Shown here one piece after another: positions 1-64,000 of a stretch of DNA of 64,000 bases. The stretch is from Burkholderiales bacterium (GTDB lineage Bacteria > Pseudomonadota > Gammaproteobacteria > Burkholderiales > WYBJ01): contig JALHQN010000011.1 of NCBI GenBank assembly GCA_022841915.1, forward strand, positions 1 through 64,000, in the 5' to 3' direction. The notes under the pieces are model-generated. The model worked only from the letters and a program-made list of their open reading frames with translations. It searched no databases and was not told where the DNA came from. The position numbers and the translations under genes were made by a program. Numbering within the stretch: position 1 is the first letter of the stretch; the number at the start of each line of letters is the position of its first letter.

Positions 1-404
1 GCCTTCGAGAACGCAGCGCGGTCGCGCGGATCCGCCCCGCTGCCGATACCGATCATCGTCAGCGAGAGCGCCATGCGCGGATAGTCGATACCGAAATCGA
101 GCGTCGAGCGCGAGCCCATCGAGCACCCGACGATATGGGCCTTCTTGATGCCCAACTCACGCATGACGACTGCGATATCGTCCACGGCGTGTCGATGAGA
201 ATACGCTGACAGCGTCTTGGGCACTTCGGAAGGGGGATAACCGCGCGCGTTGAACGCGACGCATCGATAGCGCCGGCTGAAGTGCTGCAGCTGCTTCTCC
301 CAGCTGAAGAGATCGCCGGAGAACTCGTGCACGAACACGATCGGTGTGCCCGCACCGGCTTCCTCGAAATACAGTCTTGCGCCTGCCGACTGAATGTAAG
401 GCAT
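1..404 (-). CDS. alpha/beta hydrolase, partial (C-terminus outside window)
   Basis: The N-terminal 134 residues of an alpha/beta-hydrolase-fold enzyme; the gene runs off the left edge. It begins at an ATG preceded by a strong purine tract (GAGGGGGGAGGGG). The oxyanion-side stretch IVFVHEFSGD comes first, then the ARGY strand-4 turn and a nucleophile elbow GCSMGS around residue 95, which gives the catalytic Ser. There is no signal peptide, so it is cytoplasmic. Small esterases, haloperoxidase-like enzymes and enol-lactonases all share these motifs, so the substrate cannot be named. It is divergent from uvrA; the 222 bp between them must hold both promoters. The family call is secure and the specific function is unknown. 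Confidence 0.85.
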   Translation of the reverse strand, partial: MPYIQSAGARLYFEEAGAGTPIVFVHEFSGDLFSWEKQLQHFSRRYRCVAFNARGYPPSEVPKTLSAYSHRHAVDDIAVVMRELGIKKAHIVGCSMGSRSTLDFGIDYPRMALSLTMIGIGSGADPRDRAAFSK

Positions 405-626
405 CTGCCCCTCCCCCCTCGAGTGTCGCTGCACTGTATCAGCTTAGGCGGGGCTCGAGCTAGGGTCACGATGCGCGAGGCGCACGGACGCGCCTCGGCG
501 AATGCTTTCCTGCAATGAATGCGGGCCGGAACCGCGATGCCGCTAAAATGGGAACATCCCAGGTGCACGCCGCGTCTCAGTTCTCCCACCGCCGCCCCTG
601 CCAACCAGCGAAGCCCACCCCTGCCC

Positions 627-3600
627 ATGGCCAATACCACCGGCGCCATCGTCGTTCATGGCGCGCGCCAGAACAATCTCAAGCAGCTCACGCTCGAGTT
701 GCCGCTGAACGAACTCATCGTCGTCACCGGCGTATCGGGCTCCGGGAAATCCTCGCTCGTGTTCGACACGCTCTACGCCGAAGGCCAGCGGCGCTACGTC
801 GAGACCTTCTCGCCGTATGCGCGCCAGTTTCTGGATCGCATGGACAAGCCGCAGGTGGACCGCATCGAGGGCATCCCGCCGGCGATCGCCATCGATCAGA
901 CGAATCCCGTCCGGACCTCACGCTCGACGGTCGGCACGATGACCGAGCTCAACGATCACCTCAAGCTGCTCTTCGCCCGCGCGGCCACGCTCTCGTGCCG
1001 CTGCTGCGGGGCGCCGGTTCGCCGGGACACCCCGGAGTCGATCCTTGCCGATCTGACCCATCGGGCCGCGGCGAGCGGCGACCCTCGCCTCGTCGTGACC
1101 TTCCCGGTCGCCGTGCCGGAAAACTTCAGCGCTGCCGAAGTGCTGAGCCTGCTCGAGCAACAGGGCTACTCGCGCATCCATCGGCAGGAGGGAAAGTCCA
1201 TCGAAGTGGTGCAGGATCGATTCCGCTTCGGTAACGCAGAGCGGGCCCGCATCGTCGAGGCGCTGGAAGCAGCATTGCGGGTGGGCCAAGGGCGGGTCAA
1301 CGTCCATGTCGCAGATCCATCGACGCCGGATGCCGAAGCCGGCCCCGTGTGGCGCTTCTCCTCCGATCTGCACTGCGCCCACTGCGATGTGAACTACGCG
1401 GATCCCACGCCCAGCCTCTTTTCGTTCAATTCCCCCGTGGGCGCCTGCGAGACCTGTCGCGGCTTCGGACGCGTCATCGGCATCGACTTCGGCCTCATCG
1501 TGCCGGACGAGACCAAGTCACTGCGCGACGGGGCCATTCGCCCCTGGCAGACGCAAAGCTTCAAGGAGTGCCAGGACGACCTGGAGAAGTACGCCAAGCT
1601 GCGCGGCATCCCGCTGGATGTGCCCTTCCGCGAGTTGACGCCCGCGCAACGCCGATGGGTCCTCGAGGGCGATGACACCTGGGTCAACTGGCGCAAGTCC
1701 TGGCCCGGCCATTGGTATGGCGTGCGCCATTTCTTCGTCTGGCTCGAGAGCAAGTCCTACAAGATGCACATCCGCGTGCTGCTCTCGCGCTACCGGGCCT
1801 ACACCCCATGCACGACTTGCGGCGGCGCGAGGCTCAAGCACGACGCGCTGGCATGGCGGCTCGGCAATCTCGAGGATGCCGACCGGGTACTGCCCGCGCC
1901 GGATCGGCTGCTGCCGCTCGGCGCCACGTTCGATCGAGCCACGCTCGCAGGCCTGCCCGGTCTCACGATCCACGATCTGATGCTGTTGCCGATCGAGCGC
2001 TGCCGCGATTTCTTCGCTCAAGTGCATCTGCCCGCGCCGCTCGACGAGGCGACCGATCTGCTGCTGACCGAAATCCGCTCGCGCATGCACTACCTGTGCG
2101 AGGTGGGCTTGAGCTATCTCACCCTGGATCGGCAATCGCGTACCTTATCGGGCGGCGAAGTCCAACGCATCAACTTGACGACGGCGCTGGGCACATCGCT
2201 CGTCAATACCCTGTTCGTGCTCGACGAGCCCTCCATCGGCCTGCACCCGCGCGACATGGGCCGCGTGATCCGGGTGATGCACCGGCTGCGCGATGCGGGC
2301 AATTCCCTCGTCGTGGTCGAACACGATCCGCAAATCATGCTGGAAGCCGATCGACTGCTCGACATGGGTCCCGGGCCCGGCGAACAAGGGGGCGAGGTCG
2401 TGTACTTCGGCCGCCCCGCAGGCATAGCAACCGCGAGCGGATCGCTGACGGCCGAATACCTCTCCGGGCGCAAACGGGCCGAGCGCCTGAACGAGCCGCG
2501 TCCCGTCGCGCCCGGTCATCCCGCCCTGGAACTCACCGGGGCGACCGAGCACAACCTGCGCGACATCGATGTGTCGATCCCGCTCAACCGACTGGTGTGC
2601 ATCACCGGTGTGTCAGGCTCGGGCAAATCGACGCTCGTGCACGATGTGCTCTACGCGGCCTTGCTCAAGACCAAGGGCAAGCCCACCGAAACGCCGGGGC
2701 GATATCGCGAACTGCGCGGCCACGAGGCGATCGGCGAAGTGGTGATGGTCGACCAGACCCCGATCGGGCGCACCACGCGCTCGAATCCTGCCAGCTACGT
2801 CGGCGCCTTCGATGCCATCCGCAAGCGCTTCGCCGCGGCACAATTGTCCAAGGAACGCGGCTACACGGCCGGCACGTTCAGCTTCAACTCGGGCAACGGC
2901 CGCTGCCCGACCTGCAGCGGCAACGGCTTCGAGCACGTCGAGATGCAGTTCCTCTCCGACGTGTATCTGCGCTGTCCCGACTGCGACGGCAAGCGCTTTC
3001 GCGCCGAGGTGCTGGAGGTCGAGATACCGAGCGCCGACGCCAGCCGCAGCGCGTCGATGGCCGACGTGCTCGATATGACGATCGCACAGGCGGTGGATTT
3101 CTTCGCCGGCCAGACCGATGTGCGCCAGGCCCTGCAGCCGCTGGCCGATGTCGGCCTGGAGTATCTGCGTCTGGGCCAGCCGGTACCTACCCTTTCCGGC
3201 GGCGAGGCGCAGCGTCTGAAGCTCGCCGGTCATCTCGTACAGGCTTTGCACAAATCCGGCAGCGGCGGCCCCGGCGCGAAGCTCTTCCTTTTCGACGAAC
3301 CGACCACCGGCCTGCACTTCGAGGACATCGCCAAGCTGCTGCGCGCCTTCGACCAACTGCTGGGCGTGGGCCATTCGCTGGTGGTGATCGAGCACAATCT
3401 GGATGTCATTCGCTGCTGCGACTGGATCATCGACCTCGGCCCGGAAGGCGGCGACGGCGGCGGTGAAATCGTGTGCGTCGGCACGCCCGCCGACATCCTG
3501 GACCACGAGACCTCGCATACCGCACGTGCGCTGCGCGACTATCGTCTCGGTCACGCCGCCCTCACCGCGAACGCGACCCGGCTCGAAGTCGCCGAGCGCG

Positions 3601-6329
3601 CGCCGCCTCCGCCGGAGGCCATCCGCATCCACAATGCGCGCGAACACAACTTGCGCAACATCGACGTGTCGGTGCCGCGCAACAAGTTCACCGTCATCAC
3701 CGGCGTTTCGGGCAGCGGCAAGAGCACGCTCGCCTTCGACGTGCTGTTCGCCGAAGGGCAGCGGCGCTACCTGGAATCGCTCAACGCCTATGCGCGCCAG
3801 TTCGTGCAGCCCGCCTCGCGGCCCGACGTGGATGCGATCTTCGGCATCCCGCCCACGGTGGCCATCGAGCAGCGCACCAGCCGCGGCGGCCGCAAGAGCA
3901 CCGTCGCCACGCTCACCGAGGTCTATCACTTCCTGCGCGTGCTGTTCATGAAGCTCGGCACGCAGTATTGCCCGAGCTGCGATGTGCCGATCGAGCCGCA
4001 GACGCAAGACGCCATCGTGGCGAGCCTGCTGCGCGGCTATCGCGGCAAGCGCATAGGCTTGATGGCGCCGCTGGTCATCGCCCGCAAGGGCTTCTACACC
4101 GATCTGGCCAAGTGGGCCCGCGGCAAGGGCTACACGCATCTGCGCGTCGACGGCGAATTCCTGCCGACCGCGCGCTGGCCCCGGCTCGATCGCTTTCGCG
4201 AGCACACCATCGAACTGCCTGTGGCCGACATCACGGTCAAGGCCGACAACGAAGCCGCGCTGCGCAGCGCGCTGGCGCAGGCGCTGGAAATCGGCAAGGG
4301 TGTCGTGCACGTCCTCTCCCCGCTCGAGGCACTGGCGGCTGCGATGGAAAAGAACGATCCCTCGCTCGCCGTCATGGACGTGACGGTCTACTCGACCAAG
4401 CGTGCCTGCCCGAGCTGCGCGCGCAGCTTTCCGGAACTCGATCCGCGGCTCTTCTCCTTCAATTCCAAGCACGGTTGGTGCGCGACATGCTACGGCACCG
4501 GGCTCGCTCTGAGCGGCTTCGATGCCGAACAGACCGGCGAGGAGATCCTCTGGAACGACTGGTACGAGGAAGCCGAGCTGCCGTGCCCGAGCTGCAACGG
4601 CCAGCGGCTCAACCCGCAGGCGCTCGCGGTGCGCTACCGCGACCGGAACATCGCCGCGATGACGCAGCTCTCGGTCGGCGAGTCGGCCGATTTGTTCAAG
4701 ACCTTCAAGTTCGCCGGCCGCGAAGCCGAGATCGCACGCGATTGCGTGGCCGAACTGAACTCCCGCCTCGCGTTCCTGCGCGAGGTCGGCCTGGATTATC
4801 TGGCCCTCGACCGGGCCGCACCGACGCTCTCCGGCGGCGAGGCTCAGCGCATCCGGCTCGCGGCGCAGCTTGGATCGAACCTGCGCGGCGTCTGCTACAT
4901 CCTGGACGAACCGACCATCGGCCTGCACCCGCGCGACAACGCGATTCTGCTCGATACGCTCTCGAAGCTCGAGGCCAAGGGCAATACCCTGGTCGTGGTC
5001 GAGCACGACGAGGACACCATCCGGCGCGCCGACCACGTCATCGATCTCGGGCCGGGCGCGGGCAGCCGCGGCGGGCATGTCGTGGCCGCCGGCACCGCGG
5101 ACGACTTGATCGCGTGCCCCGCCTCGACGACCGGCCGCTTCCTCGCCGCGCCGTTGCGCCATCCACTGGCGCCCCGGCGCACGGTCACGCCGCAGACGGC
5201 ATCGCTGGAGATCGTCGGCGCCCAACTGCACAACCTCAAGGGCGTCGACGCTCGCATCCCGCTCGGGCGGTTGGTCGTGATCACCGGAGTGTCCGGCAGC
5301 GGCAAGAGCAGTCTGGCGCGCGACGTGCTGCGCGAGAACCTGACGCGCCTGGTGGGCCAAGGCCGACGGACGGGCTCGAGGTCGGCTGCGGCCGAGCCTC
5401 GCCCGAAGACCGAACTGCGCGGCTGCGACGCCCTCCGCGGCTGGGAACTCATCGATCGCGTGCTCGAAGTCGATCAGACCCCGATCGGCAAGACGCCCCG
5501 CTCCTGCCCCGCCACCTACGTCGGCTTCTGGGATGCGATACGCCGCCTCTATGCTGAAACAACCGAGGCGCGCATGCGCGGCTACGGTCCGGGTCGCTTC
5601 TCGTTCAATACCTCCGGCGGACGCTGCAGCAGTTGTGAAGGCCAGGGCGTGAAGCGCATCGAAATGAGCTTTCTCCCCGACGTGAAGGTCGTGTGCGAAG
5701 CCTGTGGCGGCGCGCGCTTCGATCGGGAAACGCTCGCGGTTCCCTTCAAGGGCAAATCGATCGGCGAAGTGCTGGCGATGAGCGTCGAGGACGCCGTCGA
5801 CTTCTTCTCCTTCCATCGCACGATCCACCACTCGCTGCGCCTGCTGCAGGACGTCGGTCTGGGCTATCTAACGCTCGGCCAGCAGAGCCCGACGCTCTCG
5901 GGCGGCGAGGCACAGCGCATCAAGCTGGTGACCGAACTCGCCCGCAGCCCCAGCGATGCAGGCGACCAGCCGCCCCGGCAGCGCGGCGCCTCGCCGAAAT
6001 CTTTCTATGTCCTGGACGAACCCACCGTGGGCCTGCACATGGCCGATGTGGAGAAGCTCGTCCACGTCCTGCACCGGCTCGTCGATGCCGGCAACAGCGT
6101 GGTGGTCATCGAGCACAACCTGGATGTGATGGCCGAAGCCGACTGGCTCATCGACCTGGGTCCGGAGGGCGGCGATCGAGGCGGCACGATCGTGGCCCAG
6201 GGCCCGCCGCAGAATCTGGTCCGGCCGGGCCGCAACACGCGTGCGCCGATTTCGCATACCGCGCGCATTCTGGGAGAGTTCTTGCGCGAACGCGGCACGA
6301 CGCCGAAAGCTCGAGTCAAAGCGCTTTAA
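627..6329 (+). CDS. uvrA: Excinuclease ABC subunit A, tandem-fused double UvrA (1900 aa)
   Basis: DNA-damage recognition ATPase of nucleotide excision repair, about twice the usual 940-residue length because two complete UvrA copies are joined head to tail. Four P-loops (GVSGSGKS/T) lie near residues 35, 661, 1026 and 1554, each paired with an LSGGE signature. Each half has the paired Cys clusters of UvrA zinc modules (for example CAHC...CETC and CPTC...CPDC in half 1, CPSC...CATC and CSSC...CEAC in half 2). UvrA normally works as a dimer, so the fusion would give a covalent dimer. The frame is open upstream to 519, but the ATG at 627 starts the conserved sequence (MANTTGAIVVHG). Long fused UvrA proteins are known from Burkholderiales, alongside a normal uvrA elsewhere. 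I see no LexA box upstream. Confidence 0.95.
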   Translation: MANTTGAIVVHGARQNNLKQLTLELPLNELIVVTGVSGSGKSSLVFDTLYAEGQRRYVETFSPYARQFLDRMDKPQVDRIEGIPPAIAIDQTNPVRTSRSTVGTMTELNDHLKLLFARAATLSCRCCGAPVRRDTPESILADLTHRAAASGDPRLVVTFPVAVPENFSAAEVLSLLEQQGYSRIHRQEGKSIEVVQDRFRFGNAERARIVEALEAALRVGQGRVNVHVADPSTPDAEAGPVWRFSSDLHCAHCDVNYADPTPSLFSFNSPVGACETCRGFGRVIGIDFGLIVPDETKSLRDGAIRPWQTQSFKECQDDLEKYAKLRGIPLDVPFRELTPAQRRWVLEGDDTWVNWRKSWPGHWYGVRHFFVWLESKSYKMHIRVLLSRYRAYTPCTTCGGARLKHDALAWRLGNLEDADRVLPAPDRLLPLGATFDRATLAGLPGLTIHDLMLLPIERCRDFFAQVHLPAPLDEATDLLLTEIRSRMHYLCEVGLSYLTLDRQSRTLSGGEVQRINLTTALGTSLVNTLFVLDEPSIGLHPRDMGRVIRVMHRLRDAGNSLVVVEHDPQIMLEADRLLDMGPGPGEQGGEVVYFGRPAGIATASGSLTAEYLSGRKRAERLNEPRPVAPGHPALELTGATEHNLRDIDVSIPLNRLVCITGVSGSGKSTLVHDVLYAALLKTKGKPTETPGRYRELRGHEAIGEVVMVDQTPIGRTTRSNPASYVGAFDAIRKRFAAAQLSKERGYTAGTFSFNSGNGRCPTCSGNGFEHVEMQFLSDVYLRCPDCDGKRFRAEVLEVEIPSADASRSASMADVLDMTIAQAVDFFAGQTDVRQALQPLADVGLEYLRLGQPVPTLSGGEAQRLKLAGHLVQALHKSGSGGPGAKLFLFDEPTTGLHFEDIAKLLRAFDQLLGVGHSLVVIEHNLDVIRCCDWIIDLGPEGGDGGGEIVCVGTPADILDHETSHTARALRDYRLGHAALTANATRLEVAERAPPPPEAIRIHNAREHNLRNIDVSVPRNKFTVITGVSGSGKSTLAFDVLFAEGQRRYLESLNAYARQFVQPASRPDVDAIFGIPPTVAIEQRTSRGGRKSTVATLTEVYHFLRVLFMKLGTQYCPSCDVPIEPQTQDAIVASLLRGYRGKRIGLMAPLVIARKGFYTDLAKWARGKGYTHLRVDGEFLPTARWPRLDRFREHTIELPVADITVKADNEAALRSALAQALEIGKGVVHVLSPLEALAAAMEKNDPSLAVMDVTVYSTKRACPSCARSFPELDPRLFSFNSKHGWCATCYGTGLALSGFDAEQTGEEILWNDWYEEAELPCPSCNGQRLNPQALAVRYRDRNIAAMTQLSVGESADLFKTFKFAGREAEIARDCVAELNSRLAFLREVGLDYLALDRAAPTLSGGEAQRIRLAAQLGSNLRGVCYILDEPTIGLHPRDNAILLDTLSKLEAKGNTLVVVEHDEDTIRRADHVIDLGPGAGSRGGHVVAAGTADDLIACPASTTGRFLAAPLRHPLAPRRTVTPQTASLEIVGAQLHNLKGVDARIPLGRLVVITGVSGSGKSSLARDVLRENLTRLVGQGRRTGSRSAAAEPRPKTELRGCDALRGWELIDRVLEVDQTPIGKTPRSCPATYVGFWDAIRRLYAETTEARMRGYGPGRFSFNTSGGRCSSCEGQGVKRIEMSFLPDVKVVCEACGGARFDRETLAVPFKGKSIGEVLAMSVEDAVDFFSFHRTIHHSLRLLQDVGLGYLTLGQQSPTLSGGEAQRIKLVTELARSPSDAGDQPPRQRGASPKSFYVLDEPTVGLHMADVEKLVHVLHRLVDAGNSVVVIEHNLDVMAEADWLIDLGPEGGDRGGTIVAQGPPQNLVRPGRNTRAPISHTARILGEFLRERGTTPKARVKAL

Positions 6330-7363
6330 AGCCCGCGCACGAAATCTTCGATCAGCGTGTTGAAGCGCTGCGGCTCGTCGACGAACAAGGCATGCCCGGC
6401 CTGGTGGAATACCTCGACTCGGGTGCCGGGTCGATTGCGTTGCAAATTGCCGGCCTGCGCCGCGAACTGCGGCGTCACGACGTAGAGCAAGGGCTTCTGA
6501 AACGCCCAGGCAATGTCGCGCCAGTGCTCGCGCGGCTGCGGGTACGACAACAAGTCGATGCTCGCCTGCAACGGCATGCGCAACGCGCCTTGCTGCAAAG
6601 CCTGATGCTGAGCCGGTGGCCGCTTGCTGCGAAAGATCGCCTGAATGAAGTTTTCCAGTGTGGTCTGCCGATCGGTGGCCAGGTTTTGCGTGAATCGGCC
6701 TTCGGGCGGCTTGGGCTGCTCGCCCACCGAGCTGTCCACCAGCACCAGCGCGAGCACGTGGGCGTCGCCATGAGCATGCACGTAGTGCAGCGCCTCCAAC
6801 GCGCCCAGCGACCAGCCGATCAGGACCACGCGCGGATAACGCGCCACGAACTCGGCAATGTCGCGTGCGCGACGCTCGACGGTATAGCCATCGGCCGGCA
6901 CCTCGGACATGCCCTGACCGCGAGGATCCAGTGCAGCAGTCGGAAACTTCGCCGAGAGCCCTCCCAGCTGAGCCTCCCAGATCGCGGCGGGCATCGACCA
7001 TCCGGTGACGAAGGCCAGCACGGGCGCCTGCGCGGACGCGGCGTCTGGACGGGCTTCGAGCACATGCAGGCGCACGCCGTCGGAGGTCTTGAAATAAATG
7101 CTTTTCACGGGTGAAGTTCGCTTTGCCTGCGCGGCATCGGCAGGCGGTGAGCGGACCGAGACGGCCAGACCGAGTCCCAGCACCAGCAACCAGCACGACC
7201 ACGCGCCGCTGGCAGACGGTTGGGAAAACCCAGCGAGACCGTTGCCGCTTCGCCCCCGATCCGGGGCTGGACGATCAGCGCGCCGGCGCGGGAACGCCCG
7301 CAACAGGCGCGGCGGCCTGAACCGAGATGCGACGACCCACCATGGCGTTGGATTTCCCACCAC
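6326..7363 (-). CDS. Exported or membrane-anchored alpha/beta hydrolase
   Basis: An alpha/beta-hydrolase-fold protein of up to 345 residues. A hydrophobic stretch (WLLVLGLGLAVSV) near residue 60 is followed by Ala-rich sequence, as in a signal peptide or lipid-free anchor. The mature part shows AFVTGWSMP, the DPRGQGMS turn, the nucleophile elbow GWSLGA, and a late His in QAGHALFVDEP, so the triad looks intact. The start is uncertain: the ATG at 7363 would overlap the upstream gene by 89 bp and give a long Arg-rich leader, and a non-ATG start nearer 7200 is possible. The stop overlaps the uvrA stop by 3 bp on the opposite strand. The substrate is unknown. Confidence 0.75.
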   Translation of the reverse strand: MVGNPTPWWVVASRFRPPRLLRAFPRRRADRPAPDRGRSGNGLAGFSQPSASGAWSCWLLVLGLGLAVSVRSPPADAAQAKRTSPVKSIYFKTSDGVRLHVLEARPDAASAQAPVLAFVTGWSMPAAIWEAQLGGLSAKFPTAALDPRGQGMSEVPADGYTVERRARDIAEFVARYPRVVLIGWSLGALEALHYVHAHGDAHVLALVLVDSSVGEQPKPPEGRFTQNLATDRQTTLENFIQAIFRSKRPPAQHQALQQGALRMPLQASIDLLSYPQPREHWRDIAWAFQKPLLYVVTPQFAAQAGNLQRNRPGTRVEVFHQAGHALFVDEPQRFNTLIEDFVRGL

Positions 7364-8486
7364 TCCAATGGTAACTGAAGGAGAAGGGCAACTCGGCCGC
7401 GGTCGTCGTCTTGTAAGCTGCGTCCAACCTGGCCTGATAAGCCCAGTGGAACGGATGGATGGGCCTGCGATAGCCGCCGTAGAGCTGGACGTCCCAGCCG
7501 TTCGCCTTCAGCACTTCGTAAGGCATGCCGGTATCGTCCTGCACCAGGAACTCCGCGCTTTCCAGCAAGGTGTCACGCACGACGCGGAACTCCTTCGCGT
7601 GCAGCAGATACGACGCGGACTTGATCAGCATCGGTGCCGGCTTCGCGGTGCGCAGGTGAGCCAGGAACTCGGGGTAAGGCGCGACGCCGTGATTGGTCGC
7701 ATCGACCGAGAAATACTGCAGGGTCTGGATCGGTCCGCCGGGCTTCTGGAACTTGATCTGCACGGCTCGCAGCTTGCGCAACGGCTTCGGCCCTGCGTGC
7801 TCCACATCTTCCTCGCCACTGCGCACCGAGGGCAGTTCGAGCGGCTCCACCGCGCGGACCTCGACGCCGGCCAGCGCCATGGAGGCGATCATGACCGGAA
7901 CGACGCCGCGCAGTTGGGACGTATGCAGTTGCCGCGACATGCGCGACGTGATGAAGTAATTGCGCTCCACCAGATCGCCGACGGCCACACGCACGTCGGC
8001 CAGCAGCCGGTTGAGCGCCTGGCGATCGAGCTTCTCCAACTCCGGCACTGCGCCGGGCAATTCCAGGCCGAACAGAATGTAGTTGCGACATCCGGGGAAC
8101 AGCGCATACGCGTTGGCGAAATCGGGACCGCTGAAAGGATAGAGCAAGGTGCCGGATGCCGACCCTGCGCACGCGGTGCGTATCGTGTCGTCGCGCCAAC
8201 GCGCCATGACGCTCCCACGCCCCTGCTTCACCTTGGCCCAGCCCGCCTGCACGATGTCGCGATGTTCCTGCCATTCCGCCATGCCGGCAATCGCGCCGTG
8301 CGCAGGCGAGGAAGGCGCGAGACCCGCCAGCAACCGCGCCACGGATCCGACGCGAGGGTCGGCTGCAACGGATGCAGCCACGCTCGGCTGCGCTTGCGGC
8401 CCTGCGGCAGGCGTGTTGGCTATCGCCAGCGCAGGCAATAAACCGAGGGCGAAGCTCAACGCACGAAAGATCAAGGGCACACGCAT
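7275..8486 (-). CDS. Conserved hypothetical exported protein (403 aa)
   Basis: I do not recognise this family. The ATG at 8486 gives a clear Sec signal peptide (MRVPLIFRALSFALGLLPAL, then ANTPAAG), so the product should be periplasmic. The mature protein is rich in aromatic and charged residues, with segments such as LLYPFSGPDFANAYALFPGC, FGLELPG and YFSVDATNHG that look like an enzyme core, but there is no standard catalytic motif I can name. The frame stays open upstream to 8747, but that extension lacks a signal sequence and reads as noise. It overlaps the start region of the downstream hydrolase, so the two are probably cotranscribed. Confidence 0.75.
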   Translation of the reverse strand: MRVPLIFRALSFALGLLPALAIANTPAAGPQAQPSVAASVAADPRVGSVARLLAGLAPSSPAHGAIAGMAEWQEHRDIVQAGWAKVKQGRGSVMARWRDDTIRTACAGSASGTLLYPFSGPDFANAYALFPGCRNYILFGLELPGAVPELEKLDRQALNRLLADVRVAVGDLVERNYFITSRMSRQLHTSQLRGVVPVMIASMALAGVEVRAVEPLELPSVRSGEEDVEHAGPKPLRKLRAVQIKFQKPGGPIQTLQYFSVDATNHGVAPYPEFLAHLRTAKPAPMLIKSASYLLHAKEFRVVRDTLLESAEFLVQDDTGMPYEVLKANGWDVQLYGGYRRPIHPFHWAYQARLDAAYKTTTAAELPFSFSYHWSGGKSNAMVGRRISVQAAAPVAGVPAPAR

Positions 8487-8966
8487 GGCGACACACCGAT
8501 CCGAAGCAGAATGAAGTAAGTATGTAACGACCCAACCGATCGCCAGGCTGACAGCAAACCGCCGTTCGAGTGTCAATTCCTGGCTTCGGCCGAAAGCGTC
8601 GACCGGACTGCACGAGAGCGATGACCGCACGTGCCGATTCGCGGGCCGGCTATTCTTGCATCTGTCCAGAAGGAAACCCATTCCCAGTTGCGCGTAGTCC
8701 CCGCATCGGGGGCCATCCGCCAGCGCCATGTCGCACCCACGCGACACGGCAAGCGCCTCGTTCGTGCTCGGAGCGCAGAACGAATTTTCTGATCCACATC
8801 AAGACATCGGCCCAAGACACGAGCCTGATCGTCGTTTCGACCACATGGTGACAAACAGCTTCGGAGGAAGCTCACCGCATGAGCTTGCGACGCGGTAACC
8901 TCGGAGCCTACGCAGACGGCACTCCCCGCCTCGATCTTCACACTCGTCGTTCACAGGATCCATCGC
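8487..8966. other. 480-bp divergent intergenic region with a hairpin before nrdJ
   Basis: This region separates the exported protein gene (minus strand) from nrdJ (plus strand) and should hold both promoters. No convincing gene is present. The only distinct structure is a hairpin at 8847-8876: GGTG/CACC and AGCTTC/GAAGCT arms around a GGAG loop, with a six-base ACAAAC bulge on the 5' side. I looked for a cobalamin-riboswitch B12 box and for NrdR boxes and saw neither. Several in-frame ATGs occur but none opens a protein-like reading frame. Confidence 0.5.
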
Positions 8967-11807
8967 ATGAAGCTCAACGATACGCAGCTCAACGCCCCGC
9001 CCCAGCAAGTCAGCCTCGACGTACTCCTCGAGAAGTACGCAAAAGGCGAGGAGCGCACCGTGGACGATGTCCGCCGTCGCGTCGCCAAGGCGCTGGCCGC
9101 GATCGAAAAAGATCCTGCGCGATGGGAACCCGTGTTCTACGATACCTTGGCGCACGGATTCATCCCCGGCGGACGCGTGAACTCCGCCGCCGGAACAGCA
9201 CTCCAGGCCACCCTGATCAACTGCTTCGTGCAGCCGGTGGGCGATTCGGTGTCCGAGACCGTCGAGGGCAAGGTCGGCATCTACGTGGCGCTGATGGAAT
9301 CGGCGGAAACGATGCGCCGCGGCGGCGGGGTGGGCTACGATTTCTCGACCATCCGCCCCAAAGGCGCGGAAGTCAAAGGCACCCGCAGCACGGCTAGCGG
9401 TCCGGTGTCCTATATGCGGGTGTTCGACAAGAGCTGCGAGACGGTCGAGTCGGCGGGCTCCCGGCGCGGCGCCCAGATGGGCATCCTGCGCTGCGATCAC
9501 CCAGACATCGAAACCTTCATCCACGCCAAGGATCAGGGCGACCTCACCAACTTCAACATCAGCGTCGGCATGACCGATGCCTTCATGCGGGCCGTCGAAG
9601 CCGACGACGACTGGGCGCTGGTTCATCCGGCCAAGCCCGGGCAAGACGTCTCCAGCGATCCGCGTCAGCGCGAGGACGGGCAATGGATCTACCGCACCGT
9701 CAAGGCGCGCGACCTGTGGAAGCAGGTGATGGACGCCACCTACGATCACGCCGAGCCGGGCGTGTTCTTCGTCGACCGCGCCAACGCCGACAACAATCTC
9801 TCCTACGTCGAGGGTATCGAGGCCACCAACCCCTGCGGCGAGCAGCCTCTGCCCGCCTACGGCTGCTGCTGCCTGGGCAGCATCAACTTGACGCAATTCG
9901 TCGATGCCCCGTTCACCGCCGAAGCCCGTTTCGACTTCGACGCGTTCGGCCGGGTGGTGCGCCCCGCGGTGCGCATGCTCGACAACGTGCTCGACGCCTC
10001 GGTCTGGCCGCTGCCGCAGCAGAAGTCCGAGGCCATGGCCAAGCGCCGCATCGGGCTGGGCTTCACCGGCCTGGGCGATGCGCTGATCATGCTCGGGCTG
10101 CGTTACGACTCCGCCGAGGCCCGCACGATGGCCTCGCGCATCACCGCCGCCATGCGCGACGAGTCGTATGCCTCGTCGGTCGAGATCGCCAAGGAGAAAG
10201 GCGCTTTTGCGCTGCTCGACCGCGAGCAGTTCCTGCAGGCGCCGCGCTTCGCCTCGCGCCTGCCCGAGAACATCAAGGCCGACATACGCAAGCACGGCAT
10301 CCGCAACAGCCATCTGCTCTCGATCGCCCCCACGGGCACCATCTCGCTCGCCTTCGCCGACAACGCGTCCAACGGCATCGAGCCGCCATTCTCCTGGACC
10401 TACCAGCGCAAGAAACGCATGCCCGACGACAGCATGCGCGTCTACGACGTCGAGGATCACGCCTGGCGCCTCTACCGTCATCTGGGCGGCGACGTCGAGC
10501 ACCTGCCCGCGGCTTTCGTGACCGCGTTGGAGCTCTCGGCGCTGGATCACATGCGCATGGTCGCCGCCGTGGCGCCGTATGTCGATTCGGCCATCAGCAA
10601 GACAGTCAACGTCCCGGAAGACTATCCCTACGATAAGTTCAAGGATCTCTACCTCGAAGCCTGGAAGGCCGGCCTCAAGGGCGTGACGACCTACCGGCCC
10701 AACAGCGTGCTCGGCAGCGTGCTGTCCGTGACGCCTTCGGCGGAAGCGCGTGAACCGAACGATCTCGATGTCTCCGAGGTCGATCGGCGCATCCACCTGG
10801 AAGCCGCGCCCGAGCCGACGCTATCCAGTCTGCGCTGGCCCGGCAGGCCGAAGTTGCCGGGCGGCAATCCCTCCTGGACCTACATGCTCGAATCGCCCTT
10901 CGGCCAGTTCGCCATCTTCGTGGGCCACGTCGAGGACGGCGAACGCTATCCGTTCGAGGTCTGGGTCAACGGCAACGAACAGCCTCGCGGGCTGGGCGCG
11001 GTCGCCAAGACGCTTTCGATGGACATGCGCGCTCAGGACAAAGCCTGGCTGCGCATGAAATTCGACATGCTCACGCGCACGGCCGGCGACGATTCGTTCG
11101 ACTGTCCCATGCCGCCCGACGGTGAAGTCGTGCGTGTGCCGAGCGTCGTTTCGGCCTTCGCGCGCATCGTGCGCTTCCGTGTCGACCAACTGGGTGCTCT
11201 GGACGACGACGGCAGCAAATCGCCGGTGCTCGATACCCTGTTCGCCCAGAAAGAACCCAAGACCGGCACGGACGGCACGATGTCCTGGACGGTCGACGTG
11301 CACAACCCGATCTCCGGCGACGATTTCCTGCTCATCCTGAAGGAACTCGTGTTGCCGGCCGGCCAGCGGCGGCCTTACTCGGTCTGGCTCGCCGGCAGCT
11401 ACCCGCGCGCCCTCGACGGGCTGTGCAACCTGCTCTCGCTCGACATGCGGGTGATCGATCCGGCCTGGATCGGCATGAAGCTGCGCAAGCTGCTCAACTA
11501 TGCCGAGCCGCTGGGCGACTTCATGGCGCGCGTGCCTGGCGAGGAGCGGCAGCAGAATTTTCCGAGCACCGTCGCCTATGTCGCCCGGCTCATCATCCAC
11601 CGCTATGCCATGCTGGGCGTACTCGACGAGCGCGGCTATCCGGTCAACGAGATGGGTGTCCTGGAAACCCCGGAAGACGAGCGCGAGCGGCCGACCTACA
11701 AGCGGCTGATCGGCAAGCTGTGCAAGGAGTGCGGCAATACCGCCGTCATCAAGAAGGACGGCTGCGAGTTCTGTACCGCTTGCGGCGCGATCGGCGCTTG
11801 CGGCTAA
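8967..11807 (+). CDS. nrdJ: Adenosylcobalamin-dependent (class II) ribonucleotide reductase
   Basis: Reduces ribonucleotides to deoxyribonucleotides using an adenosylcobalamin radical; the enzyme is single-chain and oxygen-independent. The 946-residue protein has the N-terminal RNR domain with LINCFVQPVGDS, the GGGVGYDFSTIRPKG motif, the active-site block NPCGEQPLPAYGCC near residue 290, and SIAPTGTISL further on. The region from about 620 to 860 contains two copies of a TSCPD-type repeat (FAIFVGHVEDG and FLLILKELVLP segments, each ending near LSLDMR or LSMDMR). The C-terminus carries CKEC...CEFCTACG, a zinc-ribbon-like or redox cysteine tail. It is a stand-alone gene with no nrdB or nrdR nearby. 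The genome must make or import B12. Confidence 0.95.
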   Translation: MKLNDTQLNAPPQQVSLDVLLEKYAKGEERTVDDVRRRVAKALAAIEKDPARWEPVFYDTLAHGFIPGGRVNSAAGTALQATLINCFVQPVGDSVSETVEGKVGIYVALMESAETMRRGGGVGYDFSTIRPKGAEVKGTRSTASGPVSYMRVFDKSCETVESAGSRRGAQMGILRCDHPDIETFIHAKDQGDLTNFNISVGMTDAFMRAVEADDDWALVHPAKPGQDVSSDPRQREDGQWIYRTVKARDLWKQVMDATYDHAEPGVFFVDRANADNNLSYVEGIEATNPCGEQPLPAYGCCCLGSINLTQFVDAPFTAEARFDFDAFGRVVRPAVRMLDNVLDASVWPLPQQKSEAMAKRRIGLGFTGLGDALIMLGLRYDSAEARTMASRITAAMRDESYASSVEIAKEKGAFALLDREQFLQAPRFASRLPENIKADIRKHGIRNSHLLSIAPTGTISLAFADNASNGIEPPFSWTYQRKKRMPDDSMRVYDVEDHAWRLYRHLGGDVEHLPAAFVTALELSALDHMRMVAAVAPYVDSAISKTVNVPEDYPYDKFKDLYLEAWKAGLKGVTTYRPNSVLGSVLSVTPSAEAREPNDLDVSEVDRRIHLEAAPEPTLSSLRWPGRPKLPGGNPSWTYMLESPFGQFAIFVGHVEDGERYPFEVWVNGNEQPRGLGAVAKTLSMDMRAQDKAWLRMKFDMLTRTAGDDSFDCPMPPDGEVVRVPSVVSAFARIVRFRVDQLGALDDDGSKSPVLDTLFAQKEPKTGTDGTMSWTVDVHNPISGDDFLLILKELVLPAGQRRPYSVWLAGSYPRALDGLCNLLSLDMRVIDPAWIGMKLRKLLNYAEPLGDFMARVPGEERQQNFPSTVAYVARLIIHRYAMLGVLDERGYPVNEMGVLETPEDERERPTYKRLIGKLCKECGNTAVIKKDGCEFCTACGAIGACG

Positions 11808-11808
11808 A

Positions 11809-11829
11809 CCGCGCGCATTGCCTGCGCGG
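11809..11829. terminator. Possible hairpin between convergent nrdJ and nadR
   Basis: Arms CCGCGC and GCGCGG with a nine-base loop begin one base after the nrdJ stop and lie just before the nadR stop on the other strand. There is no T-run on either strand, so this is at best a weak intrinsic terminator or an mRNA 3'-end stabiliser. Confidence 0.3.
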
Positions 11830-11834
11830 CTCGG

Positions 11835-12893
11835 TTACGCGCGGGGCGCTCCATGCCCCGCCGGTTCGCCTGTGCGTTGCTTGCACAGGTGATTGCCGAC
11901 CGAATCGAATTTGTCGAAGTCGCGAAGTATCCGGGCAACGGTCTGCACACGGACATCCAGTGAGCCCGTCAGATCGATGAAGGGGATGCGCCGGCGAATC
12001 AGATCCGCGCGTATCCGTTTCTGAAAAACAGCCCTGTTCGCCGGGCCCGAGCGGTCCCACGTATCTTCGTAGGGTATGTCGTCCCCGCACAGAAAGTGGA
12101 GGTCGTACCGACTGCGCGCATGGTCTGCGAGCTCGGCAAGCCGTGGGGCTGCCGTGCCGTGGTAATCGAGGGAGAACATGTAGGTGGTCGTTGCGTCCGT
12201 ATCGACGAAGAGGCATCGATCGGCGTCGAGCGCCGCGGCATCTTCGCGCCGGATGTGCTCCTCGGCGAGTTCGACCAACTGCTCCAGGGTCAGTCGGCGA
12301 TCCTTCTGATGCTCGCCCCAGTACTCCCGCCCGTACTCGGGCATCCAGACAGTGTTCAGTGCCTCGGCAAGGGCCCGGGCCAAAGAGGTCTTTCCGGTCG
12401 ATGGGGCGCCGAGCAAGACCACCTTCGTCACCAAATCCCGATAGACGTGGGCTGACATCAAGTGTCTGTGCGCGAACGGCGCGCAGCGGATCGCGGTTCC
12501 CGAGATCGGCACCCGCGAGCGAGCCTCGTCGACACGACAGTCCTGCGCGCCCAATGCCTTGCTGACGTGCTCGCCGTAGAACTCGCTGCTGAAAAAGTGG
12601 GTGATCTTGCGACCGGCCAGAAACTTCAGCAGGAAGTCCTCCTGGGCTTTCATGATCTCGGGCGAGTTCCCGACGGCGGTCGGCCCATCCCAAGCCGCCA
12701 TGACCTCGACGCTCGGGTAAAGCGTTCTGATCCATCCGCAGCGCACCGGAAGGGGAACGGTCGTCGTCTCGGGCGCATCGTAGACGATCACGATCAAGTG
12801 ATCGGTCTGAGCCAAGGCCCGCTCAATCAACCACTGATGCCCCTTGTGGAGCGGGGCAAACTTCCCGAGCGTCAATCCTGTCTTCATCGGCAA
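11835..12893 (-). CDS. nadR: NadR-type NMN adenylyltransferase / ribosylnicotinamide kinase
   Basis: A bifunctional NAD-salvage enzyme: phosphorylates nicotinamide riboside to NMN and adenylylates NMN to NAD. The N-terminal nucleotidyltransferase has GKFAPLHKGHQ (the HxGH motif) at residues 10-20 and the ISGTAIR signature around 130. The C-terminal kinase half has the P-loop GAPSTGKTSL near residue 162 and the EYGREYW segment. The helix-turn-helix repressor domain of enterobacterial NadR is absent, so this is the enzyme-only form. The start lies 71 bp inside pnuC (ATG at 12893, or 12887 two codons later), so translation is probably coupled. Together they form a complete riboside uptake and activation unit. 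Confidence 0.93.
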   Translation of the reverse strand: MPMKTGLTLGKFAPLHKGHQWLIERALAQTDHLIVIVYDAPETTTVPLPVRCGWIRTLYPSVEVMAAWDGPTAVGNSPEIMKAQEDFLLKFLAGRKITHFFSSEFYGEHVSKALGAQDCRVDEARSRVPISGTAIRCAPFAHRHLMSAHVYRDLVTKVVLLGAPSTGKTSLARALAEALNTVWMPEYGREYWGEHQKDRRLTLEQLVELAEEHIRREDAAALDADRCLFVDTDATTTYMFSLDYHGTAAPRLAELADHARSRYDLHFLCGDDIPYEDTWDRSGPANRAVFQKRIRADLIRRRIPFIDLTGSLDVRVQTVARILRDFDKFDSVGNHLCKQRTGEPAGHGAPRA

Positions 12894-13449
12894 CGCAGTC
12901 CATCGTCTTTCGCCACACGAAGAAACCCATCGTCGCCATCACGAGGAACACTGCGTAGAGACCCGCAGTCATGAACAGCGCTTGATGGACGTAGACTCCG
13001 ATGGCGACGACATCCACGGCAATCCAGAACCCCCAGGATTCGAGACGCTTCCTCGCCATCAACCAGAGCGCGATCAGGCTCGCGACGGCGATGAAGGCGC
13101 CCCAATAAGGGACGGCGGCGTCCGTGAACGTGGCCATGCCCCATCCCCACAAGGCCGTGCCCGCTGCCGCGACCAGTAGCCAGCCCACCAGACTTCGCCC
13201 GGGAAGGCGCGAAACGGTCGGTCTTCGATGATCGCGCCCTACGCGAAGCCAGTGCTGCCATCCATAGACCTGGAGAACCATGTAAATCACATGAAGTATC
13301 ACATCGGAGTACAGCTTCACGCTGTAGAAGATGAAAGCATAGAGGGTCACCTGGACGAGCCCGGTCGGCCAGCACCAGATGTTCTGCCGAATGGTCAGCC
13401 AGACGCACAGCAGGCCGAACATCACGGCGATCGACTCGATCCACGTCAT
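12823..13449 (-). CDS. pnuC: Nicotinamide riboside transporter PnuC
   Basis: An inner-membrane facilitator for nicotinamide riboside, 208 residues, with about seven hydrophobic segments. It has family hallmarks such as NIWCWPTGLVQV near the first membrane segments, YGWQHWL mid-protein, and LESWGFWIAVDVVAIGVY in the C-terminal half, where Trp and Asn/Asp residues line the substrate path. The ATG at 13449 is the natural start. Its 3' end overlaps the nadR start by 71 bp, so uptake and phosphorylation trapping are encoded together. No NAD riboswitch or NrtR-like site was recognisable upstream. Confidence 0.93.
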   Translation of the reverse strand: MTWIESIAVMFGLLCVWLTIRQNIWCWPTGLVQVTLYAFIFYSVKLYSDVILHVIYMVLQVYGWQHWLRVGRDHRRPTVSRLPGRSLVGWLLVAAAGTALWGWGMATFTDAAVPYWGAFIAVASLIALWLMARKRLESWGFWIAVDVVAIGVYVHQALFMTAGLYAVFLVMATMGFFVWRKTMDCVADEDRIDAREVCPAPQGASVVD

Positions 13450-14020
13450 GATCTTTTAAGCGAACGATCCGCGTGAGCCACTGCAGCACATCGCCCCAAG
13501 GGAGCCACCGGCCGCGCTCCAAGCAACGGGCTCCGACACGACTCGAGGCGCATTCTTCACGCCCCCGTTACCGGGGACGGTGCTCCACAACGCACCCACG
13601 GGAAGGCGCTTCAGAGCCCCGCGATCGGAGAGATTCCGGGTGCAGCGAACGACGAGCATGCGCAAGCGCCTTGGTGCGACACAGCGAAGCTAAACGAAAC
13701 GGCTCGAAGACTTCATACCTGCATCATACCGCCCCGCCGCGCGCGCTCCCACCGGGTTCGCCGGCGCGGTCAGACTCGTCTGCGATGCTCGGGCCGCGGG
13801 TGCACTCGGGCGCGGCATGTGCAGTAGGCGAACCGTGCCGGCTCGGTCATCGGCATTGCCGCAGGCATCGAAGCCGTTCGCCCCACGTGAATTTGGCAGG
13901 ATCACGTAAGGCCTGAACACAAGCCCGCCGGCGCTGCCCCTGATTCCGAGCCGTCACATCAATCGGCTTTGCCCCGACGCTCGCACTTCGCTATCCGGGC
14001 ATGCATGAGCAACTTTCGAT
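13450..14020. other. 571-bp divergent intergenic region, no gene recognised
   Basis: Lies between pnuC (minus) and the DUF2231-like gene (plus). Short open frames on both strands are low-complexity Arg/Ala/Pro-rich readings with no family resemblance. A small palindrome CCCCGTTACCGGGG sits near 13562, with no T-run. Promoters for both flanking genes must lie here, but I cannot place them with confidence. Confidence 0.4.
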
Positions 14021-14512
14021 GTGGGACAGCGCGTGATCACACGGACCAATCCGCTCGCCCAACACCCGCCGGCCTCCACGCGCAGCAGCATGGCCGTGGG
14101 TGGGCACCCCATTCACCCCATGCTGGTGAACTTTCCCATCGCGTATCTGTTCGGTGCACTGCCCAGCGACCTGGCGTTCTATTGGACGGGCGATCCGTTC
14201 TGGGCACGGGCATCGCTGTGGCTGCTCGGCATCGGTTTCGCCATGGGCACGATCGCGGCGGTCTTCGGCACCCTGGATTTCCTGCTGGTCAAGGGTGTGC
14301 GCAAACACACCTCGAGTTGGACCCACTTCCTGCTGGGCGTCACGCTGCTTGCGATCGCCTGCGCGAACTGGTGGATGCGCATTCCCGATCCCGCATCCGC
14401 CGTGCTGCCCTGGGGACTCTTTCTCTCCTGCGTTACTGCCGCAGCCGTCGGCGCCGCAGGTTGGATGGGGGGCAAGCTCGTGTTCGACCATCACATCGGG
14501 ATCGACGACTGA
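14021..14512 (+). CDS. DUF2231-family integral membrane protein
   Basis: A small membrane protein with the family signature GGHPIHPMLVNFPIAY at the N-terminal side, followed by about four hydrophobic segments and a short acidic C-terminus (HHIGIDD). Proteins of this family often sit beside respiratory or cytochrome genes; here an oxidase operon begins 450 bp downstream. The biochemical role is unknown. The start is uncertain: GTG at 14021, GTG at 14033 (with GGGAC five bases upstream) and ATG at 14090 are all in frame. The conserved motif begins right after the last of these, giving 140-163 residues. Confidence 0.75.
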   Translation: MGQRVITRTNPLAQHPPASTRSSMAVGGHPIHPMLVNFPIAYLFGALPSDLAFYWTGDPFWARASLWLLGIGFAMGTIAAVFGTLDFLLVKGVRKHTSSWTHFLLGVTLLAIACANWWMRIPDPASAVLPWGLFLSCVTAAAVGAAGWMGGKLVFDHHIGIDD

Positions 14513-14529
14513 TCATGCTTGTGCTGGCA

Positions 14530-14949
14530 TCAGAATGGTTTCGTGGTCACGAGCAATGTCACGGCCACGATCGACACCGCCGGGACGACGGTCAATACGC
14601 CGTAGAACAGGGGCCGCCGACAGACCCCCTGCTGCTTGAGATCCACCATCAGCTTTCCGCAATAGCCGTGGAATCCCGCCATGACGAGCACCAGGGCCAG
14701 CTTGACGGGAAACCACCCGCCCGAGAAACCACGCTCCACGATGAGCCAGGCGCCGGCGACCACGGCGATGAGAGCGCTGGGGGTCATCACATTCGCATAA
14801 ATCCAGCGCTGCAGAAGCATCAACCGCTCGTGGCGTTGGTCGTCCGCCTGAGATTGCTCCAGAAACAGGCATGGGAAGTAGAGCAGCGAAGCCGCCCAGA
14901 GCGCGATGAAGGCGATGTGAACCGAAAGCAGAAGCATGCCAATCTCCAT
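14530..14949 (-). CDS. HemJ/CopD-like membrane protein
   Basis: A 139-residue protein with four predicted membrane segments. SVHIAFIALWAASLLYFPCLFLEQ at the start matches the pattern of HemJ (protoporphyrinogen oxidase) and the related CopD fold, with His in helix 1. The block WFPVKLALVLVMAGFHGYCGKL in helix 3 has the second conserved His (GFHGY). It sits back to back with coxB, which fits a role in heme or copper supply for the oxidase, but this is inferred from neighbourhood. HemJ-type oxidase and CopD-type copper protein cannot be separated by eye. Only 18 bp separate its start from the proposed coxB start. Confidence 0.7.
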   Translation of the reverse strand: MEIGMLLLSVHIAFIALWAASLLYFPCLFLEQSQADDQRHERLMLLQRWIYANVMTPSALIAVVAGAWLIVERGFSGGWFPVKLALVLVMAGFHGYCGKLMVDLKQQGVCRRPLFYGVLTVVPAVSIVAVTLLVTTKPF

Positions 14950-14967
14950 GGGGCCGGCTGGGCACGC

Positions 14968-15696
14968 GTGACGCCCCTGCCTGGGTTGCTCGCTCTAAAT
15001 GGCTGCGAAGGCGTGCAATCGACGCTAGCCCCGCGAGGACCCGACGCCGCACTGATCGCACAATCACACTGGATCATGCTCGCGGGCGCAATTCTCATAC
15101 TCGTGCTGGTGACGGCCATGGCGCTCTACGCGGTCTATCGAGATCCGCAACGCCGCGCGACCGTATCGCCCAAGGTACTGCTCCTGGGGGGCGGATTGGT
15201 CTTCCCGGTCGTCGTCCTGACTGCGCTGCTTGTTTACGGTCTCGCCCTGATGGGAGAACTGCGCGCACCGCACGGTACCGAAAGTCCGATGGAACTTCGG
15301 GTCGTCGCGCGTCAGTGGTCGTGGCAGGTGCACTATCCGGAAAAAACTTCCGGTCGCCCAGTCGTGCTGGAGAACGAATTGCGGATTCCAGCCGGCCGGC
15401 CGGTGCGGCTGAACCTGGTCAGCGAGGATGTCATCCACAGTTTCTGGGTGCCGAGCCTGGCCGGGAAGATGGATGTCATCCCTGGTCATCGCAGGCAAAT
15501 CACGATCCAGGCCGACCTTCCAGGTCGCCTTCGGGGTCAATGTGCCGAGTTCTGCGGCAGGAATCACGCCCGCATGAGCTTGCTGGTGGTGGCCGAATCA
15601 GCCGAGGATTTCGACGCCTGGCTGGCCAGTGCGAGCGCGACGCCGTCCGCTCATGACGACACCACGCGCGCCACCTCACCGAGGACCGATCGATGA
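14968..15696 (+). CDS. coxB: Cytochrome c oxidase subunit II
   Basis: The CuA-bearing subunit of a heme-copper oxidase, 242 residues from a GTG start. The N-terminus LPGLLALNGC resembles a lipoprotein signal with an imperfect lipobox. Two membrane helices follow (HWIMLAGAILILVLVTAM and LLLGGGLVFPVVVLTALLV), then the periplasmic cupredoxin domain. CuA ligands are visible: the His in DVIHSFWVPSLAGKMD, and the CAEFCGRNHARM block with two Cys, His and Met. There is no fused cytochrome c domain, unlike caa3 subunit II. The stop overlaps the next start as ATGA, so subunits II and I+III are translationally coupled. The frame extends upstream antisense to the HemJ-like gene; that part is not coding. 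Confidence 0.9.
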   Translation: MTPLPGLLALNGCEGVQSTLAPRGPDAALIAQSHWIMLAGAILILVLVTAMALYAVYRDPQRRATVSPKVLLLGGGLVFPVVVLTALLVYGLALMGELRAPHGTESPMELRVVARQWSWQVHYPEKTSGRPVVLENELRIPAGRPVRLNLVSEDVIHSFWVPSLAGKMDVIPGHRRQITIQADLPGRLRGQCAEFCGRNHARMSLLVVAESAEDFDAWLASASATPSAHDDTTRATSPRTDR

Positions 15697-18209
15697 GCGA
15701 ACCCGCAGACGATGGATCGGAGGCGCTGCACGAGCGCCTGGAGCAGACATGGGCGACACCGCCGGGCTGGCGGGCGCTGTCGGGCGTCAACCACACCACC
15801 GTCGGCTTGCGCTTCATCATCACCGGGTTCGTCTTCTTCCTGATCGGCGGCGTGCTCGCCATGCTGATCCGCACCCAGCTATCCATCCCGCAAAACAACG
15901 TACTGAGCGCGGGCGAGTACAACGCGGCATTCACGCTGCATGGCACCGCGATGATGTTTTTCTTCGCCGTGCCGATCATGGAAGGATTCGCCGTCTACCT
16001 GCTGCCCAAGATGATAGGCGCACGCGACCTGATCTTCCCGCGGTTGTCGGCGTTCGGCTACTGGTGCTATCTGTTCGGCGGCATTCTGCTCTTCTCCAGC
16101 CTGCTCTTCGGCACCCCGCCCGACTCCGGATGGTTCATGTATACCCCGCTGAGCAGCGCGCCGTACTCGGGCGCAGGCGCGGACTTCTGGCTGTTGGGCG
16201 TGACGTTCGCGGAAATCTCCGCCGTCGCCGCAGCCATCGAGTTGATCGTCTCGATCTTGAAGACACGCACGGCCGGCATGGCGATCCATCGCATGCCGCT
16301 GTTCGCCTGGTACATCCTCGTCACGGCCGTGATGATCGTGTTCGCGTTTCCGCCGCTCATTCTCGGCAGCATCCTGCTCGAACTCGAACGGGCGTTCGGC
16401 CTGCCGTTCTTCGACCCGACGCGCGGCGGTGACGCCCTGCTCTGGCAACACCTGTTCTGGCTGTTCGGACATCCCGAGGTCTACATCATCTTCCTGCCCG
16501 CCGCGGGCATCGTATCGACCATCGTGCCGACCTTCGCACGCCGTCCCATGGTGGGCTATTCGTGGGTGGTACTGGCCGTGATCGGCACGGGCTTCCTGAG
16601 CTTCGGTCTGTGGGTGCATCACATGTTCACCACCGGCATTCCGCTGCTCTCGCTGGGATTCTTTGCCGCCGCGAGCATGGCCGTCGCCATTCCGACCGGG
16701 ATGCAGGTGTTCGCCTGGCTGGCGACGCTTTGGTCGGGCCGCCCGGTGCCGAGCGTGCCGCTGCTTTTCATTCTCGGGTTTCTGTTCATCTTCGTGCTGG
16801 GCGGCCTGACCGGCGTGATGGTCGCCTTCGTCCCCTTCGACTGGCAGGCGCACGACAGCCATTTCGTGGTCGCCCATCTGCACTACGTGCTGTTCGGCGG
16901 CATGGTGTTCCCCATGTTCGCCGGCCTCTACTACTGGTTGCCGCTCATGACGGGCCGGGTCTCGGAGGCCACCGGCCGCATCGTCTTCTGGCTCATTTTC
17001 ATCGGCTTCAATCTGACCTTCCTGCCGATGCATCTCACCGGATTGCTCGGCATGCCGCGGCGGGTTTATACCTATGACGAGGGTCTGGGTTGGAGCACCC
17101 TGAATCTCGTCTCCACCCTGGGCGGGTTCATCACGGCGATCGGCGTGGCCGCCTTCGTGCTCGATTACCTCGCCCATCTCCGCTACGGCCGGCGTGCGAC
17201 CGAAAACGTGTGGAATGCCGGCACGCTCGAATGGGCCATGCGCTATCCGGTGCCCTCCTACAACTTCGCCTCGCAGCCGCGGGTCGAGCACCGCGAGCCG
17301 CTTTGGGAAGATGCCGACCTGGCGCAGCGACTGGCCCGAGGTGAAGGCTTTCTCGGCCATCCGCCCACCTCGCGCCGAGAGATGCTCGTGACCGACACAG
17401 TGAGCGGCGAACCCGAGCAAGTAGCGATCCTGCCCGGCAATACCTTCGTGCCGTTGGTGGCCGCGCTGTGCCTCGCCGTGTTCTTCTTCGGCTTCCTCGC
17501 CAAGCTGTACTGGCTCGCGGGGCTGGGAGCGGCCTTCGCGCTCTTGGCATTCCTGGTCTGGGCCTGGCGAGGCGGCGACACCCCGGACACCGAACGAAGC
17601 CTGGAGGCCGGCGAAGGCCGTGTGTTGCCGCTGCATCATGCGAGCGCCTCGCCGCCGGGCTGGTGGGGCACCGTCTGGACCGTGTATGCGGATGCAGCGC
17701 TGTTCGGCTCGCTCGTCTTCGCTTACTTCTACTTGTGGGCAGTCGCGCCCGCGTGGCCACCGCCGGGTTATGCAAGCATCGATTGGCTGCTGCCCGCAGC
17801 AGGCGTACTCGCACTGATCGCGAGCAGTGCAGCCGTCGGATGGGGGGCGTCTGCCGCCCGGAGCGGAAAAACTGCCGTGTCGCGTCGGGCGTTCGGCGGC
17901 GCGCTGGCCCTCTCGCTGGCCTTCGTCGCTGTGCAGACCATGCTGCTCTTCGGCAGCGAGGTTTCCGCACGCGAGCATGCCTATGGGGCGGTCGTGCATG
18001 TGCTCTGGGGCTACTGCCTGGCCCATGTGGCCATTGCCATTGTCATGGCCGCCTTCCACCTGGTCAGATCGAACCCCAAACACGATCGGCCTGTGCGTGT
18101 CGGTGAACCGCGCATCGTGGCGCTTTTCTGGCACTACAGCGTGGGGCTCGCGATCCTCGCCTTCGCGCTGGTGCATTTGTTCCCGCTCGTGGCAGGACGC
18201 AGCGCATGA
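15693..18209 (+). CDS. coxAC: Cytochrome c oxidase subunit I + III fusion
   Basis: The catalytic core of a heme-copper oxidase fused to subunit III, 838 residues. The subunit I part (about 1-560) has the low-spin heme His in FTLHGTAMMFFF, the CuB/Tyr block WLFGHPEVYIIFLP, the His pair in WVHHMFTTG, and the final heme ligands in HDSHFVVAHLHYVLFGG. After a hydrophilic linker around 560-640, the subunit III part resumes with GWWGTVWTVYADAALFGSLVF and ends with a membrane helix. Such I+III fusions are known in caa3-type oxidases. It lies between coxB (4-bp overlap) and a small membrane protein (4-bp overlap), so it is a compact operon. Its electron donor is not encoded in the window. Confidence 0.95.
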   Translation: MSEPADDGSEALHERLEQTWATPPGWRALSGVNHTTVGLRFIITGFVFFLIGGVLAMLIRTQLSIPQNNVLSAGEYNAAFTLHGTAMMFFFAVPIMEGFAVYLLPKMIGARDLIFPRLSAFGYWCYLFGGILLFSSLLFGTPPDSGWFMYTPLSSAPYSGAGADFWLLGVTFAEISAVAAAIELIVSILKTRTAGMAIHRMPLFAWYILVTAVMIVFAFPPLILGSILLELERAFGLPFFDPTRGGDALLWQHLFWLFGHPEVYIIFLPAAGIVSTIVPTFARRPMVGYSWVVLAVIGTGFLSFGLWVHHMFTTGIPLLSLGFFAAASMAVAIPTGMQVFAWLATLWSGRPVPSVPLLFILGFLFIFVLGGLTGVMVAFVPFDWQAHDSHFVVAHLHYVLFGGMVFPMFAGLYYWLPLMTGRVSEATGRIVFWLIFIGFNLTFLPMHLTGLLGMPRRVYTYDEGLGWSTLNLVSTLGGFITAIGVAAFVLDYLAHLRYGRRATENVWNAGTLEWAMRYPVPSYNFASQPRVEHREPLWEDADLAQRLARGEGFLGHPPTSRREMLVTDTVSGEPEQVAILPGNTFVPLVAALCLAVFFFGFLAKLYWLAGLGAAFALLAFLVWAWRGGDTPDTERSLEAGEGRVLPLHHASASPPGWWGTVWTVYADAALFGSLVFAYFYLWAVAPAWPPPGYASIDWLLPAAGVLALIASSAAVGWGASAARSGKTAVSRRAFGGALALSLAFVAVQTMLLFGSEVSAREHAYGAVVHVLWGYCLAHVAIAIVMAAFHLVRSNPKHDRPVRVGEPRIVALFWHYSVGLAILAFALVHLFPLVAGRSA

Positions 18210-18652
18210 TGGCCTGGTCGAGCAGCCGGCATCCGGCCAGCTTGCTGGTCGCGCCGTGCGTCTGGCTGGTGGATTTCGTGGCAGTCTATGCGGCTACCTC
18301 GATCGCATGCGGTGGCATCGACGCGCAGGCGGATGCGTCGCCTGCCGGGGCGCTCGTCGCAGTCATGCTGGTGACGACAGTCGGCGTGGCCTTCTCTGTC
18401 TATGCGGGCATCGCCAACTACCGGCAATGGCGGCGGGAACCGCTCGACAGCGAGCGTTCGGCGAGCACGTTCGTGCGCAAGGTCAACACGCTGCTGCACG
18501 CGTTGGCGGTTCTCGGCATGCTCTGGGTGGCACTGCCCTCGCTCATGCTCACGCCCTGCGCAAGCTTGGCGGGCGTCGAATCCGGCACAGACGTCGCCTG
18601 CGTCCATGCGAATCGCTGTGGTGGAACGGAGGCCATCGCCTGCTTGGGCTGA
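18206..18652 (+). CDS. Small membrane protein of the oxidase operon
   Basis: A 148-residue protein with three hydrophobic segments (LVAPCVWLVDFVAVYAATSI, VAVMLVTTVGVAFSVYAGIA, ALAVLGMLWVALPSLM). It is unrelated to the main subunits by motif but starts at an ATGA overlapping the coxAC stop, so it should be translated with them. Small proteins in this place in caa3-type operons are often accessory or assembly factors; I cannot assign one. The C-terminal Cys-containing tail (VACVHANRCGGTEAIACLG) is not membrane-like and may be unstructured. Confidence 0.75.
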   Translation: MMAWSSSRHPASLLVAPCVWLVDFVAVYAATSIACGGIDAQADASPAGALVAVMLVTTVGVAFSVYAGIANYRQWRREPLDSERSASTFVRKVNTLLHALAVLGMLWVALPSLMLTPCASLAGVESGTDVACVHANRCGGTEAIACLG

Positions 18653-18657
18653 AGAGG

Positions 18658-19476
18658 CTAGTCGTCCAGATGCAAGGACAAGCCAGGCAACGCCAAGCCC
18701 CGGAGGTTCGTGCGCCAAACCTGGCCGGCGCGAATATCGTAGGCGGCGGTAAGCGTACCTGTCGTCACGATATCTCCTGGCGCGATCGGCTCGCATTGCG
18801 GCTGACGCGCGAGGAGGGCGATCAGATGAGCCAGCGCGCCCAACGGACTGCCCAGCACATTCCTTCCCGAGCCCGTATCGCGCAAACGCTCGTCGCAGTA
18901 AAGATCGATCGAGAAAGAGCGCAGCGCCTCGATCACATCCTCCCCCAGCGCAGCGAGGGGCTGGGGTTCGCCGAGGACCAGGCAACCGTGCAAGCCCGAA
19001 TCGGCGACTGTATCTGCAGCCTGGAACCTCCAGCCCGGATAATGCGACTGCACGATCTCGTAGCCGTGCGCGATCCAGTCGATGCCCTCGAGGATCCGTG
19101 CAGGATCGGCGGTGATCGGGGGTGTCGCGGCGAATCCGAACACGATTTCGGGCTCGATCTTAGGCTCGACATAAGAGGCCAAGCTCAGGTGCGCGCGCCC
19201 GGCCGTCGCACGGATCAACGTGCGATCGTAGACGTAGCCCCAGATCGGCGCGTGCACGTCGTATTCGTCCCAGATGTTGCGATTGGTGAAGCCGATCTTG
19301 CGGCCCACCGCCACGGCACCCTCCTGCAGCCGCAGCTGGTGGACCCTCCGTGCCGCCGCATAAGCTGCATCGAGATCGAACTCGCCACGCGAGGTGAACG
19401 GCGTCAGCGTCCCGTGGGTATCCTGCGCACGCTTGACCGCGTGGGCGACGGTGTCGGGATCCAGCGCAGCGTTCAT
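18658..19476 (-). CDS. 2-oxopent-4-enoate hydratase / oxalocrotonate decarboxylase family
   Basis: A member of the hydratase/decarboxylase branch of the fumarylacetoacetase fold, 272 residues. It acts on short unsaturated 2-oxo acids made by meta-cleavage pathways. The sequence shows VGRKIGFTNRNIW, the metal-binding KIEPEIVFGF block with spaced Glu residues, HGYEIVQSHYPGW, and VLGSPLGALAHLIALLA near the C-terminus. The ATG at 19476 follows a G-rich tract; another ATG lies four codons upstream at 19488. No other meta-cleavage gene is nearby, so it may serve a different oxo-acid. It converges on the oxidase operon with a 5-bp gap. Confidence 0.85.
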   Translation of the reverse strand: MNAALDPDTVAHAVKRAQDTHGTLTPFTSRGEFDLDAAYAAARRVHQLRLQEGAVAVGRKIGFTNRNIWDEYDVHAPIWGYVYDRTLIRATAGRAHLSLASYVEPKIEPEIVFGFAATPPITADPARILEGIDWIAHGYEIVQSHYPGWRFQAADTVADSGLHGCLVLGEPQPLAALGEDVIEALRSFSIDLYCDERLRDTGSGRNVLGSPLGALAHLIALLARQPQCEPIAPGDIVTTGTLTAAYDIRAGQVWRTNLRGLALPGLSLHLDD

Positions 19477-19761
19477 ATCGCCCCACATGTCATCGCATAG
19501 GCTCTAAGCCGAGTGGTCGCCGATTGTGCTCGCCGAGCAAGTCGAGCATGGCCGCAAGCAAAGCGATTGTAAGCCGATGTCGCTCGGGCGCAGCCGCAGA
19601 TGCGCGCCCATGCTCTGCGGCTACACCGACGATCGTGTCGGGTCGATGTCGGCAATTCGCCGCCAGCGCGCCCCGTCTGTCCGGACACACCGCCACGACT
19701 CCGACGCAAGGCCTTTCAACGATGCCGGCTGCAGCGCCGACACCGACCGCGCCTGCTGCCC

Positions 19762-20328
19762 TCAGCGGAGTTCAGCACCCCGACCGATCCGCCTGCGGCC
19801 ACCCCAGGCCACCAGTGCCAATCCTGCCAGCATCAGGGCGTAGGTTTCCGGCTCGGGTATCGGCGCCAGCGTGGCATTGCTCACCGAGAACACCATGTCG
19901 CGGTAATTGAAGTCCCCGCCGCCCCGCAAGTCCTCGAACTCGACCTGCACGATGTTGTCGCCTAGATCGGTGAGAACTGCGTGCGCGATGTTGTCGGCGT
20001 TGCGATCTGCCGGGCCGGTGTACCAGTTCTCGACGTTGGAACCGTCGTCCGACGAGATCCGGAAAACGAGTTCGGTGCCGGCCACGAAGAATCCCAGACC
20101 GACCGTCTCGTTCACGATGCTCAACTGGTTGTTGAAGAGCTGCATGACGGGAAAGGCGCTTTCGAGGAACAGGATGTTGATGTTTCCCGCACCCGCACCA
20201 TCGAGGAAGGTCGCCGCCACTTCCACTTCGGAATCGACCACGATGACCCGGCTGCCCAAACCGGCGTGGGCGATCGGGGTGACGCCGAACAACAGCGCTG
20301 ACAACGCGGCAAGCGTACTTGTTTTCAT
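19762..20328 (-). CDS. PEP-CTERM sorting domain protein
   Basis: A 188-residue exported protein: Sec signal peptide (LAALSALLFGVTPIAHA), a beta-rich body ending in the segment DLRGGGDFNYRDMVFSV, which resembles DUF4114-type domains, and a C-terminal sorting signal IPEPETYALMLAGLALVAWG followed by Arg residues. The PEP motif, membrane helix and basic tail are recognised by exosortase (EpsH/XrtA family), implying an exosortase and exopolysaccharide locus elsewhere in the genome. No exosortase gene is in this window. PEP-CTERM proteins are usually surface-associated and biofilm-related. Confidence 0.9.
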   Translation of the reverse strand: MKTSTLAALSALLFGVTPIAHAGLGSRVIVVDSEVEVAATFLDGAGAGNINILFLESAFPVMQLFNNQLSIVNETVGLGFFVAGTELVFRISSDDGSNVENWYTGPADRNADNIAHAVLTDLGDNIVQVEFEDLRGGGDFNYRDMVFSVSNATLAPIPEPETYALMLAGLALVAWGGRRRIGRGAELR

Positions 20329-20367
20329 GGATCCGGCTCCTGGCAGAAGGGGATCACGATGGATCTC

Positions 20368-20395
20368 GTGACCGACAGCGACCTTACTCGGTCAC
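20368..20395. promoter_or_regulatory. Inverted repeat upstream of the PEP-CTERM gene
   Basis: GTGACCGA (20368-20375) and TCGGTCAC (20388-20395) form a perfect 8-bp inverted repeat with a 12-base spacer. It lies 40-67 bp upstream of the PEP-CTERM start, where an operator or leader hairpin would sit. No regulator gene is adjacent. Confidence 0.35.
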
Positions 20396-20472
20396 TGCCG
20401 TCTCGATGCTAGCGTGCCAAGCATCGGCGATCCATGCAGATAATCACATTCGCATGACCAAGTTGACCCAGC

Positions 20473-22200
20473 CTATGCTGCCTTGTGTAGATTTTCCGCA
20501 CGCTGCTTCGCTCGCACAGCGTCGAGCTTGCCGTCGAACAAGGTGATCGGCGGATAGGCGTCCGGGTCGGTGTTCACATCGAGCACGGTGGTCTCGCCGC
20601 TGGCCAGCGCCTCGCGCAGCGCGGGCAGATACTCGTCCGGATGCTCGATGGTGACGCCCCGGCAGCCGCAGGCACGTGCGATTGCCGCGTGATCGACCGG
20701 GCTGAAGGCGACCGCGCCGGTATGGCGACCGAACTTCACGTCCTCCGCGTCCTTCTGGTAAGCCAGAACCCCGTTGTCGAGCACAGTCAAGACGACAGCA
20801 AGACCGGTGCGGCGCGCGGTCTCGAGTTCGGACCACACGTGGCCGAACGCGCCGTCGCCGGTGATGCACAACACCGGGCTTTGCGGCCGCGCCGCCTTGG
20901 CGCCGATCGCCAGCGGCAGCCCCCAGCCCAGACCGGCGATGCCGCGCGGCGTGAGGAAGCGCATGCCGGGCTTCAGGGCTTTCAAGTAGCAGGCGAGCCA
21001 AACCGAGGAATAGCTCGCGTCAGCCACCACGAGCGTATCGGGCGTGAGCACCTGCTGCATGTCGGCCATGATGCGCTCGGGCCGGACCGGCGAAGCATTC
21101 GAGCCCAGCAGGGGCGCGATGTCGCGGGCGCTGCGCTCGCGGCCGGCGGCGATCTCGGCGATCAACGCGGGCGACGGCGCGCGCCGGTCGCGCAGGCGCT
21201 CGGCCAAGGCTTCGAGGGTGAGCCTGGCATCCCCGGCAAGACGCATCGATTCGTAGTTGCGGCCGATCTCCACCGGATCCACATCGATATGCACATACCG
21301 CGCATCCGGCGGAAAGAAGGTCCAGGAATCGGTGCCGTTCTGCGCCGTGCGCGTTCCGACCAGCAGAACGACATCGGCGCGGGCGACGATGGGCCGCAGG
21401 TGATAGCTGGGCGACATGCGCCCGAGCGCATTGCCGCCGACGCCGAGCGACAGGGGATGATCCTCGGCCACCGCCCCCTTGCCCATCACCGTGGTGATGA
21501 CGGGCAGATGAGCCTCGTTCTGCAGCCGCGTGAGCGCCTGCGCCGCGCCCGACAAGTGAATGCCGCCGCCGGCCACGATCAATGGATGCCGGGCCGAGGC
21601 CAGCAGATCAGCGACGGCATCGAGTCGGCTCGGTTCGGGCAGCATCCGGTCGAGCGGGAAGGCCCCCAGATCGGCATGCCGGCGCCCGGCACTGTCGATC
21701 GATTCGCTCAACATGTCAGCCGGCACCAGCAGGACGACCGGCCCGGGGCGGCCACCGGCCGCAGCTGCGAACGCCATGTCGATGTAATCCTCGATGCGCG
21801 AGGGATCGCTCACGCGGCGTACCCACTTCGCGCAACTCTGGAACAAGGCGATGTGGTCCAACTCCTGGAACGCGTTGCGATCGGCGTTGACCCGCTCCAC
21901 TTCCTGCACCAGGGCGAGCACCGGCACCGACGACTTCAAGGCCTCCGCCAGCGGGGCTACCAGGAGCGTGGCCGCGGGCCCGTTCTGCGCGCAAACCACC
22001 GCGACCCGACCGGTGATCCGTGCATAGCCGTCGGCCATCGCTCCGCCCGCGTTCTCGGTGCGATAGGTGTACTGTCGGATGCCGGCGTCCTCAGCAGCCA
22101 GCAGCGCCGCCGAGGGCAGGCTTTGCGAGAACATCGCTTTGACGCCATGGCGCGCAAGACTCGCGGCGATCGCGTCGGCAACAGTCGTTTTAGTGGTCAT
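20473..22200 (-). CDS. Thiamine-diphosphate enzyme, acetolactate-synthase-like
   Basis: A TPP-dependent enzyme of the acetolactate synthase / benzoylformate decarboxylase superfamily, 575 residues. The N-terminal pyrimidine-binding domain has the activating Glu in YRTENAGGAMADGYAR; the C-terminal domain has the ThDP motif GDGAFGHVWSELETA, continuing to LDNGVLAYQ. The start at 22200 follows GGGGGGAGG. It is probably not the biosynthetic IlvB, since no regulatory subunit or ilvC is adjacent. It lies downstream of, and in the same direction as, the FAD dehydrogenase gene, with a terminator-like hairpin between them. A role in catabolism of an oxo- or tricarboxylic acid is inferred from that partner. 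Confidence 0.85.
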   Translation of the reverse strand: MTTKTTVADAIAASLARHGVKAMFSQSLPSAALLAAEDAGIRQYTYRTENAGGAMADGYARITGRVAVVCAQNGPAATLLVAPLAEALKSSVPVLALVQEVERVNADRNAFQELDHIALFQSCAKWVRRVSDPSRIEDYIDMAFAAAAGGRPGPVVLLVPADMLSESIDSAGRRHADLGAFPLDRMLPEPSRLDAVADLLASARHPLIVAGGGIHLSGAAQALTRLQNEAHLPVITTVMGKGAVAEDHPLSLGVGGNALGRMSPSYHLRPIVARADVVLLVGTRTAQNGTDSWTFFPPDARYVHIDVDPVEIGRNYESMRLAGDARLTLEALAERLRDRRAPSPALIAEIAAGRERSARDIAPLLGSNASPVRPERIMADMQQVLTPDTLVVADASYSSVWLACYLKALKPGMRFLTPRGIAGLGWGLPLAIGAKAARPQSPVLCITGDGAFGHVWSELETARRTGLAVVLTVLDNGVLAYQKDAEDVKFGRHTGAVAFSPVDHAAIARACGCRGVTIEHPDEYLPALREALASGETTVLDVNTDPDAYPPITLFDGKLDAVRAKQRAENLHKAA

Positions 22201-22216
22201 GGGCCTCCCCCCAGAT

Positions 22217-22242
22217 AAAAAGGGGCAAGCGTCGCTTGCCCC
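22217..22242 (-). terminator. Intrinsic terminator/attenuator between FAD dehydrogenase and TPP enzyme genes
   Basis: On the minus strand, GGGGCAAGC-GAC-GCTTGCCCC is a perfect 9-bp stem with a three-base loop, followed directly by TTTTT. It ends only 17 bp before the start codon of the TPP-enzyme gene. It has full intrinsic-terminator form but sits inside what looks like an operon, so it probably attenuates readthrough rather than ending the transcript. Confidence 0.75.
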
Positions 22243-22262
22243 TCGTTGCACGATCCGTGCGC

Positions 22263-22286
22263 ATGCGGGATGGACTCATCCCGCAT
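22263..22286 (-). terminator. Second hairpin in the same intergenic gap
   Basis: ATGCGGGATG and CATCCCGCAT form a perfect 10-bp stem with a four-base loop, immediately after the stop of the FAD dehydrogenase gene. There is no T-run. It probably acts as an mRNA 3'-end stabiliser, or as an alternative structure to the terminator 20 bp further on. Confidence 0.5.
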
Positions 22287-22291
22287 GACGA

Positions 22292-23791
22292 TCACTTGGC
22301 CGCGAATGCGCCCGCGTTCTCGCCCGCCAGCTTGCCGAACACCGCGCCGGAGGTGAGCCCCGATCCGCCCGGGTAGTTGTGGTAGAAGAGCCCTCCGACC
22401 ATTTCGCCGGCGGCGTAGAGGCCGGTGATGCCGTGGCCGGCCTGATCCTGCACTTGGCCGTTCTGCGGATCGATCTTCACGCCGCCGAAGCTGAACGTGA
22501 CACCGCAGGTGACGGCATAAGCCTCGTACGGCGGCTCGTCGAGCACGTTGGCCCAGTTAGTCTTGTCGAACTTGAGGCCTTCCGTGCGCTTGCCGTCCTT
22601 GATGGCGGGGTTGTAGGGAATATCCTTGCGCACGGCCGCGTTGTACGCCTTGAGCTCGCGCAGGCAGTTCTCGGCATCCACGCCGTCGAGCTTCTGCACC
22701 AGCTCCTCGAGGGTGTTGGCCGTCACCTTGGTCACCTGCTTGATGCGGTACTCGTCGCGCAGCGACGGGATGATCTTCTGATCGAAGATCTGCCAGGCGA
22801 ACATGTTGGGCTGCTGCAGGATGACGGCGCCATACTTGGCATAGGTGTAGTTGCGGAAGTCCGCGCCTTCGTCGACGAAGCGCTCGCCATTGGCGTTGAC
22901 CATGATGCCCCAGGGATAGCAATGCTTCTGGAAGTTGTCGCCGACGGCCAGATCGCCGAAGGGCGGCGCATTCTGATCCCAGCCGACCGCATGGCAGCCC
23001 GACCAGTGGCCGTAGGGCATCGCGCCGACATCCAGCGCCATGCGCAAGCCCGCGCCGGTGTTGAAGCGCGTGCCGCGCACCTTGGCGAGATCCCAGTTCG
23101 GCCCGAGGTAACGGGCGCGCATTTCCGCATTGGATTCGAAGCCGCCGCAAGCGAGCACCACGGCCTTGCACGGAAGCTCGACGATCTTGCCCTTGTGCTT
23201 GGCGCGCACGCCCTTCACACCCGAGTCATCGGCGATGAGACCGAGCGCGGGCGTTTCGTAGTAGATCGGGATGCCTTCGCGGTTGCAGGCCTTGTGCTCC
23301 AGATCGACCAGGCCCGGACCGCCGCCCCAGGTTTCGACCGCCAGGCCGCCCCAGAACTTCCACTTGCCTTCGACCTTGAACGCCTGCCGCTTATAGGAGA
23401 GCTGGAACTTGACGCCCTTCTTGCGCAGCCACACCCACGTCGAATGGCTGCGGTTGACCAGCAGTTCGGTGAGATCAGGGTCGCAGCGATAGTTGGTGAT
23501 GCGGCCCATGGTGTCGAAAAACTCTTCGGACGTGAACGAGCCGAAATCGTTGTCGCGACGCTCCTCTTCGGTGAGATCCGGCACCAATTCGGCAATGTCG
23601 TCGGCGCCGTTGAAGACCAGTCGCGTGATGCCCGCCGTGTAGCGACTGTTGCCGCCGCACTCCTCTTCGGGCGCGGCCTCCAGCATGATGACGCTGCAGC
23701 CGTGCTCGCGCGCCGCCAGCGCCGCAGCCGCTGCCGCATTGCCCGCCCCGACGACGATGACGTCGGCGCCCTCCAGTTTCGCTGTTGCCAT
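22292..23791 (-). CDS. FAD-dependent dehydrogenase, tricarballylate-dehydrogenase (TcuA)-like
   Basis: A flavoprotein of the fumarate-reductase / 3-ketosteroid-dehydrogenase family, 499 residues, closest in pattern to FAD-dependent tricarballylate dehydrogenases. The dinucleotide fold VIVVGAGNAAAAAALAAREHG begins at residue 10, followed by CGGNSRYTAGI, which contacts FAD. The substrate region includes GTRFNTGAGLRMALDVGAMP, and the C-terminal FAD segment reads AGEMVGGLFYHNYPGGSGLT. It has no signal peptide and no heme-binding CXXCH, so it is cytoplasmic. The TcuB/TcuC partners are absent. It heads a two-gene unit with the TPP enzyme downstream. Confidence 0.85.
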   Translation of the reverse strand: MATAKLEGADVIVVGAGNAAAAAALAAREHGCSVIMLEAAPEEECGGNSRYTAGITRLVFNGADDIAELVPDLTEEERRDNDFGSFTSEEFFDTMGRITNYRCDPDLTELLVNRSHSTWVWLRKKGVKFQLSYKRQAFKVEGKWKFWGGLAVETWGGGPGLVDLEHKACNREGIPIYYETPALGLIADDSGVKGVRAKHKGKIVELPCKAVVLACGGFESNAEMRARYLGPNWDLAKVRGTRFNTGAGLRMALDVGAMPYGHWSGCHAVGWDQNAPPFGDLAVGDNFQKHCYPWGIMVNANGERFVDEGADFRNYTYAKYGAVILQQPNMFAWQIFDQKIIPSLRDEYRIKQVTKVTANTLEELVQKLDGVDAENCLRELKAYNAAVRKDIPYNPAIKDGKRTEGLKFDKTNWANVLDEPPYEAYAVTCGVTFSFGGVKIDPQNGQVQDQAGHGITGLYAAGEMVGGLFYHNYPGGSGLTSGAVFGKLAGENAGAFAAK

Positions 23792-24139
23792 GATGATTTC
23801 CTCGATTCAGATTGAACGCTCGCCGACCCGCCGGTCACCGACGAGATTCGGAAAGATCTTCCGCCTACGATTGTTGTTGTGCAGCATCGAACCTACCGCG
23901 CGAATCAGCATGCGCCAACTCCGCCCCGCCCCTTGCGCGCAAAAGACGCGCGTCTGGCTTGGTTTGCGCGCGATTATACGCCAGGCCCACGGATGCGCTC
24001 GACGACGCCAACCCTGCAATCCGGCGCGCCCGCCATTCTGCCCAACCCGGGCCTCGCAAGTGCGCGCCTTTCGTCGGCGGGCACGAGGCTTCGGTTAAGA
24101 TTCTGTTCCGCCATCCCCCTGCTTCGACTCCCGAGACTC
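23792..24139. other. 348-bp divergent promoter region before pepN
   Basis: No gene here. It separates the FAD dehydrogenase (minus) from pepN (plus). A -10-like TTAAGAT lies about 40 bp upstream of the pepN ATG, but no good -35 element accompanies it. The pepN frame is open through this region back to 23879, but that extension is Arg/Pro-rich and unlike aminopeptidase N. Confidence 0.4.
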
Positions 24140-26791
24140 ATGGACAACACCAGCTCCACGCCGCCGGTCATTCGCCTTTCCGACTACACGCCGCCCGCCT
24201 TCCTGATTCCGGCGGTCGATCTGAGTTTCGACATCCGCGACGAGGCCACCACCGTGACCGCGCGGCTCACGATGAAGCGCAACGCCGCAGCAGCGACCCC
24301 TGGCGCGCCCTTGATCCTCGACGGCGACGAACTCGTTCTGGAAAGCGTGCGGCTCGACGGTCAGCTGCTCGGGGAAACCGAATTCAGCGCCGACGCGAGC
24401 CGGCTGATGATCCCGCAGGTGCCGGACAGCTTCATCCTCGAAACCGTGTGCACGCTCGATCCGGCCAAGAACACCAAGCTCATGGGGCTCTATGCCTCGA
24501 GCAACGGCTGTTTCACCCAGTGCGAGGCAGAGGGCTTCCGGCGCATCACCTATTTCATTGATCGCCCGGACGTGATGGCGCGCTTCACAACCACCATTCG
24601 CGCGCAAAAGAGCCGTTATCCAGTGCTGCTGTCGAACGGCAACCCGGTGGCTCAGGGGGGGGCCAAAGGTGGCCGGCATTGGGTGAAGTGGGTCGATCCG
24701 TTTCCCAAGCCCTCCTATCTGTTCGCGATGGTTGCGGCCAAGCTCGATCTGCTCGAAGACACCTTCAAAACTGCCTCCGGTCGCAACGTCAAACTGCAGA
24801 TCTACGTCGAGCCGGGCAAGCTCGGCCAAGCCGGCTTCGCCATGCAGTCGCTGAAAAAATCGATGCGCTGGGACGAAGAGGTGTTCGGCCTCGAAGTGGA
24901 TCTCGATCAGTACATGATCGTCGCCGTGGGCGACTTCAACATGGGCGCGATGGAGAACAAGGGCCTAAACATCTTCAACACCAAGTATGTGTTGGCCCGC
25001 CCGGAAACCGCGACCGATGTCGACTACCAGAACATCGACCGCGTCGTCGCCCATGAATACTTCCACAACTGGACCGGCAACCGCGTGACTTGCCGCGACT
25101 GGTTCCAGCTCTCGCTCAAGGAAGGACTCACCGTGTTCCGCGATCAGGAATTCGGCGCCGACATGTATTCGCGCGCGGTGCAGCGCATCCAGGAAGTGCG
25201 CACGCTGCGCGCCGCGCAATTCCCCGAAGACGCCGGCCCGATGGCGCATCCGGTGCGCCCGCAGTCGTACATCGAGATCAGCAATTTCTATACGCCCACG
25301 GTCTACGAGAAGGGCGCCGAAGTCGTGCGCATGATTCATACGCTGATCGGCGCGCAAGCGTTTCGCAAGGGCATGGATCTGTACTTCCAGCGTCACGACG
25401 GCCAGGCGGTCACGTGCGACGAATTCGCGCAGGCGATGCAGGATGCCAGCGGCGTCGATCTCACCCGATTCAGACGTTGGTACGATCAGGCGGGCACGTC
25501 CGAGCTGACGATCGACGCCGACTACGACGCGGCCCGCGCGCGCTACTCGCTTACCGTCGAGCAATCGTGCGCCCCCACGCCGGGGCAGCCGGAGAAGCTG
25601 CCGCTGCATATTCCGCTCGCATTGGGGCTGGTCGGGCCCGACGGCAAGGATCTGCCGCTGCGGCTCGAAGGCGAGGCCCATGCGGGCGAGACCACTCGCG
25701 TCTTGTCCGTGACCGAAGCGCGCACCACGTTCACCTTCGTCGACGTGCCGGCCCGTCCGGTGCCCTCGATCGCCCGCGGCTTCTCCGCGCCGGTGAAGAT
25801 CCGCTTTCCCTACTCGGCCGACGATCTCGCCCACCTGATCGCCTACGACAGCGACTCGTTCAATCGCTGGGAAGCCGGCCAGCGCCTCGCCACCGATCTC
25901 ATGCTGCACAACGTGGGCGAGGTGCAGGCAGGCCGCGAGCCGCGCGTGCCGGAATCCTTCGTCGCCGCCTTCGGGCGCGTGCTCGCCGATGCCTCGCAGG
26001 ATCCCGCCTTCGCCGCCGAAGCGCTGGCCCTGCCCTCCGAGGGCTTTCTCGGCGAGCAGATGAGCATCGTCGATCCCGACGCGATCCATCGCGTGCGCGT
26101 CGACTTGCGCCGTCAGCTCGCCTCGGCCCTGCGTCGCGAACTGCGCGCCGCATACGACGCCCATGCCGCCAGCGGCCCCTACAGTCCCGATGCGGCGTCG
26201 GCCGGCGGACGCGCTCTGCGCAATACCTGTCTCGCCTACCTCTCCGAACTCGACGACGCCGAGGCACGCACACTGGCCATGCAGCAATTCGAGCAGGCCG
26301 ACAACATGACCGATGCCATCGCCGCCCTCATGGCGCTGGCGCAACTCGACTGCCCCGAGCGCAAACTCGCGCTCGCGCATTTCTACGAGCGCTGGAAAAA
26401 CGAAGCGCTGGTCATGGACAAGTGGCTGTCGGTCCAAGCCACCGCGCGCCTGCCCGGCACGCTGAACGAAGTGCGCGCGCTGCTCAAGCATGCGGCATTC
26501 GACCTGCGCAACCCCAACAAGGTGCGTTCGCTCATCAGCAGCTTCTGCCATGGCAATCAAGTGCGTTTCCACGCGGCCGACGGCACGGGCTACGCATTCT
26601 GCGCTGAGCAGGTGATCGCACTCGATGCACTCAACCCGCAGGTCGCGGCGCGTCTCGCGCGCGCCTTCGATCGCTGGAAGAAGTTCGATGCCGGTCGCCA
26701 GGCGCATGCACGCGAGGCCCTGGAGCGCATCCGCGCCACGGCCAATCTGTCGAAAGACACGCTGGAAGTCGTCACGCGGGCACTGGCCTAG
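24140..26791 (+). CDS. pepN: Aminopeptidase N (M1 family)
   Basis: A zinc metallo-aminopeptidase that removes N-terminal residues from peptides in the cytoplasm, 883 residues, the usual size for the proteobacterial PepN subfamily. The substrate N-terminus-binding motif GAMENKG lies at about 269-275 and the zinc site HEYFHNWTGNRVTCRDW starts at 305, with the second Glu in LSLKEG. The C-terminal half is the helical cap typical of PepN. The ATG at 24140 gives MDNTSSTPPVIRLSDY, which aligns with the normal mature start. A HAD phosphatase gene follows 18 bp downstream on the same strand and is probably cotranscribed. Confidence 0.95.
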   Translation: MDNTSSTPPVIRLSDYTPPAFLIPAVDLSFDIRDEATTVTARLTMKRNAAAATPGAPLILDGDELVLESVRLDGQLLGETEFSADASRLMIPQVPDSFILETVCTLDPAKNTKLMGLYASSNGCFTQCEAEGFRRITYFIDRPDVMARFTTTIRAQKSRYPVLLSNGNPVAQGGAKGGRHWVKWVDPFPKPSYLFAMVAAKLDLLEDTFKTASGRNVKLQIYVEPGKLGQAGFAMQSLKKSMRWDEEVFGLEVDLDQYMIVAVGDFNMGAMENKGLNIFNTKYVLARPETATDVDYQNIDRVVAHEYFHNWTGNRVTCRDWFQLSLKEGLTVFRDQEFGADMYSRAVQRIQEVRTLRAAQFPEDAGPMAHPVRPQSYIEISNFYTPTVYEKGAEVVRMIHTLIGAQAFRKGMDLYFQRHDGQAVTCDEFAQAMQDASGVDLTRFRRWYDQAGTSELTIDADYDAARARYSLTVEQSCAPTPGQPEKLPLHIPLALGLVGPDGKDLPLRLEGEAHAGETTRVLSVTEARTTFTFVDVPARPVPSIARGFSAPVKIRFPYSADDLAHLIAYDSDSFNRWEAGQRLATDLMLHNVGEVQAGREPRVPESFVAAFGRVLADASQDPAFAAEALALPSEGFLGEQMSIVDPDAIHRVRVDLRRQLASALRRELRAAYDAHAASGPYSPDAASAGGRALRNTCLAYLSELDDAEARTLAMQQFEQADNMTDAIAALMALAQLDCPERKLALAHFYERWKNEALVMDKWLSVQATARLPGTLNEVRALLKHAAFDLRNPNKVRSLISSFCHGNQVRFHAADGTGYAFCAEQVIALDALNPQVAARLARAFDRWKKFDAGRQAHAREALERIRATANLSKDTLEVVTRALA

Positions 26792-26809
26792 CACGAGCGC
26801 TTGGGCAAC

Positions 26810-27451
26810 ATGTCCGCGAGCCAGGGGGCACGCCGCACGACCGCGAACATCGACGCGGTCGTGTTCGATCTGGGCAAGGTCCTGCTGGACTGGAGTCCGG
26901 CCTACTACTTCGGCGCCCACTTTCCCGACGACGAGGCGGGGCTGGCGCACTTTCTGTCCGAAGTGATCACGCCCGATTGGATCACGCAGATGGATGCCGG
27001 CAAGTCATCCGCCGCCGCCATCGCGGAGCTGAGCGCGCGGCATCCCGAGCATGCGGCGTTGATCGCCCTATGGCCCGAAGGCTGGCCGCAGATGCTGCGC
27101 GGCGAGATTCGCGGCACAGTCGAGATCCTGGCGCGCTTGCGCGCCAAGGGCACGCGCCTGTACTCGATCACCAATTTCTCGACCGAGAACTATCCGATCG
27201 CGTGCGAGCGCTTCGACTTCCTCGGCTGGTTCGAGCACACCGTCGTCTCCGGCGAGGTCGGCCTGATCAAGCCCGACCGCAGAATCTTCGAACTGGCCAT
27301 CGAACGCTGTCGGCTCGATCCCGCCCGCTCGGTGTTCATCGACGACATGCCGGCCAACGTCGAGGCCGCGCGCGCATGCGGTTTTCATGTCGTGCATTTC
27401 ACCGCGCCCGAACCGCTGCGCGAGACGCTGACGGCCTTCGGTTTGCTGTAG
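26810..27451 (+). CDS. HAD-superfamily hydrolase, YihX-like
   Basis: A 213-residue haloacid-dehalogenase-fold phosphatase. Motif I is VFDLGKVLLDW, where the second Asp of DxD is replaced by Gly, as in the YihX-like HAD-IA3 group. Motif II is SITNFS, and motifs III/IV include GLIKPDRRIFELA and FIDDMPANVEAA. YihX-type enzymes hydrolyse sugar phosphates such as glucose-1-phosphate, but specificity here is unknown. The ATG at 26810 is chosen over an in-frame TTG three codons upstream. It lies just downstream of pepN. Confidence 0.88.
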   Translation: MSASQGARRTTANIDAVVFDLGKVLLDWSPAYYFGAHFPDDEAGLAHFLSEVITPDWITQMDAGKSSAAAIAELSARHPEHAALIALWPEGWPQMLRGEIRGTVEILARLRAKGTRLYSITNFSTENYPIACERFDFLGWFEHTVVSGEVGLIKPDRRIFELAIERCRLDPARSVFIDDMPANVEAARACGFHVVHFTAPEPLRETLTAFGLL

Positions 27452-27480
27452 CCGGGCGACGCAGGCCGCGCCCGCCGAGA

Positions 27481-28836
27481 CTACGACTTCACCGGCTCGC
27501 GCATCGTCACGAATTCCTCGGCCGCCGTCGGATGAATGCCGATGGTGGCATCGAACTGCCGCTTGGTCGCGCCGCAATTGAGCGCCACGGCGAACCCCTG
27601 CATGATTTCTCCCGCCTCGGCGCCGACCATGTGCACGCCGAGCACGCGATCGGTGGCCTTGTCGACGACGATCTTCATCAGCGTGCCCTCGTCGCGCTCG
27701 GACAGCCGATGCTTGAGCGCGGTGAAGTTGGTCTTGTAGATCTCGACCTCGGCATACTCGCGCCGCGCCTGGGCCTCGCTCAAGCCGACGGTGGCGACGT
27801 TCGGGTTGCTGAACACCGCCGTGGCGACATTGCGATAGTCGACGCTGCGCTTGCCGGCGCCGAACAGCCGATCGGCCACCACCATCCCCTCGGCCAGCGC
27901 CACGGGCGTCAACTGCACGCGATGGATCACGTCGCCGACGGCGTAGATCGAAGGCACGTTGGTCTGGAAGTGCTCGTCCACGGGAATGGAGCCGTTCGCG
28001 GCCATGTGCACCCCGGCGTTCTCCAACCCCAGGCCTTGGGTATGCGGAGCGCGGCCGGTCGCATACATGACGACATCGGTTTCGACGATGTTGCCGTCGG
28101 AGAACGCGCAAGCGAGCCGGTCGCCGCGACGCTCGATCCTATCGATATGACTGCGCAGCGCGATGCGCACGCCCTTCTTCGTCATCTCGGTCGCGAGAAA
28201 CACGCCGAGATCTTCGTCGAACACCTTCAGCAGACAGTCGCCGCGATAGCTCAGCGTCGTCTCGACCCCGAGCCCGTTGAAGATGGAGGCGAACTCCACC
28301 GCGATATAGCCACCGCCGACGACGATGGCGCTCTTGGGCAGCGTGGGCAGGTGAAAGGCCTCGTTGGAGGTGATGGCGAGTTCCTTGCCCGGGATCTCGG
28401 GCACGAACGGCCACCCGCCGGTGGCGACGAGGATGTGCTGCGCCGTGATGCGCTTGCCGTCGCACTCGACAGTATGGGCATCCACGACGTGCGCGCGCGC
28501 ACGCATCACCGTCACGCCCGCGTTGGCGAGCAGGCGCTCGTAGATGCCGTTCAGGCGCAGGATCTCCTTGTCCTTGTTGGCGATCAGCGTCGGCCAGTCG
28601 AAGCTCTGCACGGGGCGCTGCCAGCCGAAGCCGACCGCATCCTCGAAATCCTCGCCGTAATGCCCGGCATAGGCGAGCAGCTTCTTCGGTATGCAACCTG
28701 CATTGACGCAGGTGCCGCCCATGTAACGCTCCTCGGCCACCGCCACGCGCGCCCCCATCCCGGCCGCCATGCGGCTTGCGCGCACCCCGCCCGACCCGGC
28801 GCCGATGGTGAATAGATCGTAGTCGTAACCGCTCAT
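27481..28836 (-). CDS. gor: Glutathione-disulfide reductase
   Basis: An NADPH-dependent flavoprotein that reduces glutathione disulfide, 451 residues. FAD fold [19 protein letters not shown] near the N-terminus; redox-active disulfide in [18 protein letters not shown] fold [18 protein letters not shown]; second FAD segment [13 protein letters not shown]-terminal catalytic His in [16 protein letters not shown]. The disulfide motif has Asn-Ala between the cysteines and GCIPKK after, within the normal range for bacterial Gor and trypanothione-type enzymes. It is the last gene of an apparent three-gene unit, following the thioesterase gene by 4 bp. Confidence 0.92.
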
Positions 28837-28840
28837 GGCT

Positions 28841-29254
28841 TCAGTCCTTGCGAGGTTGCAGCTTGGCTTGCACGCGTTCGTCGAAACGCGCCACGTTGAC
28901 GACCACACGCACATGCGTGCCGTCGCCGATCAGTTCATGGTCGTCCCAGGCTTCTAGCTTGAAGTGCAGCTTGCGGCCTTCGACGGCGATGACTTCGGCG
29001 CGGGCGCGCGCCTGCATGCCGACCGGCGTGGCCGCGATGTGGCGCACGTCGAGATGCGTGCCGAGGCTCTGATGCCCCGGCGGCAGAAAGCGCTCGGCCG
29101 CATCGAGCGCCGCCGCCTCCATCAGATTGACCATCACCGGCGTCGCCAGGACAGGCACCTTGCCGCTGCCGACATGCGGGGCGGTGTGCTGCTCGCCGAC
29201 GACGATCTGCGCCGTCCCCTGCACGCCCAGCGCAATACATTCTTCGAGGTTCAT
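28841..29254 (-). CDS. FlK-like thioesterase (hotdog fold)
   Basis: A 137-residue hotdog-fold protein resembling fluoroacetyl-CoA thioesterase FlK and its general acyl-CoA relatives. The catalytic set is visible as Thr in [16 protein letters not shown], Glu in the same segment, and His in [15 protein letters not shown]. The latter half carries the family pattern of a substrate-binding strand followed by a VVNVARF-type C-terminal strand. The ATG at 29254 overlaps the stop of the ROK kinase gene (ATGA) and the gene ends 4 bp before gor. A housekeeping thioesterase role is likely; true fluoroacetate resistance cannot be inferred. Confidence 0.85.
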
Positions 29255-30189
29255 CGTGGTGTCTTTTCTTGTTCGTTCACAGGCCATAGCCAGGCCGCCC
29301 CGCGGACACCGCTCGAATCGCCATGCCGATTGCGCACCAGCCGAGTGCGGATTTCGTCGGAGAAAACGTGCGGCGCCCACAGTTGCGGCACCCGCCTATA
29401 CAGCCGCTCGATGTTCGACAATCCGCCGCCCAACACGATGACATCCGGATCGACGATATTGATCACGACGGCCAGCGCACGCGCCAGCCGCTGCTCGTAG
29501 CGCGCCAGGGCCGCCTCGCACTCGGCGTCGGCTTCCTGCGCCCCGGCGACGATCCGCCGCGCATCCAGAGGCCGCCCCGTCACCCGCTCGAAATCGCCCG
29601 CGAGCCCAGGCCCGGAAAGATACGTCTCGATGCAGCCGCTGCGACCACAATAACACGGCGGCCCGGGCAATTCGTCGGCAGTCAGCACCGGCAAGCGATT
29701 GTGCCCCCACTCGCCGGCAATGGCATTGGCGCCGACCAGCAGCCGCCCGTCGACGACGAGCCCACCGCCCACCCCCGTGCCGAGGATCACGCCGAAACCC
29801 ACCGAGGCCCCAGCGGCAGCACCATCGACCGCTTCCGACAACACGAAGCAGTTCGCGTCGTTCGCGATGCGAATCGGTCGCCCCAGCCGGCGGGCCAGAT
29901 CCTCGCTCAGCGCATGACCGTTGAGGCAAGTCGAGTTCGCGTTCTTGATCCGCCCCGTCGCGAGCGACACCGCCCCCGGCGTGCCGAGACCCACGCTGAC
30001 CGCAACCCCGAGCGTGCGCTCGGCCAGCGCCACCAGCGCGGTAATCGCGGCCAGCGTCGCCTCGTAGTCGCCCTGGGGCGTGTCGACGCGATGGCGGAAG
30101 CGCTCGACGCCGTCGTCGTCTAGGACGACGATCTCGATCTTGGTGCCGCCGAGGTCGATGCCTGCTCGATACGTCGGTTTGTTCACCAT
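29251..30189 (-). CDS. ROK-family sugar kinase
   Basis: An ATP-dependent sugar kinase of the ROK family, 312 residues, similar to fructokinase, glucokinase or N-acetylglucosamine kinase. The phosphate-binding motif GIDLGGTKIEIVVLD is at the N-terminus, ANDANCFVLSEA contains the catalytic Asp, and the zinc-binding block EWGHN...CYCGRSGCIETYLSGPG is intact. There is no N-terminal helix-turn-helix, so it is a kinase rather than a repressor. The ATG at 30189 is the start; an upstream ATG 36 bp earlier adds nothing conserved. It heads the unit with the thioesterase and gor. Sugar specificity cannot be read by eye. Confidence 0.9.
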   Translation of the reverse strand: MVNKPTYRAGIDLGGTKIEIVVLDDDGVERFRHRVDTPQGDYEATLAAITALVALAERTLGVAVSVGLGTPGAVSLATGRIKNANSTCLNGHALSEDLARRLGRPIRIANDANCFVLSEAVDGAAAGASVGFGVILGTGVGGGLVVDGRLLVGANAIAGEWGHNRLPVLTADELPGPPCYCGRSGCIETYLSGPGLAGDFERVTGRPLDARRIVAGAQEADAECEAALARYEQRLARALAVVINIVDPDVIVLGGGLSNIERLYRRVPQLWAPHVFSDEIRTRLVRNRHGDSSGVRGAAWLWPVNEQEKTPR

Positions 30190-30908
30190 CAAAGTCTTCC
30201 TGACCGCAAGCGGCGATCGGGGCAAGGCGCTAACGGCAATCCCTCATGCACGAGCCGCAAGACCACCGCATGGCGCAGCACGGCCATTCGGCTCGTGAGC
30301 CTCGCGGCTCGGGACGCTTGAATGCGGGCTTGCCCTGTTACTCGCGATGCTGAGTATTTTTGCTCAGTGCGCTGAGCAAAACAACGCGACGGCACGCGGA
30401 CAATCGAATTGTCCCTTATCAGCCATGCGCCACCTTGTCGGTTTTACGAACCCATTAGAGCACGCTGCTGAGTTACTGTCCGAGCCTTGTGAGATCGAAG
30501 CGAGACACAATCCCGTCGATCTCGAGGCGGCAACACTCCGATGCAATCAGCGCCCTGGCGGACAACCGCACGCACCATCGTCCCCGCAGGGCACTGGTGA
30601 GTAGTGAGAGGGCAACTGGTCCACGGATGCCCAACGAGTAAGCCCTTCAGCAACTCGCGACACCGATCCGTCTCGACCTCGATCGAAAGCCGCCTCCCGC
30701 CCGAGGCGCATCGCCCACGCGCATCTACGCCCCCACCCTCGCTGCCACACCACCCCGCCCGCCCCCCGCGATTTCGGCATAATGGAGCCACCCACGGCGC
30801 CGCGCGAGCACGACCGCGCCCACGACAGAGCGCCCCGGGAGGAGACCACGGCCATGCGCCGTGACGGACGACCGCACCAACGCACGATCGGATCACGGAG
30901 ACTCGCAG
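30190..30908. other. 719-bp divergent intergenic region, no gene recognised
   Basis: Separates the ROK kinase (minus) from the flavin monooxygenase (plus). Open frames on both strands are low-complexity readings. It contains one perfect 24-bp palindrome (30358-30381), reported separately. A CATAAT-like -10 element occurs near 30779, about 130 bp upstream of the monooxygenase start, without a recognisable -35. Confidence 0.4.
30358..30381. promoter_or_regulatory. Perfect 24-bp palindrome upstream of the ROK kinase
   Basis: TTTTGCTCAG and CTGAGCAAAA form perfect 10-bp arms around TGCG, about 170 bp upstream of the ROK start. T-runs precede and A-runs follow the stem on both strands, so it does not have intrinsic-terminator polarity. 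An operator for a dimeric repressor is more likely. Confidence 0.45.
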
Positions 30909-32684
30909 ATGAACGCAACGCCCGCAGCAGCGCTCGACGAAGTATCGCGCAGCCACGAGACGGCCCTGGTGGACCACTGGCTGCAAACCTTCGAAGCAGC
31001 GTTGGGCCGTGGCGATTCGAAGGCGCTCGCGGCCTTGTTCGCCCCGGACAGCCATTGGCGCGATCTGGTCGCGTTCACTTGGTCGCTCACCCCGCACCGC
31101 GGCGCGGAGCCGATCGCCGCCGCGCTGGTGCAGACTCAGGTCGCCACGCAAGCCCGCGCGTTCGCACGCCCCGAGCGACGCGCGCCGCCGCGCCGTGTGC
31201 GTCGTCTGGGCTTGGACGTGATCGAAGCGATCTTCGAGTTCGAGACCGGCGTCGGTCGCGCCAGCGGCGTGGTCAGGCTGTTGGCGGAGCAGCCGACGCA
31301 AGCCTGGGTATTGCTCACTTCGCTCGAAGAGCTGAACGGCTTCGAGGAGAAGGTCGATGCGCGGCGGCCCACCGGATCGGCGTACTCGCGCAACTTCGGC
31401 GGCGACAACTGGCTCGATCAGCGCAAGAAGCGCCAGGCCTATGCCGATCGCGATCCCGTGGTGCTCGTGATCGGTGCCGGTCAGGCCGGGCTCGGCATCG
31501 CCGCGCGTCTGGGGCAGATGGATGTCGACACGCTGGTGATCGAGAAGCACGAACGCATCGGCGACAACTGGCGCAAGCGCTATCACTCGCTCGCCCTGCA
31601 CAACCAGATCCAGGCGAACCACCTGCCCTATCTGCCGTTTCCGCCGACCTGGCCCAAGTACCTGCCCAAGGACATGCTCGCCACCTGGTTCGAGGCCTAC
31701 GCGGAGATGATGGAGATCAACGTGTGGACAGCCACGGAGTTCGTGCGCGGCAGCTACGACGCGGCCAAGCGCTGCTGGACGGTGCTCGTGCGGCGCGCGG
31801 ACGGCACCGAGCGTAGCTTGCACCCGCATCATGTGATCTTCGCCAACGGCGTGAGCGGCCTGCCGCGCATGCCCAAGCTGCCCGGTCTGGATGCGTTCAA
31901 GGGCGATGTCATGCACTCGCACAGCTTCACCACGGGTGCGCGCTGGCGCGGCAAGCGCGCCTTGGTGCTGGGCACCGGCAACAGCGGCCACGATGTCGCT
32001 CAGGATCTGCATAGCCACGGCGTCGAGACTACGATCATCCAGCGCGGTTCGACCACGGTGGTGTCGGTCGACCCGAGCGCCAAGCTCAACTACGCGCTCT
32101 ACGACGAGGGCTTGTCGCTGGAAGACACCGACCTCATCGCTTCATCGGGCACGTATCCGCTGCTGGTGCGCGGCTACCAGCTCGCGGTCGAGCGCATGGT
32201 CGAGCTGGACAAGGATCTGATCGCCGGCCTGAAGGCACGCGGCTTTCGCTACGACCTGGGCGACGACAATACCGGGCATCAGATGAAGTACCGGCGGCGC
32301 GGCGGCGGCTACTATCTCGACGTGGGCTGCTCCAAGCTCATCATCGATGGTGAAGTCGGCTTGCTGCAGTTCGATCGGATCGAGCGCTTCGTGCCCGAAG
32401 GCGCGCTGCTCAAGGACGGCACGCTGCTACCGGCCGATCTGATCGTGCTCGCCACGGGGTATCACACGCAGCAGACCTTGGTGCGTCACGTCCTCGGCGA
32501 CGAGATCGCGCAGCGGGTCGGCGAGATCTGGGGCATCGGCGACGACGGCGAGGTCGCCAACATGTGGAAGCGCACGGCGCAACCGGGCCTGTGGTTCATG
32601 GCCGGCAGCCTGGCGCAGTGCCGGATCTATTCCAAGCATCTGGCGTTGCAGATCCGGGCGATTGAGTCTGGTCTGATCGCTTAG
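30909..32684 (+). CDS. Flavin-containing monooxygenase with SnoaL-like N-terminal domain
   Basis: A 591-residue NADPH- and FAD-dependent monooxygenase. The first about 150 residues resemble a SnoaL/NTF2-like small domain (HWLQTFEAALGRGDSKALAA, FAPDSHWRD). The FMO core follows: FAD fold VLVIGAGQAGLGIAARL near residue 185, then EKHERIGDNWRKRYHSL, the FMO fingerprint around FKGDVMHSHSF, and the NADPH fold VLGTGNSGHDVAQDL near 353. The C-terminal region has the ATGYHTQ motif common to FMO and Baeyer-Villiger relatives. The substrate is unknown; plant YUCCA-like and bacterial homologues share this layout. The ATG at 30909 follows a GGAG. It is a stand-alone gene. Confidence 0.88.
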   Translation: MNATPAAALDEVSRSHETALVDHWLQTFEAALGRGDSKALAALFAPDSHWRDLVAFTWSLTPHRGAEPIAAALVQTQVATQARAFARPERRAPPRRVRRLGLDVIEAIFEFETGVGRASGVVRLLAEQPTQAWVLLTSLEELNGFEEKVDARRPTGSAYSRNFGGDNWLDQRKKRQAYADRDPVVLVIGAGQAGLGIAARLGQMDVDTLVIEKHERIGDNWRKRYHSLALHNQIQANHLPYLPFPPTWPKYLPKDMLATWFEAYAEMMEINVWTATEFVRGSYDAAKRCWTVLVRRADGTERSLHPHHVIFANGVSGLPRMPKLPGLDAFKGDVMHSHSFTTGARWRGKRALVLGTGNSGHDVAQDLHSHGVETTIIQRGSTTVVSVDPSAKLNYALYDEGLSLEDTDLIASSGTYPLLVRGYQLAVERMVELDKDLIAGLKARGFRYDLGDDNTGHQMKYRRRGGGYYLDVGCSKLIIDGEVGLLQFDRIERFVPEGALLKDGTLLPADLIVLATGYHTQQTLVRHVLGDEIAQRVGEIWGIGDDGEVANMWKRTAQPGLWFMAGSLAQCRIYSKHLALQIRAIESGLIA

Positions 32685-33019
32685 CAGCGGCCGCGGCGCC
32701 CGTGCTCGTGCTGCCCCGCGTAGCCCGAGCAGGCTCGTAACGACGCAGCACGAGGGTCATGTCATTTCGGGGGTCTTGCGCAGCGCTGTCGGTGGTCGGG
32801 CCTTACACATGCCCTAGGGGGTCAAGTCTTGCAATCAAGCAATCGATGCATGATTGCAAGACCTGACCCCGACTGACCGATTACCTGCGACCGAGTAATC
32901 CGCGACGGCCTCGCCGTCGGCGTGCGCCGCCGACTCGCTCGCACCCTCTCGGCGAGCGCATAATTCACGCCTCGAAAGCAGGCATGTCGGCCTGCCCAAC
33001 GGATCATGGAAGGCACATC
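32685..33019. other. 335-bp intergenic region with a REP-like hairpin
   Basis: No gene here. It separates the monooxygenase from the zinc peptidase gene, both on the plus strand. It holds the REP-like inverted repeat at 32817-32870 and, near 32958, a CATAAT -10-like element about 60 bp upstream of the peptidase ATG. Confidence 0.4.
32817..32870. repeat. REP-like inverted repeat
   Basis: Two 20-bp arms, GGGGTCAAGTCTTGCAATCA (32817-32836) and TGATTGCAAGACCTGACCCC (32851-32870), complement each other at 19 of 20 positions around a 14-base loop. The GGGGTCAGGTCTTGCA-type arm is of the kind seen in REP elements mobilised by RAYT (Y1 transposase) genes in proteobacteria. Only one copy occurs in this window and no transposase is adjacent. 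Confidence 0.7.
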
Positions 33020-33871
<852 letters not shown>

Positions 33872-33993
33872 GCACCGGCACGGTGACATCGCCGCGGCGC
33901 GCGCAGAGCGCAGCCGCGGCGCCCCGACCGCAACGAGGGTGACCTCCCGCCTCCGAGGCCAGCACTGAGCGCCTGCATCGACCTTTCCGCGAC

Positions 33994-35841
33994 ATGAGCA
34001 CTCCGAGCCAGCGCATCGAGCCCGCGCGCGTCGCATTCGACACCCGAGGCACGCCTTACGCCGAGAACTTCGGCGACATCTACCACTCGAGCGACGGCGG
34101 GCCGGCGCAGGCTCGGCATGTATTCGTCGCCGGCAACGATCTGCCGTTGCGCTGGCGCCGCCGCGATCGCTTCGCCATTCTCGAAACCGGCTTCGGCCTC
34201 GGCCTGAATTTTCTGTGCACGGCCGCCGCCTTTCTCGAAGACAGCGAACGCCCGGGTCGACTCGACTACGTGGCGGTCGAGAAACACCCGCCCTGCCTGC
34301 GCGATCTGACGCGCGCCCACGCGCACTGGCCCGAGACCGCCCCCATCGCCGACGAACTCCAGCGTCGATGGCCGCCGCTGGTCGGCGGCTTTCACCGCAT
34401 GGAACTCGCGGGCGGACGCATCGCCCTCACCCTGCTGTTCGGCGAGGTGGCCCCCATGCTGGCCGAACTGGATCCGGGCCGCTTCGATGCGATCTACCTG
34501 GACGGGTTCGCGCCCGAGAAGAATCCGCAGATGTGGTCCGAGGCGGTGTTCGAACAGATCGCGCGCTTGAGCCGCCCCGGCACGACGGCGGCCACGTGGT
34601 CGGTCGCCGCGCGCGTGCGCGCCGGCCTGCAACACGCCGGCTTCGGCATCGAAAGGCGCGCGGGCTTCGCCCGCAAGCGCGAGATGCTTAGCGCGCGACG
34701 CCCGTCCGAAGACACGACGGGCCCGAATCACGGCGAGCGTCGTGCGGTGATCGTCGGCGCCGGCATCGCCGGTTGCTGGACGGCGTACACGCTCGCGCGC
34801 CGCGGCTGGACCATCGATCTGGTCGAGCGTCATGCCGCGCCGGCCCAGGAAGCCTCCGGCAATCCGGTCGGCGCCCTGCTGCCCGCGATCAACCTTGCCG
34901 ACAACGAGAATGCGCGGCTCGCACGCGCGGCCTTCCTGCATGCGTCACGCAAACTCGCGCTGGATTTCCCCGCCGACGACGTCTTCGGGCCCGTCGGGCT
35001 GCTGCAATTGGCGATGAGGCCGGAGCAAGCGCAGCGCATGGCTCGCATCGTCACCACGCATGGCTTTCCCCCCGAGTACGTCGCCTGGGTCGAGCACGCG
35101 CAGGCGCAGCGCCTGGCCGGCCACCCGGTTTGTGGCCCCGGATGGTGGATACCGGCAGGCGGCTGGGTTCAGCCTCAGCGGCTGTGCGCAGCGCTGCTCG
35201 ATGCGGACCGGTCGCGCTTGCGGACGCACTACGGCGTCCACGTTCAGCGCATCGCTCGCGCCGGCGATCAATGGCAGGCGATCGATGGCGCAGGCCGCCT
35301 GATCGCCGCAGCGCCGACGCTCGTCGTGGCCAACGCTTATGGGGCCGCGGGCCTGGGCCTGAGCGGCCTGCCGCGGCTCATCAGCGTGCGCGGTCAGGTC
35401 AGTTTTCTGCCTTCCGAGACCTGTGCCCGCCTGCAGACTGTGGTCTGCGGCGACGGCTACATCGCGCCACTGCCGGGCGGAGGCGCCTGTGTGGGATCGA
35501 CCTTCGAGCCCGGCAGTCAGGCGCTCGAATTGCGTGCCGAGGACCATCTGCAGAATTTGGCCCGAGCTGCGCGCATGCTGCCGGGATACGGCGCGGGTGC
35601 TCAACCCTTGTCCTTGAACGGCCGCGCTGCGTTACGCACTGCCACAGCCGATCGCCTGCCCGCGTGCGGCGAACTCGACGAAGGATTGCATCTGTTCGCC
35701 GGTTTGGGTGCGCGAGGATTGATCTGGGCACCCCTGTGCTCGGAAGTGCTGGCCTCGCGCCTGAACGCCGATCCCAATCCGGTGGAGAGGAGCCTGATCG
35801 CTGCAATCCACCCCGGCAGGGATGCGCAACCGGCGGATTAG
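33994..35841 (+). CDS. mnmC: Bifunctional tRNA mnm5s2U methyltransferase / FAD oxidoreductase
   Basis: Catalyses the last two steps of mnm5s2U34 formation in tRNA: oxidative removal of the carboxymethyl group, then methylation of the amine. In the 615-residue protein the methyltransferase half (about 1-240) has ILETGFGLGLNFLCTAAAF for SAM binding and IYLDGFAPEKNPQMWS, typical of MnmD. The oxidase half starts with VIVGAGIAGCWTAYTLARRGW near residue 250 and carries SGNPVGALLPAI and the C-terminal GLGARGLIWAP. The ATG at 33994 has no strong ribosome site but matches the family start. The gene stands alone, as usual in proteobacteria. Confidence 0.95.
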   Translation: MSTPSQRIEPARVAFDTRGTPYAENFGDIYHSSDGGPAQARHVFVAGNDLPLRWRRRDRFAILETGFGLGLNFLCTAAAFLEDSERPGRLDYVAVEKHPPCLRDLTRAHAHWPETAPIADELQRRWPPLVGGFHRMELAGGRIALTLLFGEVAPMLAELDPGRFDAIYLDGFAPEKNPQMWSEAVFEQIARLSRPGTTAATWSVAARVRAGLQHAGFGIERRAGFARKREMLSARRPSEDTTGPNHGERRAVIVGAGIAGCWTAYTLARRGWTIDLVERHAAPAQEASGNPVGALLPAINLADNENARLARAAFLHASRKLALDFPADDVFGPVGLLQLAMRPEQAQRMARIVTTHGFPPEYVAWVEHAQAQRLAGHPVCGPGWWIPAGGWVQPQRLCAALLDADRSRLRTHYGVHVQRIARAGDQWQAIDGAGRLIAAAPTLVVANAYGAAGLGLSGLPRLISVRGQVSFLPSETCARLQTVVCGDGYIAPLPGGGACVGSTFEPGSQALELRAEDHLQNLARAARMLPGYGAGAQPLSLNGRAALRTATADRLPACGELDEGLHLFAGLGARGLIWAPLCSEVLASRLNADPNPVERSLIAAIHPGRDAQPAD

Positions 35842-35876
35842 GCAAGGATTACTTCTTCTGTCGTAACTATCGACGC

Positions 35877-35895
35877 GGACCGCGCACCGCGGTCC
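35877..35895 (+). terminator. Hairpin after mnmC
   Basis: GGACCGCG and CGCGGTCC form a perfect 8-bp GC stem with a CAC loop, 36 bp after the mnmC stop. There is no T-run, so it is at best a non-canonical terminator or 3'-end stabiliser. Confidence 0.4.
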
Positions 35896-36001
35896 ACCGC
35901 CTTAGGCACGGCCGTTGCAAGCCGAGCTTCATTCCTTACCACCGTACGCACATGAAGCGAGCGAGCGCCCAGCTCTCGATGGACGAGAGCCACGCGACCA
36001 G

Positions 36002-37552
36002 ATGAACATTTCGGCAAGCCCACGCAGTCCCCCTTCGACCATACTCAACGTCAACGATCACGACGGCGCACGCGCTACCGTGAGCCGCATGCTCGCCCGA
36101 GCGGGATTCGACATCGCAGAGGCGCGGAGCGGGGCCGAGGCGATCGAAGTCGCGCGCCGGCTGCTGCCGCGTCTGATCGTCCTCGACATCAAGCTGCCCG
36201 ACCTCAACGGCATGGAGGTTTGCCGCCGGCTCAAGACCGATCCGGAAACCGCCAAGATCAAGGTGCTGCACACTTCGGCCGCGTTCGTCGCCTCGGAGTT
36301 CAAGGTGCAGAGCCTGGAGAGCGGCGCCGACGGCTATCTCACGCATCCCTTCGAGCAACAGGAGTTGATTGCGACCGCGCGCTCGCTCCTGCGCCTGAGC
36401 GAAGCCGAGCAGAGCTTGCGCGACAGCGCCGCCGAGCTGCGCGAAGCCAACGACCGCATTCACCAGTTCCTGGCAATGCTGTCGCACGAACTGCGCAACC
36501 CGCTGTCGGCGATCACTTCGAGTCTCACCCTGCTCGAACGCTACGATGCGCGCAACCCGATCGAAGCCTCGGCGCGCGCCGTGCTGAGCCGCCAGGCGGA
36601 CAACCTGCGGCGCATGGTCGACGACTTGCTCGACGTGGCACGGGTGACTCAAGGCAAGATCGCGCCGCACTGGGAAGCAGTCGATCTGCAGCGGCTGCTG
36701 CGCCGTGTCGCCGACACCGTCAAGCGCACGCGACTGGAGCCGCGCTCGCAAGCATTCCACCTGCAGCTGGGCGACGCCCCGCTCGCCGTGCGAGGCGATC
36801 CGCTGCGGCTGGAACAGGTGTTCACCAATGTGCTCGACAACGCCAGCAAGTACACGCCGCAGGGCGGTCGCGTGGAACTCCACGCGCAGCGACTGGACGA
36901 CTCGAGTGTTCTCGTCTCGATCCTCGACAACGGGGCGGGCATCGAGCGCGCATGCCTGGGAAAGGTGTTCAATCTGTTCGAGCAGGCAGATGTGCCCTTG
37001 GCACGCTCCAGCGGCGGGCTCGGCGTGGGCCTGACCTTGGTCCGGTCGCTGGTGGAACTGCATGGCGGCCGCGTGCAGGCGCATAGTCAGGGCCCGGGCA
37101 CAGGCACCCGGGTCGACGTCTTCCTGCCGCTGCAGGCAGACACCGAACTGACGCGCGAGATCGACACGGCATCAGCTGCGCCGCAAGGCGCCCAGCGACG
37201 CATTTTGATCGTCGAGGACAACATCGATGCCCAGCAAACGCTCAAGCTGCTGCTGGAAGCCTGGGGACACGAGGTGCACGTCGCCTCGGACGGACGGGCC
37301 GGCATCGAAGCCATACTTGCGCTGGCCCCCGACGTGGCCTTCGTCGATATCGGCCTGCCGGTCGTCGACGGTTACGAGGTCGCCCGGCGCATCGCCCATG
37401 CCGGCCTGGACAAGCCGCCGCTGCTGGTGGCGCTCACAGGCTACGGCGATCCCGAACAGCGCGTGACGGCCTTGAGCGCCGGCTTCGACCACCACGTGGT
37501 GAAGCCTGCGGACCTGCAGCGCCTGCGGGAAATCGTGCAGGACTCGGCTTAG
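36002..37552 (+). CDS. Hybrid histidine kinase with two receiver domains
   Basis: A soluble 516-residue signalling protein ordered REC - HisKA - HATPase - REC. The first receiver (about 12-130) has the acceptor Asp in LIVLDIKLPDLNG; a coiled linker leads to the HisKA box FLAMLSHELRNPLSAI with the phospho-His; the ATPase has NVLDNASKYTP (N box), LDNGAGI and SSGGLGVGLTLV; the last receiver has ILIVEDN and the Asp in VAFVDIGLPVVDG. No membrane segment and no PAS or GAF domain is present, so input presumably comes by phosphorylation of the first receiver. In the first receiver the acidic pair reads NDHD rather than EDD, an unusual variant. No cognate response regulator or membrane sensor is adjacent. 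Confidence 0.92.
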   Translation: MNISASPRSPPSTILNVNDHDGARATVSRMLARAGFDIAEARSGAEAIEVARRLLPRLIVLDIKLPDLNGMEVCRRLKTDPETAKIKVLHTSAAFVASEFKVQSLESGADGYLTHPFEQQELIATARSLLRLSEAEQSLRDSAAELREANDRIHQFLAMLSHELRNPLSAITSSLTLLERYDARNPIEASARAVLSRQADNLRRMVDDLLDVARVTQGKIAPHWEAVDLQRLLRRVADTVKRTRLEPRSQAFHLQLGDAPLAVRGDPLRLEQVFTNVLDNASKYTPQGGRVELHAQRLDDSSVLVSILDNGAGIERACLGKVFNLFEQADVPLARSSGGLGVGLTLVRSLVELHGGRVQAHSQGPGTGTRVDVFLPLQADTELTREIDTASAAPQGAQRRILIVEDNIDAQQTLKLLLEAWGHEVHVASDGRAGIEAILALAPDVAFVDIGLPVVDGYEVARRIAHAGLDKPPLLVALTGYGDPEQRVTALSAGFDHHVVKPADLQRLREIVQDSA

Positions 37553-38073
37553 CGAAGCTCTGACTCGGGACTCGCGGTAGACACCGCGCCCGTGTTGTCG
37601 TGGCAAGCACCCGTCGCGCAAGGATTTTGATCGACGCCTGCGGCTTGTTGCTGCACCACCATCGCCTGCCTGGGATCGACGCCCGACTCGATGCAGCGCA
37701 AATAGAAAGAAAGCATCGCGTCCATGCCGCTGGCATGGTTCTCGAACCACGGGGCCAGCTCGCGCGTGAGCACGCGGCCGATCTCGCGCTTGCCCTCGTC
37801 GTGCACCATGCGGCGCACGTCGCGCATGATGTTCAACACGCCCTCGTGTTCGCTCGTATGGCAATGAATGGGCGGAAAGTCGATCTCGCGCATCCACTGC
37901 TGCTCCTGCTCGAAATGCGCCACCGTGTGTTCGATGAACGCGTCCAGCAGCGGAATGAATTCTTCTTCGGGGGCGACGTGCAGCGCGTTGAGCTGCGCGA
38001 CGAACTCGCGGTGCGTCGCATCCATGCGCACGTGGTCGAGTTCCAGTTTCTCCGACCAGTCGAGCAATGTCAT
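37549..38073 (-). CDS. Bacteriohemerythrin
   Basis: A 174-residue oxygen-binding protein with a non-heme diiron site in a four-helix bundle. All ligand motifs are present: His in DATHREF; the HxxxE in HTVAHFEQE; His residues in HCHTSEHEGV; and the HxxxxD in FENHASGMD. The C-terminal 30 residues are polar and extend past the core. The ATG at 38073 (MTLLDWSEKL) is the natural start, as LDW is typical. It overlaps the end of the hybrid kinase gene by 4 bp on the opposite strand. Likely roles are oxygen storage, sensing or supply to oxygen-using enzymes; nothing local decides. Confidence 0.88.
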   Translation of the reverse strand: MTLLDWSEKLELDHVRMDATHREFVAQLNALHVAPEEEFIPLLDAFIEHTVAHFEQEQQWMREIDFPPIHCHTSEHEGVLNIMRDVRRMVHDEGKREIGRVLTRELAPWFENHASGMDAMLSFYLRCIESGVDPRQAMVVQQQAAGVDQNPCATGACHDNTGAVSTASPESELR

Positions 38074-38162
38074 GACTATTTCCTTTCGAGGTCTCGCTGC
38101 GAGTTTAACCGAAGGCGGGTTAAGATCACGGCGTCGCGAACCCGCCTGCATTCCCGTCCTCC

Positions 38163-38801
38163 ATGAGATTCAGTATCGTTCCCGTCACGCCCTACCAGCA
38201 GAACTGCTCCATTGCCGTGTGCGAAGCCACCCAGCGCGCCGCCGTCGTGGATCCCGGCGGGGATCTGGACAAGATTCTGGCCGCAGTCGCGCAACTGGAC
38301 GTAAAGGTCGAGAAAATTTTGCTTACCCACGGGCATCTCGATCACTGCGGCGGAAGCGCCGCGCTCGCCCGACAACTCGATGTCCCGATCGAAGGCCCGC
38401 AGCGCGAAGACCGGTTCTGGATCGATCAGCTTCCCGCCCAGAGCCATCGTCCCGGGTTCCAGCACGTCGAAGCCTTCGAACCCGATCGCTGGCTCGAAGA
38501 CGGCGACACCGTGAGCGTCGGCCAGTCGCAGCTCGAGGTGTACTACTGTCCGGGCCACACGCCCGGCCATGTCGTCTTCTTCAGCCGGCCGGACATGATC
38601 GCCTTGGTCGGCGACGTGCTCTTCCAAGGATCGATCGGCCGCACCGACTTTCCCCGGGGCGATCACGCCACCCTGATCGCCTCGATTCGCAACAAGCTGT
38701 GGCCGCTGGGCGACGAGGTCACCTTCGTTCCCGGCCATGGCCCGGCCTCGACGTTCGGCCACGAGCGACGCACCAATCCGTTCGTGCGCGACCGCGCTTG
38801 A
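38163..38801 (+). CDS. Metallo-beta-lactamase-fold hydrolase, YcbL/glyoxalase II-like
   Basis: A 212-residue metallo-hydrolase with two-metal ligands in LLTHGHLDHCGGSAAL near residue 57, the CPGHTPGH segment, GDVLFQGSIGRTDFPRGD, and the final His in FVPGHGPAS. The length and motif spacing match the short glyoxalase-II-like YcbL group that hydrolyses glutathione or other thioesters, rather than full-length GloB. The start MRFSIVPVTPYQQNC is typical of this group. A D-aminoacylase gene follows on the same strand after 55 bp. Confidence 0.88.
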   Translation: MRFSIVPVTPYQQNCSIAVCEATQRAAVVDPGGDLDKILAAVAQLDVKVEKILLTHGHLDHCGGSAALARQLDVPIEGPQREDRFWIDQLPAQSHRPGFQHVEAFEPDRWLEDGDTVSVGQSQLEVYYCPGHTPGHVVFFSRPDMIALVGDVLFQGSIGRTDFPRGDHATLIASIRNKLWPLGDEVTFVPGHGPASTFGHERRTNPFVRDRA

Positions 38802-38856
38802 GCCCGCCGCCGGGTCGACTGCCCAGCGGTTCCCATCCACGCCCCCGGAGTCAGCC

Positions 38857-40308
38857 ATGAGCGACGCATTCGACCTTCTGATCCAGAACGCCCGCGTGAT
38901 CGACGGCACCGGCGCCCCGCGCTTTCGAGCCGACATCGGCATCCAGGGCGATCGGATCACCGGCATCGGCAATCTGAACGGCCGCAAGGCGACTCGGGTG
39001 ATCGACGCTACGCGCCTGGTGGCCGCGCCCGGCTTCATCGACGCTCACACGCACGACGACCGCCTGTTGCTGTCCGACCCGGCCATGGCGCCCAAAGTGA
39101 GTCAGGGCGTGACGACCGTCGTCACCGGCAACTGCGGCATCAGCCTCGCCTGCTCGCCGAGCCGCAGCGCGGCCATCCCGCCGCTGGATCTGCTCGATGC
39201 CGACGGCGGCTGGTTCCGCTACGCCGACTTCGATCAATATCGCCGGGCTTTCGACGAGGCGCCCGCGGCAACCAATGCCGCTTGCCTGATCGGCCACACC
39301 ACGCTGCGGGCGGCGACCATGGATAGTCTCGATCGCCCGGCGACAGCGGCTGAAACCGGCCGCATGCGCGACATGGCGGAAAAGGCGCTCGCCGCAGGCG
39401 CGATCGGCATATCGAGCGGCACCGCCTACGCGCCGGCCTCAGCCGCGCCGACCGAGGAGTTGATCGAGGTGTGCCGGCCGATGTCGCAACTGGGCGGTCT
39501 CTACGTCACTCACATGCGCAACGAAGACGCCGGCATCGTCGATGCGATGGAAGAGACCTTCCGCATCGGCCGTGAACTGGGCGTGCCGGTCGTCATCTCG
39601 CACCACAAGTGCGTGGGCAAATCGAACCACGGACGCTCGAGCGAAACGCTCGCGCTCATCGAACGCAACCTCGCCAGCCAGGACATCGGGCTCGACTGCT
39701 ATCCGTACATCGCCTCCTCGACCGTGATGCAGGCGGGGCGCGCGAAACAGTCGAATCGCGTCCTCGTGACCTGGTCGAAGCCGCATCCGGAACTGAGCGG
39801 CAAGACACTGAGCGACGCGGCCCGGGCGCTCGGTGTGAGCGAGGATGAAGCCGTCGAGCGCTTGAAGCCGGCCGGTGCGATCTACTTCATGATGGACGAG
39901 GCCGATGTGCAGCGCATCCTGGCCTACGCGCACACGATGGTGGGCTCCGACGGACTGCCGCACGATGCCGTGCCGCATCCCCGGCTATGGGGCACCTTTC
40001 CCCGGGTGCTGGGCCATTACGCACGCGACCTCGGGTTGTTCCCGCTCGAGACCGCCGTGCACAAGATGACGGGGCTCACGGCGGCTCGCTTCGGCCTGAC
40101 CGACCGCGGCGTGCTGCGTGCGGGCGCCTACGCCGACCTCACCTTGTTCGACGCCGAGACGGTGATCGATGCCGCCGATTTCGACCACCCGGCACAGCCG
40201 GCGCGTGGCATCCATACGGTGATCGTGAACGGGACCCCGGTATGGGCAGACAACGCCTCGACCGGCGCTCGCCCAGGACGCGTGCTGTTGCGCAGTACGG
40301 CAGGTTAG
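38857..40308 (+). CDS. N-acyl-D-amino-acid deacylase (D-aminoacylase)
   Basis: An amidohydrolase-superfamily enzyme that removes the acyl group from N-acyl-D-amino acids, 483 residues. Metal-binding HTHDD is in GFIDAHTHDDRLL near residue 62; other family motifs are TTVVTGNCGISLA, IGISSGTAYAP, TEELIEVC, HMRNEDAGIVDA, VVISHHKCVGK and MVGSDGLPHDA with the catalytic Asp. The ATG at 38857 is the start, with LIQNARVIDGTGAPRF following. An N-acyl-D-glutamate or D-aspartate deacylase cannot be excluded. The downstream neighbour is a convergent Bug receptor. Confidence 0.92.
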   Translation: MSDAFDLLIQNARVIDGTGAPRFRADIGIQGDRITGIGNLNGRKATRVIDATRLVAAPGFIDAHTHDDRLLLSDPAMAPKVSQGVTTVVTGNCGISLACSPSRSAAIPPLDLLDADGGWFRYADFDQYRRAFDEAPAATNAACLIGHTTLRAATMDSLDRPATAAETGRMRDMAEKALAAGAIGISSGTAYAPASAAPTEELIEVCRPMSQLGGLYVTHMRNEDAGIVDAMEETFRIGRELGVPVVISHHKCVGKSNHGRSSETLALIERNLASQDIGLDCYPYIASSTVMQAGRAKQSNRVLVTWSKPHPELSGKTLSDAARALGVSEDEAVERLKPAGAIYFMMDEADVQRILAYAHTMVGSDGLPHDAVPHPRLWGTFPRVLGHYARDLGLFPLETAVHKMTGLTAARFGLTDRGVLRAGAYADLTLFDAETVIDAADFDHPAQPARGIHTVIVNGTPVWADNASTGARPGRVLLRSTAG

Positions 40309-40409
40309 TGTTCTGTGTCAGCCTTGCGTCGCGCGCTCATTGCGTCGACGTTGGGCGATGAGCTCGGCAGGAAAGAAACGCCGGTGCAAGCGACTCACCA
40401 CCCACCCAG

Positions 40410-41402
40410 TCAATCCTTGGCAACGCTCGCGCGGATGATCTTGCTCCACTTGCTCAGTTCGCTCGCGAGATAGGTTTTCAGTTCTTCCGGCGTGCTCATC
40501 ACCGCCGCGATCCCCTGGCCGGTCAGCTGCTGGCTCACCTTGGGTTGTTTCATTACGCGATCGGCTGCCTGATGCAAGTCGCGGACGATGCGATCCGGCG
40601 TCGCAGCCGGTACCAGCATGGCGTACCACGTGTCGTATTCGTACCCGGGAAGCCCCCCCTCGATGACGGTGGGTATCTCGGGCGCAAGCGGGGTACGCTT
40701 CTGGCTCGAAACGCCCAGGCCGCGGACTCGCCCGGCCTTCACATGCGGCAGGACCGTCGCCATGTTCGTCACGAGCACCTGCACTTCGCCCGCGAGCAGT
40801 GCCGTCATCGCGAGACCCGCGCTCTTGTAGGGAACGTGCAGCAGGTCGATCCCTGCGGTCACGTTCAATAGCGCGCCGCCGAGATGCGTCGCGCTGCCCA
40901 CACCGGCCGAACCGAAGGTGAGCTTGCCGGGTTGCGCGCGCGCGAGATCGATGAGTTGTTTCACCGACGATGCGTCCACGCTGCGAGCGACCACGAGCAT
41001 GCTCGGCTGGCGGCCGATGAGGGTCACCGGTCGAAAATCGCGCTGGATGTCGTAGCTCAGGTCTTTGTAGAGAGAGGGGCTGAACGCGATGGCCGAACTC
41101 GACACCATGACGGTATAACCGTCGGGCGATGATTTCGCAGCGAGTGCCGAGCCGACAGTGCTGCCGGCGCCGGGACGATTGTCGACGACGACGGCGTGCC
41201 CCCAGTGCTCGGTCAGAGCCTGCGCCATGACACGGCCCACGATGTCGCTGCCCCCGCCCGGCGCGAAGGGAACGATCATCCGCAACGGACGATTCGGATA
41301 GCTCTGTGCGGCCGCATCGGCCCCGAACGCATACGGACTGAACAAGGCCAGAAGCGCGACGGCTTGGGCGGAAACGGCGAGACGGCACGAATAGGTACGC
41401 AT
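40410..41402 (-). CDS. Bug-family tripartite tricarboxylate transporter receptor (TctC-like)
   Basis: A periplasmic binding protein of the Bug/TctC family, 330 residues. Signal peptide at the start (LAVSAQAVALLALFSPYAFGA), then the diagnostic YPNRPLRMIVPFAPGGGSD. Other family segments are VVDNRPGAGSTVG, FGSAGVGSATHLGGALL, IPTVIEGGLPGYE and KWSKIIRAS near the end. The ligand is probably a carboxylate or amide-like organic acid; it cannot be read from sequence. No TctA/TctB permease is adjacent, the usual situation for expanded Bug families in Burkholderiales. The ATG at 41402 is in frame 39 codons inside a longer open frame and is the only start that gives the signal peptide. Confidence 0.92.
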   Translation of the reverse strand: MRTYSCRLAVSAQAVALLALFSPYAFGADAAAQSYPNRPLRMIVPFAPGGGSDIVGRVMAQALTEHWGHAVVVDNRPGAGSTVGSALAAKSSPDGYTVMVSSSAIAFSPSLYKDLSYDIQRDFRPVTLIGRQPSMLVVARSVDASSVKQLIDLARAQPGKLTFGSAGVGSATHLGGALLNVTAGIDLLHVPYKSAGLAMTALLAGEVQVLVTNMATVLPHVKAGRVRGLGVSSQKRTPLAPEIPTVIEGGLPGYEYDTWYAMLVPAATPDRIVRDLHQAADRVMKQPKVSQQLTGQGIAAVMSTPEELKTYLASELSKWSKIIRASVAKD

Positions 41403-41726
41403 GGTGTCAGCTTTGTCGAGTTGAAGGCGGCCGATTCGAACGTTTCGGCCGATGGACCATTCAGAGATTCGGTCGGCTACGCCATTGCACGGCTCGTTGC
41501 GGCCTCTTCGACGCTGCAATGGGATACCCGGTCAGGGCGGATCGTAGCGGTGCACCATGACGTTTCTGTGACAGTCGAGCGCTCGCCTGGAACACGATCA
41601 TTCGACGACGCCCGAGTCCCTGGTGAACAGGCGCGCAAACCTGCGTACCCGTCACGAGCCTGTCATGCGGGCACGCAATCATGGGGGGCGCAAACGATCA
41701 CCCCGATTCCTTCAAGGCCACGCCTC
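41403..41726. other. 324-bp intergenic region, no gene seen
   Basis: Lies between the divergent Bug receptor gene and the small acidic-protein gene. No conserved reading frame, repeat or hairpin stands out; it must hold the Bug gene promoter. Confidence 0.3.
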
Positions 41727-41906
41727 ATGAACCTCTTCAGCCCAGGCGATACCCGCATTTCCCTCGATGATGTCGGCGGTGTGCCGCACAAAGTCATGCG
41801 CAGCCCGCCGCCACCGAGCGCACTGCTCGACTTCGACGATCCCGAGCCGGGTGTCGAGTTCGACGACGACGAAGACGTCGACGACGACGACGAATTTTTC
41901 CACTGA
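41727..41906 (+). CDS. Small acidic protein, 59 aa, unknown
   Basis: A candidate small gene: MNLFSPGDTRISLDDVGGVP at the start, a Pro-rich centre (RSPPPPSALLDFDD), and a very acidic C-terminus with runs of Asp (FDDDEDVDDDDEFFH). AAGG nine bases before the ATG could be the ribosome site. It lacks a signal peptide and cysteines. The amphipathic start and short length resemble small regulatory or chaperone-like peptides, but I know no family for it. It lies alone between a Bug receptor and pdxH. The Asp-rich tail is coded by GAC/GAT repeats, so chance opening of the frame is possible. Confidence 0.4.
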   Translation: MNLFSPGDTRISLDDVGGVPHKVMRSPPPPSALLDFDDPEPGVEFDDDEDVDDDDEFFH

Positions 41907-42212
41907 AACGGGTCACAGCGGCGCGCGGAGAGCGTTGCTCTCGCGGCTAGCGCTGCATGGAGAAAAGACTCCCGGCCCATGCACACTCGGCCTGTACGCT
42001 GACCGCGCTGATGCGCCCGGGCGCGCACGAACGACGATCTCGGCACGAGCGACGGCGCTCGCGGCGGCAAGTCGACGAACGAAGTTGGACCGCCTGCGCG
42101 GCCGGTGGGACAATCCACCTCGACCCTCGTTCGTCACAGGGGCTGCACACGGCCAGGCAGATTCGGCCGCGCCGCCAGAAATCCGAACCTACGCCCGCCG
42201 CCGGAGTAAACC
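41907..42212. other. 306-bp intergenic region before pdxH
   Basis: No gene here. A GACAAT element near 42107 could be the -10 of pdxH; no matching -35 was clear. Several antisense open frames are Arg-rich and not credible. Confidence 0.3.
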
Positions 42213-42839
42213 ATGAGCTTGCCCTCCAAACATCGCCCTCGCGCGCTCGATGAACAGCACGCCCCAGGCGATCCTTTCGTGCTCTTCGACCACTGGTTTC
42301 AGGAGGCGGTGGCTGCCGAACTGCCCTTGCCCGAGGCCATGACGGTGGCGACGGTCACGCGGGAAGGTCACCCGGCCGCGCGCGTCGTGCTGCTCAAGGG
42401 TGTGGAGGATGGCGGCTTCGTCTTCTACACCAACTACGAGAGCCGCAAGGGGCGCGAATTGACTCACCATGCGCATGCCGCATTGGTCTTCCATTGGGCG
42501 CCGCTCGAGCGGCAGATCCGCATCGAAGGACGCGTGGACCGCGTGAGCGAGCAGACCTCGGATACCTACTTCGCCACGCGACCGCTCGGCAGCCGTCACG
42601 GCGCGCTCGCATCGCCGCAAAGCGACGTGGTCCCCAGCCGCGCCTGGCTCGAAGAACAAATGAAGGAAGTCGCGCAGCGCTACGGCCAAGACGCACCCCG
42701 TCCGCCTCACTGGGGAGGCTACCGTGTGCTGCCGGAACTGATCGAGTTCTGGCAGGGCCGGGCCGACCGCATGCACGACCGGCTCAACTACCGCCGAAGC
42801 CTCGGCGGTGACTGGACGATGGAGCGGCTGGCCCCGTAA
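42213..42839 (+). CDS. pdxH: Pyridoxamine 5'-phosphate oxidase
   Basis: An FMN-dependent enzyme making pyridoxal 5'-phosphate from pyridoxamine or pyridoxine 5'-phosphate, 208 residues. FMN- and substrate-binding segments are [56 protein letters not shown], and the C-terminal [24 protein letters not shown] block that binds pyridoxal phosphate. Length and motifs are standard. It is followed 21 bp downstream by the convergent end of a GroEL gene, so it is monocistronic. Confidence 0.95.
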
Positions 42840-42860
42840 ACGATCGCGCCTGATCGTTCA

Positions 42861-44483
42861 TCACTCCATCTCCGGGGCGCCGGGCATCCCGCCCTCACCC
42901 CCTTCCTCCCGCGTCGCCGCGATGGCGCAATCGGTCGTCAGCACCAACCCGGCAATGGAGCCTGCGTTCTGCAGGCCGATGCGGGTGACTTTGCAAGGAT
43001 CGAGCACACCCATCGCGACCAGATCGCCATAGGTGTCGTTGGCGGCGTTGTACCCGAAGCTCCCCGTCCCCTCCACGACCCTTTGCAGGACGATGGATGG
43101 TTCGGCGCCGGCATTGCATGCAATCTGGCGCAGCGGCTCTTCGAGCGCACGAGCCACGATGCGCACCCCGGCAGCCTGCGCCTCGTTGTCGCCGGAAACG
43201 GCATCGAGCGCTTCGCGCGCGCGCAGCAATGCCACCCCGCCGCCAGGCAGGATGCCTTCCTCGACCGCCGCCTGCATCGCATGCACCGCGTCCTCGACCC
43301 GCGCCTTGCGCTCCTTCAGTTCGGTTTCGGTGGCCGCACCCACTTTGACGATTGCGACCCCGCCCGAGAGCTTGGCCATGCGCTCCTGCAGCATCTGCTT
43401 GTCATAATCGCTGGTGGTTTCGGCGACCTGCGCCTTGATCTGAGCGACCCGTGCCTCGATGGCTGCGTGTTCGCCCGCACCGCCGATCACCGTGGTGTCG
43501 TCCTTGTCCACCTCGATGCGCTGCGCCCGCCCGAGCACCTCGGGCCCCGCCTTGTCCAGGCTGATGCCGGCCTCCTCGGCCACCACTCGGCCGCCCGTGA
43601 GGATGGCGATGTCCTCCAGCATGGCCTTGCGCCGATCGCCGAAACCCGGCGCCTTGACCGCGCAGCACTTGAGCACCCCGCGCATCGCGTTCACCACCAG
43701 CACGGCCAGCGCCTCGCCCTCGACGTCTTCGGCCACCACGAGCAGCGGCTTGCCCGACTGCACGGCGTACTCCAGCAACGGCAGCAGTTCGGCCACCGCC
43801 GCGATCTTGCGATCGACGAGCAGCACCAAGGCATCCTCCAGGATGACTTTCTGCGATTCGCGCGCATTGATGAAGTAGGGAGAAAGATAGCCACGGTCGA
43901 ACAGCATGCCTTCCACGACCTCCAACTCAGGCATGAGCCCCGAACCTTCCTCGACGGTGATCACGCCTTCGCGGCCGACCCTGGCCGCCGCCCGTGCGAC
44001 GATGTCGCCGATGACGCGATCGTTGTTGGCCGCAATCGACGCGACATGGGCGATCGCCTCGTTGTCCATGCACGGTTTGGCTTGGGCACGCAGGCGGCCG
44101 ACGAGCGCCTCGACCGCCTTGTCGATCCCGCGTTTCAAGTCCATGGGATTGTGGCCGGCGGCCACGTATTTCATGCCTTCGGTCACCATCGCATAGGCGA
44201 GCAGCGTGGCTGTCGTCGTGCCGTCGCCGGCCGCTTCGGAGGTTCTCGCAGCCACCTCGCGCACCATCTGCGCGCCCATGTTCTCGAAGGGGTCCGACAA
44301 CTCGATCTGCTTGGCGACGATCACCCCGGAATTGATCACGATCGGCGCACCGTAGCCCTTGTCGAGCATCACCGTTCGCGCCTTCGGCCCGAGCGTAATC
44401 CTGACGGCCTCGGCCAAAACGGTGATTCCGCGGAGCAGCCGAGCCCGTGCGTCGTCGCGAAAGATGATGTCTTTGCCAGCCAT
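42861..44483 (-). CDS. groEL: Orphan GroEL chaperonin paralogue
   Basis: A 540-residue chaperonin subunit. The apical and equatorial segments are clear: [49 protein letters not shown] with the nucleotide-binding [24 protein letters not shown], and [29 protein letters not shown]. Two oddities: there is no groES next to it, and the ATPase residue equivalent to E. coli Asp52 is Ser ([10 protein letters not shown] instead of TKDGVSVAR); the Asp398 equivalent in VEDAVHA is kept. The C-terminus ends [13 protein letters not shown] instead of a GGM repeat. A perfect GGAGGAG precedes the ATG. No CIRCE element was seen. It is probably a specialised second GroEL. Confidence 0.92.
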
Positions 44484-44696
44484 GGCCGTGACTCCTCCGT
44501 TGACCGGCCACCATCCTAGATCACTTCCTCCGGGAGCAGTTGATGCGGATCAAGCCCATCCGATGCACACGTCGGCTAGGACGACCGGCGCCGCCGTTCC
44601 AGCCTGCGGCTTTGCCCTGGATCAACGCCGCAGGCGCGCCCCGGTGGCACAATGAATCCGTACCGGCCGCCGCCACTTTCGCCGCAAGGAGGGTTC

Positions 44697-44963
44697 ATGC
44701 TGACGTTCGACGATTGCCTCGCCCTGTCCGAACTCACCGAGGCCGAGATCCTCGCCATTGCCGAGCACGAGAATCTGCCCGAAGTGACTGCGTTGGAATT
44801 GGGCAACTACCTGATGCAGATGCCGGGCGGCGATCTTCGCGTCAAGAAGATCATCGCCGACGACATCGAGCACGCGCGCCACTGCGGCAACCACCGCCGC
44901 GCGGCCGAGCTCAAGCGCGTGCTGAAGCATTTCTGCGAAATGCACGGAACGAAGAAGCCTTGA
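44697..44963 (+). CDS. Conserved small protein, 88 aa
   Basis: A short helical protein of unknown function found in several betaproteobacteria, as far as I recall the pattern. It reads MLTFDDCLALSELTEAEILA, then HENLPEVTALELGNYL, IADDIEHARHCGNHRRAAEL and KHFCEMHGT at the end. The start is fixed by AAGGAGG seven bases before the ATG at 44697; the upstream ATG at 44652 has no such site. There are no membrane segments or known catalytic motif; the charged helices suggest a protein-binding role, which is a guess. The gene stands alone between groEL and an alpha/beta hydrolase. Confidence 0.75.
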   Translation: MLTFDDCLALSELTEAEILAIAEHENLPEVTALELGNYLMQMPGGDLRVKKIIADDIEHARHCGNHRRAAELKRVLKHFCEMHGTKKP

Positions 44964-45060
44964 TCCCGACCGCTCGCGCTGCGGTGAGGCCGACGGCTCG
45001 CCAACGCCGAATGCACGCGACGAGAAAGCGAAACGGGTCAGGCATCTCCGACCGAGGCTG

Positions 45061-45870
45061 CTAGGCGTCGGCGTGACGCTCCAGAAATTCGAGCGTGGCC
45101 CGGGCGGCGGCATCGGGCGCGCTGCCCGCGACATGGTAGCCGTCGATCGGGATCTTCACGAACTCGCCCCGCGACAAGCCCTTGCGGTAAGCCTCGAGTT
45201 CGGCTTCGCTGCGGCGGCTCGACTGCGTGGTCAGCACGAGCGTCGGGCAGACGATCTTGGGCAGATCCGGCCTCACGTCGATCGTGCCGACCCAACCGAG
45301 GTACGCGTGCGCCGTCGAGACTGCAGTCGCACCCATCATGTCGACCCACCAGTCGATGCCGCTCGGCGGCATCGTGCTGCCCAGGCGTCCGCCCATGGTC
45401 GAACGCGCCCAACTGCGCATGCCTAGATTATCCATGTGCTCGAGCCACCCGTCGGCCTGGGGCGGCAGCAGCGGACAGGATGCGAGCGTGAGCGTTCGCA
45501 CCAGATCGGGCCGGGTCGCGGCGAGACGCGATGCGCAAATCCCTCCGCTCTTGCCCGCTACCACATGCACAGGCTCGCCCGCCAAGGCATTGATGACCCG
45601 CACCAGATCGTCGGCCAGCATGTCGGTGGAGAAGCGAAAGTCGCTCGGCACGGCACCCGTCCGGCCGAAGCCTCGCTGATCGAACCGGATCGCGCGATAC
45701 CGGCGCGCGACATGCGGCACCCACCCCCTCCAGGCCGAAGTGTTTTCGGTGAAGCCGTGGACGAACAACACGCTCTGGGGGCGCGTCCAAGGATCGGTCC
45801 AATCGTCGATCTCGTAGTGCATGTGCAGGTCGGGCGGCAGTTCGAGAAATGGCATGGTCATCGCGCTCAT
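45061..45870 (-). CDS. alpha/beta hydrolase
   Basis: A 269-residue alpha/beta-hydrolase-fold enzyme without signal peptide. It has SVLFVHGFTENTSAWRGW for the oxyanion loop, DQRGFGRTG, a nucleophile elbow GKSGG (Ser, with Lys before it), and the C-terminal His in PIDGYHVAGSAP. The motif order resembles 3-oxoadipate enol-lactonases and meta-cleavage hydrolases. It is divergent from the Bug receptor and amidohydrolase group, so a place in the same catabolic pathway is possible but inferred. The start at 45870 (MSAMTMPFLEL) or the second ATG at 45861 cannot be separated. Confidence 0.85.
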   Translation of the reverse strand: MSAMTMPFLELPPDLHMHYEIDDWTDPWTRPQSVLFVHGFTENTSAWRGWVPHVARRYRAIRFDQRGFGRTGAVPSDFRFSTDMLADDLVRVINALAGEPVHVVAGKSGGICASRLAATRPDLVRTLTLASCPLLPPQADGWLEHMDNLGMRSWARSTMGGRLGSTMPPSGIDWWVDMMGATAVSTAHAYLGWVGTIDVRPDLPKIVCPTLVLTTQSSRRSEAELEAYRKGLSRGEFVKIPIDGYHVAGSAPDAAARATLEFLERHADA

Positions 45871-45999
45871 GAAAACTCAGCACCAAGAGTAATCTCGCGC
45901 GGGGCAAAGGTGAAGCCTCGCTGCGGCATGCCGCGCTTGCAACGCACGGCAGAAGCGGGGAGCATGCCAGCCTTTGCAGCAACCAAGAGGAGGCGCACT

Positions 46000-46965
46000 T
46001 TGACTCGCACGAGCGCATTGCTGGCATTGCTCGGGATGATCGGCGCGCACACGGCAAGCGCCGCCGACACCTATCCCAACCGACCATTGCGGCTCATCGT
46101 CCCGTCGGGAGCGGGCGGCGTCACCGACATCCTCGCTCGCGTCCTCGCCGAGCGCATGCGCACCAGTCTCGGCCAGCAGGTGGTAGTGGACAATCGACCG
46201 GGCGCGGGCGGCATCGTCGGTACCGACATCGTCGCCAAAGCCAACCCCGACGGCTATACCTTGGCGATGGTCTTCCCCTCGCACGCGGTCAATCCCAGCC
46301 TCAACAAGAAAATGCCTTACGACACGATCGGCGACTTCGAACCGATCACGCTGGTGAGCCGGGTGAGCCAGGTCCTGCTCGTCCATCCGAACATGCCGGT
46401 GAAGAACGTCAGAGATCTCATCGCGTACGCCAAGGCGCGGCCGAAGCAGCTCAACTTCGGCTCCGTGGGCAAGGGCAGCCTCGGCCATTTGTCGGGAGAG
46501 CTGTTCGCATCGAGCGCCGGCCTCGAGATCGTTCACATTCCCTACAAGGGTGCCCCGCAGATCATGGGCGCGCTGCTGTCCAACGAAGTGCAGATCTATT
46601 TCAACGTGCCGATCTCGGCCTTGTCCCAGATTCGCGCCGGCAAGGTGCGTGCGCTAGGCGTCAGCACACCCGACCGGCTCGCCGTGCTCCCCGAAGTGCC
46701 CACCATCACCGAATCGGGCCTGCCCGGCTACGAGGCGATCGGTTGGAATGGCATCCTCGCGCCCGCGAAGACGCCGCGCGCGATCGTCGAGCGTATCCAT
46801 CGTGAAACCGTAGCCGCCTTGAGAGCTCCCGACATTCTCGCTCAGCTCACGGCCCAGGCGATCGACCCGGTCGGCAACTCGCCGCAGGAGTTCGCGCAGA
46901 TCATCCGGGCCGACATCGCGAAATGGGCCGAAGTGCTCAAGCGCGCCGGCATACAGCCCGACTGA
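46000..46965 (+). CDS. Bug-family receptor of an amide/amidohydrolase gene group
   Basis: A TctC/Bug periplasmic binding protein, 321 residues. The start is decided by the ribosome site: AGAGGAGG lies just upstream of the TTG at 46000, which gives a tidy signal peptide (TRTSALLALLGMIGAHTASA), whereas the in-frame ATG at 45964 lacks one. Mature signature YPNRPLRLIVPSGAGGVTD; VVVDNRPGAGGIVG; HIPYKGAPQIMGALLS; VPTITESGLPGYEAIGW. An amidohydrolase and a formamidase/acetamidase follow on the same strand, so the bound ligand may be a cyclic amide or amide-type acid; this is inference from context. No permease genes are adjacent. Confidence 0.9.
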   Translation: MTRTSALLALLGMIGAHTASAADTYPNRPLRLIVPSGAGGVTDILARVLAERMRTSLGQQVVVDNRPGAGGIVGTDIVAKANPDGYTLAMVFPSHAVNPSLNKKMPYDTIGDFEPITLVSRVSQVLLVHPNMPVKNVRDLIAYAKARPKQLNFGSVGKGSLGHLSGELFASSAGLEIVHIPYKGAPQIMGALLSNEVQIYFNVPISALSQIRAGKVRALGVSTPDRLAVLPEVPTITESGLPGYEAIGWNGILAPAKTPRAIVERIHRETVAALRAPDILAQLTAQAIDPVGNSPQEFAQIIRADIAKWAEVLKRAGIQPD

Positions 46966-46983
46966 GCGAACGATCGCCTAGAC

Positions 46984-48219
46984 ATGGGCTTCGACCGTCG
47001 ATGCTTCCTTGCGGGTGCCGCCGCGCTGGCGAGCAGCCTTGCACCGGCAGCCCGCACGGGCGCGCAGACGCCGGAGAAGCTCGACGTGCTGATCAAGGGC
47101 GGCACGCTCATCGATCCTTCCCGGGGAGTGCAAGCGCGCGCGGATCTGGGCCTGCGGGAAGGCCGCGTTGCGCAGATCGATGCCGTCATCGACACCTCGC
47201 GCGCCGCACGCGTCATCGACGCAACCGGTCTGCTCGTCACGCCGGGGCTGGTCGATCTGCACACGCATGTCTACACGCGTGACGCGGTCAAGAGCGCGCC
47301 TCTGGATTCGCTCAGCATCGCCAGTGGCGTGACCACATGGGTCAGCGCGGGCGATGCCGGCATCGACGATTTCGTCGGCATGCGCCGATTTGCCGGCCAA
47401 CACAGGCTGTGCCGGATTCACGCCTTCATCCACTTCACCCCGAGCGCCGTGGCGGCGCGCCCCATCGGCGCCGGCAAAGGATCCGACGCGCGCGACGAGC
47501 AGATTGCTCGCCTGCTGTCCGAGCATCGGGACATCGTCCTGGGGCTGCAGGTTCACCTCTCCGAGGCGGCAGACGAAAACGGCACGTCGTTGCTGGGTCA
47601 TGCCATTCGGGTACTCGAGCATGCTCAGACGCGAGGCCGCATCCTGTGCCATGTCGGCGGTCCGCACCGGGATATCGACGCCGTTCTCGACATGCTGCGT
47701 CCTGGCGACATCCTGACGCAGATCTACCGCGGTCGCGCGAACGGCTTGCTGCGCGAGGGCAGGGTGATCGACGCTGCACTGAGCGCACGCAAGCGCGGCG
47801 TCATTCTCGATGTCGGCCACGGCCGCTTCAACTTCGACCGCCGGGTCGCCGAGGCAGCAATCGAGCAAGGGTTCGCGCCGGACGTGATCTCCAGTGGCAT
47901 GAACGCCTCGTCGTCGCCCCTGCTGTCGGCGCCGCGTCTAACCGATGTCATGAGCACTTTCATGGGTCTCGGCTTTCCGCTCGATCAGGCGCTAGCGATG
48001 ACCACGATCAATCCCGCGCGCCTGATCGGACGCGAGCCGCATCTGGGCTCGATGGCACTCGGAGCACCGGCGGACATCACCCTCATGAGGCTGCAGGAAC
48101 GCCCTGCCCTGCCTGCCGACGATCATGGGATGAGCGGGCGTAGCGGACAATGGCTGCAGCCGGTGATGACGATACGGCGCGGCGTGCCGCTCGTCGGCTC
48201 GCCCTCGTCTGCCGGCTGA
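46984..48219 (+). CDS. Exported amidohydrolase, dihydroorotase-like
   Basis: A 411-residue amidohydrolase-superfamily enzyme. The N-terminus DRRCFLAGAAALASSLAP has a twin-Arg pair and hydrophobic stretch like a Tat signal, so it may act in the periplasm. Metal-binding HTH is in VTPGLVDLHTHVYTRDA; further metal ligands are likely in GLQVHLSEAA and CHVGGPHRD; ILDVGHGRFNFD and DVISSGMNAS are family-like, with an Asp late. It resembles dihydroorotases and cyclic amidohydrolases, without a clear substrate. It follows the Bug receptor by 18 bp and precedes the formamidase gene. Confidence 0.82.
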   Translation: MGFDRRCFLAGAAALASSLAPAARTGAQTPEKLDVLIKGGTLIDPSRGVQARADLGLREGRVAQIDAVIDTSRAARVIDATGLLVTPGLVDLHTHVYTRDAVKSAPLDSLSIASGVTTWVSAGDAGIDDFVGMRRFAGQHRLCRIHAFIHFTPSAVAARPIGAGKGSDARDEQIARLLSEHRDIVLGLQVHLSEAADENGTSLLGHAIRVLEHAQTRGRILCHVGGPHRDIDAVLDMLRPGDILTQIYRGRANGLLREGRVIDAALSARKRGVILDVGHGRFNFDRRVAEAAIEQGFAPDVISSGMNASSSPLLSAPRLTDVMSTFMGLGFPLDQALAMTTINPARLIGREPHLGSMALGAPADITLMRLQERPALPADDHGMSGRSGQWLQPVMTIRRGVPLVGSPSSAG

Positions 48220-48297
48220 TGCCGTCGACGCTTCGTGTGCACATTGATGGTGCGGAAGCCGTTGGCATCGTGGCTGCGGGTCGCGAATGGCCAATTT

Positions 48298-48317
48298 TTT
48301 CGCCGCAGACGGCGAAA
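48298..48317. promoter_or_regulatory. Palindrome upstream of the formamidase gene
   Basis: TTTCGCCG and CGGCGAAA form perfect 8-bp arms around CAGA, 51 bp before the start of the formamidase/acetamidase gene. T-runs precede rather than follow the stem, so it lacks terminator polarity and is more like an operator. Confidence 0.4.
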
Positions 48318-48367
48318 TCATGGTATCCCGTTCAGTCCGATACGACGAACTTTCCTGGTGACCTTTT

Positions 48368-49369
48368 ATGCCCTCGACACCGAGCAAGAAGATCGATGCC
48401 CACCTGCGTTCGATTCCCGGCAATGTAAGCTGGGGGCTGATCCCGGCGGGCGAGCCGCCCGCGTTGCGCGTGGAATCCGGCGCCACGGTGAGCATCGATA
48501 CCGTGTCCCAGCAAGGACTGACCGCCGGCATCGACCCGGTTCAGTTCTTCGGCGAGGCCGGCATCCGTGCCGCCGAAGTGCTGAGCGATGTGAAGTCGAT
48601 CTATCGCGAAGTCAAACGCACGCCCGGGGCCGGCTCCCACGTGCTCACGGGCCCGATCTACATCTCGCCCGCGCAACCTGGCGACATGCTCGAGATTCGC
48701 GTCCTCGACGTGGCGCTGCGCGTCGACTACGGCACCAACAATAGCGGCCCCGGTGCCGGTGCGGCCCCCGAACTGCTCTCGGAAATCGCGCGCCAGATCA
48801 TCCACATCGACCGCGGCCGGAACGTCGCCCTGTTCGCCGAAGGCATCGAGTTGCCGCTTGCCCCGTTCATGGGCATCATGGCCGTCGCACCGCCCAGCGA
48901 ACTGGCGCCGATGAATACCCGCCCGCCGGGAGCTTTCGGCGGCAACATCGATCTGAAGGTGCTCACGGCGGGATCCACCCTGTACCTGCCCGTGTTCCAG
49001 GAGGGCGCGCAGTTCTACACCGGCGACGGTCATGCCCTGCAAGGCGACGGGGAAGTGAACGGCACGGCCATCGAGATCTCGCTGACACCGACGCTGCAGT
49101 TCATAGTCCATCCCGGCGCGGGCCGCACCATGCGCTGGCCGCGAGCCGAAGACAAGGATTTCCATTACGTCACGGCGATGTCGCCCGATCTCAACGAGGC
49201 CACGCACCTCGCCATCAGGGAAAGCGTGGCGTTCCTGGAAGAGCGCGCAGGTCTCACCACGGCGCAAGCCTATGCGCTGAGCAGCCTCAGCGTGGACTTC
49301 CGGATCGCCGAGGCGGTCAACCACGTCAAGGTCGTCTACGGCGCGATACCGAAGCGGTTGCTGCGTTGA
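48368..49369 (+). CDS. Acetamidase/formamidase (FmdA/AmdA family)
   Basis: A 333-residue FmdA/AmdA-family amidase that releases ammonia from formamide or acetamide-type substrates. Family landmarks: SIPGNVSWGLIPAGEPPALRV near the N-terminus, TGPIYISPAQPGDMLEIRVLD, NTRPPGAFGGNIDLKVLTAGS with metal-site residues, and FYTGDGHALQGDGEVNGTAIE with conserved His and Asp/Glu. There is no signal peptide. It follows the Bug receptor and amidohydrolase, suggesting stepwise breakdown of a cyclic or substituted amide to ammonium; the context is suggestive only. A 148-bp gap with a palindrome precedes it, so it may have its own promoter. Confidence 0.9.
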   Translation: MPSTPSKKIDAHLRSIPGNVSWGLIPAGEPPALRVESGATVSIDTVSQQGLTAGIDPVQFFGEAGIRAAEVLSDVKSIYREVKRTPGAGSHVLTGPIYISPAQPGDMLEIRVLDVALRVDYGTNNSGPGAGAAPELLSEIARQIIHIDRGRNVALFAEGIELPLAPFMGIMAVAPPSELAPMNTRPPGAFGGNIDLKVLTAGSTLYLPVFQEGAQFYTGDGHALQGDGEVNGTAIEISLTPTLQFIVHPGAGRTMRWPRAEDKDFHYVTAMSPDLNEATHLAIRESVAFLEERAGLTTAQAYALSSLSVDFRIAEAVNHVKVVYGAIPKRLLR

Positions 49370-49517
49370 GCGGAGGCGGCGAGGCACAGGGCTCCGCCCT
49401 TGCGGACGCCCTTGCCTCAGCCGTCTGGCGACCTGTATCGGGCATCCTGCCCCATATCCCCGTATCGTCGACGATCGCGCACGCTCGTGCAGCGAGCTGC
49501 CGCTTCCCGGCCTCGCT

Positions 49518-50756
49518 TCAGCTCGTCCGACTGCGCCCCAGTTCGGGCCGCTTGGCCATCACGAAGAACAGGGAGCCGATGCCCGAAAGCACGGCCAGCA
49601 CCGTGAAGCCGGCACGGTAATCGCCCGTCCAGTCGGCGAACCCGCCGGCAACCAGCGGGCCGCCGATTTGTCCGATCACGGTGATCATCGACGACAAACC
49701 GATGATGAGACCGATCGAACCGCGCCCGAAATAGTCCGCCCGTATGGCCTGCATGAACGGCCCTCGCAAGCCCCAGGCGGTGCCGTGGATCAGCGCTGCC
49801 AGCGTAAGCACGATCCAGCCGTTGGCGTAGGTGATCATGAGCAGCCCGACCATGTGCATGAGCATGCATACCGCAGCCACCATGCGCTTTTCGAACTTCT
49901 CGCCCACCACCCAGCCCAGCATGACGCCGAGGAACTGGCCGAGGGTGACCAAGGTGATGACCCACGAGGCCTGAGCAATGGAGTAGCCCAGTTCCATGAC
50001 GTGGGTGATGGCATGCACGTTGACGGCCGTCACCACGAAGAGCGCGAAACCGTGCCCCAGGGAGATGAGCCAGAAGGCGCGGGTGCGCACGGCCTCGCCC
50101 GCACTGAAGGAGTTGCGCTGGACGGAGGCCTTGCTGACGATCTGCTCCTCTTCAGTGCCCGGCGGCAAACCATCGACGGTCTCGCCCAGATCCTCGGGCC
50201 GACTGCGGATCACCCGCGACATCGGCCACCCGATCAGGATGATGGCCACTCCGGACGCGAAGGCGGTGATCCGCCAGCCGAACGCCTCGATCGACCAGGC
50301 CACCAGCACCACGAACATGCCGCCCACGGCACCGCCGAACTGCAACGCCGACAAGGCGCGGGCCCGCCGCTTCTCGAACCAGTGAATGATGGCCACACTG
50401 ACGGTGACGTTGCTGCACATGCTCGCGCCCAACGCGAGCACGATGAAGGCGGCATAAAAGCCGGTCAGCGTCTCGATCTGGCTCAGCAGCATGAAGCCAA
50501 TGCCGAAGGTCAGCACGCCGGCACGGATGATGCCCTGGGAGCCGAAGCGGTCGATCATCCAGCCCATGACGGGACCGAGCAGCGCCGCCTCGGTCGATTT
50601 GAGCGCGGCCGCCCCAGCAAGCGCTGTCTTGCTCCAGCCCTTCTCCGCCACCAACGCCGCCAGATAAGCGCCAAAGGCCTGGTTCAGCAGCATGCTTTGC
50701 AGAAACTGCAAAGCGCCGCCGGCGACAACGATGCGCCAACCGTAGAAGATTTTCAT
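49518..50756 (-). CDS. MFS transporter (oxalate/formate antiporter-like)
   Basis: A 12-helix major facilitator carrier, about 412 residues. It starts MKIFYGWRIVVAGGALQFLQ, the pattern of monocarboxylate/oxalate-formate-type MFS proteins. The loop 2-3 motif reads GPVMGWMIDRFGSQG, and a large central cytoplasmic loop (SRPEDLGETVDGLPPGTEEE) separates the two six-helix halves. An organic-acid substrate is plausible. It converges on the formamidase gene and may handle a product of that pathway. Start: the ATG at 50756, with another three codons upstream at 50765. Confidence 0.88.
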   Translation of the reverse strand: MKIFYGWRIVVAGGALQFLQSMLLNQAFGAYLAALVAEKGWSKTALAGAAALKSTEAALLGPVMGWMIDRFGSQGIIRAGVLTFGIGFMLLSQIETLTGFYAAFIVLALGASMCSNVTVSVAIIHWFEKRRARALSALQFGGAVGGMFVVLVAWSIEAFGWRITAFASGVAIILIGWPMSRVIRSRPEDLGETVDGLPPGTEEEQIVSKASVQRNSFSAGEAVRTRAFWLISLGHGFALFVVTAVNVHAITHVMELGYSIAQASWVITLVTLGQFLGVMLGWVVGEKFEKRMVAAVCMLMHMVGLLMITYANGWIVLTLAALIHGTAWGLRGPFMQAIRADYFGRGSIGLIIGLSSMITVIGQIGGPLVAGGFADWTGDYRAGFTVLAVLSGIGSLFFVMAKRPELGRSRTS

Positions 50757-50945
50757 GGGAGACACGAAGGATAGCCGGTAATGCCGGCAGGAACCAAATG
50801 CCCGGGACAGCGGATTGGGGCACCGGCAAGAGCGCTACGGTGCAGCGCGCAACGCTGGGCGGGCGAAGCCGACACTTCGTCACGTCGAAAATGCAGCGCA
50901 CCGACGCACTGGGCGAATCCGCAATCGAAGCCGCGACGCGATACC

Positions 50946-52091
50946 CTAGCGATGCCCGTAGCGCCGATTGATGTACGCGCCACCGACGAGCAAGCCGGCA
51001 CAAGTCCAGAAGATGGGCCCCAGGCCGAGAGCCGCGCCCACCACGCCGAACGCCGGCGGAATGACGACGTGCGCCCCGTAGCTGACCGTCAGACGCATGG
51101 CGATGCCTTCGGCCGTGCGCCCCGGGGGCGATGCGTTGAACGCGAGCGCCATCGACAGCGGCTGTCCGCAGCCCAGGCCCAAGCCCAGCACGAACGAGAT
51201 CACGCCGAGCAGGAAGGCGCTCTCGATGAAGGGCACCCCGATGAAGCCGATCGCCGACAGCGCCAAGGCCGCAGCCACCATGCGATGCTCGCCGTAGCGC
51301 TCCGTGACATAGGGGAGCGCAATCCGCACCACCACAGCGGCGGCCGCGTAAGCACCCAGAATGAAGCCGATAGTCGTCGCGCTATAACCGAGATTGCGCG
51401 CGTACACCGGCATGTACAAGCCGAAGAGGTCGATGCCCGCCATGATGATGCCGTTGGTCATGAGCGCGTTGCGCATCGCCGGCAGCCGCAGCAGATCCAT
51501 GGCGGCGGGCCGCACCTGGTTCGTCGGCGCAGGCTTGGGGGCCTGGCGGGGGATGCGCTTGACGGCGAAGAAGGCGATCGAAGCGCAGACCAAGGTATAG
51601 ACGCACAGCCACAGATAAGTCGGCGGGTGGCGCAACGCATCGATCGACACGCCCACCAGCACCGGCCCGATGATGGCCGAGATCGAGTCGGTCAGGGCGT
51701 AGTAGCTGTAGTAGCGGGTGCGGGTCTGCGGTGTCGCCATCAACCCGATCAGGTTCTGCGCCGCCAGCACGTAGAGCATGCTCGTGATGCCGCCCAGCGC
51801 CGTCTGCAGATAGAGCATGGGCAGCGTCGGCATCAGGAAGGGCAGGATCACCGTCAGGCCGTAACCGAACAAGCCGCAGTAGAACATGACGCGATTGTCG
51901 ATCCGATCGGCAATGCGACCTGCATAGACCGACAGCAGCGCGGGGAACAGCCCGTGCAGCGCGAACAGCACGCCGATCTCGAGCGGGCCGGCGCCCAGAT
52001 CCACGGCGAACAAGGTCGTGAGCACTCGGCTGCCCTTGAGCGTGACCTGCGCCGCGAGCATGAGCAGCAGCACGAGTGCGATGGATTTCAC
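50946..52091 (-). CDS. MFS transporter
   Basis: A major facilitator carrier of 381 residues from a GTG start at 52091 (KSIALVLLLMLAAQVTLKG follows). The conserved loop has YAGRIADRIDNRVMFYCG. Helices are evenly spaced to the C-terminus (GPIFWTCAGLLVGGAYINRR). The frame is open further upstream but that region is charged and unlike an MFS start. It is unrelated in detail to the MFS gene downstream, though both run on the minus strand with a 189-bp gap. The substrate is unknown; drug or sugar exporters share this pattern. Confidence 0.85.
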   Translation of the reverse strand: MKSIALVLLLMLAAQVTLKGSRVLTTLFAVDLGAGPLEIGVLFALHGLFPALLSVYAGRIADRIDNRVMFYCGLFGYGLTVILPFLMPTLPMLYLQTALGGITSMLYVLAAQNLIGLMATPQTRTRYYSYYALTDSISAIIGPVLVGVSIDALRHPPTYLWLCVYTLVCASIAFFAVKRIPRQAPKPAPTNQVRPAAMDLLRLPAMRNALMTNGIIMAGIDLFGLYMPVYARNLGYSATTIGFILGAYAAAAVVVRIALPYVTERYGEHRMVAAALALSAIGFIGVPFIESAFLLGVISFVLGLGLGCGQPLSMALAFNASPPGRTAEGIAMRLTVSYGAHVVIPPAFGVVGAALGLGPIFWTCAGLLVGGAYINRRYGHR

Positions 52092-52122
52092 CGATCGATT
52101 ATAGCGACATGCGATCGATGCG

Positions 52123-53094
52123 CTACGCGCTCGGACGCGACCGAGGCTTGCGCGCGGCACGTGGCCGATCCGCCTCGTCGGCTTGCAGCTCAACTGCTTC
52201 GCATGAAGCCGCGACCGCCTCGCGGATCAAACCTGCCAGCCGCAGCACACCGGGCCCGGACAACTCGCGATCCGCCACCACCAGATAGAGTTGGGCAAAG
52301 CGTACGCCGCCCTCGCCGAGGTCGAGGGGCTTGAGCAGCCCTTGGGCGAGTTCGGGCCGGATATGCTCCTCCGGAAACCAGGCGAAGCCCATGCCCATGC
52401 GCGCCGCCTCGATGGACGTCGACAACTGGCTTACCGTCCAGCGCTGGGCGGCATCGATCGACACCTTGGCCTTGCTGCGGGTCGATCCGGTATCGCGCAC
52501 CACCAGATGACGATGCGCACGCAGATCGCGGAAAGTGAGCTTGCGGCGCAGCTTGTGCAGCGGATGCTCGGGATGGGCGACAGCGATGAACCGCGCCCGC
52601 ATCAGCGGCTCGGCGGCATGGCCTTCGGGGACGCGCGCCGTGACGGCCAGATCGACCGTGCCTTGCTCGATCGCCTCGAGGGTGCCACCGATGACCGATT
52701 CGATCAATTCGATCCGCGTATGCGGACTCTCGGCCCCAAAGCGGTCCAGGCAGCTCAACAGCAACCAGCTGGGGAAGATCACTTCGACTGCTATCCTGAT
52801 CTCGGCCTCCCAGCCCGCCGACAGGGCGCGCGCGGAGCGTTCGAGCAGACCGGCCTCGTCGACCAGCGCGCGGCCCCGCTGGTAGAGCAACTGCCCGGTG
52901 GCGGTCAGCTCCGCCTTGCGCCCTCGCAGTTCGAACAGCTTCACGTCGAGCAGGCGCTCGATCCTCTGCACGGCGTAGGTGACCGTCGACTGGGTCTTGT
53001 GCAGAGTCTCGGCCGCCCGAGCGTAGCTGCCGGCCTCGACGACTGCGACCAGGGCCTGCCATTGATCGAGGCTGATGCGTGGCGCTGCCGCCAT
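52123..53094 (-). CDS. LysR-family transcriptional regulator
   Basis: A 323-residue LysR-type regulator. The N-terminal winged helix-turn-helix is clear: LDQWQALVAVVEAGSYARAAETL then TQSTVTYAVQRIERLLDVKLFEL. The effector-binding domain from about residue 95 has the usual two-lobed pattern. It is divergent from azoR, with only 103 bp between the two starts and a T-N11-A-containing repeat there, so it probably controls azoR and pirin as well as itself. The C-terminus is a basic Arg/Ala-rich tail. The MFS gene lies 31 bp downstream in the same direction. Confidence 0.92.
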   Translation of the reverse strand: MAAAPRISLDQWQALVAVVEAGSYARAAETLHKTQSTVTYAVQRIERLLDVKLFELRGRKAELTATGQLLYQRGRALVDEAGLLERSARALSAGWEAEIRIAVEVIFPSWLLLSCLDRFGAESPHTRIELIESVIGGTLEAIEQGTVDLAVTARVPEGHAAEPLMRARFIAVAHPEHPLHKLRRKLTFRDLRAHRHLVVRDTGSTRSKAKVSIDAAQRWTVSQLSTSIEAARMGMGFAWFPEEHIRPELAQGLLKPLDLGEGGVRFAQLYLVVADRELSGPGVLRLAGLIREAVAASCEAVELQADEADRPRAARKPRSRPSA

Positions 53095-53100
53095 TGAGTT

Positions 53101-53139
53101 ATCGATTCGTTCGATGGTTAAGCGCTAAATTTTGCGCTT
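53101..53139. promoter_or_regulatory. LysR-type operator candidates between the regulator and azoR
   Basis: Two inverted repeats lie between the LysR start (53094) and the azoR start (53198). ATCGATTCGTTCGAT at 53101-53115 has ATCGA/TCGAT arms and contains the T-N11-A core of LysR boxes. AAGCGC at 53120-53125 mirrors GCGCTT at 53134-53139 across an AT-rich centre. Both are well placed for a LysR tetramer that controls both directions. Confidence 0.55.
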
Positions 53140-53197
53140 TTTTATCGAAGCAATAAATCATTCAATGACGTCACCACTCAATTCACAGGAGCCGTCC

Positions 53198-53812
53198 ATG
53201 AACACCTTGCTCTACATCCAAAGCAGCATCTTCTCCGACGCAGGTACATCGAGCGGCCTGGCACGGCAGTTCGCCGACAAGTGGCGGCAGGTACATCCGC
53301 ACGGAAGCGTCATCGAACGGGATCTTGCGCGCGAACCTGTGCCCCACTTGGATGCCGATCGGTTCCATGCCTTCTCCTTGCCGGCGGAGCAGCGCAGCCC
53401 GGCGCAGCAGGCAGCGGTCGAGTATTCCGATCGCCTGATCGAGGAGCTCCAGCGCGCGGACACCCTGGTGCTCGGCTTGCCGCTGTACAACTTCGGCGTG
53501 CCCTCTACGCTCAAGGCCTACTTCGATCACGTGGCGCGCGCGGGCATCACGTTTCGCTATACGGCCCAGGGCTCGGTCGGACTGCTCACGGGCAAGCGCG
53601 CGGTGGTATTCGCCACGCGCGGCGGCATCTACGAAGGCGCCGACACCCAGCCGCAGTACATTCGAAACTTCCTCGGTTTCCTCGGCATCGAAGCGATAGA
53701 GTTCGTGTTTGCCGAAGGGCTCGCCTTGGGCGAGGCTTCGAAGCAGCGGGCGATCGCGCAGGCGCAGACCGAACTCGCCGGTTTGCAAATCCTCCAGCGT
53801 CAGGCGGCCTGA
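53198..53812 (+). CDS. azoR: FMN-dependent NADH-azoreductase
   Basis: A flavodoxin-fold NAD(P)H:quinone/azo oxidoreductase, 204 residues. LLYIQSSIFSDAGTSSGLAR gives the FMN phosphate site, then TLVLGLPLYNFGVPSTLKAYFDHVARAGITFRY, the AzoR hallmark, and FATRGGIYEGADTQPQYIRNFLGFLGI. The ATG at 53198 follows CAGGAG. These enzymes reduce quinones and azo or nitro compounds and protect against electrophile stress. Transcribed away from its likely LysR regulator and followed 30 bp later by a pirin gene, a common pairing. Confidence 0.93.
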   Translation: MNTLLYIQSSIFSDAGTSSGLARQFADKWRQVHPHGSVIERDLAREPVPHLDADRFHAFSLPAEQRSPAQQAAVEYSDRLIEELQRADTLVLGLPLYNFGVPSTLKAYFDHVARAGITFRYTAQGSVGLLTGKRAVVFATRGGIYEGADTQPQYIRNFLGFLGIEAIEFVFAEGLALGEASKQRAIAQAQTELAGLQILQRQAA

Positions 53813-53842
53813 ACGCCACCCTCAACTTCAACGGAGCATCGC

Positions 53843-54733
53843 ATGGACATGCAAAACACAGTCACCCGCACCCTCGCGCGCGTGATCGAGGCGATCGATA
53901 CTTCCGATGGCGCCGGGGTCAAGCTGCGTCGCAGCCTCGGTCGCGGGCAGGGCACCCGCGTCGATCCGTTCCTCATGCTCGACGAATTCTCCTCCGAGAA
54001 CCCGGACGATTACGTGGCCGGATTTCCGCCGCATCCGCATCGCGGCTTCGAGACCGTCACCTACATGCTCGACGGCCACATGCGGCACGAAGACCACCTG
54101 GGCAATCGCGGCGAGCTGCGCAGCGGCGGCGTGCAATGGATGACCGCCGGTCGCGGAATCATTCACTCCGAGATGCCGCAGCAGGAACGCGGCCGCATGC
54201 GCGGCTTCCAGCTCTGGATCAACCTGCCGGCGGCGGAGAAGATGAAAGCGCCGGCCTATCGGGATCTGCAGCCGGCCGAGCTTCCCGTGGTCGAGCTGGC
54301 CGACGGCACCCGGGTGAAGATCATCGCCGGCGAATTCGAGCACTCGGGGCAGATCACCGCCGGGCCCATCCAGGGCCTCACCACGGCACCGATCTACCTC
54401 GACGTGCACCTGCCGGCGGGCGCATCCTTTGCTCACCCGGTTGCAACGGGCCACAATGCCTTCATCTACATCTACGAGGGCAGCTTGTCGGTCGGCGCCG
54501 CCGGGGCGAGCCAGCCGTTGCCCGAAAGAAGCGCCGGGGTGTTGTCGCCGGGAGACCGAATCGAGGCGCAAGCCGGCCCGCACGGGGCCCGCTTCCTCCT
54601 GCTGGCTGCCCGTCCGATCGGCGAGCCGGTCGTGCAGCACGGTCCCTTCGTGATGAACACGCCGGACGAAATTCGACAGGCGATCGCCGACTACCAGGCG
54701 GGGCGATTCGGCGAGCGGGCGCAAGCACAGTAG
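53843..54733 (+). CDS. Pirin-family protein
   Basis: A bicupin protein of 296 residues. The N-terminal cupin has the metal ligands in FPPHPHRGFETVTYMLDGHMRHEDH (His-rich) and the Glu in IIHSEMP. The second cupin (HPVATGHNAFIYIYEGSLSVG) lacks the metal set, as is usual in pirins. Some pirins have quercetin 2,3-dioxygenase activity, others act as redox regulators. GGAG precedes the ATG. The short gap after azoR implies one operon under the same LysR regulator, so a role in quinone or flavonoid stress response is a reasonable inference. Confidence 0.9.
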   Translation: MDMQNTVTRTLARVIEAIDTSDGAGVKLRRSLGRGQGTRVDPFLMLDEFSSENPDDYVAGFPPHPHRGFETVTYMLDGHMRHEDHLGNRGELRSGGVQWMTAGRGIIHSEMPQQERGRMRGFQLWINLPAAEKMKAPAYRDLQPAELPVVELADGTRVKIIAGEFEHSGQITAGPIQGLTTAPIYLDVHLPAGASFAHPVATGHNAFIYIYEGSLSVGAAGASQPLPERSAGVLSPGDRIEAQAGPHGARFLLLAARPIGEPVVQHGPFVMNTPDEIRQAIADYQAGRFGERAQAQ

Positions 54734-54766
54734 CACTTTCGTCGACGAACGCAGAAGGATGACAGG

Positions 54767-55057
54767 ATGCGAGCGATCAGGCTGGTGGCAGGATGCATGA
54801 TGGTCGGGGCGGTGAGCGTCGTGGCGCTCGCGCAAGACCGGGCGTCGCCCTACGACACCCACCCCGAGTGCACCGAGCGCACGACCAGCGGCACCGCGCC
54901 CGAGTGCGTGCTGCCGGCCGAGGGCGAGCCGCGCCAGACCTACCCGCCGTCCGCCAAGACGGCGCCGAAACCTCCGCCGGCGAAACCGCCGGCGCCGCCG
55001 CCCTCTTCTCCCCCGATGTCGGGCCCGAGTCCGACGCGGCCGGGCGCAATGCGCTGA
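54767..55057 (+). CDS. Small exported Pro-rich protein
   Basis: A 96-residue protein with a Sec signal peptide (LVAGCMMVGAVSVVALAQ) and a mature part beginning DRASPYDTHPECTERTTSG, with two cysteines 12 residues apart. The C-terminal half is a Pro/Ala/Ser-rich low-complexity tail (PKPPPAKPPAPPP), likely extended and perhaps cell-wall- or membrane-spanning. An AAGGA lies upstream of the ATG. I know no family. It follows the pirin gene by 33 bp but appears unrelated, and may be cotranscribed by readthrough. Confidence 0.65.
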   Translation: MRAIRLVAGCMMVGAVSVVALAQDRASPYDTHPECTERTTSGTAPECVLPAEGEPRQTYPPSAKTAPKPPPAKPPAPPPSSPPMSGPSPTRPGAMR

Positions 55058-55158
55058 CCTCGTTAGCGCGGCGACCGCCCGGCATCCGTTATCATCCTGC
55101 TCCCAGCGCGGCGGCAACGTACTGCCGCGCATGCTCGCTACCACACCGGAGAATGCCC

Positions 55159-55998
55159 ATGATTTCGAGGCCCGTCTTGAACCGCTGTCTCGTCGCCGCA
55201 CTGCTCTGCTTGAGCACGGCTGCTCCCGCACAGACTCCGCCCAAAGGCGCCTACGAACCCCAGGTCGGACAACACGGCAAGGACGTGATCTGGGTGCCGA
55301 CCCCGCAAGCGCTCGTCGACCGCATGTTGGGTCTCGGCAAGGTCACCCCGCAAGACGTACTCGTGGACCTCGGCTCCGGCGATGGCCGCACGGTGATCAC
55401 GGCGGCCAAACGAGGGACACAAGCGCTGGGCATCGAATACAACCCGGACATGGTCGAGTTGTCACGCCGCAACGCGGAGAAGGCAGGCGTCACCGGCAAA
55501 GCCGAGTTCAAGCGCGCTGATCTGTTCGAAACCGACTTCTCCCACGCCACGGTCGTCACGATGTTCCTGCTGCCGGACATCAACATCCGTCTGCGCCCCA
55601 AGATTCTCGACATGAAGCCGGGCACGCGCATCGTCTCGAACTCGTTCACGATGGGCGAATGGAAGTGGGACGACTCCGTAGGCGCCTCCGCCGAGGAGGG
55701 CTGCACCAGTTACTGCACAGCGTACCTGTGGATCGTCCCGGCCAAGGTCGCTGGAAACTGGACGACGCCGCAAGGCACGCTGCAAATCGAGCAGGAGTTT
55801 CAGATGTTCTCCGGCACGCTGACCGTCAACGGCCGTCCGTCCAAGCTCATCAACACCAAGCTCGGCGGCGATCGGATCAGCTTCAGCGCCGGCGGCGCAA
55901 CCTACACCGGGCGGGTCAACGGAGATCGGATCGAGGGATCGGTCAAGAGCGGCGCCACCACCAGCCCCTGGAGCGCCTCGCGCGCGCCCAAGTCTTAG
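55159..55998 (+). CDS. Exported class I SAM-dependent methyltransferase-like protein
   Basis: A 279-residue protein with an N-terminal Sec signal peptide (PVLNRCLVAALLCLSTAAPAQ), then a Rossmann methyltransferase core: VLVDLGSGDGRTVITAA (motif I), GIEYNPDMVELSRRNA (motif II) and FKRADLFETDFSHATVVTMFLLP. The last about 90 residues form a separate beta-rich C-terminal part (GTLTVNGRPSKLINTKLGGD). Export of a SAM enzyme is unusual, since SAM is not known in the periplasm. The start is the second ATG (55159), 7 bases after GGAG. It lies 46 bp upstream of the UGSC selenoprotein gene on the same strand. Confidence 0.8.
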   Translation: MISRPVLNRCLVAALLCLSTAAPAQTPPKGAYEPQVGQHGKDVIWVPTPQALVDRMLGLGKVTPQDVLVDLGSGDGRTVITAAKRGTQALGIEYNPDMVELSRRNAEKAGVTGKAEFKRADLFETDFSHATVVTMFLLPDINIRLRPKILDMKPGTRIVSNSFTMGEWKWDDSVGASAEEGCTSYCTAYLWIVPAKVAGNWTTPQGTLQIEQEFQMFSGTLTVNGRPSKLINTKLGGDRISFSAGGATYTGRVNGDRIEGSVKSGATTSPWSASRAPKS

Positions 55999-56044
55999 CC
56001 GTCGAGATCGACACACAGCATCCCACCATCCGAAGGAGACGACG

Positions 56045-57772
56045 ATGCGCTTCGAGTTCCATGACCCTTCAGGCACGCTGCAGGTTACGCAAGCGCACGC
56101 CGCCCGAGTCGACACGCTCACAGGCAAGCGCATCGGCTTCCTGAGCAACGAGCAGTGGCAGGCGCATCGTATGCTGCCGGCCCTCAAGGCGCTCATCGAG
56201 GAGGATTTTCCCGGCGTCGAGGTGTTGCCCATCGACACTTTTCCGCAGGGCAACTCCGAGATCCTGAAGGAATCGACCGCCGCTCGGGTCAAGGAACTGG
56301 AGGTCGACGCGGTCATCGTCGGCAATGCCTCTTGAGGCTCCTGCGCCACAGCATGCGGCCGTGCAGCCGCTAGGTTGGAAGCAGCAGGGATCCCGACGGT
56401 CACCCTGGGACGGGCCGATTTCGTCGGCGTGTTCAAGAACGCGGTGGCGGGCCTCGGGCTGGCACCCGCCGGCGCCCTCGTCACCTTTCCGATGCCGATT
56501 TTTCTGCCCGGCAGCGACATCGCCCCGGTACAAGCCCGCAAGCAGGAGTTCTACGACGGCCTGATGCGCTGGAAGCCCGATGCCGGCGCCGCACCGAGCG
56601 AACGCGGCCCGATGATCGGGCTCGAGGCCGAGAGCTACGAAGCGGCGCTGACGCGCTTCAATCAGCTCGCCATCACCAATCTCTGGGGCGACGGCCTGCC
56701 GCTCTGGCTGCCCACGCCGGAGCGGGTCGAGTGGATGCTGCGGGGCGCCACCGTCCCCGCTTCACACGTGCTGGGCAAGATGCCGCCGCGCGGCGCCGTG
56801 GTGACGGTCGAGGCGTGTGCCGCGGCCCTGGCGATGGCGGGCGGGCGGCCGGAATACCTGCCCGTGCTGCTCGCCGCCGTGGAAGCTTTCCTCGACCCGA
56901 GCATGAGCACCGATCAGCTGCAGGCGGCCTCGGGCAGCGCCTTTCCCGTCGTCATCGTCAACGGGCCGATACGCAAGCAGATTCGCCTCAACACCGGCTT
57001 CGGCTGCCTCGGCCCCGATCCGCAGCATCCCGCGGGCGCCAGCATAGGCCGGGCGCTGCGCCTGATGCAGCAGAACCTGGGCGGCGCGCTGCCGGGCACC
57101 GGCGCGATGGCCAATTACGGCGGCATGCGCTACACCAACGCCGTGTTCGGCGAGGACGAAGAAGGCTTGCCTTCCGGATGGCTGCCCCACGGCACCGACC
57201 GGCACGGCTTCGAGCCCGGCACGAACTCGATCTCGCTCGTGTTCGCAAGCGGCGCGGCCAACATCCGCCGCCGCAGCGCGAAGAAGGAAACCGCCGAGGA
57301 GGATGCGTTACAAGGCATGTACCGGATGGCGGACTACCTGCGCGCCCCGAATCTGCACTGCATTCCCGGCTACACCGACGGCACACCGGGCGTGCTCATG
57401 ATGCCGAACATCGTCGCGCAGCGCATGGCCGAACTGGGATGGACCCAGAAGAAGATTCGCGATTTCCTCTGGGAGCATTCCAAGATACCGATGGCATTGC
57501 TGAAGCGATCGGGTTCCGTATCCTGGATCGAAGTCGATGCCAATCCAGTCACGCAGGCGTCGCTCGGCCTTGACCCTTGGCCGATCAGCGCCAAGCCGGA
57601 GAACCTGATCCTCGTCACCGCAGGCGGCGGCCATCCGACCAATTCGTACTGGCTGCAAGGCTATTCGTTCGGCGTCGCGGGACGGCGCATCGATCTGCCT
57701 CCGGACTATGCTCGACTGCTCGCCGAAGCCGACCGCGACCTCGGGTGCGGGTCGGACGCTTGCGTGATCTAA
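56045..57772 (+). CDS. UGSC-family selenoprotein, in-frame TGA read as Sec97 (575 aa)
   Basis: One continuous reading frame with a single TGA at 56333-56335. The TGA sits in NAS-(U)-GSC-AT, the motif that names UGSC-family (seleno)proteins, whose function is unknown. Upstream are 96 residues (RIGFLSNEQWQAHRMLPALK, ELEVDAVIVGNAS); after GSC the frame runs on through AAGIPTVTLGRADFVGVFKN and a large domain with SAFPVVIVNGPIRKQIRLN and GFGCLGPDPQHPAG, ending CGSDACVI. Codon use is the same on both sides, and no start codon after the TGA has a ribosome site. GGAG precedes the ATG at 56045. A stem-loop with SECIS geometry follows the TGA. Standard gene finders would split this into 96-aa and 465-aa genes. 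No selA, selB or selD is in this window. Confidence 0.88.
56336..56378 (+). promoter_or_regulatory. Bacterial SECIS candidate after the UGA codon
   Basis: Immediately after the TGA, GCGGC (56355-56359) and GCCGC (56366-56370) form a 5-bp GC stem with the six-base loop CGTGCA starting 24 nt after the UGA. The loop has G as its second base. UGA-to-loop spacing and the early loop G fit bacterial SECIS elements bound by SelB. A weaker outer pairing (CCA 56346-56348 with TGG 56376-56378) can extend the stem. Confidence 0.7.
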
Positions 57773-57843
57773 GGTCGAGCGTCGGCCGACCTCTGCGCAA
57801 AGCGCGTAGCCAGGCATGCGGGTCGGCGACTCGCATCGCCGAC
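57772..57843. terminator. Tandem hairpins between convergent genes
   Basis: AGGTCG (57772-57777) pairs with CGACCT (57787-57792). Then GTCGGCGA (57822-57829) pairs perfectly with TCGCCGAC (57836-57843) around CTCGCA. They lie between the UGSC selenoprotein stop and the end of the minus-strand hypothetical gene. No T-run on either strand; a bidirectional end-of-transcript role is plausible. Confidence 0.4.
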
Positions 57844-57851
57844 TCAGAAGG

Positions 57852-58475
57852 CTAGCGGCTGATCTGGACGGCCTGGACGAACAGGATCTCGCAGGCGCCG
57901 TTGCCGGTGTCTTCGCGGCTGAGCGAACTGCGCCACGACCAGCCGTCGCTGCCCTGGGCCTCGATGAGGTAGCCGCGCAGGCTCACGATGCTGCCGGTTT
58001 GCGCCCTTGCCAGCTCACGGGCCACTTCTTTCGATGCCGGCACCAGATGCACGTTGGCGCTGGAGACCTCGATCTCCCGATGCGGAATCGGCGGCTCGCC
58101 GCTGTAGCGCCAGTGATACCAGCGACCACTCTGGGAGATGGACAAGCGGCTGACCACGGCGGGATCCGACATCCGGCCCCAGCCCAGGGCGAAATCCACC
58201 GGCGACAAGCTGGATTCTCGCCCGATGTGATAGCGCTCGATGGAAAGCACTCGTGCTGTCACGGCGTACTCCGCCAGGGGCCGCACGGCAAGGCCGTTGA
58301 CATCGAACGCTGCCCGGCTCGCGATATCGCGCTGCACCGGAAGCTCGCGTTCAGTGGGTGCCGCGATGCGCACTTCCGGGGGCGGCGCGACCACGGCAAC
58401 CGCGCCAGGCTGCCGCATCCACAATTGCGTCAGTCCAACGACGACGACCACGGCAATCAGGAAGTTCTTGCCCAT
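57852..58475 (-). CDS. Conserved hypothetical, membrane-anchored (207 aa)
   Basis: An N-terminal anchor (NFLIAVVVVVGLTQLWM) is followed by a soluble domain. The mature part has VRPLAEYAVTARVLSIERYH, SPVDFALGWGRMSD, RWYHWRYSGEPP and IEVSSANVHLVPAS, a pattern I recall from uncharacterised proteins but cannot name. It has no catalytic motif I can identify. The start at 58475 (MGKNF) follows GAGG; another ATG at 58502 is in frame. It faces the UGSC selenoprotein gene; no partner gene is evident. Confidence 0.72.
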   Translation of the reverse strand: MGKNFLIAVVVVVGLTQLWMRQPGAVAVVAPPPEVRIAAPTERELPVQRDIASRAAFDVNGLAVRPLAEYAVTARVLSIERYHIGRESSLSPVDFALGWGRMSDPAVVSRLSISQSGRWYHWRYSGEPPIPHREIEVSSANVHLVPASKEVARELARAQTGSIVSLRGYLIEAQGSDGWSWRSSLSREDTGNGACEILFVQAVQISR

Positions 58476-58657
58476 GGACTTCAACCTCGATAGGAACAGC
58501 ACCCCCAGCCGAATCTGGAGCGCGCCCTTCCCTTACGGTCGCGGCCAAAAGATCTTTATCGGGACGATCGCCCGAAGCGCGCTGTTCGCTTGGAGCTGAA
58601 TACCGTCAGCGCGACGCTGCTCGAGCGCCGCCTACCGAGCCGGTGCGGCGTCTTTCG

Positions 58658-60496
58658 CTAACCGCGAAATCCCGGCGTGTACTGCTCGCCTATTCCCGGC
58701 TTGCTGCGGCCCATGCTGGGCAGCTCCCAAATGCCCGCCCCGGCGGGATTGGTGTCGGCACCGATGTTGGCGTCGATGAGGAACGGTCGCCCGGTCGCGA
58801 TGGCTTCCTTGATGGCCTGATTGAGGTCGGCGGCCTTGTCCACGCGCACGCCGTCGATCCCTGCCGAGCGCGCCATCGCCGCGAAGTCCGGGTTGTAGGG
58901 CTCGCCGGTCACGGGATGGCGGAAATCGGTCGCCAGTTCCCGTCCGCCGAGGTAGCCGCGCTGCAGGCCCCGGATCGACGCATAGGCGTAGTTGTTCCAG
59001 ACCACCCATACCACCGGAATAGAATACTCGAAGGCCGTCCCCAGCACGCTGGCATGCATGAAGAAGGCACCGTCGCCGCATACCGACACGCAGGGACGAT
59101 CCGGCGCGGCGAGCTTCGCGCCCAGCACCCCGGCCACGCCGAAGCCCATCGGGCCGAATCCCATGGAGCCGATCAGCGAATCGGGCCGGCGCGGCTCGCA
59201 AAACTGCAGCAGCCAGTTGTGATGCACGCCGATATCGCTGACGAGGATGGCGTCTTCGGGCAGCGCCTGGTCGATCTCGTGCGCAGCGCGCTGCGGATGG
59301 ATCGGCGTGGTGTCGGCCTGGAAACCGGGCGCGATGAACTCGTTCCATTGCTTGCGATAGCCCTCGATCGCCTGCAGCCATGCGAGGCGCGCAGGCGGGA
59401 TCTGCACATTCGCCCGCCGCGCATCCAGTTCGCCCAGCACCTGGCGCAGGAACGTGCGTACGTCGGCCATCAGACCGAGCGCCACTGGGTAATTGCGGCC
59501 GATCTCCTCGGGATCGATGTCGACGTGTATGAGCTTCGTGGGCGGAATCGTGAACGAGTAACCCGGGATCCACGAACTCGACGTGCGGTCGTCGAAGCGC
59601 ACGCCCAGGGCCAGCAGCACATCGGCCTGGCGCGCAGCATGATTGGCCTGGTAGGCACCGTTGCGCGCGATCAAACCCAGCGCCAACGGATGGCGCGAGG
59701 GAATGGCACCCGCGCCGCTGGCCGACCAGGCCACGGGAATCTGCAGACGCTCGGCCAGACGCAACAATTCTTCGGTGGCCTTGCCGTAACGCACGCCTTG
59801 TCCGACCAGGATCACAGGCCGCTCAGCGGCGAGCAGCATCTCGACCGCCTTGGCTACACCTTCGGGATCCGCGCCGCAGCGCGAACTGATGTTGGCGTTC
59901 CATGCTTCGGGCAGCGGTGTGCCGTCGGTGCACGGCTCGGTGAAGATGTCGAACGGGACGTCGAGGACCACGGGGCCGGGTCGTCCCGTCGTCATCGTCT
60001 TCCAGGCAAGCCGGGTGGAGATGGCCACTTGTTCGGGTCGCGTGGGCTGATACACCCGCTTGCAGTACGCTCGCACGGTCGAGGGGAAATCCGCCTGATG
60101 GTGCCGATAGGTTTCTTGAAAGGCGCCGCGATTGAACTGCGTCGTCGGCACGTTGCCGGTCACGGCCAGAAACGGCACCGAATCGAAGAAGGCATTGGCG
60201 AGCGAGATCGGCAGATTGGCCGATCCGGGCCCGCACGAGGTGAACGTCGCGCAAGGCTGGCCGGAGACTCGGTAGTACACGTCGGCCATGAAACCCGCGA
60301 CCGACTCGTGGTGCACCGAGACCGTCTTGATGGCTTCGCCCCTGGAATACAGCGAGTCGATGAAACCGATGTTGCCGTGTCCGCACAGGCCGAAGACATA
60401 GGGCACGTTCTCTCGGATCAGGTAGTCGACGATGACATCGGCACCGGTTTGGTCTGCGGGTGCGGGTGCATGGGCGGAATCCAATACGCTGCTCAC
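58658..60496 (-). CDS. Thiamine-diphosphate enzyme, acetolactate-synthase-like
   Basis: A TPP-dependent enzyme of 612 residues from a GTG start with GAGGAG upstream. The activating Glu is in SVHHESVAGFMADVYYR, the ThDP motif is GDGAFFMHASVLGTA continuing to WNNYAYAS, and the FAD/nucleotide middle domain has LLALGVRFDDRTSS and IHVDIDPEEIGRNYP. These segments match the acetolactate synthase large-subunit-like family; no regulatory small subunit or ilvC is adjacent, so it may be catabolic. It is unlike the TPP enzyme at 20-22 kb in the finer sequence. Divergent from a peptidase E homologue across a 514-bp gap. Confidence 0.87.
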   Translation of the reverse strand: MSSVLDSAHAPAPADQTGADVIVDYLIRENVPYVFGLCGHGNIGFIDSLYSRGEAIKTVSVHHESVAGFMADVYYRVSGQPCATFTSCGPGSANLPISLANAFFDSVPFLAVTGNVPTTQFNRGAFQETYRHHQADFPSTVRAYCKRVYQPTRPEQVAISTRLAWKTMTTGRPGPVVLDVPFDIFTEPCTDGTPLPEAWNANISSRCGADPEGVAKAVEMLLAAERPVILVGQGVRYGKATEELLRLAERLQIPVAWSASGAGAIPSRHPLALGLIARNGAYQANHAARQADVLLALGVRFDDRTSSSWIPGYSFTIPPTKLIHVDIDPEEIGRNYPVALGLMADVRTFLRQVLGELDARRANVQIPPARLAWLQAIEGYRKQWNEFIAPGFQADTTPIHPQRAAHEIDQALPEDAILVSDIGVHHNWLLQFCEPRRPDSLIGSMGFGPMGFGVAGVLGAKLAAPDRPCVSVCGDGAFFMHASVLGTAFEYSIPVVWVVWNNYAYASIRGLQRGYLGGRELATDFRHPVTGEPYNPDFAAMARSAGIDGVRVDKAADLNQAIKEAIATGRPFLIDANIGADTNPAGAGIWELPSMGRSKPGIGEQYTPGFRG

Positions 60497-61010
60497 TGAG
60501 TTCTCCTCGTCGATGTCTGGCCGCGCTCGGACCAAGCGTGGCACTATGCCACGGATCCTGCGGGCTTTCCATCGAGCCATACCGTGCCGCGACTGTCTGC
60601 TCGAACAGAGGCGACCTGCGCAGCGGCCACCTGTCGGCAGACATCGGAGGACGGCGAGTTCGAGTCGGCGCGAATCCGCTGCGCTCGGGCAAGCCGGTTG
60701 CGTTGCGGCCGAACGCCGCAGTCGCGCACGTCCTGCAGCGAGCAGGCGTCCTCGATGCAATAGTCATAGCGCCGAGCTTCTTGCTCCGGCGCGTCAAGAA
60801 GGCGAACGATGCGTTATCATCGTTCGCACCGCCGCTGGCACGGCTTCGCTGCAGCGCCAACCAAACGAACCTCATGCTAAGAGCACACGCCCCCCGTCAC
60901 CGCCCAGGTCTTGCGCCTGTCGTCGAAACCCGCGCTCGCGTCTCTGCGCCGCGTTCGCCTGCACGGATACTCACCTGCACGCATCGAGCACACGCGCCCG
61001 GGAGCGCTGC
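60497..61010. other. 514-bp divergent intergenic region with a perfect 26-bp palindrome
   Basis: Separates the TPP enzyme (minus) from the peptidase E homologue (plus). No gene is convincing; open frames on both strands are Arg-rich. The palindrome at 60802-60827 is listed separately. Promoters for both flanking genes should be here. Confidence 0.4.
60802..60827. promoter_or_regulatory. Perfect 10-bp inverted repeat upstream of the peptidase E homologue
   Basis: GCGAACGATG (60802-60811) and CATCGTTCGC (60818-60827) are perfect complements around CGTTAT. The centre contains TTATCAT, a plausible -10 element, so the repeat could be an operator overlapping a promoter for the downstream peptidase gene, about 180 bp away. 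Confidence 0.4.
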
Positions 61011-61766
61011 ATGAAGCGCATCGTGGCCATTGGCGGCGGCGGCTTCATGATGGAGGATGGCCCCTCCCTGATCGACGAGTACGTCCTGGGGCTCGCACGC
61101 ACGGCCTGCCCGAAGGTCTGCTTCATTTCCACCGCGAGCGGAGACGCGCAAAAGCACCTGGACAAGTACTACACCGACTTCAGCCGCTTTCGCGTCGAAC
61201 TGTCGCACCTCGCGTTTTTTCGCAAGACACTGCCCGGCGCGATCCCATTCGACCGCATCGACGAACGCCTGCGCGAGCAGGACGTGATCTACGTCGGCGG
61301 GGGCATTACCCGCAGCATGCTCGCTGTCTGGCGCGAATGGGGCGTGCCCCAGGCGCTGCGCAACGCCCTCGCAGGCGGCACCGTGCTCGCGGGCGTGAGT
61401 GCGGGCGCGATCTGCTGGTTCGAGTGGGGCGCCTCGGATTCGGCGTCACCCGGCACCCGCAGCGGTGCGCTGCGCTGCCTGGGCTTTCTCAAGGGGAGCT
61501 GCTCCCCGCACTGGGGCGGCGAAGTCCATCGGCGGCGCGAGTTTCACGCGATGGTGCGCCGTGGCGACGTGCCTGCGGGCTACGGCATCTGCGACGGCGC
61601 CGCCGTCCTGTTCGAGGATGCACGCATCGCCGAAGTGGTGAGCAACGACCCGGCGGCAGGCGCCTATCGGGTCGAACTCCTCGGCGACCGCCTGCACGAG
61701 ACCCCGCTGCCGGTCCGGCATCTGGTTCGCTCCCAGGAGAGCGGCGCGCGCCGCAACACCCGATAG
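61011..61766 (+). CDS. Peptidase S51 (peptidase E-like / cyanophycinase fold)
   Basis: A class-I glutamine-amidotransferase-like serine peptidase, 251 residues. It starts KRIVAIGGGGFMMEDGPSL, has VCFISTASGDAQKHL, VIYVGGGITRSMLAVWREWG and the nucleophile in GVSAGAICWFEWGASD. The later GYGICDGAAVLFEDARIAEV is typical. Peptidase E cleaves Asp-X dipeptides; others of the fold cut cyanophycin. The ATG at 61011 is preceded by GGGAG. It runs ahead of the racemase-like gene (38-bp gap) on the same strand and may be cotranscribed with it. Confidence 0.88.
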   Translation: MKRIVAIGGGGFMMEDGPSLIDEYVLGLARTACPKVCFISTASGDAQKHLDKYYTDFSRFRVELSHLAFFRKTLPGAIPFDRIDERLREQDVIYVGGGITRSMLAVWREWGVPQALRNALAGGTVLAGVSAGAICWFEWGASDSASPGTRSGALRCLGFLKGSCSPHWGGEVHRRREFHAMVRRGDVPAGYGICDGAAVLFEDARIAEVVSNDPAAGAYRVELLGDRLHETPLPVRHLVRSQESGARRNTR

Positions 61767-61803
61767 CATTTCATTTCAGCGATTCCAACGAAGGAGCCGC
61801 CTC

Positions 61804-62640
61804 ATGGCGCTACGCATCTGGCATCAAAGTTTCACCGTTCTCGGCGACCTTCCGGCCTATGTCGACGCTCTGAAGGCGCGCATCGCCGAAGTCGTCACCC
61901 CCGGCACCGAAGTCGTGCTGCACGGACAAGTGCCGGGCACTTACACGTCCGAATATCCCGGCACCGACCTGGGCTTCAATTTCCTCTATCGTCTGCACGA
62001 GCTGCAATGGGCAGCAGCCGCGCGCGAAGCCGAGCGCCAAGGGTTCGATGCAATGGTGCTAGCAAGCATCCCTTCGCCCATGATCAGGGAACTGCGCACG
62101 CTGGTGAACATCCCCATCGTCGGCTACGGCGAAACGGCCTTCAACCTCGCCGGCCTGTATGGACGCAAGGTCGGCATGCTGTTCTTCAACATCAACCGGC
62201 ACGACTTCTGGCTGGAGCAGGTGCGTCAGTGGGGTGTGGCCGAGCGCTTCGCCGGCATCGCCGCCGCCGGGGTGACCTTCGACGACGTGGTCAGCGCCCA
62301 TGTGGATCCGAGCAAGCTGCAAGGCGTGGTCGAGCGCATCGTCGCCAATGGCGAGAAGCTCGCGCGTGAAGCGGGGGCCGACGTGATCGTGCCGGGCGAA
62401 ATGCCGATGAACCTGCTGCTTGCCAAGGCCGGCGTGCATCACATCGGCGGCGCCACGGTAATCGATGGTATCGCCACCTGTTTCAAGATGGCCGAAACGC
62501 TGGTGAGCCTCAAGCAGCTTGCCGGCATGACGCCTAGCCGGCGCGGCTATTTCCATGCGCCCCCCGATCCCGAGCGGGTCGACCAGGTGCTCAAGTTCTA
62601 CGGCTTGCAGGATCTGGGCAAGCGTATTCCGGAGGCGTGA
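61804..62640 (+). CDS. Asp/Glu-racemase-superfamily protein lacking both catalytic cysteines
   Basis: A 278-residue protein with the two-lobed racemase fold, most like hydantoin/allantoin racemases by layout. The two catalytic Cys sites are altered: the first lobe reads LASIPSPMIRELRTLVNIP (Ser where Cys should be) and the second VIVPGEMPMNLLLAKAG (Glu where GCAGM is usual). The rest (IVGYGETAFNLAGLYGRKVG, VIDGIATCFKMAETLVSL) follows the family. It is probably not a racemase and may be a lyase/isomerase or binding relative. AAGGAG precedes the ATG. It is followed at once by a Bug receptor, an apparent receptor-enzyme pair. Confidence 0.85.
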   Translation: MALRIWHQSFTVLGDLPAYVDALKARIAEVVTPGTEVVLHGQVPGTYTSEYPGTDLGFNFLYRLHELQWAAAAREAERQGFDAMVLASIPSPMIRELRTLVNIPIVGYGETAFNLAGLYGRKVGMLFFNINRHDFWLEQVRQWGVAERFAGIAAAGVTFDDVVSAHVDPSKLQGVVERIVANGEKLAREAGADVIVPGEMPMNLLLAKAGVHHIGGATVIDGIATCFKMAETLVSLKQLAGMTPSRRGYFHAPPDPERVDQVLKFYGLQDLGKRIPEA

Positions 62641-62641
62641 G

Positions 62642-63649
62642 ATGACCGGCCAACCCATCGTGCATCGGCACTTGGCATCCCGCATCGGCTGGCTGCGCGC
62701 CCTGCTCGCCGTAGCGGGGCTAACACTGCTCGGCGCGCAGGCCGTCTCGGCGCAGCATTACCCTTCGAGACCTCTACGCATGGTCGTGCCGTTCCCGGGC
62801 GGAGGTCCCGCGGATCAATTCGCCCGCATACTCGCTGATCGGCTGAGCCGCGGCCTCGGCCAACCGGTGGTCGTGCTGCCCAAGGAGGGCGCGGGCACGA
62901 TCATCGGCGTCGACTACGCGGCGAAGTCCTCGCCCGACGGCCATACGATCCTGCTGGCCACCGACTCGGTCGCCATCAATACCGCGAGCGGCCGCAAGCT
63001 GCCCTACGACCTCTTCCGCGACTTGGCGCCGGTGTCACTCGTTCTACGCAGCCGCCAGATTCTCATCGCCGGGCCGTCCTCCGGCTTCGCATCGGTGAAC
63101 GACCTGGTCGCAGCGGCCAAGGCGAATCCAGGCAAATTGACTTACGGCACGTCCGGCGTCGGCACGGCCGTCCATCTTTCCACCGAACGGTTCCGTGCTG
63201 TCGCAGGGATCACGCTCACGCACGTGCCCTTCAAGGGCGTGGCGCCGGCGATGACCGACCTGCTCGCCGGCCGCGTCGACATGATGATCCTCAGCCTGGG
63301 GTTTGCGGGACAGCATATCGCGAGCGGCAAGGTGCGCGCGCTTGCCCTCGCCGACGAGAAGCGCTACGAGCAGTTCCCCGAGGTGCCCACGTTCCGGGAG
63401 CGCAGGATCGACTTCATCTCGTTCGCCTGGTACGGCGTGCTCGTACCGAAAGGCACACCCGCCGGTATCGTCACCCGCCTGAGCGAGGAAATCGGCCAGG
63501 CACTGGCGGAGCCGGAACTGCGCAAGCGCATCGCAGCCACAGCCGCAGAACCGATGCCGCTCAGTCCGCAGCGGTTCGAGGCGTTTCTGCAGGACGACGT
63601 GAAGCGCTGGCGAGACGTGATCCGAGCCAATCAGGTTCAGTTCAATTGA
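62642..63649 (+). CDS. Bug-family TTT receptor, paired with a racemase-fold protein
   Basis: A TctC/Bug periplasmic binding protein of 335 residues. Signal peptide LRALLAVAGLTLLGAQAVSA; mature signature YPSRPLRMVVPFPGGGPADQ; VVVLPKEGAGTIIGVDYAAK; YGTSGVGTAVHLSTERFRAV; VPFKGVAPAMTDLLAGRVD. Its ATG lies one base after the stop of the racemase-like gene, and GGAGG from the end of that gene is the ribosome site, so the two are translationally linked. The ligand is not known; that pairing suggests a keto- or dicarboxylic acid. Confidence 0.92.
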   Translation: MTGQPIVHRHLASRIGWLRALLAVAGLTLLGAQAVSAQHYPSRPLRMVVPFPGGGPADQFARILADRLSRGLGQPVVVLPKEGAGTIIGVDYAAKSSPDGHTILLATDSVAINTASGRKLPYDLFRDLAPVSLVLRSRQILIAGPSSGFASVNDLVAAAKANPGKLTYGTSGVGTAVHLSTERFRAVAGITLTHVPFKGVAPAMTDLLAGRVDMMILSLGFAGQHIASGKVRALALADEKRYEQFPEVPTFRERRIDFISFAWYGVLVPKGTPAGIVTRLSEEIGQALAEPELRKRIAATAAEPMPLSPQRFEAFLQDDVKRWRDVIRANQVQFN

Positions 63650-63769
63650 ATTGTCCGCGGACGCTGGCGACTACCGACCGGGCATCAAGACTTGGCGGTA
63701 ATCAGCGCTCGCGTGCGCGAGGCGCTTCCGGCAGAGCCAGATGAACCAGTGATTCGGTCGGAAGTTGAA

Positions 63770-64000
63770 TCATCCGGGAGCTTGGCTGACCAGGCCGAGT
63801 TCCTCGAACCTCAATAGGATGCCCCGGACATGCCCGTGTAGCTCGCTGCTCACTCCGTCCGGGCCAGAAGATTCGAGCGCCTGTAGCTCAGGATGCCGCT
63901 CCGCCAGGACACGCGCCAAGGTCGTTTCGTCCAGAGGCTGCTCCGACACCAAATCGAGGAGTGTGCAGGCCGTGTCGTTGAGGAAGTGCGTCTTGCCGGA
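63770..64000 (-). CDS. PqqD-family peptide chaperone, HPr-rel-A type, partial
   Basis: C-terminal 76 residues of a gene entering from the right edge. It reads SGKTHFLNDTACTLLDLVSE and continues ARVLAERHPELQALESS to LRFEELGLVSQAPG. HFLN followed by a helix with LL-LV-EQP is the pattern of PqqD-like proteins found in HPr-rel-A systems (HprK-related kinase, PqqD-like protein and others). The N-terminus is outside the window. The ATGA at its stop could start another short frame, but that ends after 23 codons. Good fit, limited by being partial. Confidence 0.7.
   Translation of the reverse strand, partial: SGKTHFLNDTACTLLDLVSEQPLDETTLARVLAERHPELQALESSGPDGVSSELHGHVRGILLRFEELGLVSQAPG

Follow-up and report, generated by a model that had tools for sequence, protein, structure and literature searches.

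The split gene and its TGA codon

Positions 56045–57772 of the window (the whole 64,000-nucleotide stretch that was analysed, from a Burkholderiales bacterium) comprise, in frame 1, 96 codons, a single TGA (56333–56335), 478 further codons and a terminal TAA. The initial annotation described two open reading frames in the same frame, parted by exactly this one TGA, and proposed that they form one selenoprotein gene. Translation confirms the arrangement: reading through the TGA yields one long protein of 575 residues, ending at 57772, in which position 97 is the sole recoded codon and no second internal stop occurs. An AAGGAG is found 6 nt upstream of the ATG at 56045. The second piece had been said to have no ATG with a ribosome binding site and a TTG as its first start, and indeed the 40 nt preceding the TTG at 56375 contain no such site. 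The context of codon 97 reads VGNAS-TGA-GSCATACGR, which gives the motif U97-G-S-C100. The following features were assigned:

56033..56038, forward strand: AAGGAG, likely ribosome binding site (reading of the sequence)
56045..57772, forward strand: single gene that encodes 575 residues if the TGA is read through and ends in TAA (translation of the frame)
56060..56500, forward strand: UGSC domain, residues 6–152, PrdB-related by profile (PF24696, 77.9 bits; genome match; profile comparison with PrdB/GrdB)
56333..56335, forward strand: TGA, very probably selenocysteine codon 97 (translation; kept in 32 of 32 close homologues)
56355..56370, forward strand: SECIS-like hairpin GCGGC-CGTGCA-GCCGC, 22–37 nt from the first base of the TGA (stem conservation 34 of 34; three stem-wobble codons invariant; folding-energy control negative)
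56633..57739, forward strand: partner domain of an unnamed family (profile match; no Pfam or NCBIfam family; own model with pLDDT 89.7)

Scanning public genomes with the window gene returned 32 loci at 63–80% identity. The initial annotation had allowed for homologues that fail to align across the TGA and for a sequencing error behind the stop; all 32 align with a TGA at the corresponding codon, the matched stretch being otherwise free of stops, and the same TGA recurs in all 19 paralogues of the source genome. By their titles, these loci come mostly from Betaproteobacteria or Burkholderiales MAGs, with five from Rokuibacteriota MAGs; six public contigs carrying the gene at 63–65% identity (L028, L031, L033, L034, L036 and L047) are titled as ‘Bordetella parapertussis’ MAGs, and these titles look wrong. 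Homologues with Cys aligned at position 97, a check proposed at the outset, exist as well: Cys replaces Sec97 in four more distant relatives, from Halalkalicoccus, Halorientalis, Arthrobacter and Variovorax. Across 47 aligned UGSC domains, Sec or Cys at position 97 and Gly98 are invariant and Cys100 is present in at least 90%. From one comparison of family members six rows were set aside, four in which a second TGA is the terminal stop and two Cys forms. Variants were also seen, including two without the second Cys, C-G-T-S (L108:5811-6353) and U-G-S-S (L108:9572-10066), and a Vibrio europaeus protein (L132:7338-9023) that has neither Sec nor Cys in its M-G-T-S and still has the partner fused.

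The source genome (6.21 Mb, 66 contigs, 96.1% complete) contains all four components that the initial annotation proposed to look for. One Rfam match to tRNA-Sec lies above its cut-off (75 bits against 47, anticodon TCA), nine others falling below; selA and selB adjoin this tRNA, and selD (424 bits, G000:C28:17953-18882) has one in-frame TGA of its own. Between selB and tRNA-Sec lies a Pyr_redox_2 disulfide reductase gene (L010:6583-7509), a candidate electron supplier. The conservation of the TGA and the complete selenocysteine machinery support the earlier reading of an intact gene in a genome that uses selenocysteine. To judge from the sequence, the locus is one intact gene with the appearance of two broken ones, and the UGA at codon 97 is very probably decoded as selenocysteine. 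The mis-annotation as two genes that had been predicted is present in public records of two genes in which the TGA is found: the Acidovorax sp. T1 record has a 96-residue ‘hypothetical protein’ that stops at the TGA, and that of Paracoccus ferrooxidans a 95-residue protein that does the same, followed by a second short protein.

Evidence for a SECIS element in the window gene is divided: synonymous-site conservation speaks for it and folding energy against. The stem of the 5-pair hairpin located 22–37 nt from the UGA is kept in all 34 sequences of the window’s clade. When 100 conserved degenerate codons were compared in 32 of these 34 (L040 was not entered and L088 was left out), only codons 30, 104, 105 and 108 were invariant, and the last three carry the three wobble positions of the stem (naive P 2.5e-5, for sequences that are related). 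Against this, the hairpin is not more stable than its synonymous controls (folding energy z +1.8, p 0.97; nearest paralogue z +2.1); among the 19 copies in the genome, the value is below zero in 15 and reaches p < 0.05 in eight. Searching Rfam gave no SECIS match above the gathering score and three matches at chance level. Over the UGSC family, 35 of 49 distinct contexts have the whole stem in one or another of three registers, compared with a mean of 2.2 and a maximum of 7 in 500 synonymous controls, the registers having been chosen from the same data and the sequences being related. Compensating stem arms occur across the family (GTCGTGGA/TCCACGAC, GTCGTGCA/TGCACGAC and GTCATGGA/TCCATGAC).

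The UGSC family and its partner domain

By score, the window protein is a member of the UGSC family, as the initial annotation had proposed: residues 6–152 match Pfam PF24696 at 77.9 bits against a curated cut-off of 25. It lies outside the NCBIfam equivalog NF041046 because its match (E 1.4e-14, 54.3 bits) stays below the curated cut-off of 125. Passages on UGSC in the literature available still assign no function, in keeping with the earlier statement that the role of these proteins is unknown. The GOS survey had counted UGSC proteins, with 255 sequences, as one of its most frequent selenoprotein groups (PMC2398784, available in part).

In the source genome, the PF24696 search gave 19 matches, all above the cut-off and each with exactly one TGA. 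Above-cut-off copies number 19, 24, 16 and 24 in the four genomes of the GTDB family, which all belong to one genus; the same four genomes gave 86 matches, three of them below the cut-off; 82 of the remaining 83 carry a single TGA, and the last carries none. Twenty related genomes were reached via 20 of the 32 homologous loci (one, via L020, duplicates the coordinates of G201 of the genus), and these hold 2 to 35 UGSC matches each among the matches listed (down to E 0.001). Any UGSC match at all was found in only 3 of 200 sampled genomes of the phylum, source genome included. No report of multi-copy UGSC families was found in the accessible literature on UGSC selenoproteins, mostly without subscription papers.

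All 19 UGSC units of the source genome have the partner domain, eight as a fusion and 11 as a separate gene; ten of the separate genes adjoin the UGSC gene and one is about 3.5 kb off. The three UGSC genes of the two other sampled genomes likewise have a partner gene alongside, and the partner profile, with up to 10 candidates scored in each genome, matches just these 3 of the 200. One partner gene of the source genome (L089:7949-9007; G000:C13:101949-103007) stands in a 16 kb locus without any UGSC match, and L096 has no partner domain in the flank examined. In two relatives, two consecutive partner matches stand behind a single UGSC gene (L109:2577-4630 and L110:1364-3417); alignment A3 omits L109:2577-3602 and L110:2398-3417. 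Outside the source genome the partner is not strictly obligate to UGSC, because a Haladaptatus locus (L131) has a partner gene with neither an annotated UGSC gene nor a UGSC-like motif in the 16.9 kb examined.

To judge by these searches and by its predicted structure, the partner domain belongs to no named family and has no clear known fold. When eight partner sequences were searched, NCBIfam returned nothing and Pfam a single match at the level of chance (E 0.2). Modelled alone, the domain reached pLDDT 89.7 and pTM 0.92. Foldseek found no PDB match for this model at E 0.001, the best being class I fumarases at E 6.8e-3, and VIA found none at Z 5, the best being Z 4.8, with fumarases at Z 4 to 4.4. 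A PDB sequence search returned nothing for the partner protein, while the alignment gave four matches at E 0.058–0.076, which we took as chance. Nine positions are invariant in 60 partner sequences (D, P, A, G, G, P, R, E and W), with no invariant Cys among them. In the 61 rows of the partner alignment, weak PF09338 matches occur in six (best E 0.041) and Asparaginase_C matches in 11 (best E 6.4e-4). An identification of the partner with PrdA/GrdE was considered and is unsupported, hhalign against PrdA giving 0.1% (E 0.53). As most partner sequences have no internal TGA, the domain provides an annotation handle on genes that are now cut in two.

Of the 38 flanking positions in the source genome, 11 hold a gene for a TctC-type carboxylate receptor (P about 2e-5, based on 386 TctC candidates, an assumed 5,900 genes and genes called by a simple script). 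Such genes are found less than 6.5 kb away at 14 of the genome’s own 19 loci and at 22 of the 32 homologous loci. TctC matches account for 20 of the 121 proteins in a neighbour set (the three genes called to either side at 20 loci, minus the long gene L077:10667-15754, plus two window genes, one of them a TctC). The association is only suggestive, because the source genome is itself rich in TctC, with at least 150 matches when the best 150 of 386 candidates were scored. No TctC gene directly adjoins the window gene; downstream of it, positions 58658–63649 of the window encode an acetolactate synthase-like TPP-dependent enzyme, an S51 peptidase, an Asp/Glu racemase-family protein and a TctC receptor. 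Elsewhere, trxB, trxA, partner and UGSC genes follow in series in Arthrobacter, and trxB, a TctC gene and an SDR gene stand directly ahead of the partner and UGSC genes in Variovorax. CoA transferase genes are present at three haloarchaeal loci, two of which also have CoA lyase genes. TrxB-like genes within 6.5 kb were seen at one of the 19 own loci, none of the 32 homologous loci and two of eight plasmid loci.

Kinship and fold of the selenocysteine domain

PrdB is the selenocysteine subunit of D-proline reductase. A 47-row UGSC profile compared by hhalign with an eight-row PrdB/GrdB profile scored 94.8% (E 5.5e-8 for one comparison), with Sec placed on Sec; the latter profile contains PrdB of Terrisporobacter, Enterococcus and Ligilactobacillus, two GrdB-family plasmid records and three genome proteins. 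Each of the three named PrdB proteins has one TGA, in U-G-T-C. As controls, the UGSC profile gave 1.0% (E 0.057) with two thioredoxins and 0.4% (E 0.16) with PrdA. BLASTP of the window protein against one PrdB gave E 3e-5, in an alignment that runs across the motif. The PF07355 (GRDB) model gave no hit to the window protein with an E limit of 0.001, and PF09338 had no above-cut-off match in the source genome, its sole match (E 0.234) falling inside a UGSC domain. On these comparisons of sequences and profiles, the UGSC domain is a distant homologue of PrdB, and by score it is not a member of PF07355. No report of a relation between UGSC and PrdB was found in the same literature, mostly without subscription papers. 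By itself the window gene adds one member to a known family; the expansion of the family, the unnamed partner and the link to PrdB go beyond that.

In the full-length model (pLDDT 90.0, pTM 0.92), the best 50 VIA matches listed for residues 26–180 are flavodoxin-, receiver- and Rossmann-like chains, a common arrangement, with Z between 8.2 and 10.2, rmsd between 2.8 and 3.7 and 106 to 149 residues aligned. The absence of thioredoxins from these best 50 matches listed excludes nothing. A thioredoxin fold was also considered, and the profile comparison with two thioredoxins (1.0%, E 0.057) does not support it.

A possible catalytic role

Together with the recoding and the domain pairing, the kinship with PrdB is best explained, in our view, by a thiol-linked, PrdB-like reductase that acts on small organic acids, a reading we regard as reasonably likely. 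These three features can be read from the sequences themselves, and from them we infer the following chemistry. The product would consist of a PrdB-like Sec domain, in which Sec-Gly-Ser-Cys begins a helix, and a partner domain that may bind and activate a small organic acid. The selenolate would attack the activated acid in a reductive step similar to that proposed for PrdB and GrdB. Cys100 would resolve the intermediate to form a selenenyl sulfide, which a thioredoxin-type system would then reduce. Classical pyruvoyl activation is absent and the role of the partner is a guess, because the partner is unlike PrdA and no PF09338 match exceeds the cut-off. Resolution by Cys100 would not be general, because UGSS, CGTS and the Vibrio MGTS members do without the second Cys. 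The 19 paralogues could then be enzymes of differing substrate range that draw on one electron supply, as described for GrdB-type proteins: several substrate-specific GrdB proteins feed one reductase system, and a GrdB-like protein has been proposed to cleave the C-F bond (PMC10838667, available in part). The trx genes ahead of the pair in Arthrobacter and Variovorax speak for the thiol link, and the TctC genes together with the haloarchaeal CoA transferase and CoA lyase genes for the link to organic acids. Against the reading stand the scarcity of TrxB-like genes near the loci, the lack of a TctC gene directly adjoining the window gene, the failure of PF07355 to match the window protein and the small PrdB/GrdB profile of eight sequences.

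A more tentative extension, possible though we would not count on it, is that the family forms a second class of PrdB-type Sec reductase, a large betaproteobacterial catabolic family running on selenium, with 16 to 24 genes per genome in the genus and 35 matches among those listed in one relative, each paired with the partner domain; the pyruvoyl subunit would have been exchanged for another activating domain. If true, many organic acids would be opened to reductive attack, and one family alone would approach the largest whole bacterial selenogenomes, quoted as 39 to at least 46 genes over all families (PMC12013277, available in part). The kinship with PrdB and the fixed partner make a testable enzyme of what had been an ‘unknown redox protein’.

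Several other explanations were weighed against such a reductase. One stop within an otherwise open frame could reflect a sequencing error, a recent nonsense mutation or a pseudogene, but this has next to no probability, since all 32 homologues and all 19 family members of the genome share the TGA at this codon, which for practical purposes rules it out, and the Sec machinery is complete. The efficiency of UGA decoding can depend on selenium, and the hairpin of the window gene is no more stable than its synonymous controls; both would suit programmed termination, in which translation mostly ends at the UGA, the short product has a function and the full-length protein is made only when selenium is supplied. 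We nevertheless consider this very improbable: the 96-residue piece would stop within the UGSC domain, ahead of Cys100, the frame is open past the TGA in all 32 homologues, and 11 of the 19 copies keep the TGA though they have no partner domain downstream of it.

The pair may instead not be a reductase at all, the partner being a lyase, a (de)hydratase or a hydrolase of organic acids and Sec serving as a nucleophile or metal ligand. The best, weak Foldseek matches of the partner, to class I fumarases (E 6.8e-3; Z 4 to 4.4), would fit such an enzyme, as would the Asp, Arg and Glu that are invariant in 60 partner sequences and the carboxylate receptor genes nearby. However, the Sec domain is akin to a reductase subunit, the partner has no invariant Cys for a cluster and Z values under 5 may mean nothing, which makes this unlikely in our judgement. 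Somewhat less likely still is a UGSC domain that is a thioredoxin-fold thiol oxidoreductase, acting in repair, antioxidant defence or disulfide exchange, with the second domain as an accessory or substrate protein. Its UxxC motif, the ‘likely Trx-like fold’ of the 2008 survey (PMC2398784, available in part) and the trxA and trxB genes that adjoin one partner–UGSC pair argue for it; the profile comparison, negative with two thioredoxins and positive with PrdB, and the flavodoxin-, receiver- and Rossmann-like chains that make up the best 50 model matches listed argue against. The 19 diverged copies, many of them near carboxylate receptor genes, would also fit catabolism better than redox defence.

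The reductase that we favour may be compared with several known systems. Like PrdB/GrdB-type proteins (PF07355), the UGSC domain has VDAV, followed by a TGA-encoded Sec, which in those proteins lies in U-G-T-C, and then a helix and E-x-x-GIPT; unlike them, it occurs in a genome without a PrdA/GrdE-type gene above the cut-off, and its partner is unlike PrdA. The source genome also encodes a PrdB/GrdB-family protein (L122:1396-2619; G000:C3:349683-350045) that ordinary annotation would break, with one TGA, in U-P-N-C, at the aligned place; it scores above the cut-off of PF07355, its only match, and has no UGSC motif. The fluoroacetate reductase FarB/FarE (PMC10838667, available in part) resembles the present case in that several GrdB-like selenoproteins with proposed differences in substrate occur in one genome, but comes from anaerobic Synergistota and has a GrdE-type subunit; it is likened here by description rather than by sequence. 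The UGSC/‘Unknown_1’ fusion mentioned in the 2008 survey (PMC2398784) is a fused form of UGSC, as is the window gene, Unknown_1 and the partner domain being likened by description only. With the UGSC family as defined by PF24696/NF041046, the window protein shares Sec-Gly-Ser-Cys and the PF24696 score; in size, the 19 copies of the source genome, and up to 35 among the matches listed in relatives, stand against the 33 UGSC selenoproteins, from 26 organisms, that a 2016 survey covering over 5,200 bacterial genomes recorded (PMC5029168, available in part). Nineteen copies of one Sec family in a single genome offer a natural system in which to ask why selenium is worth its cost.
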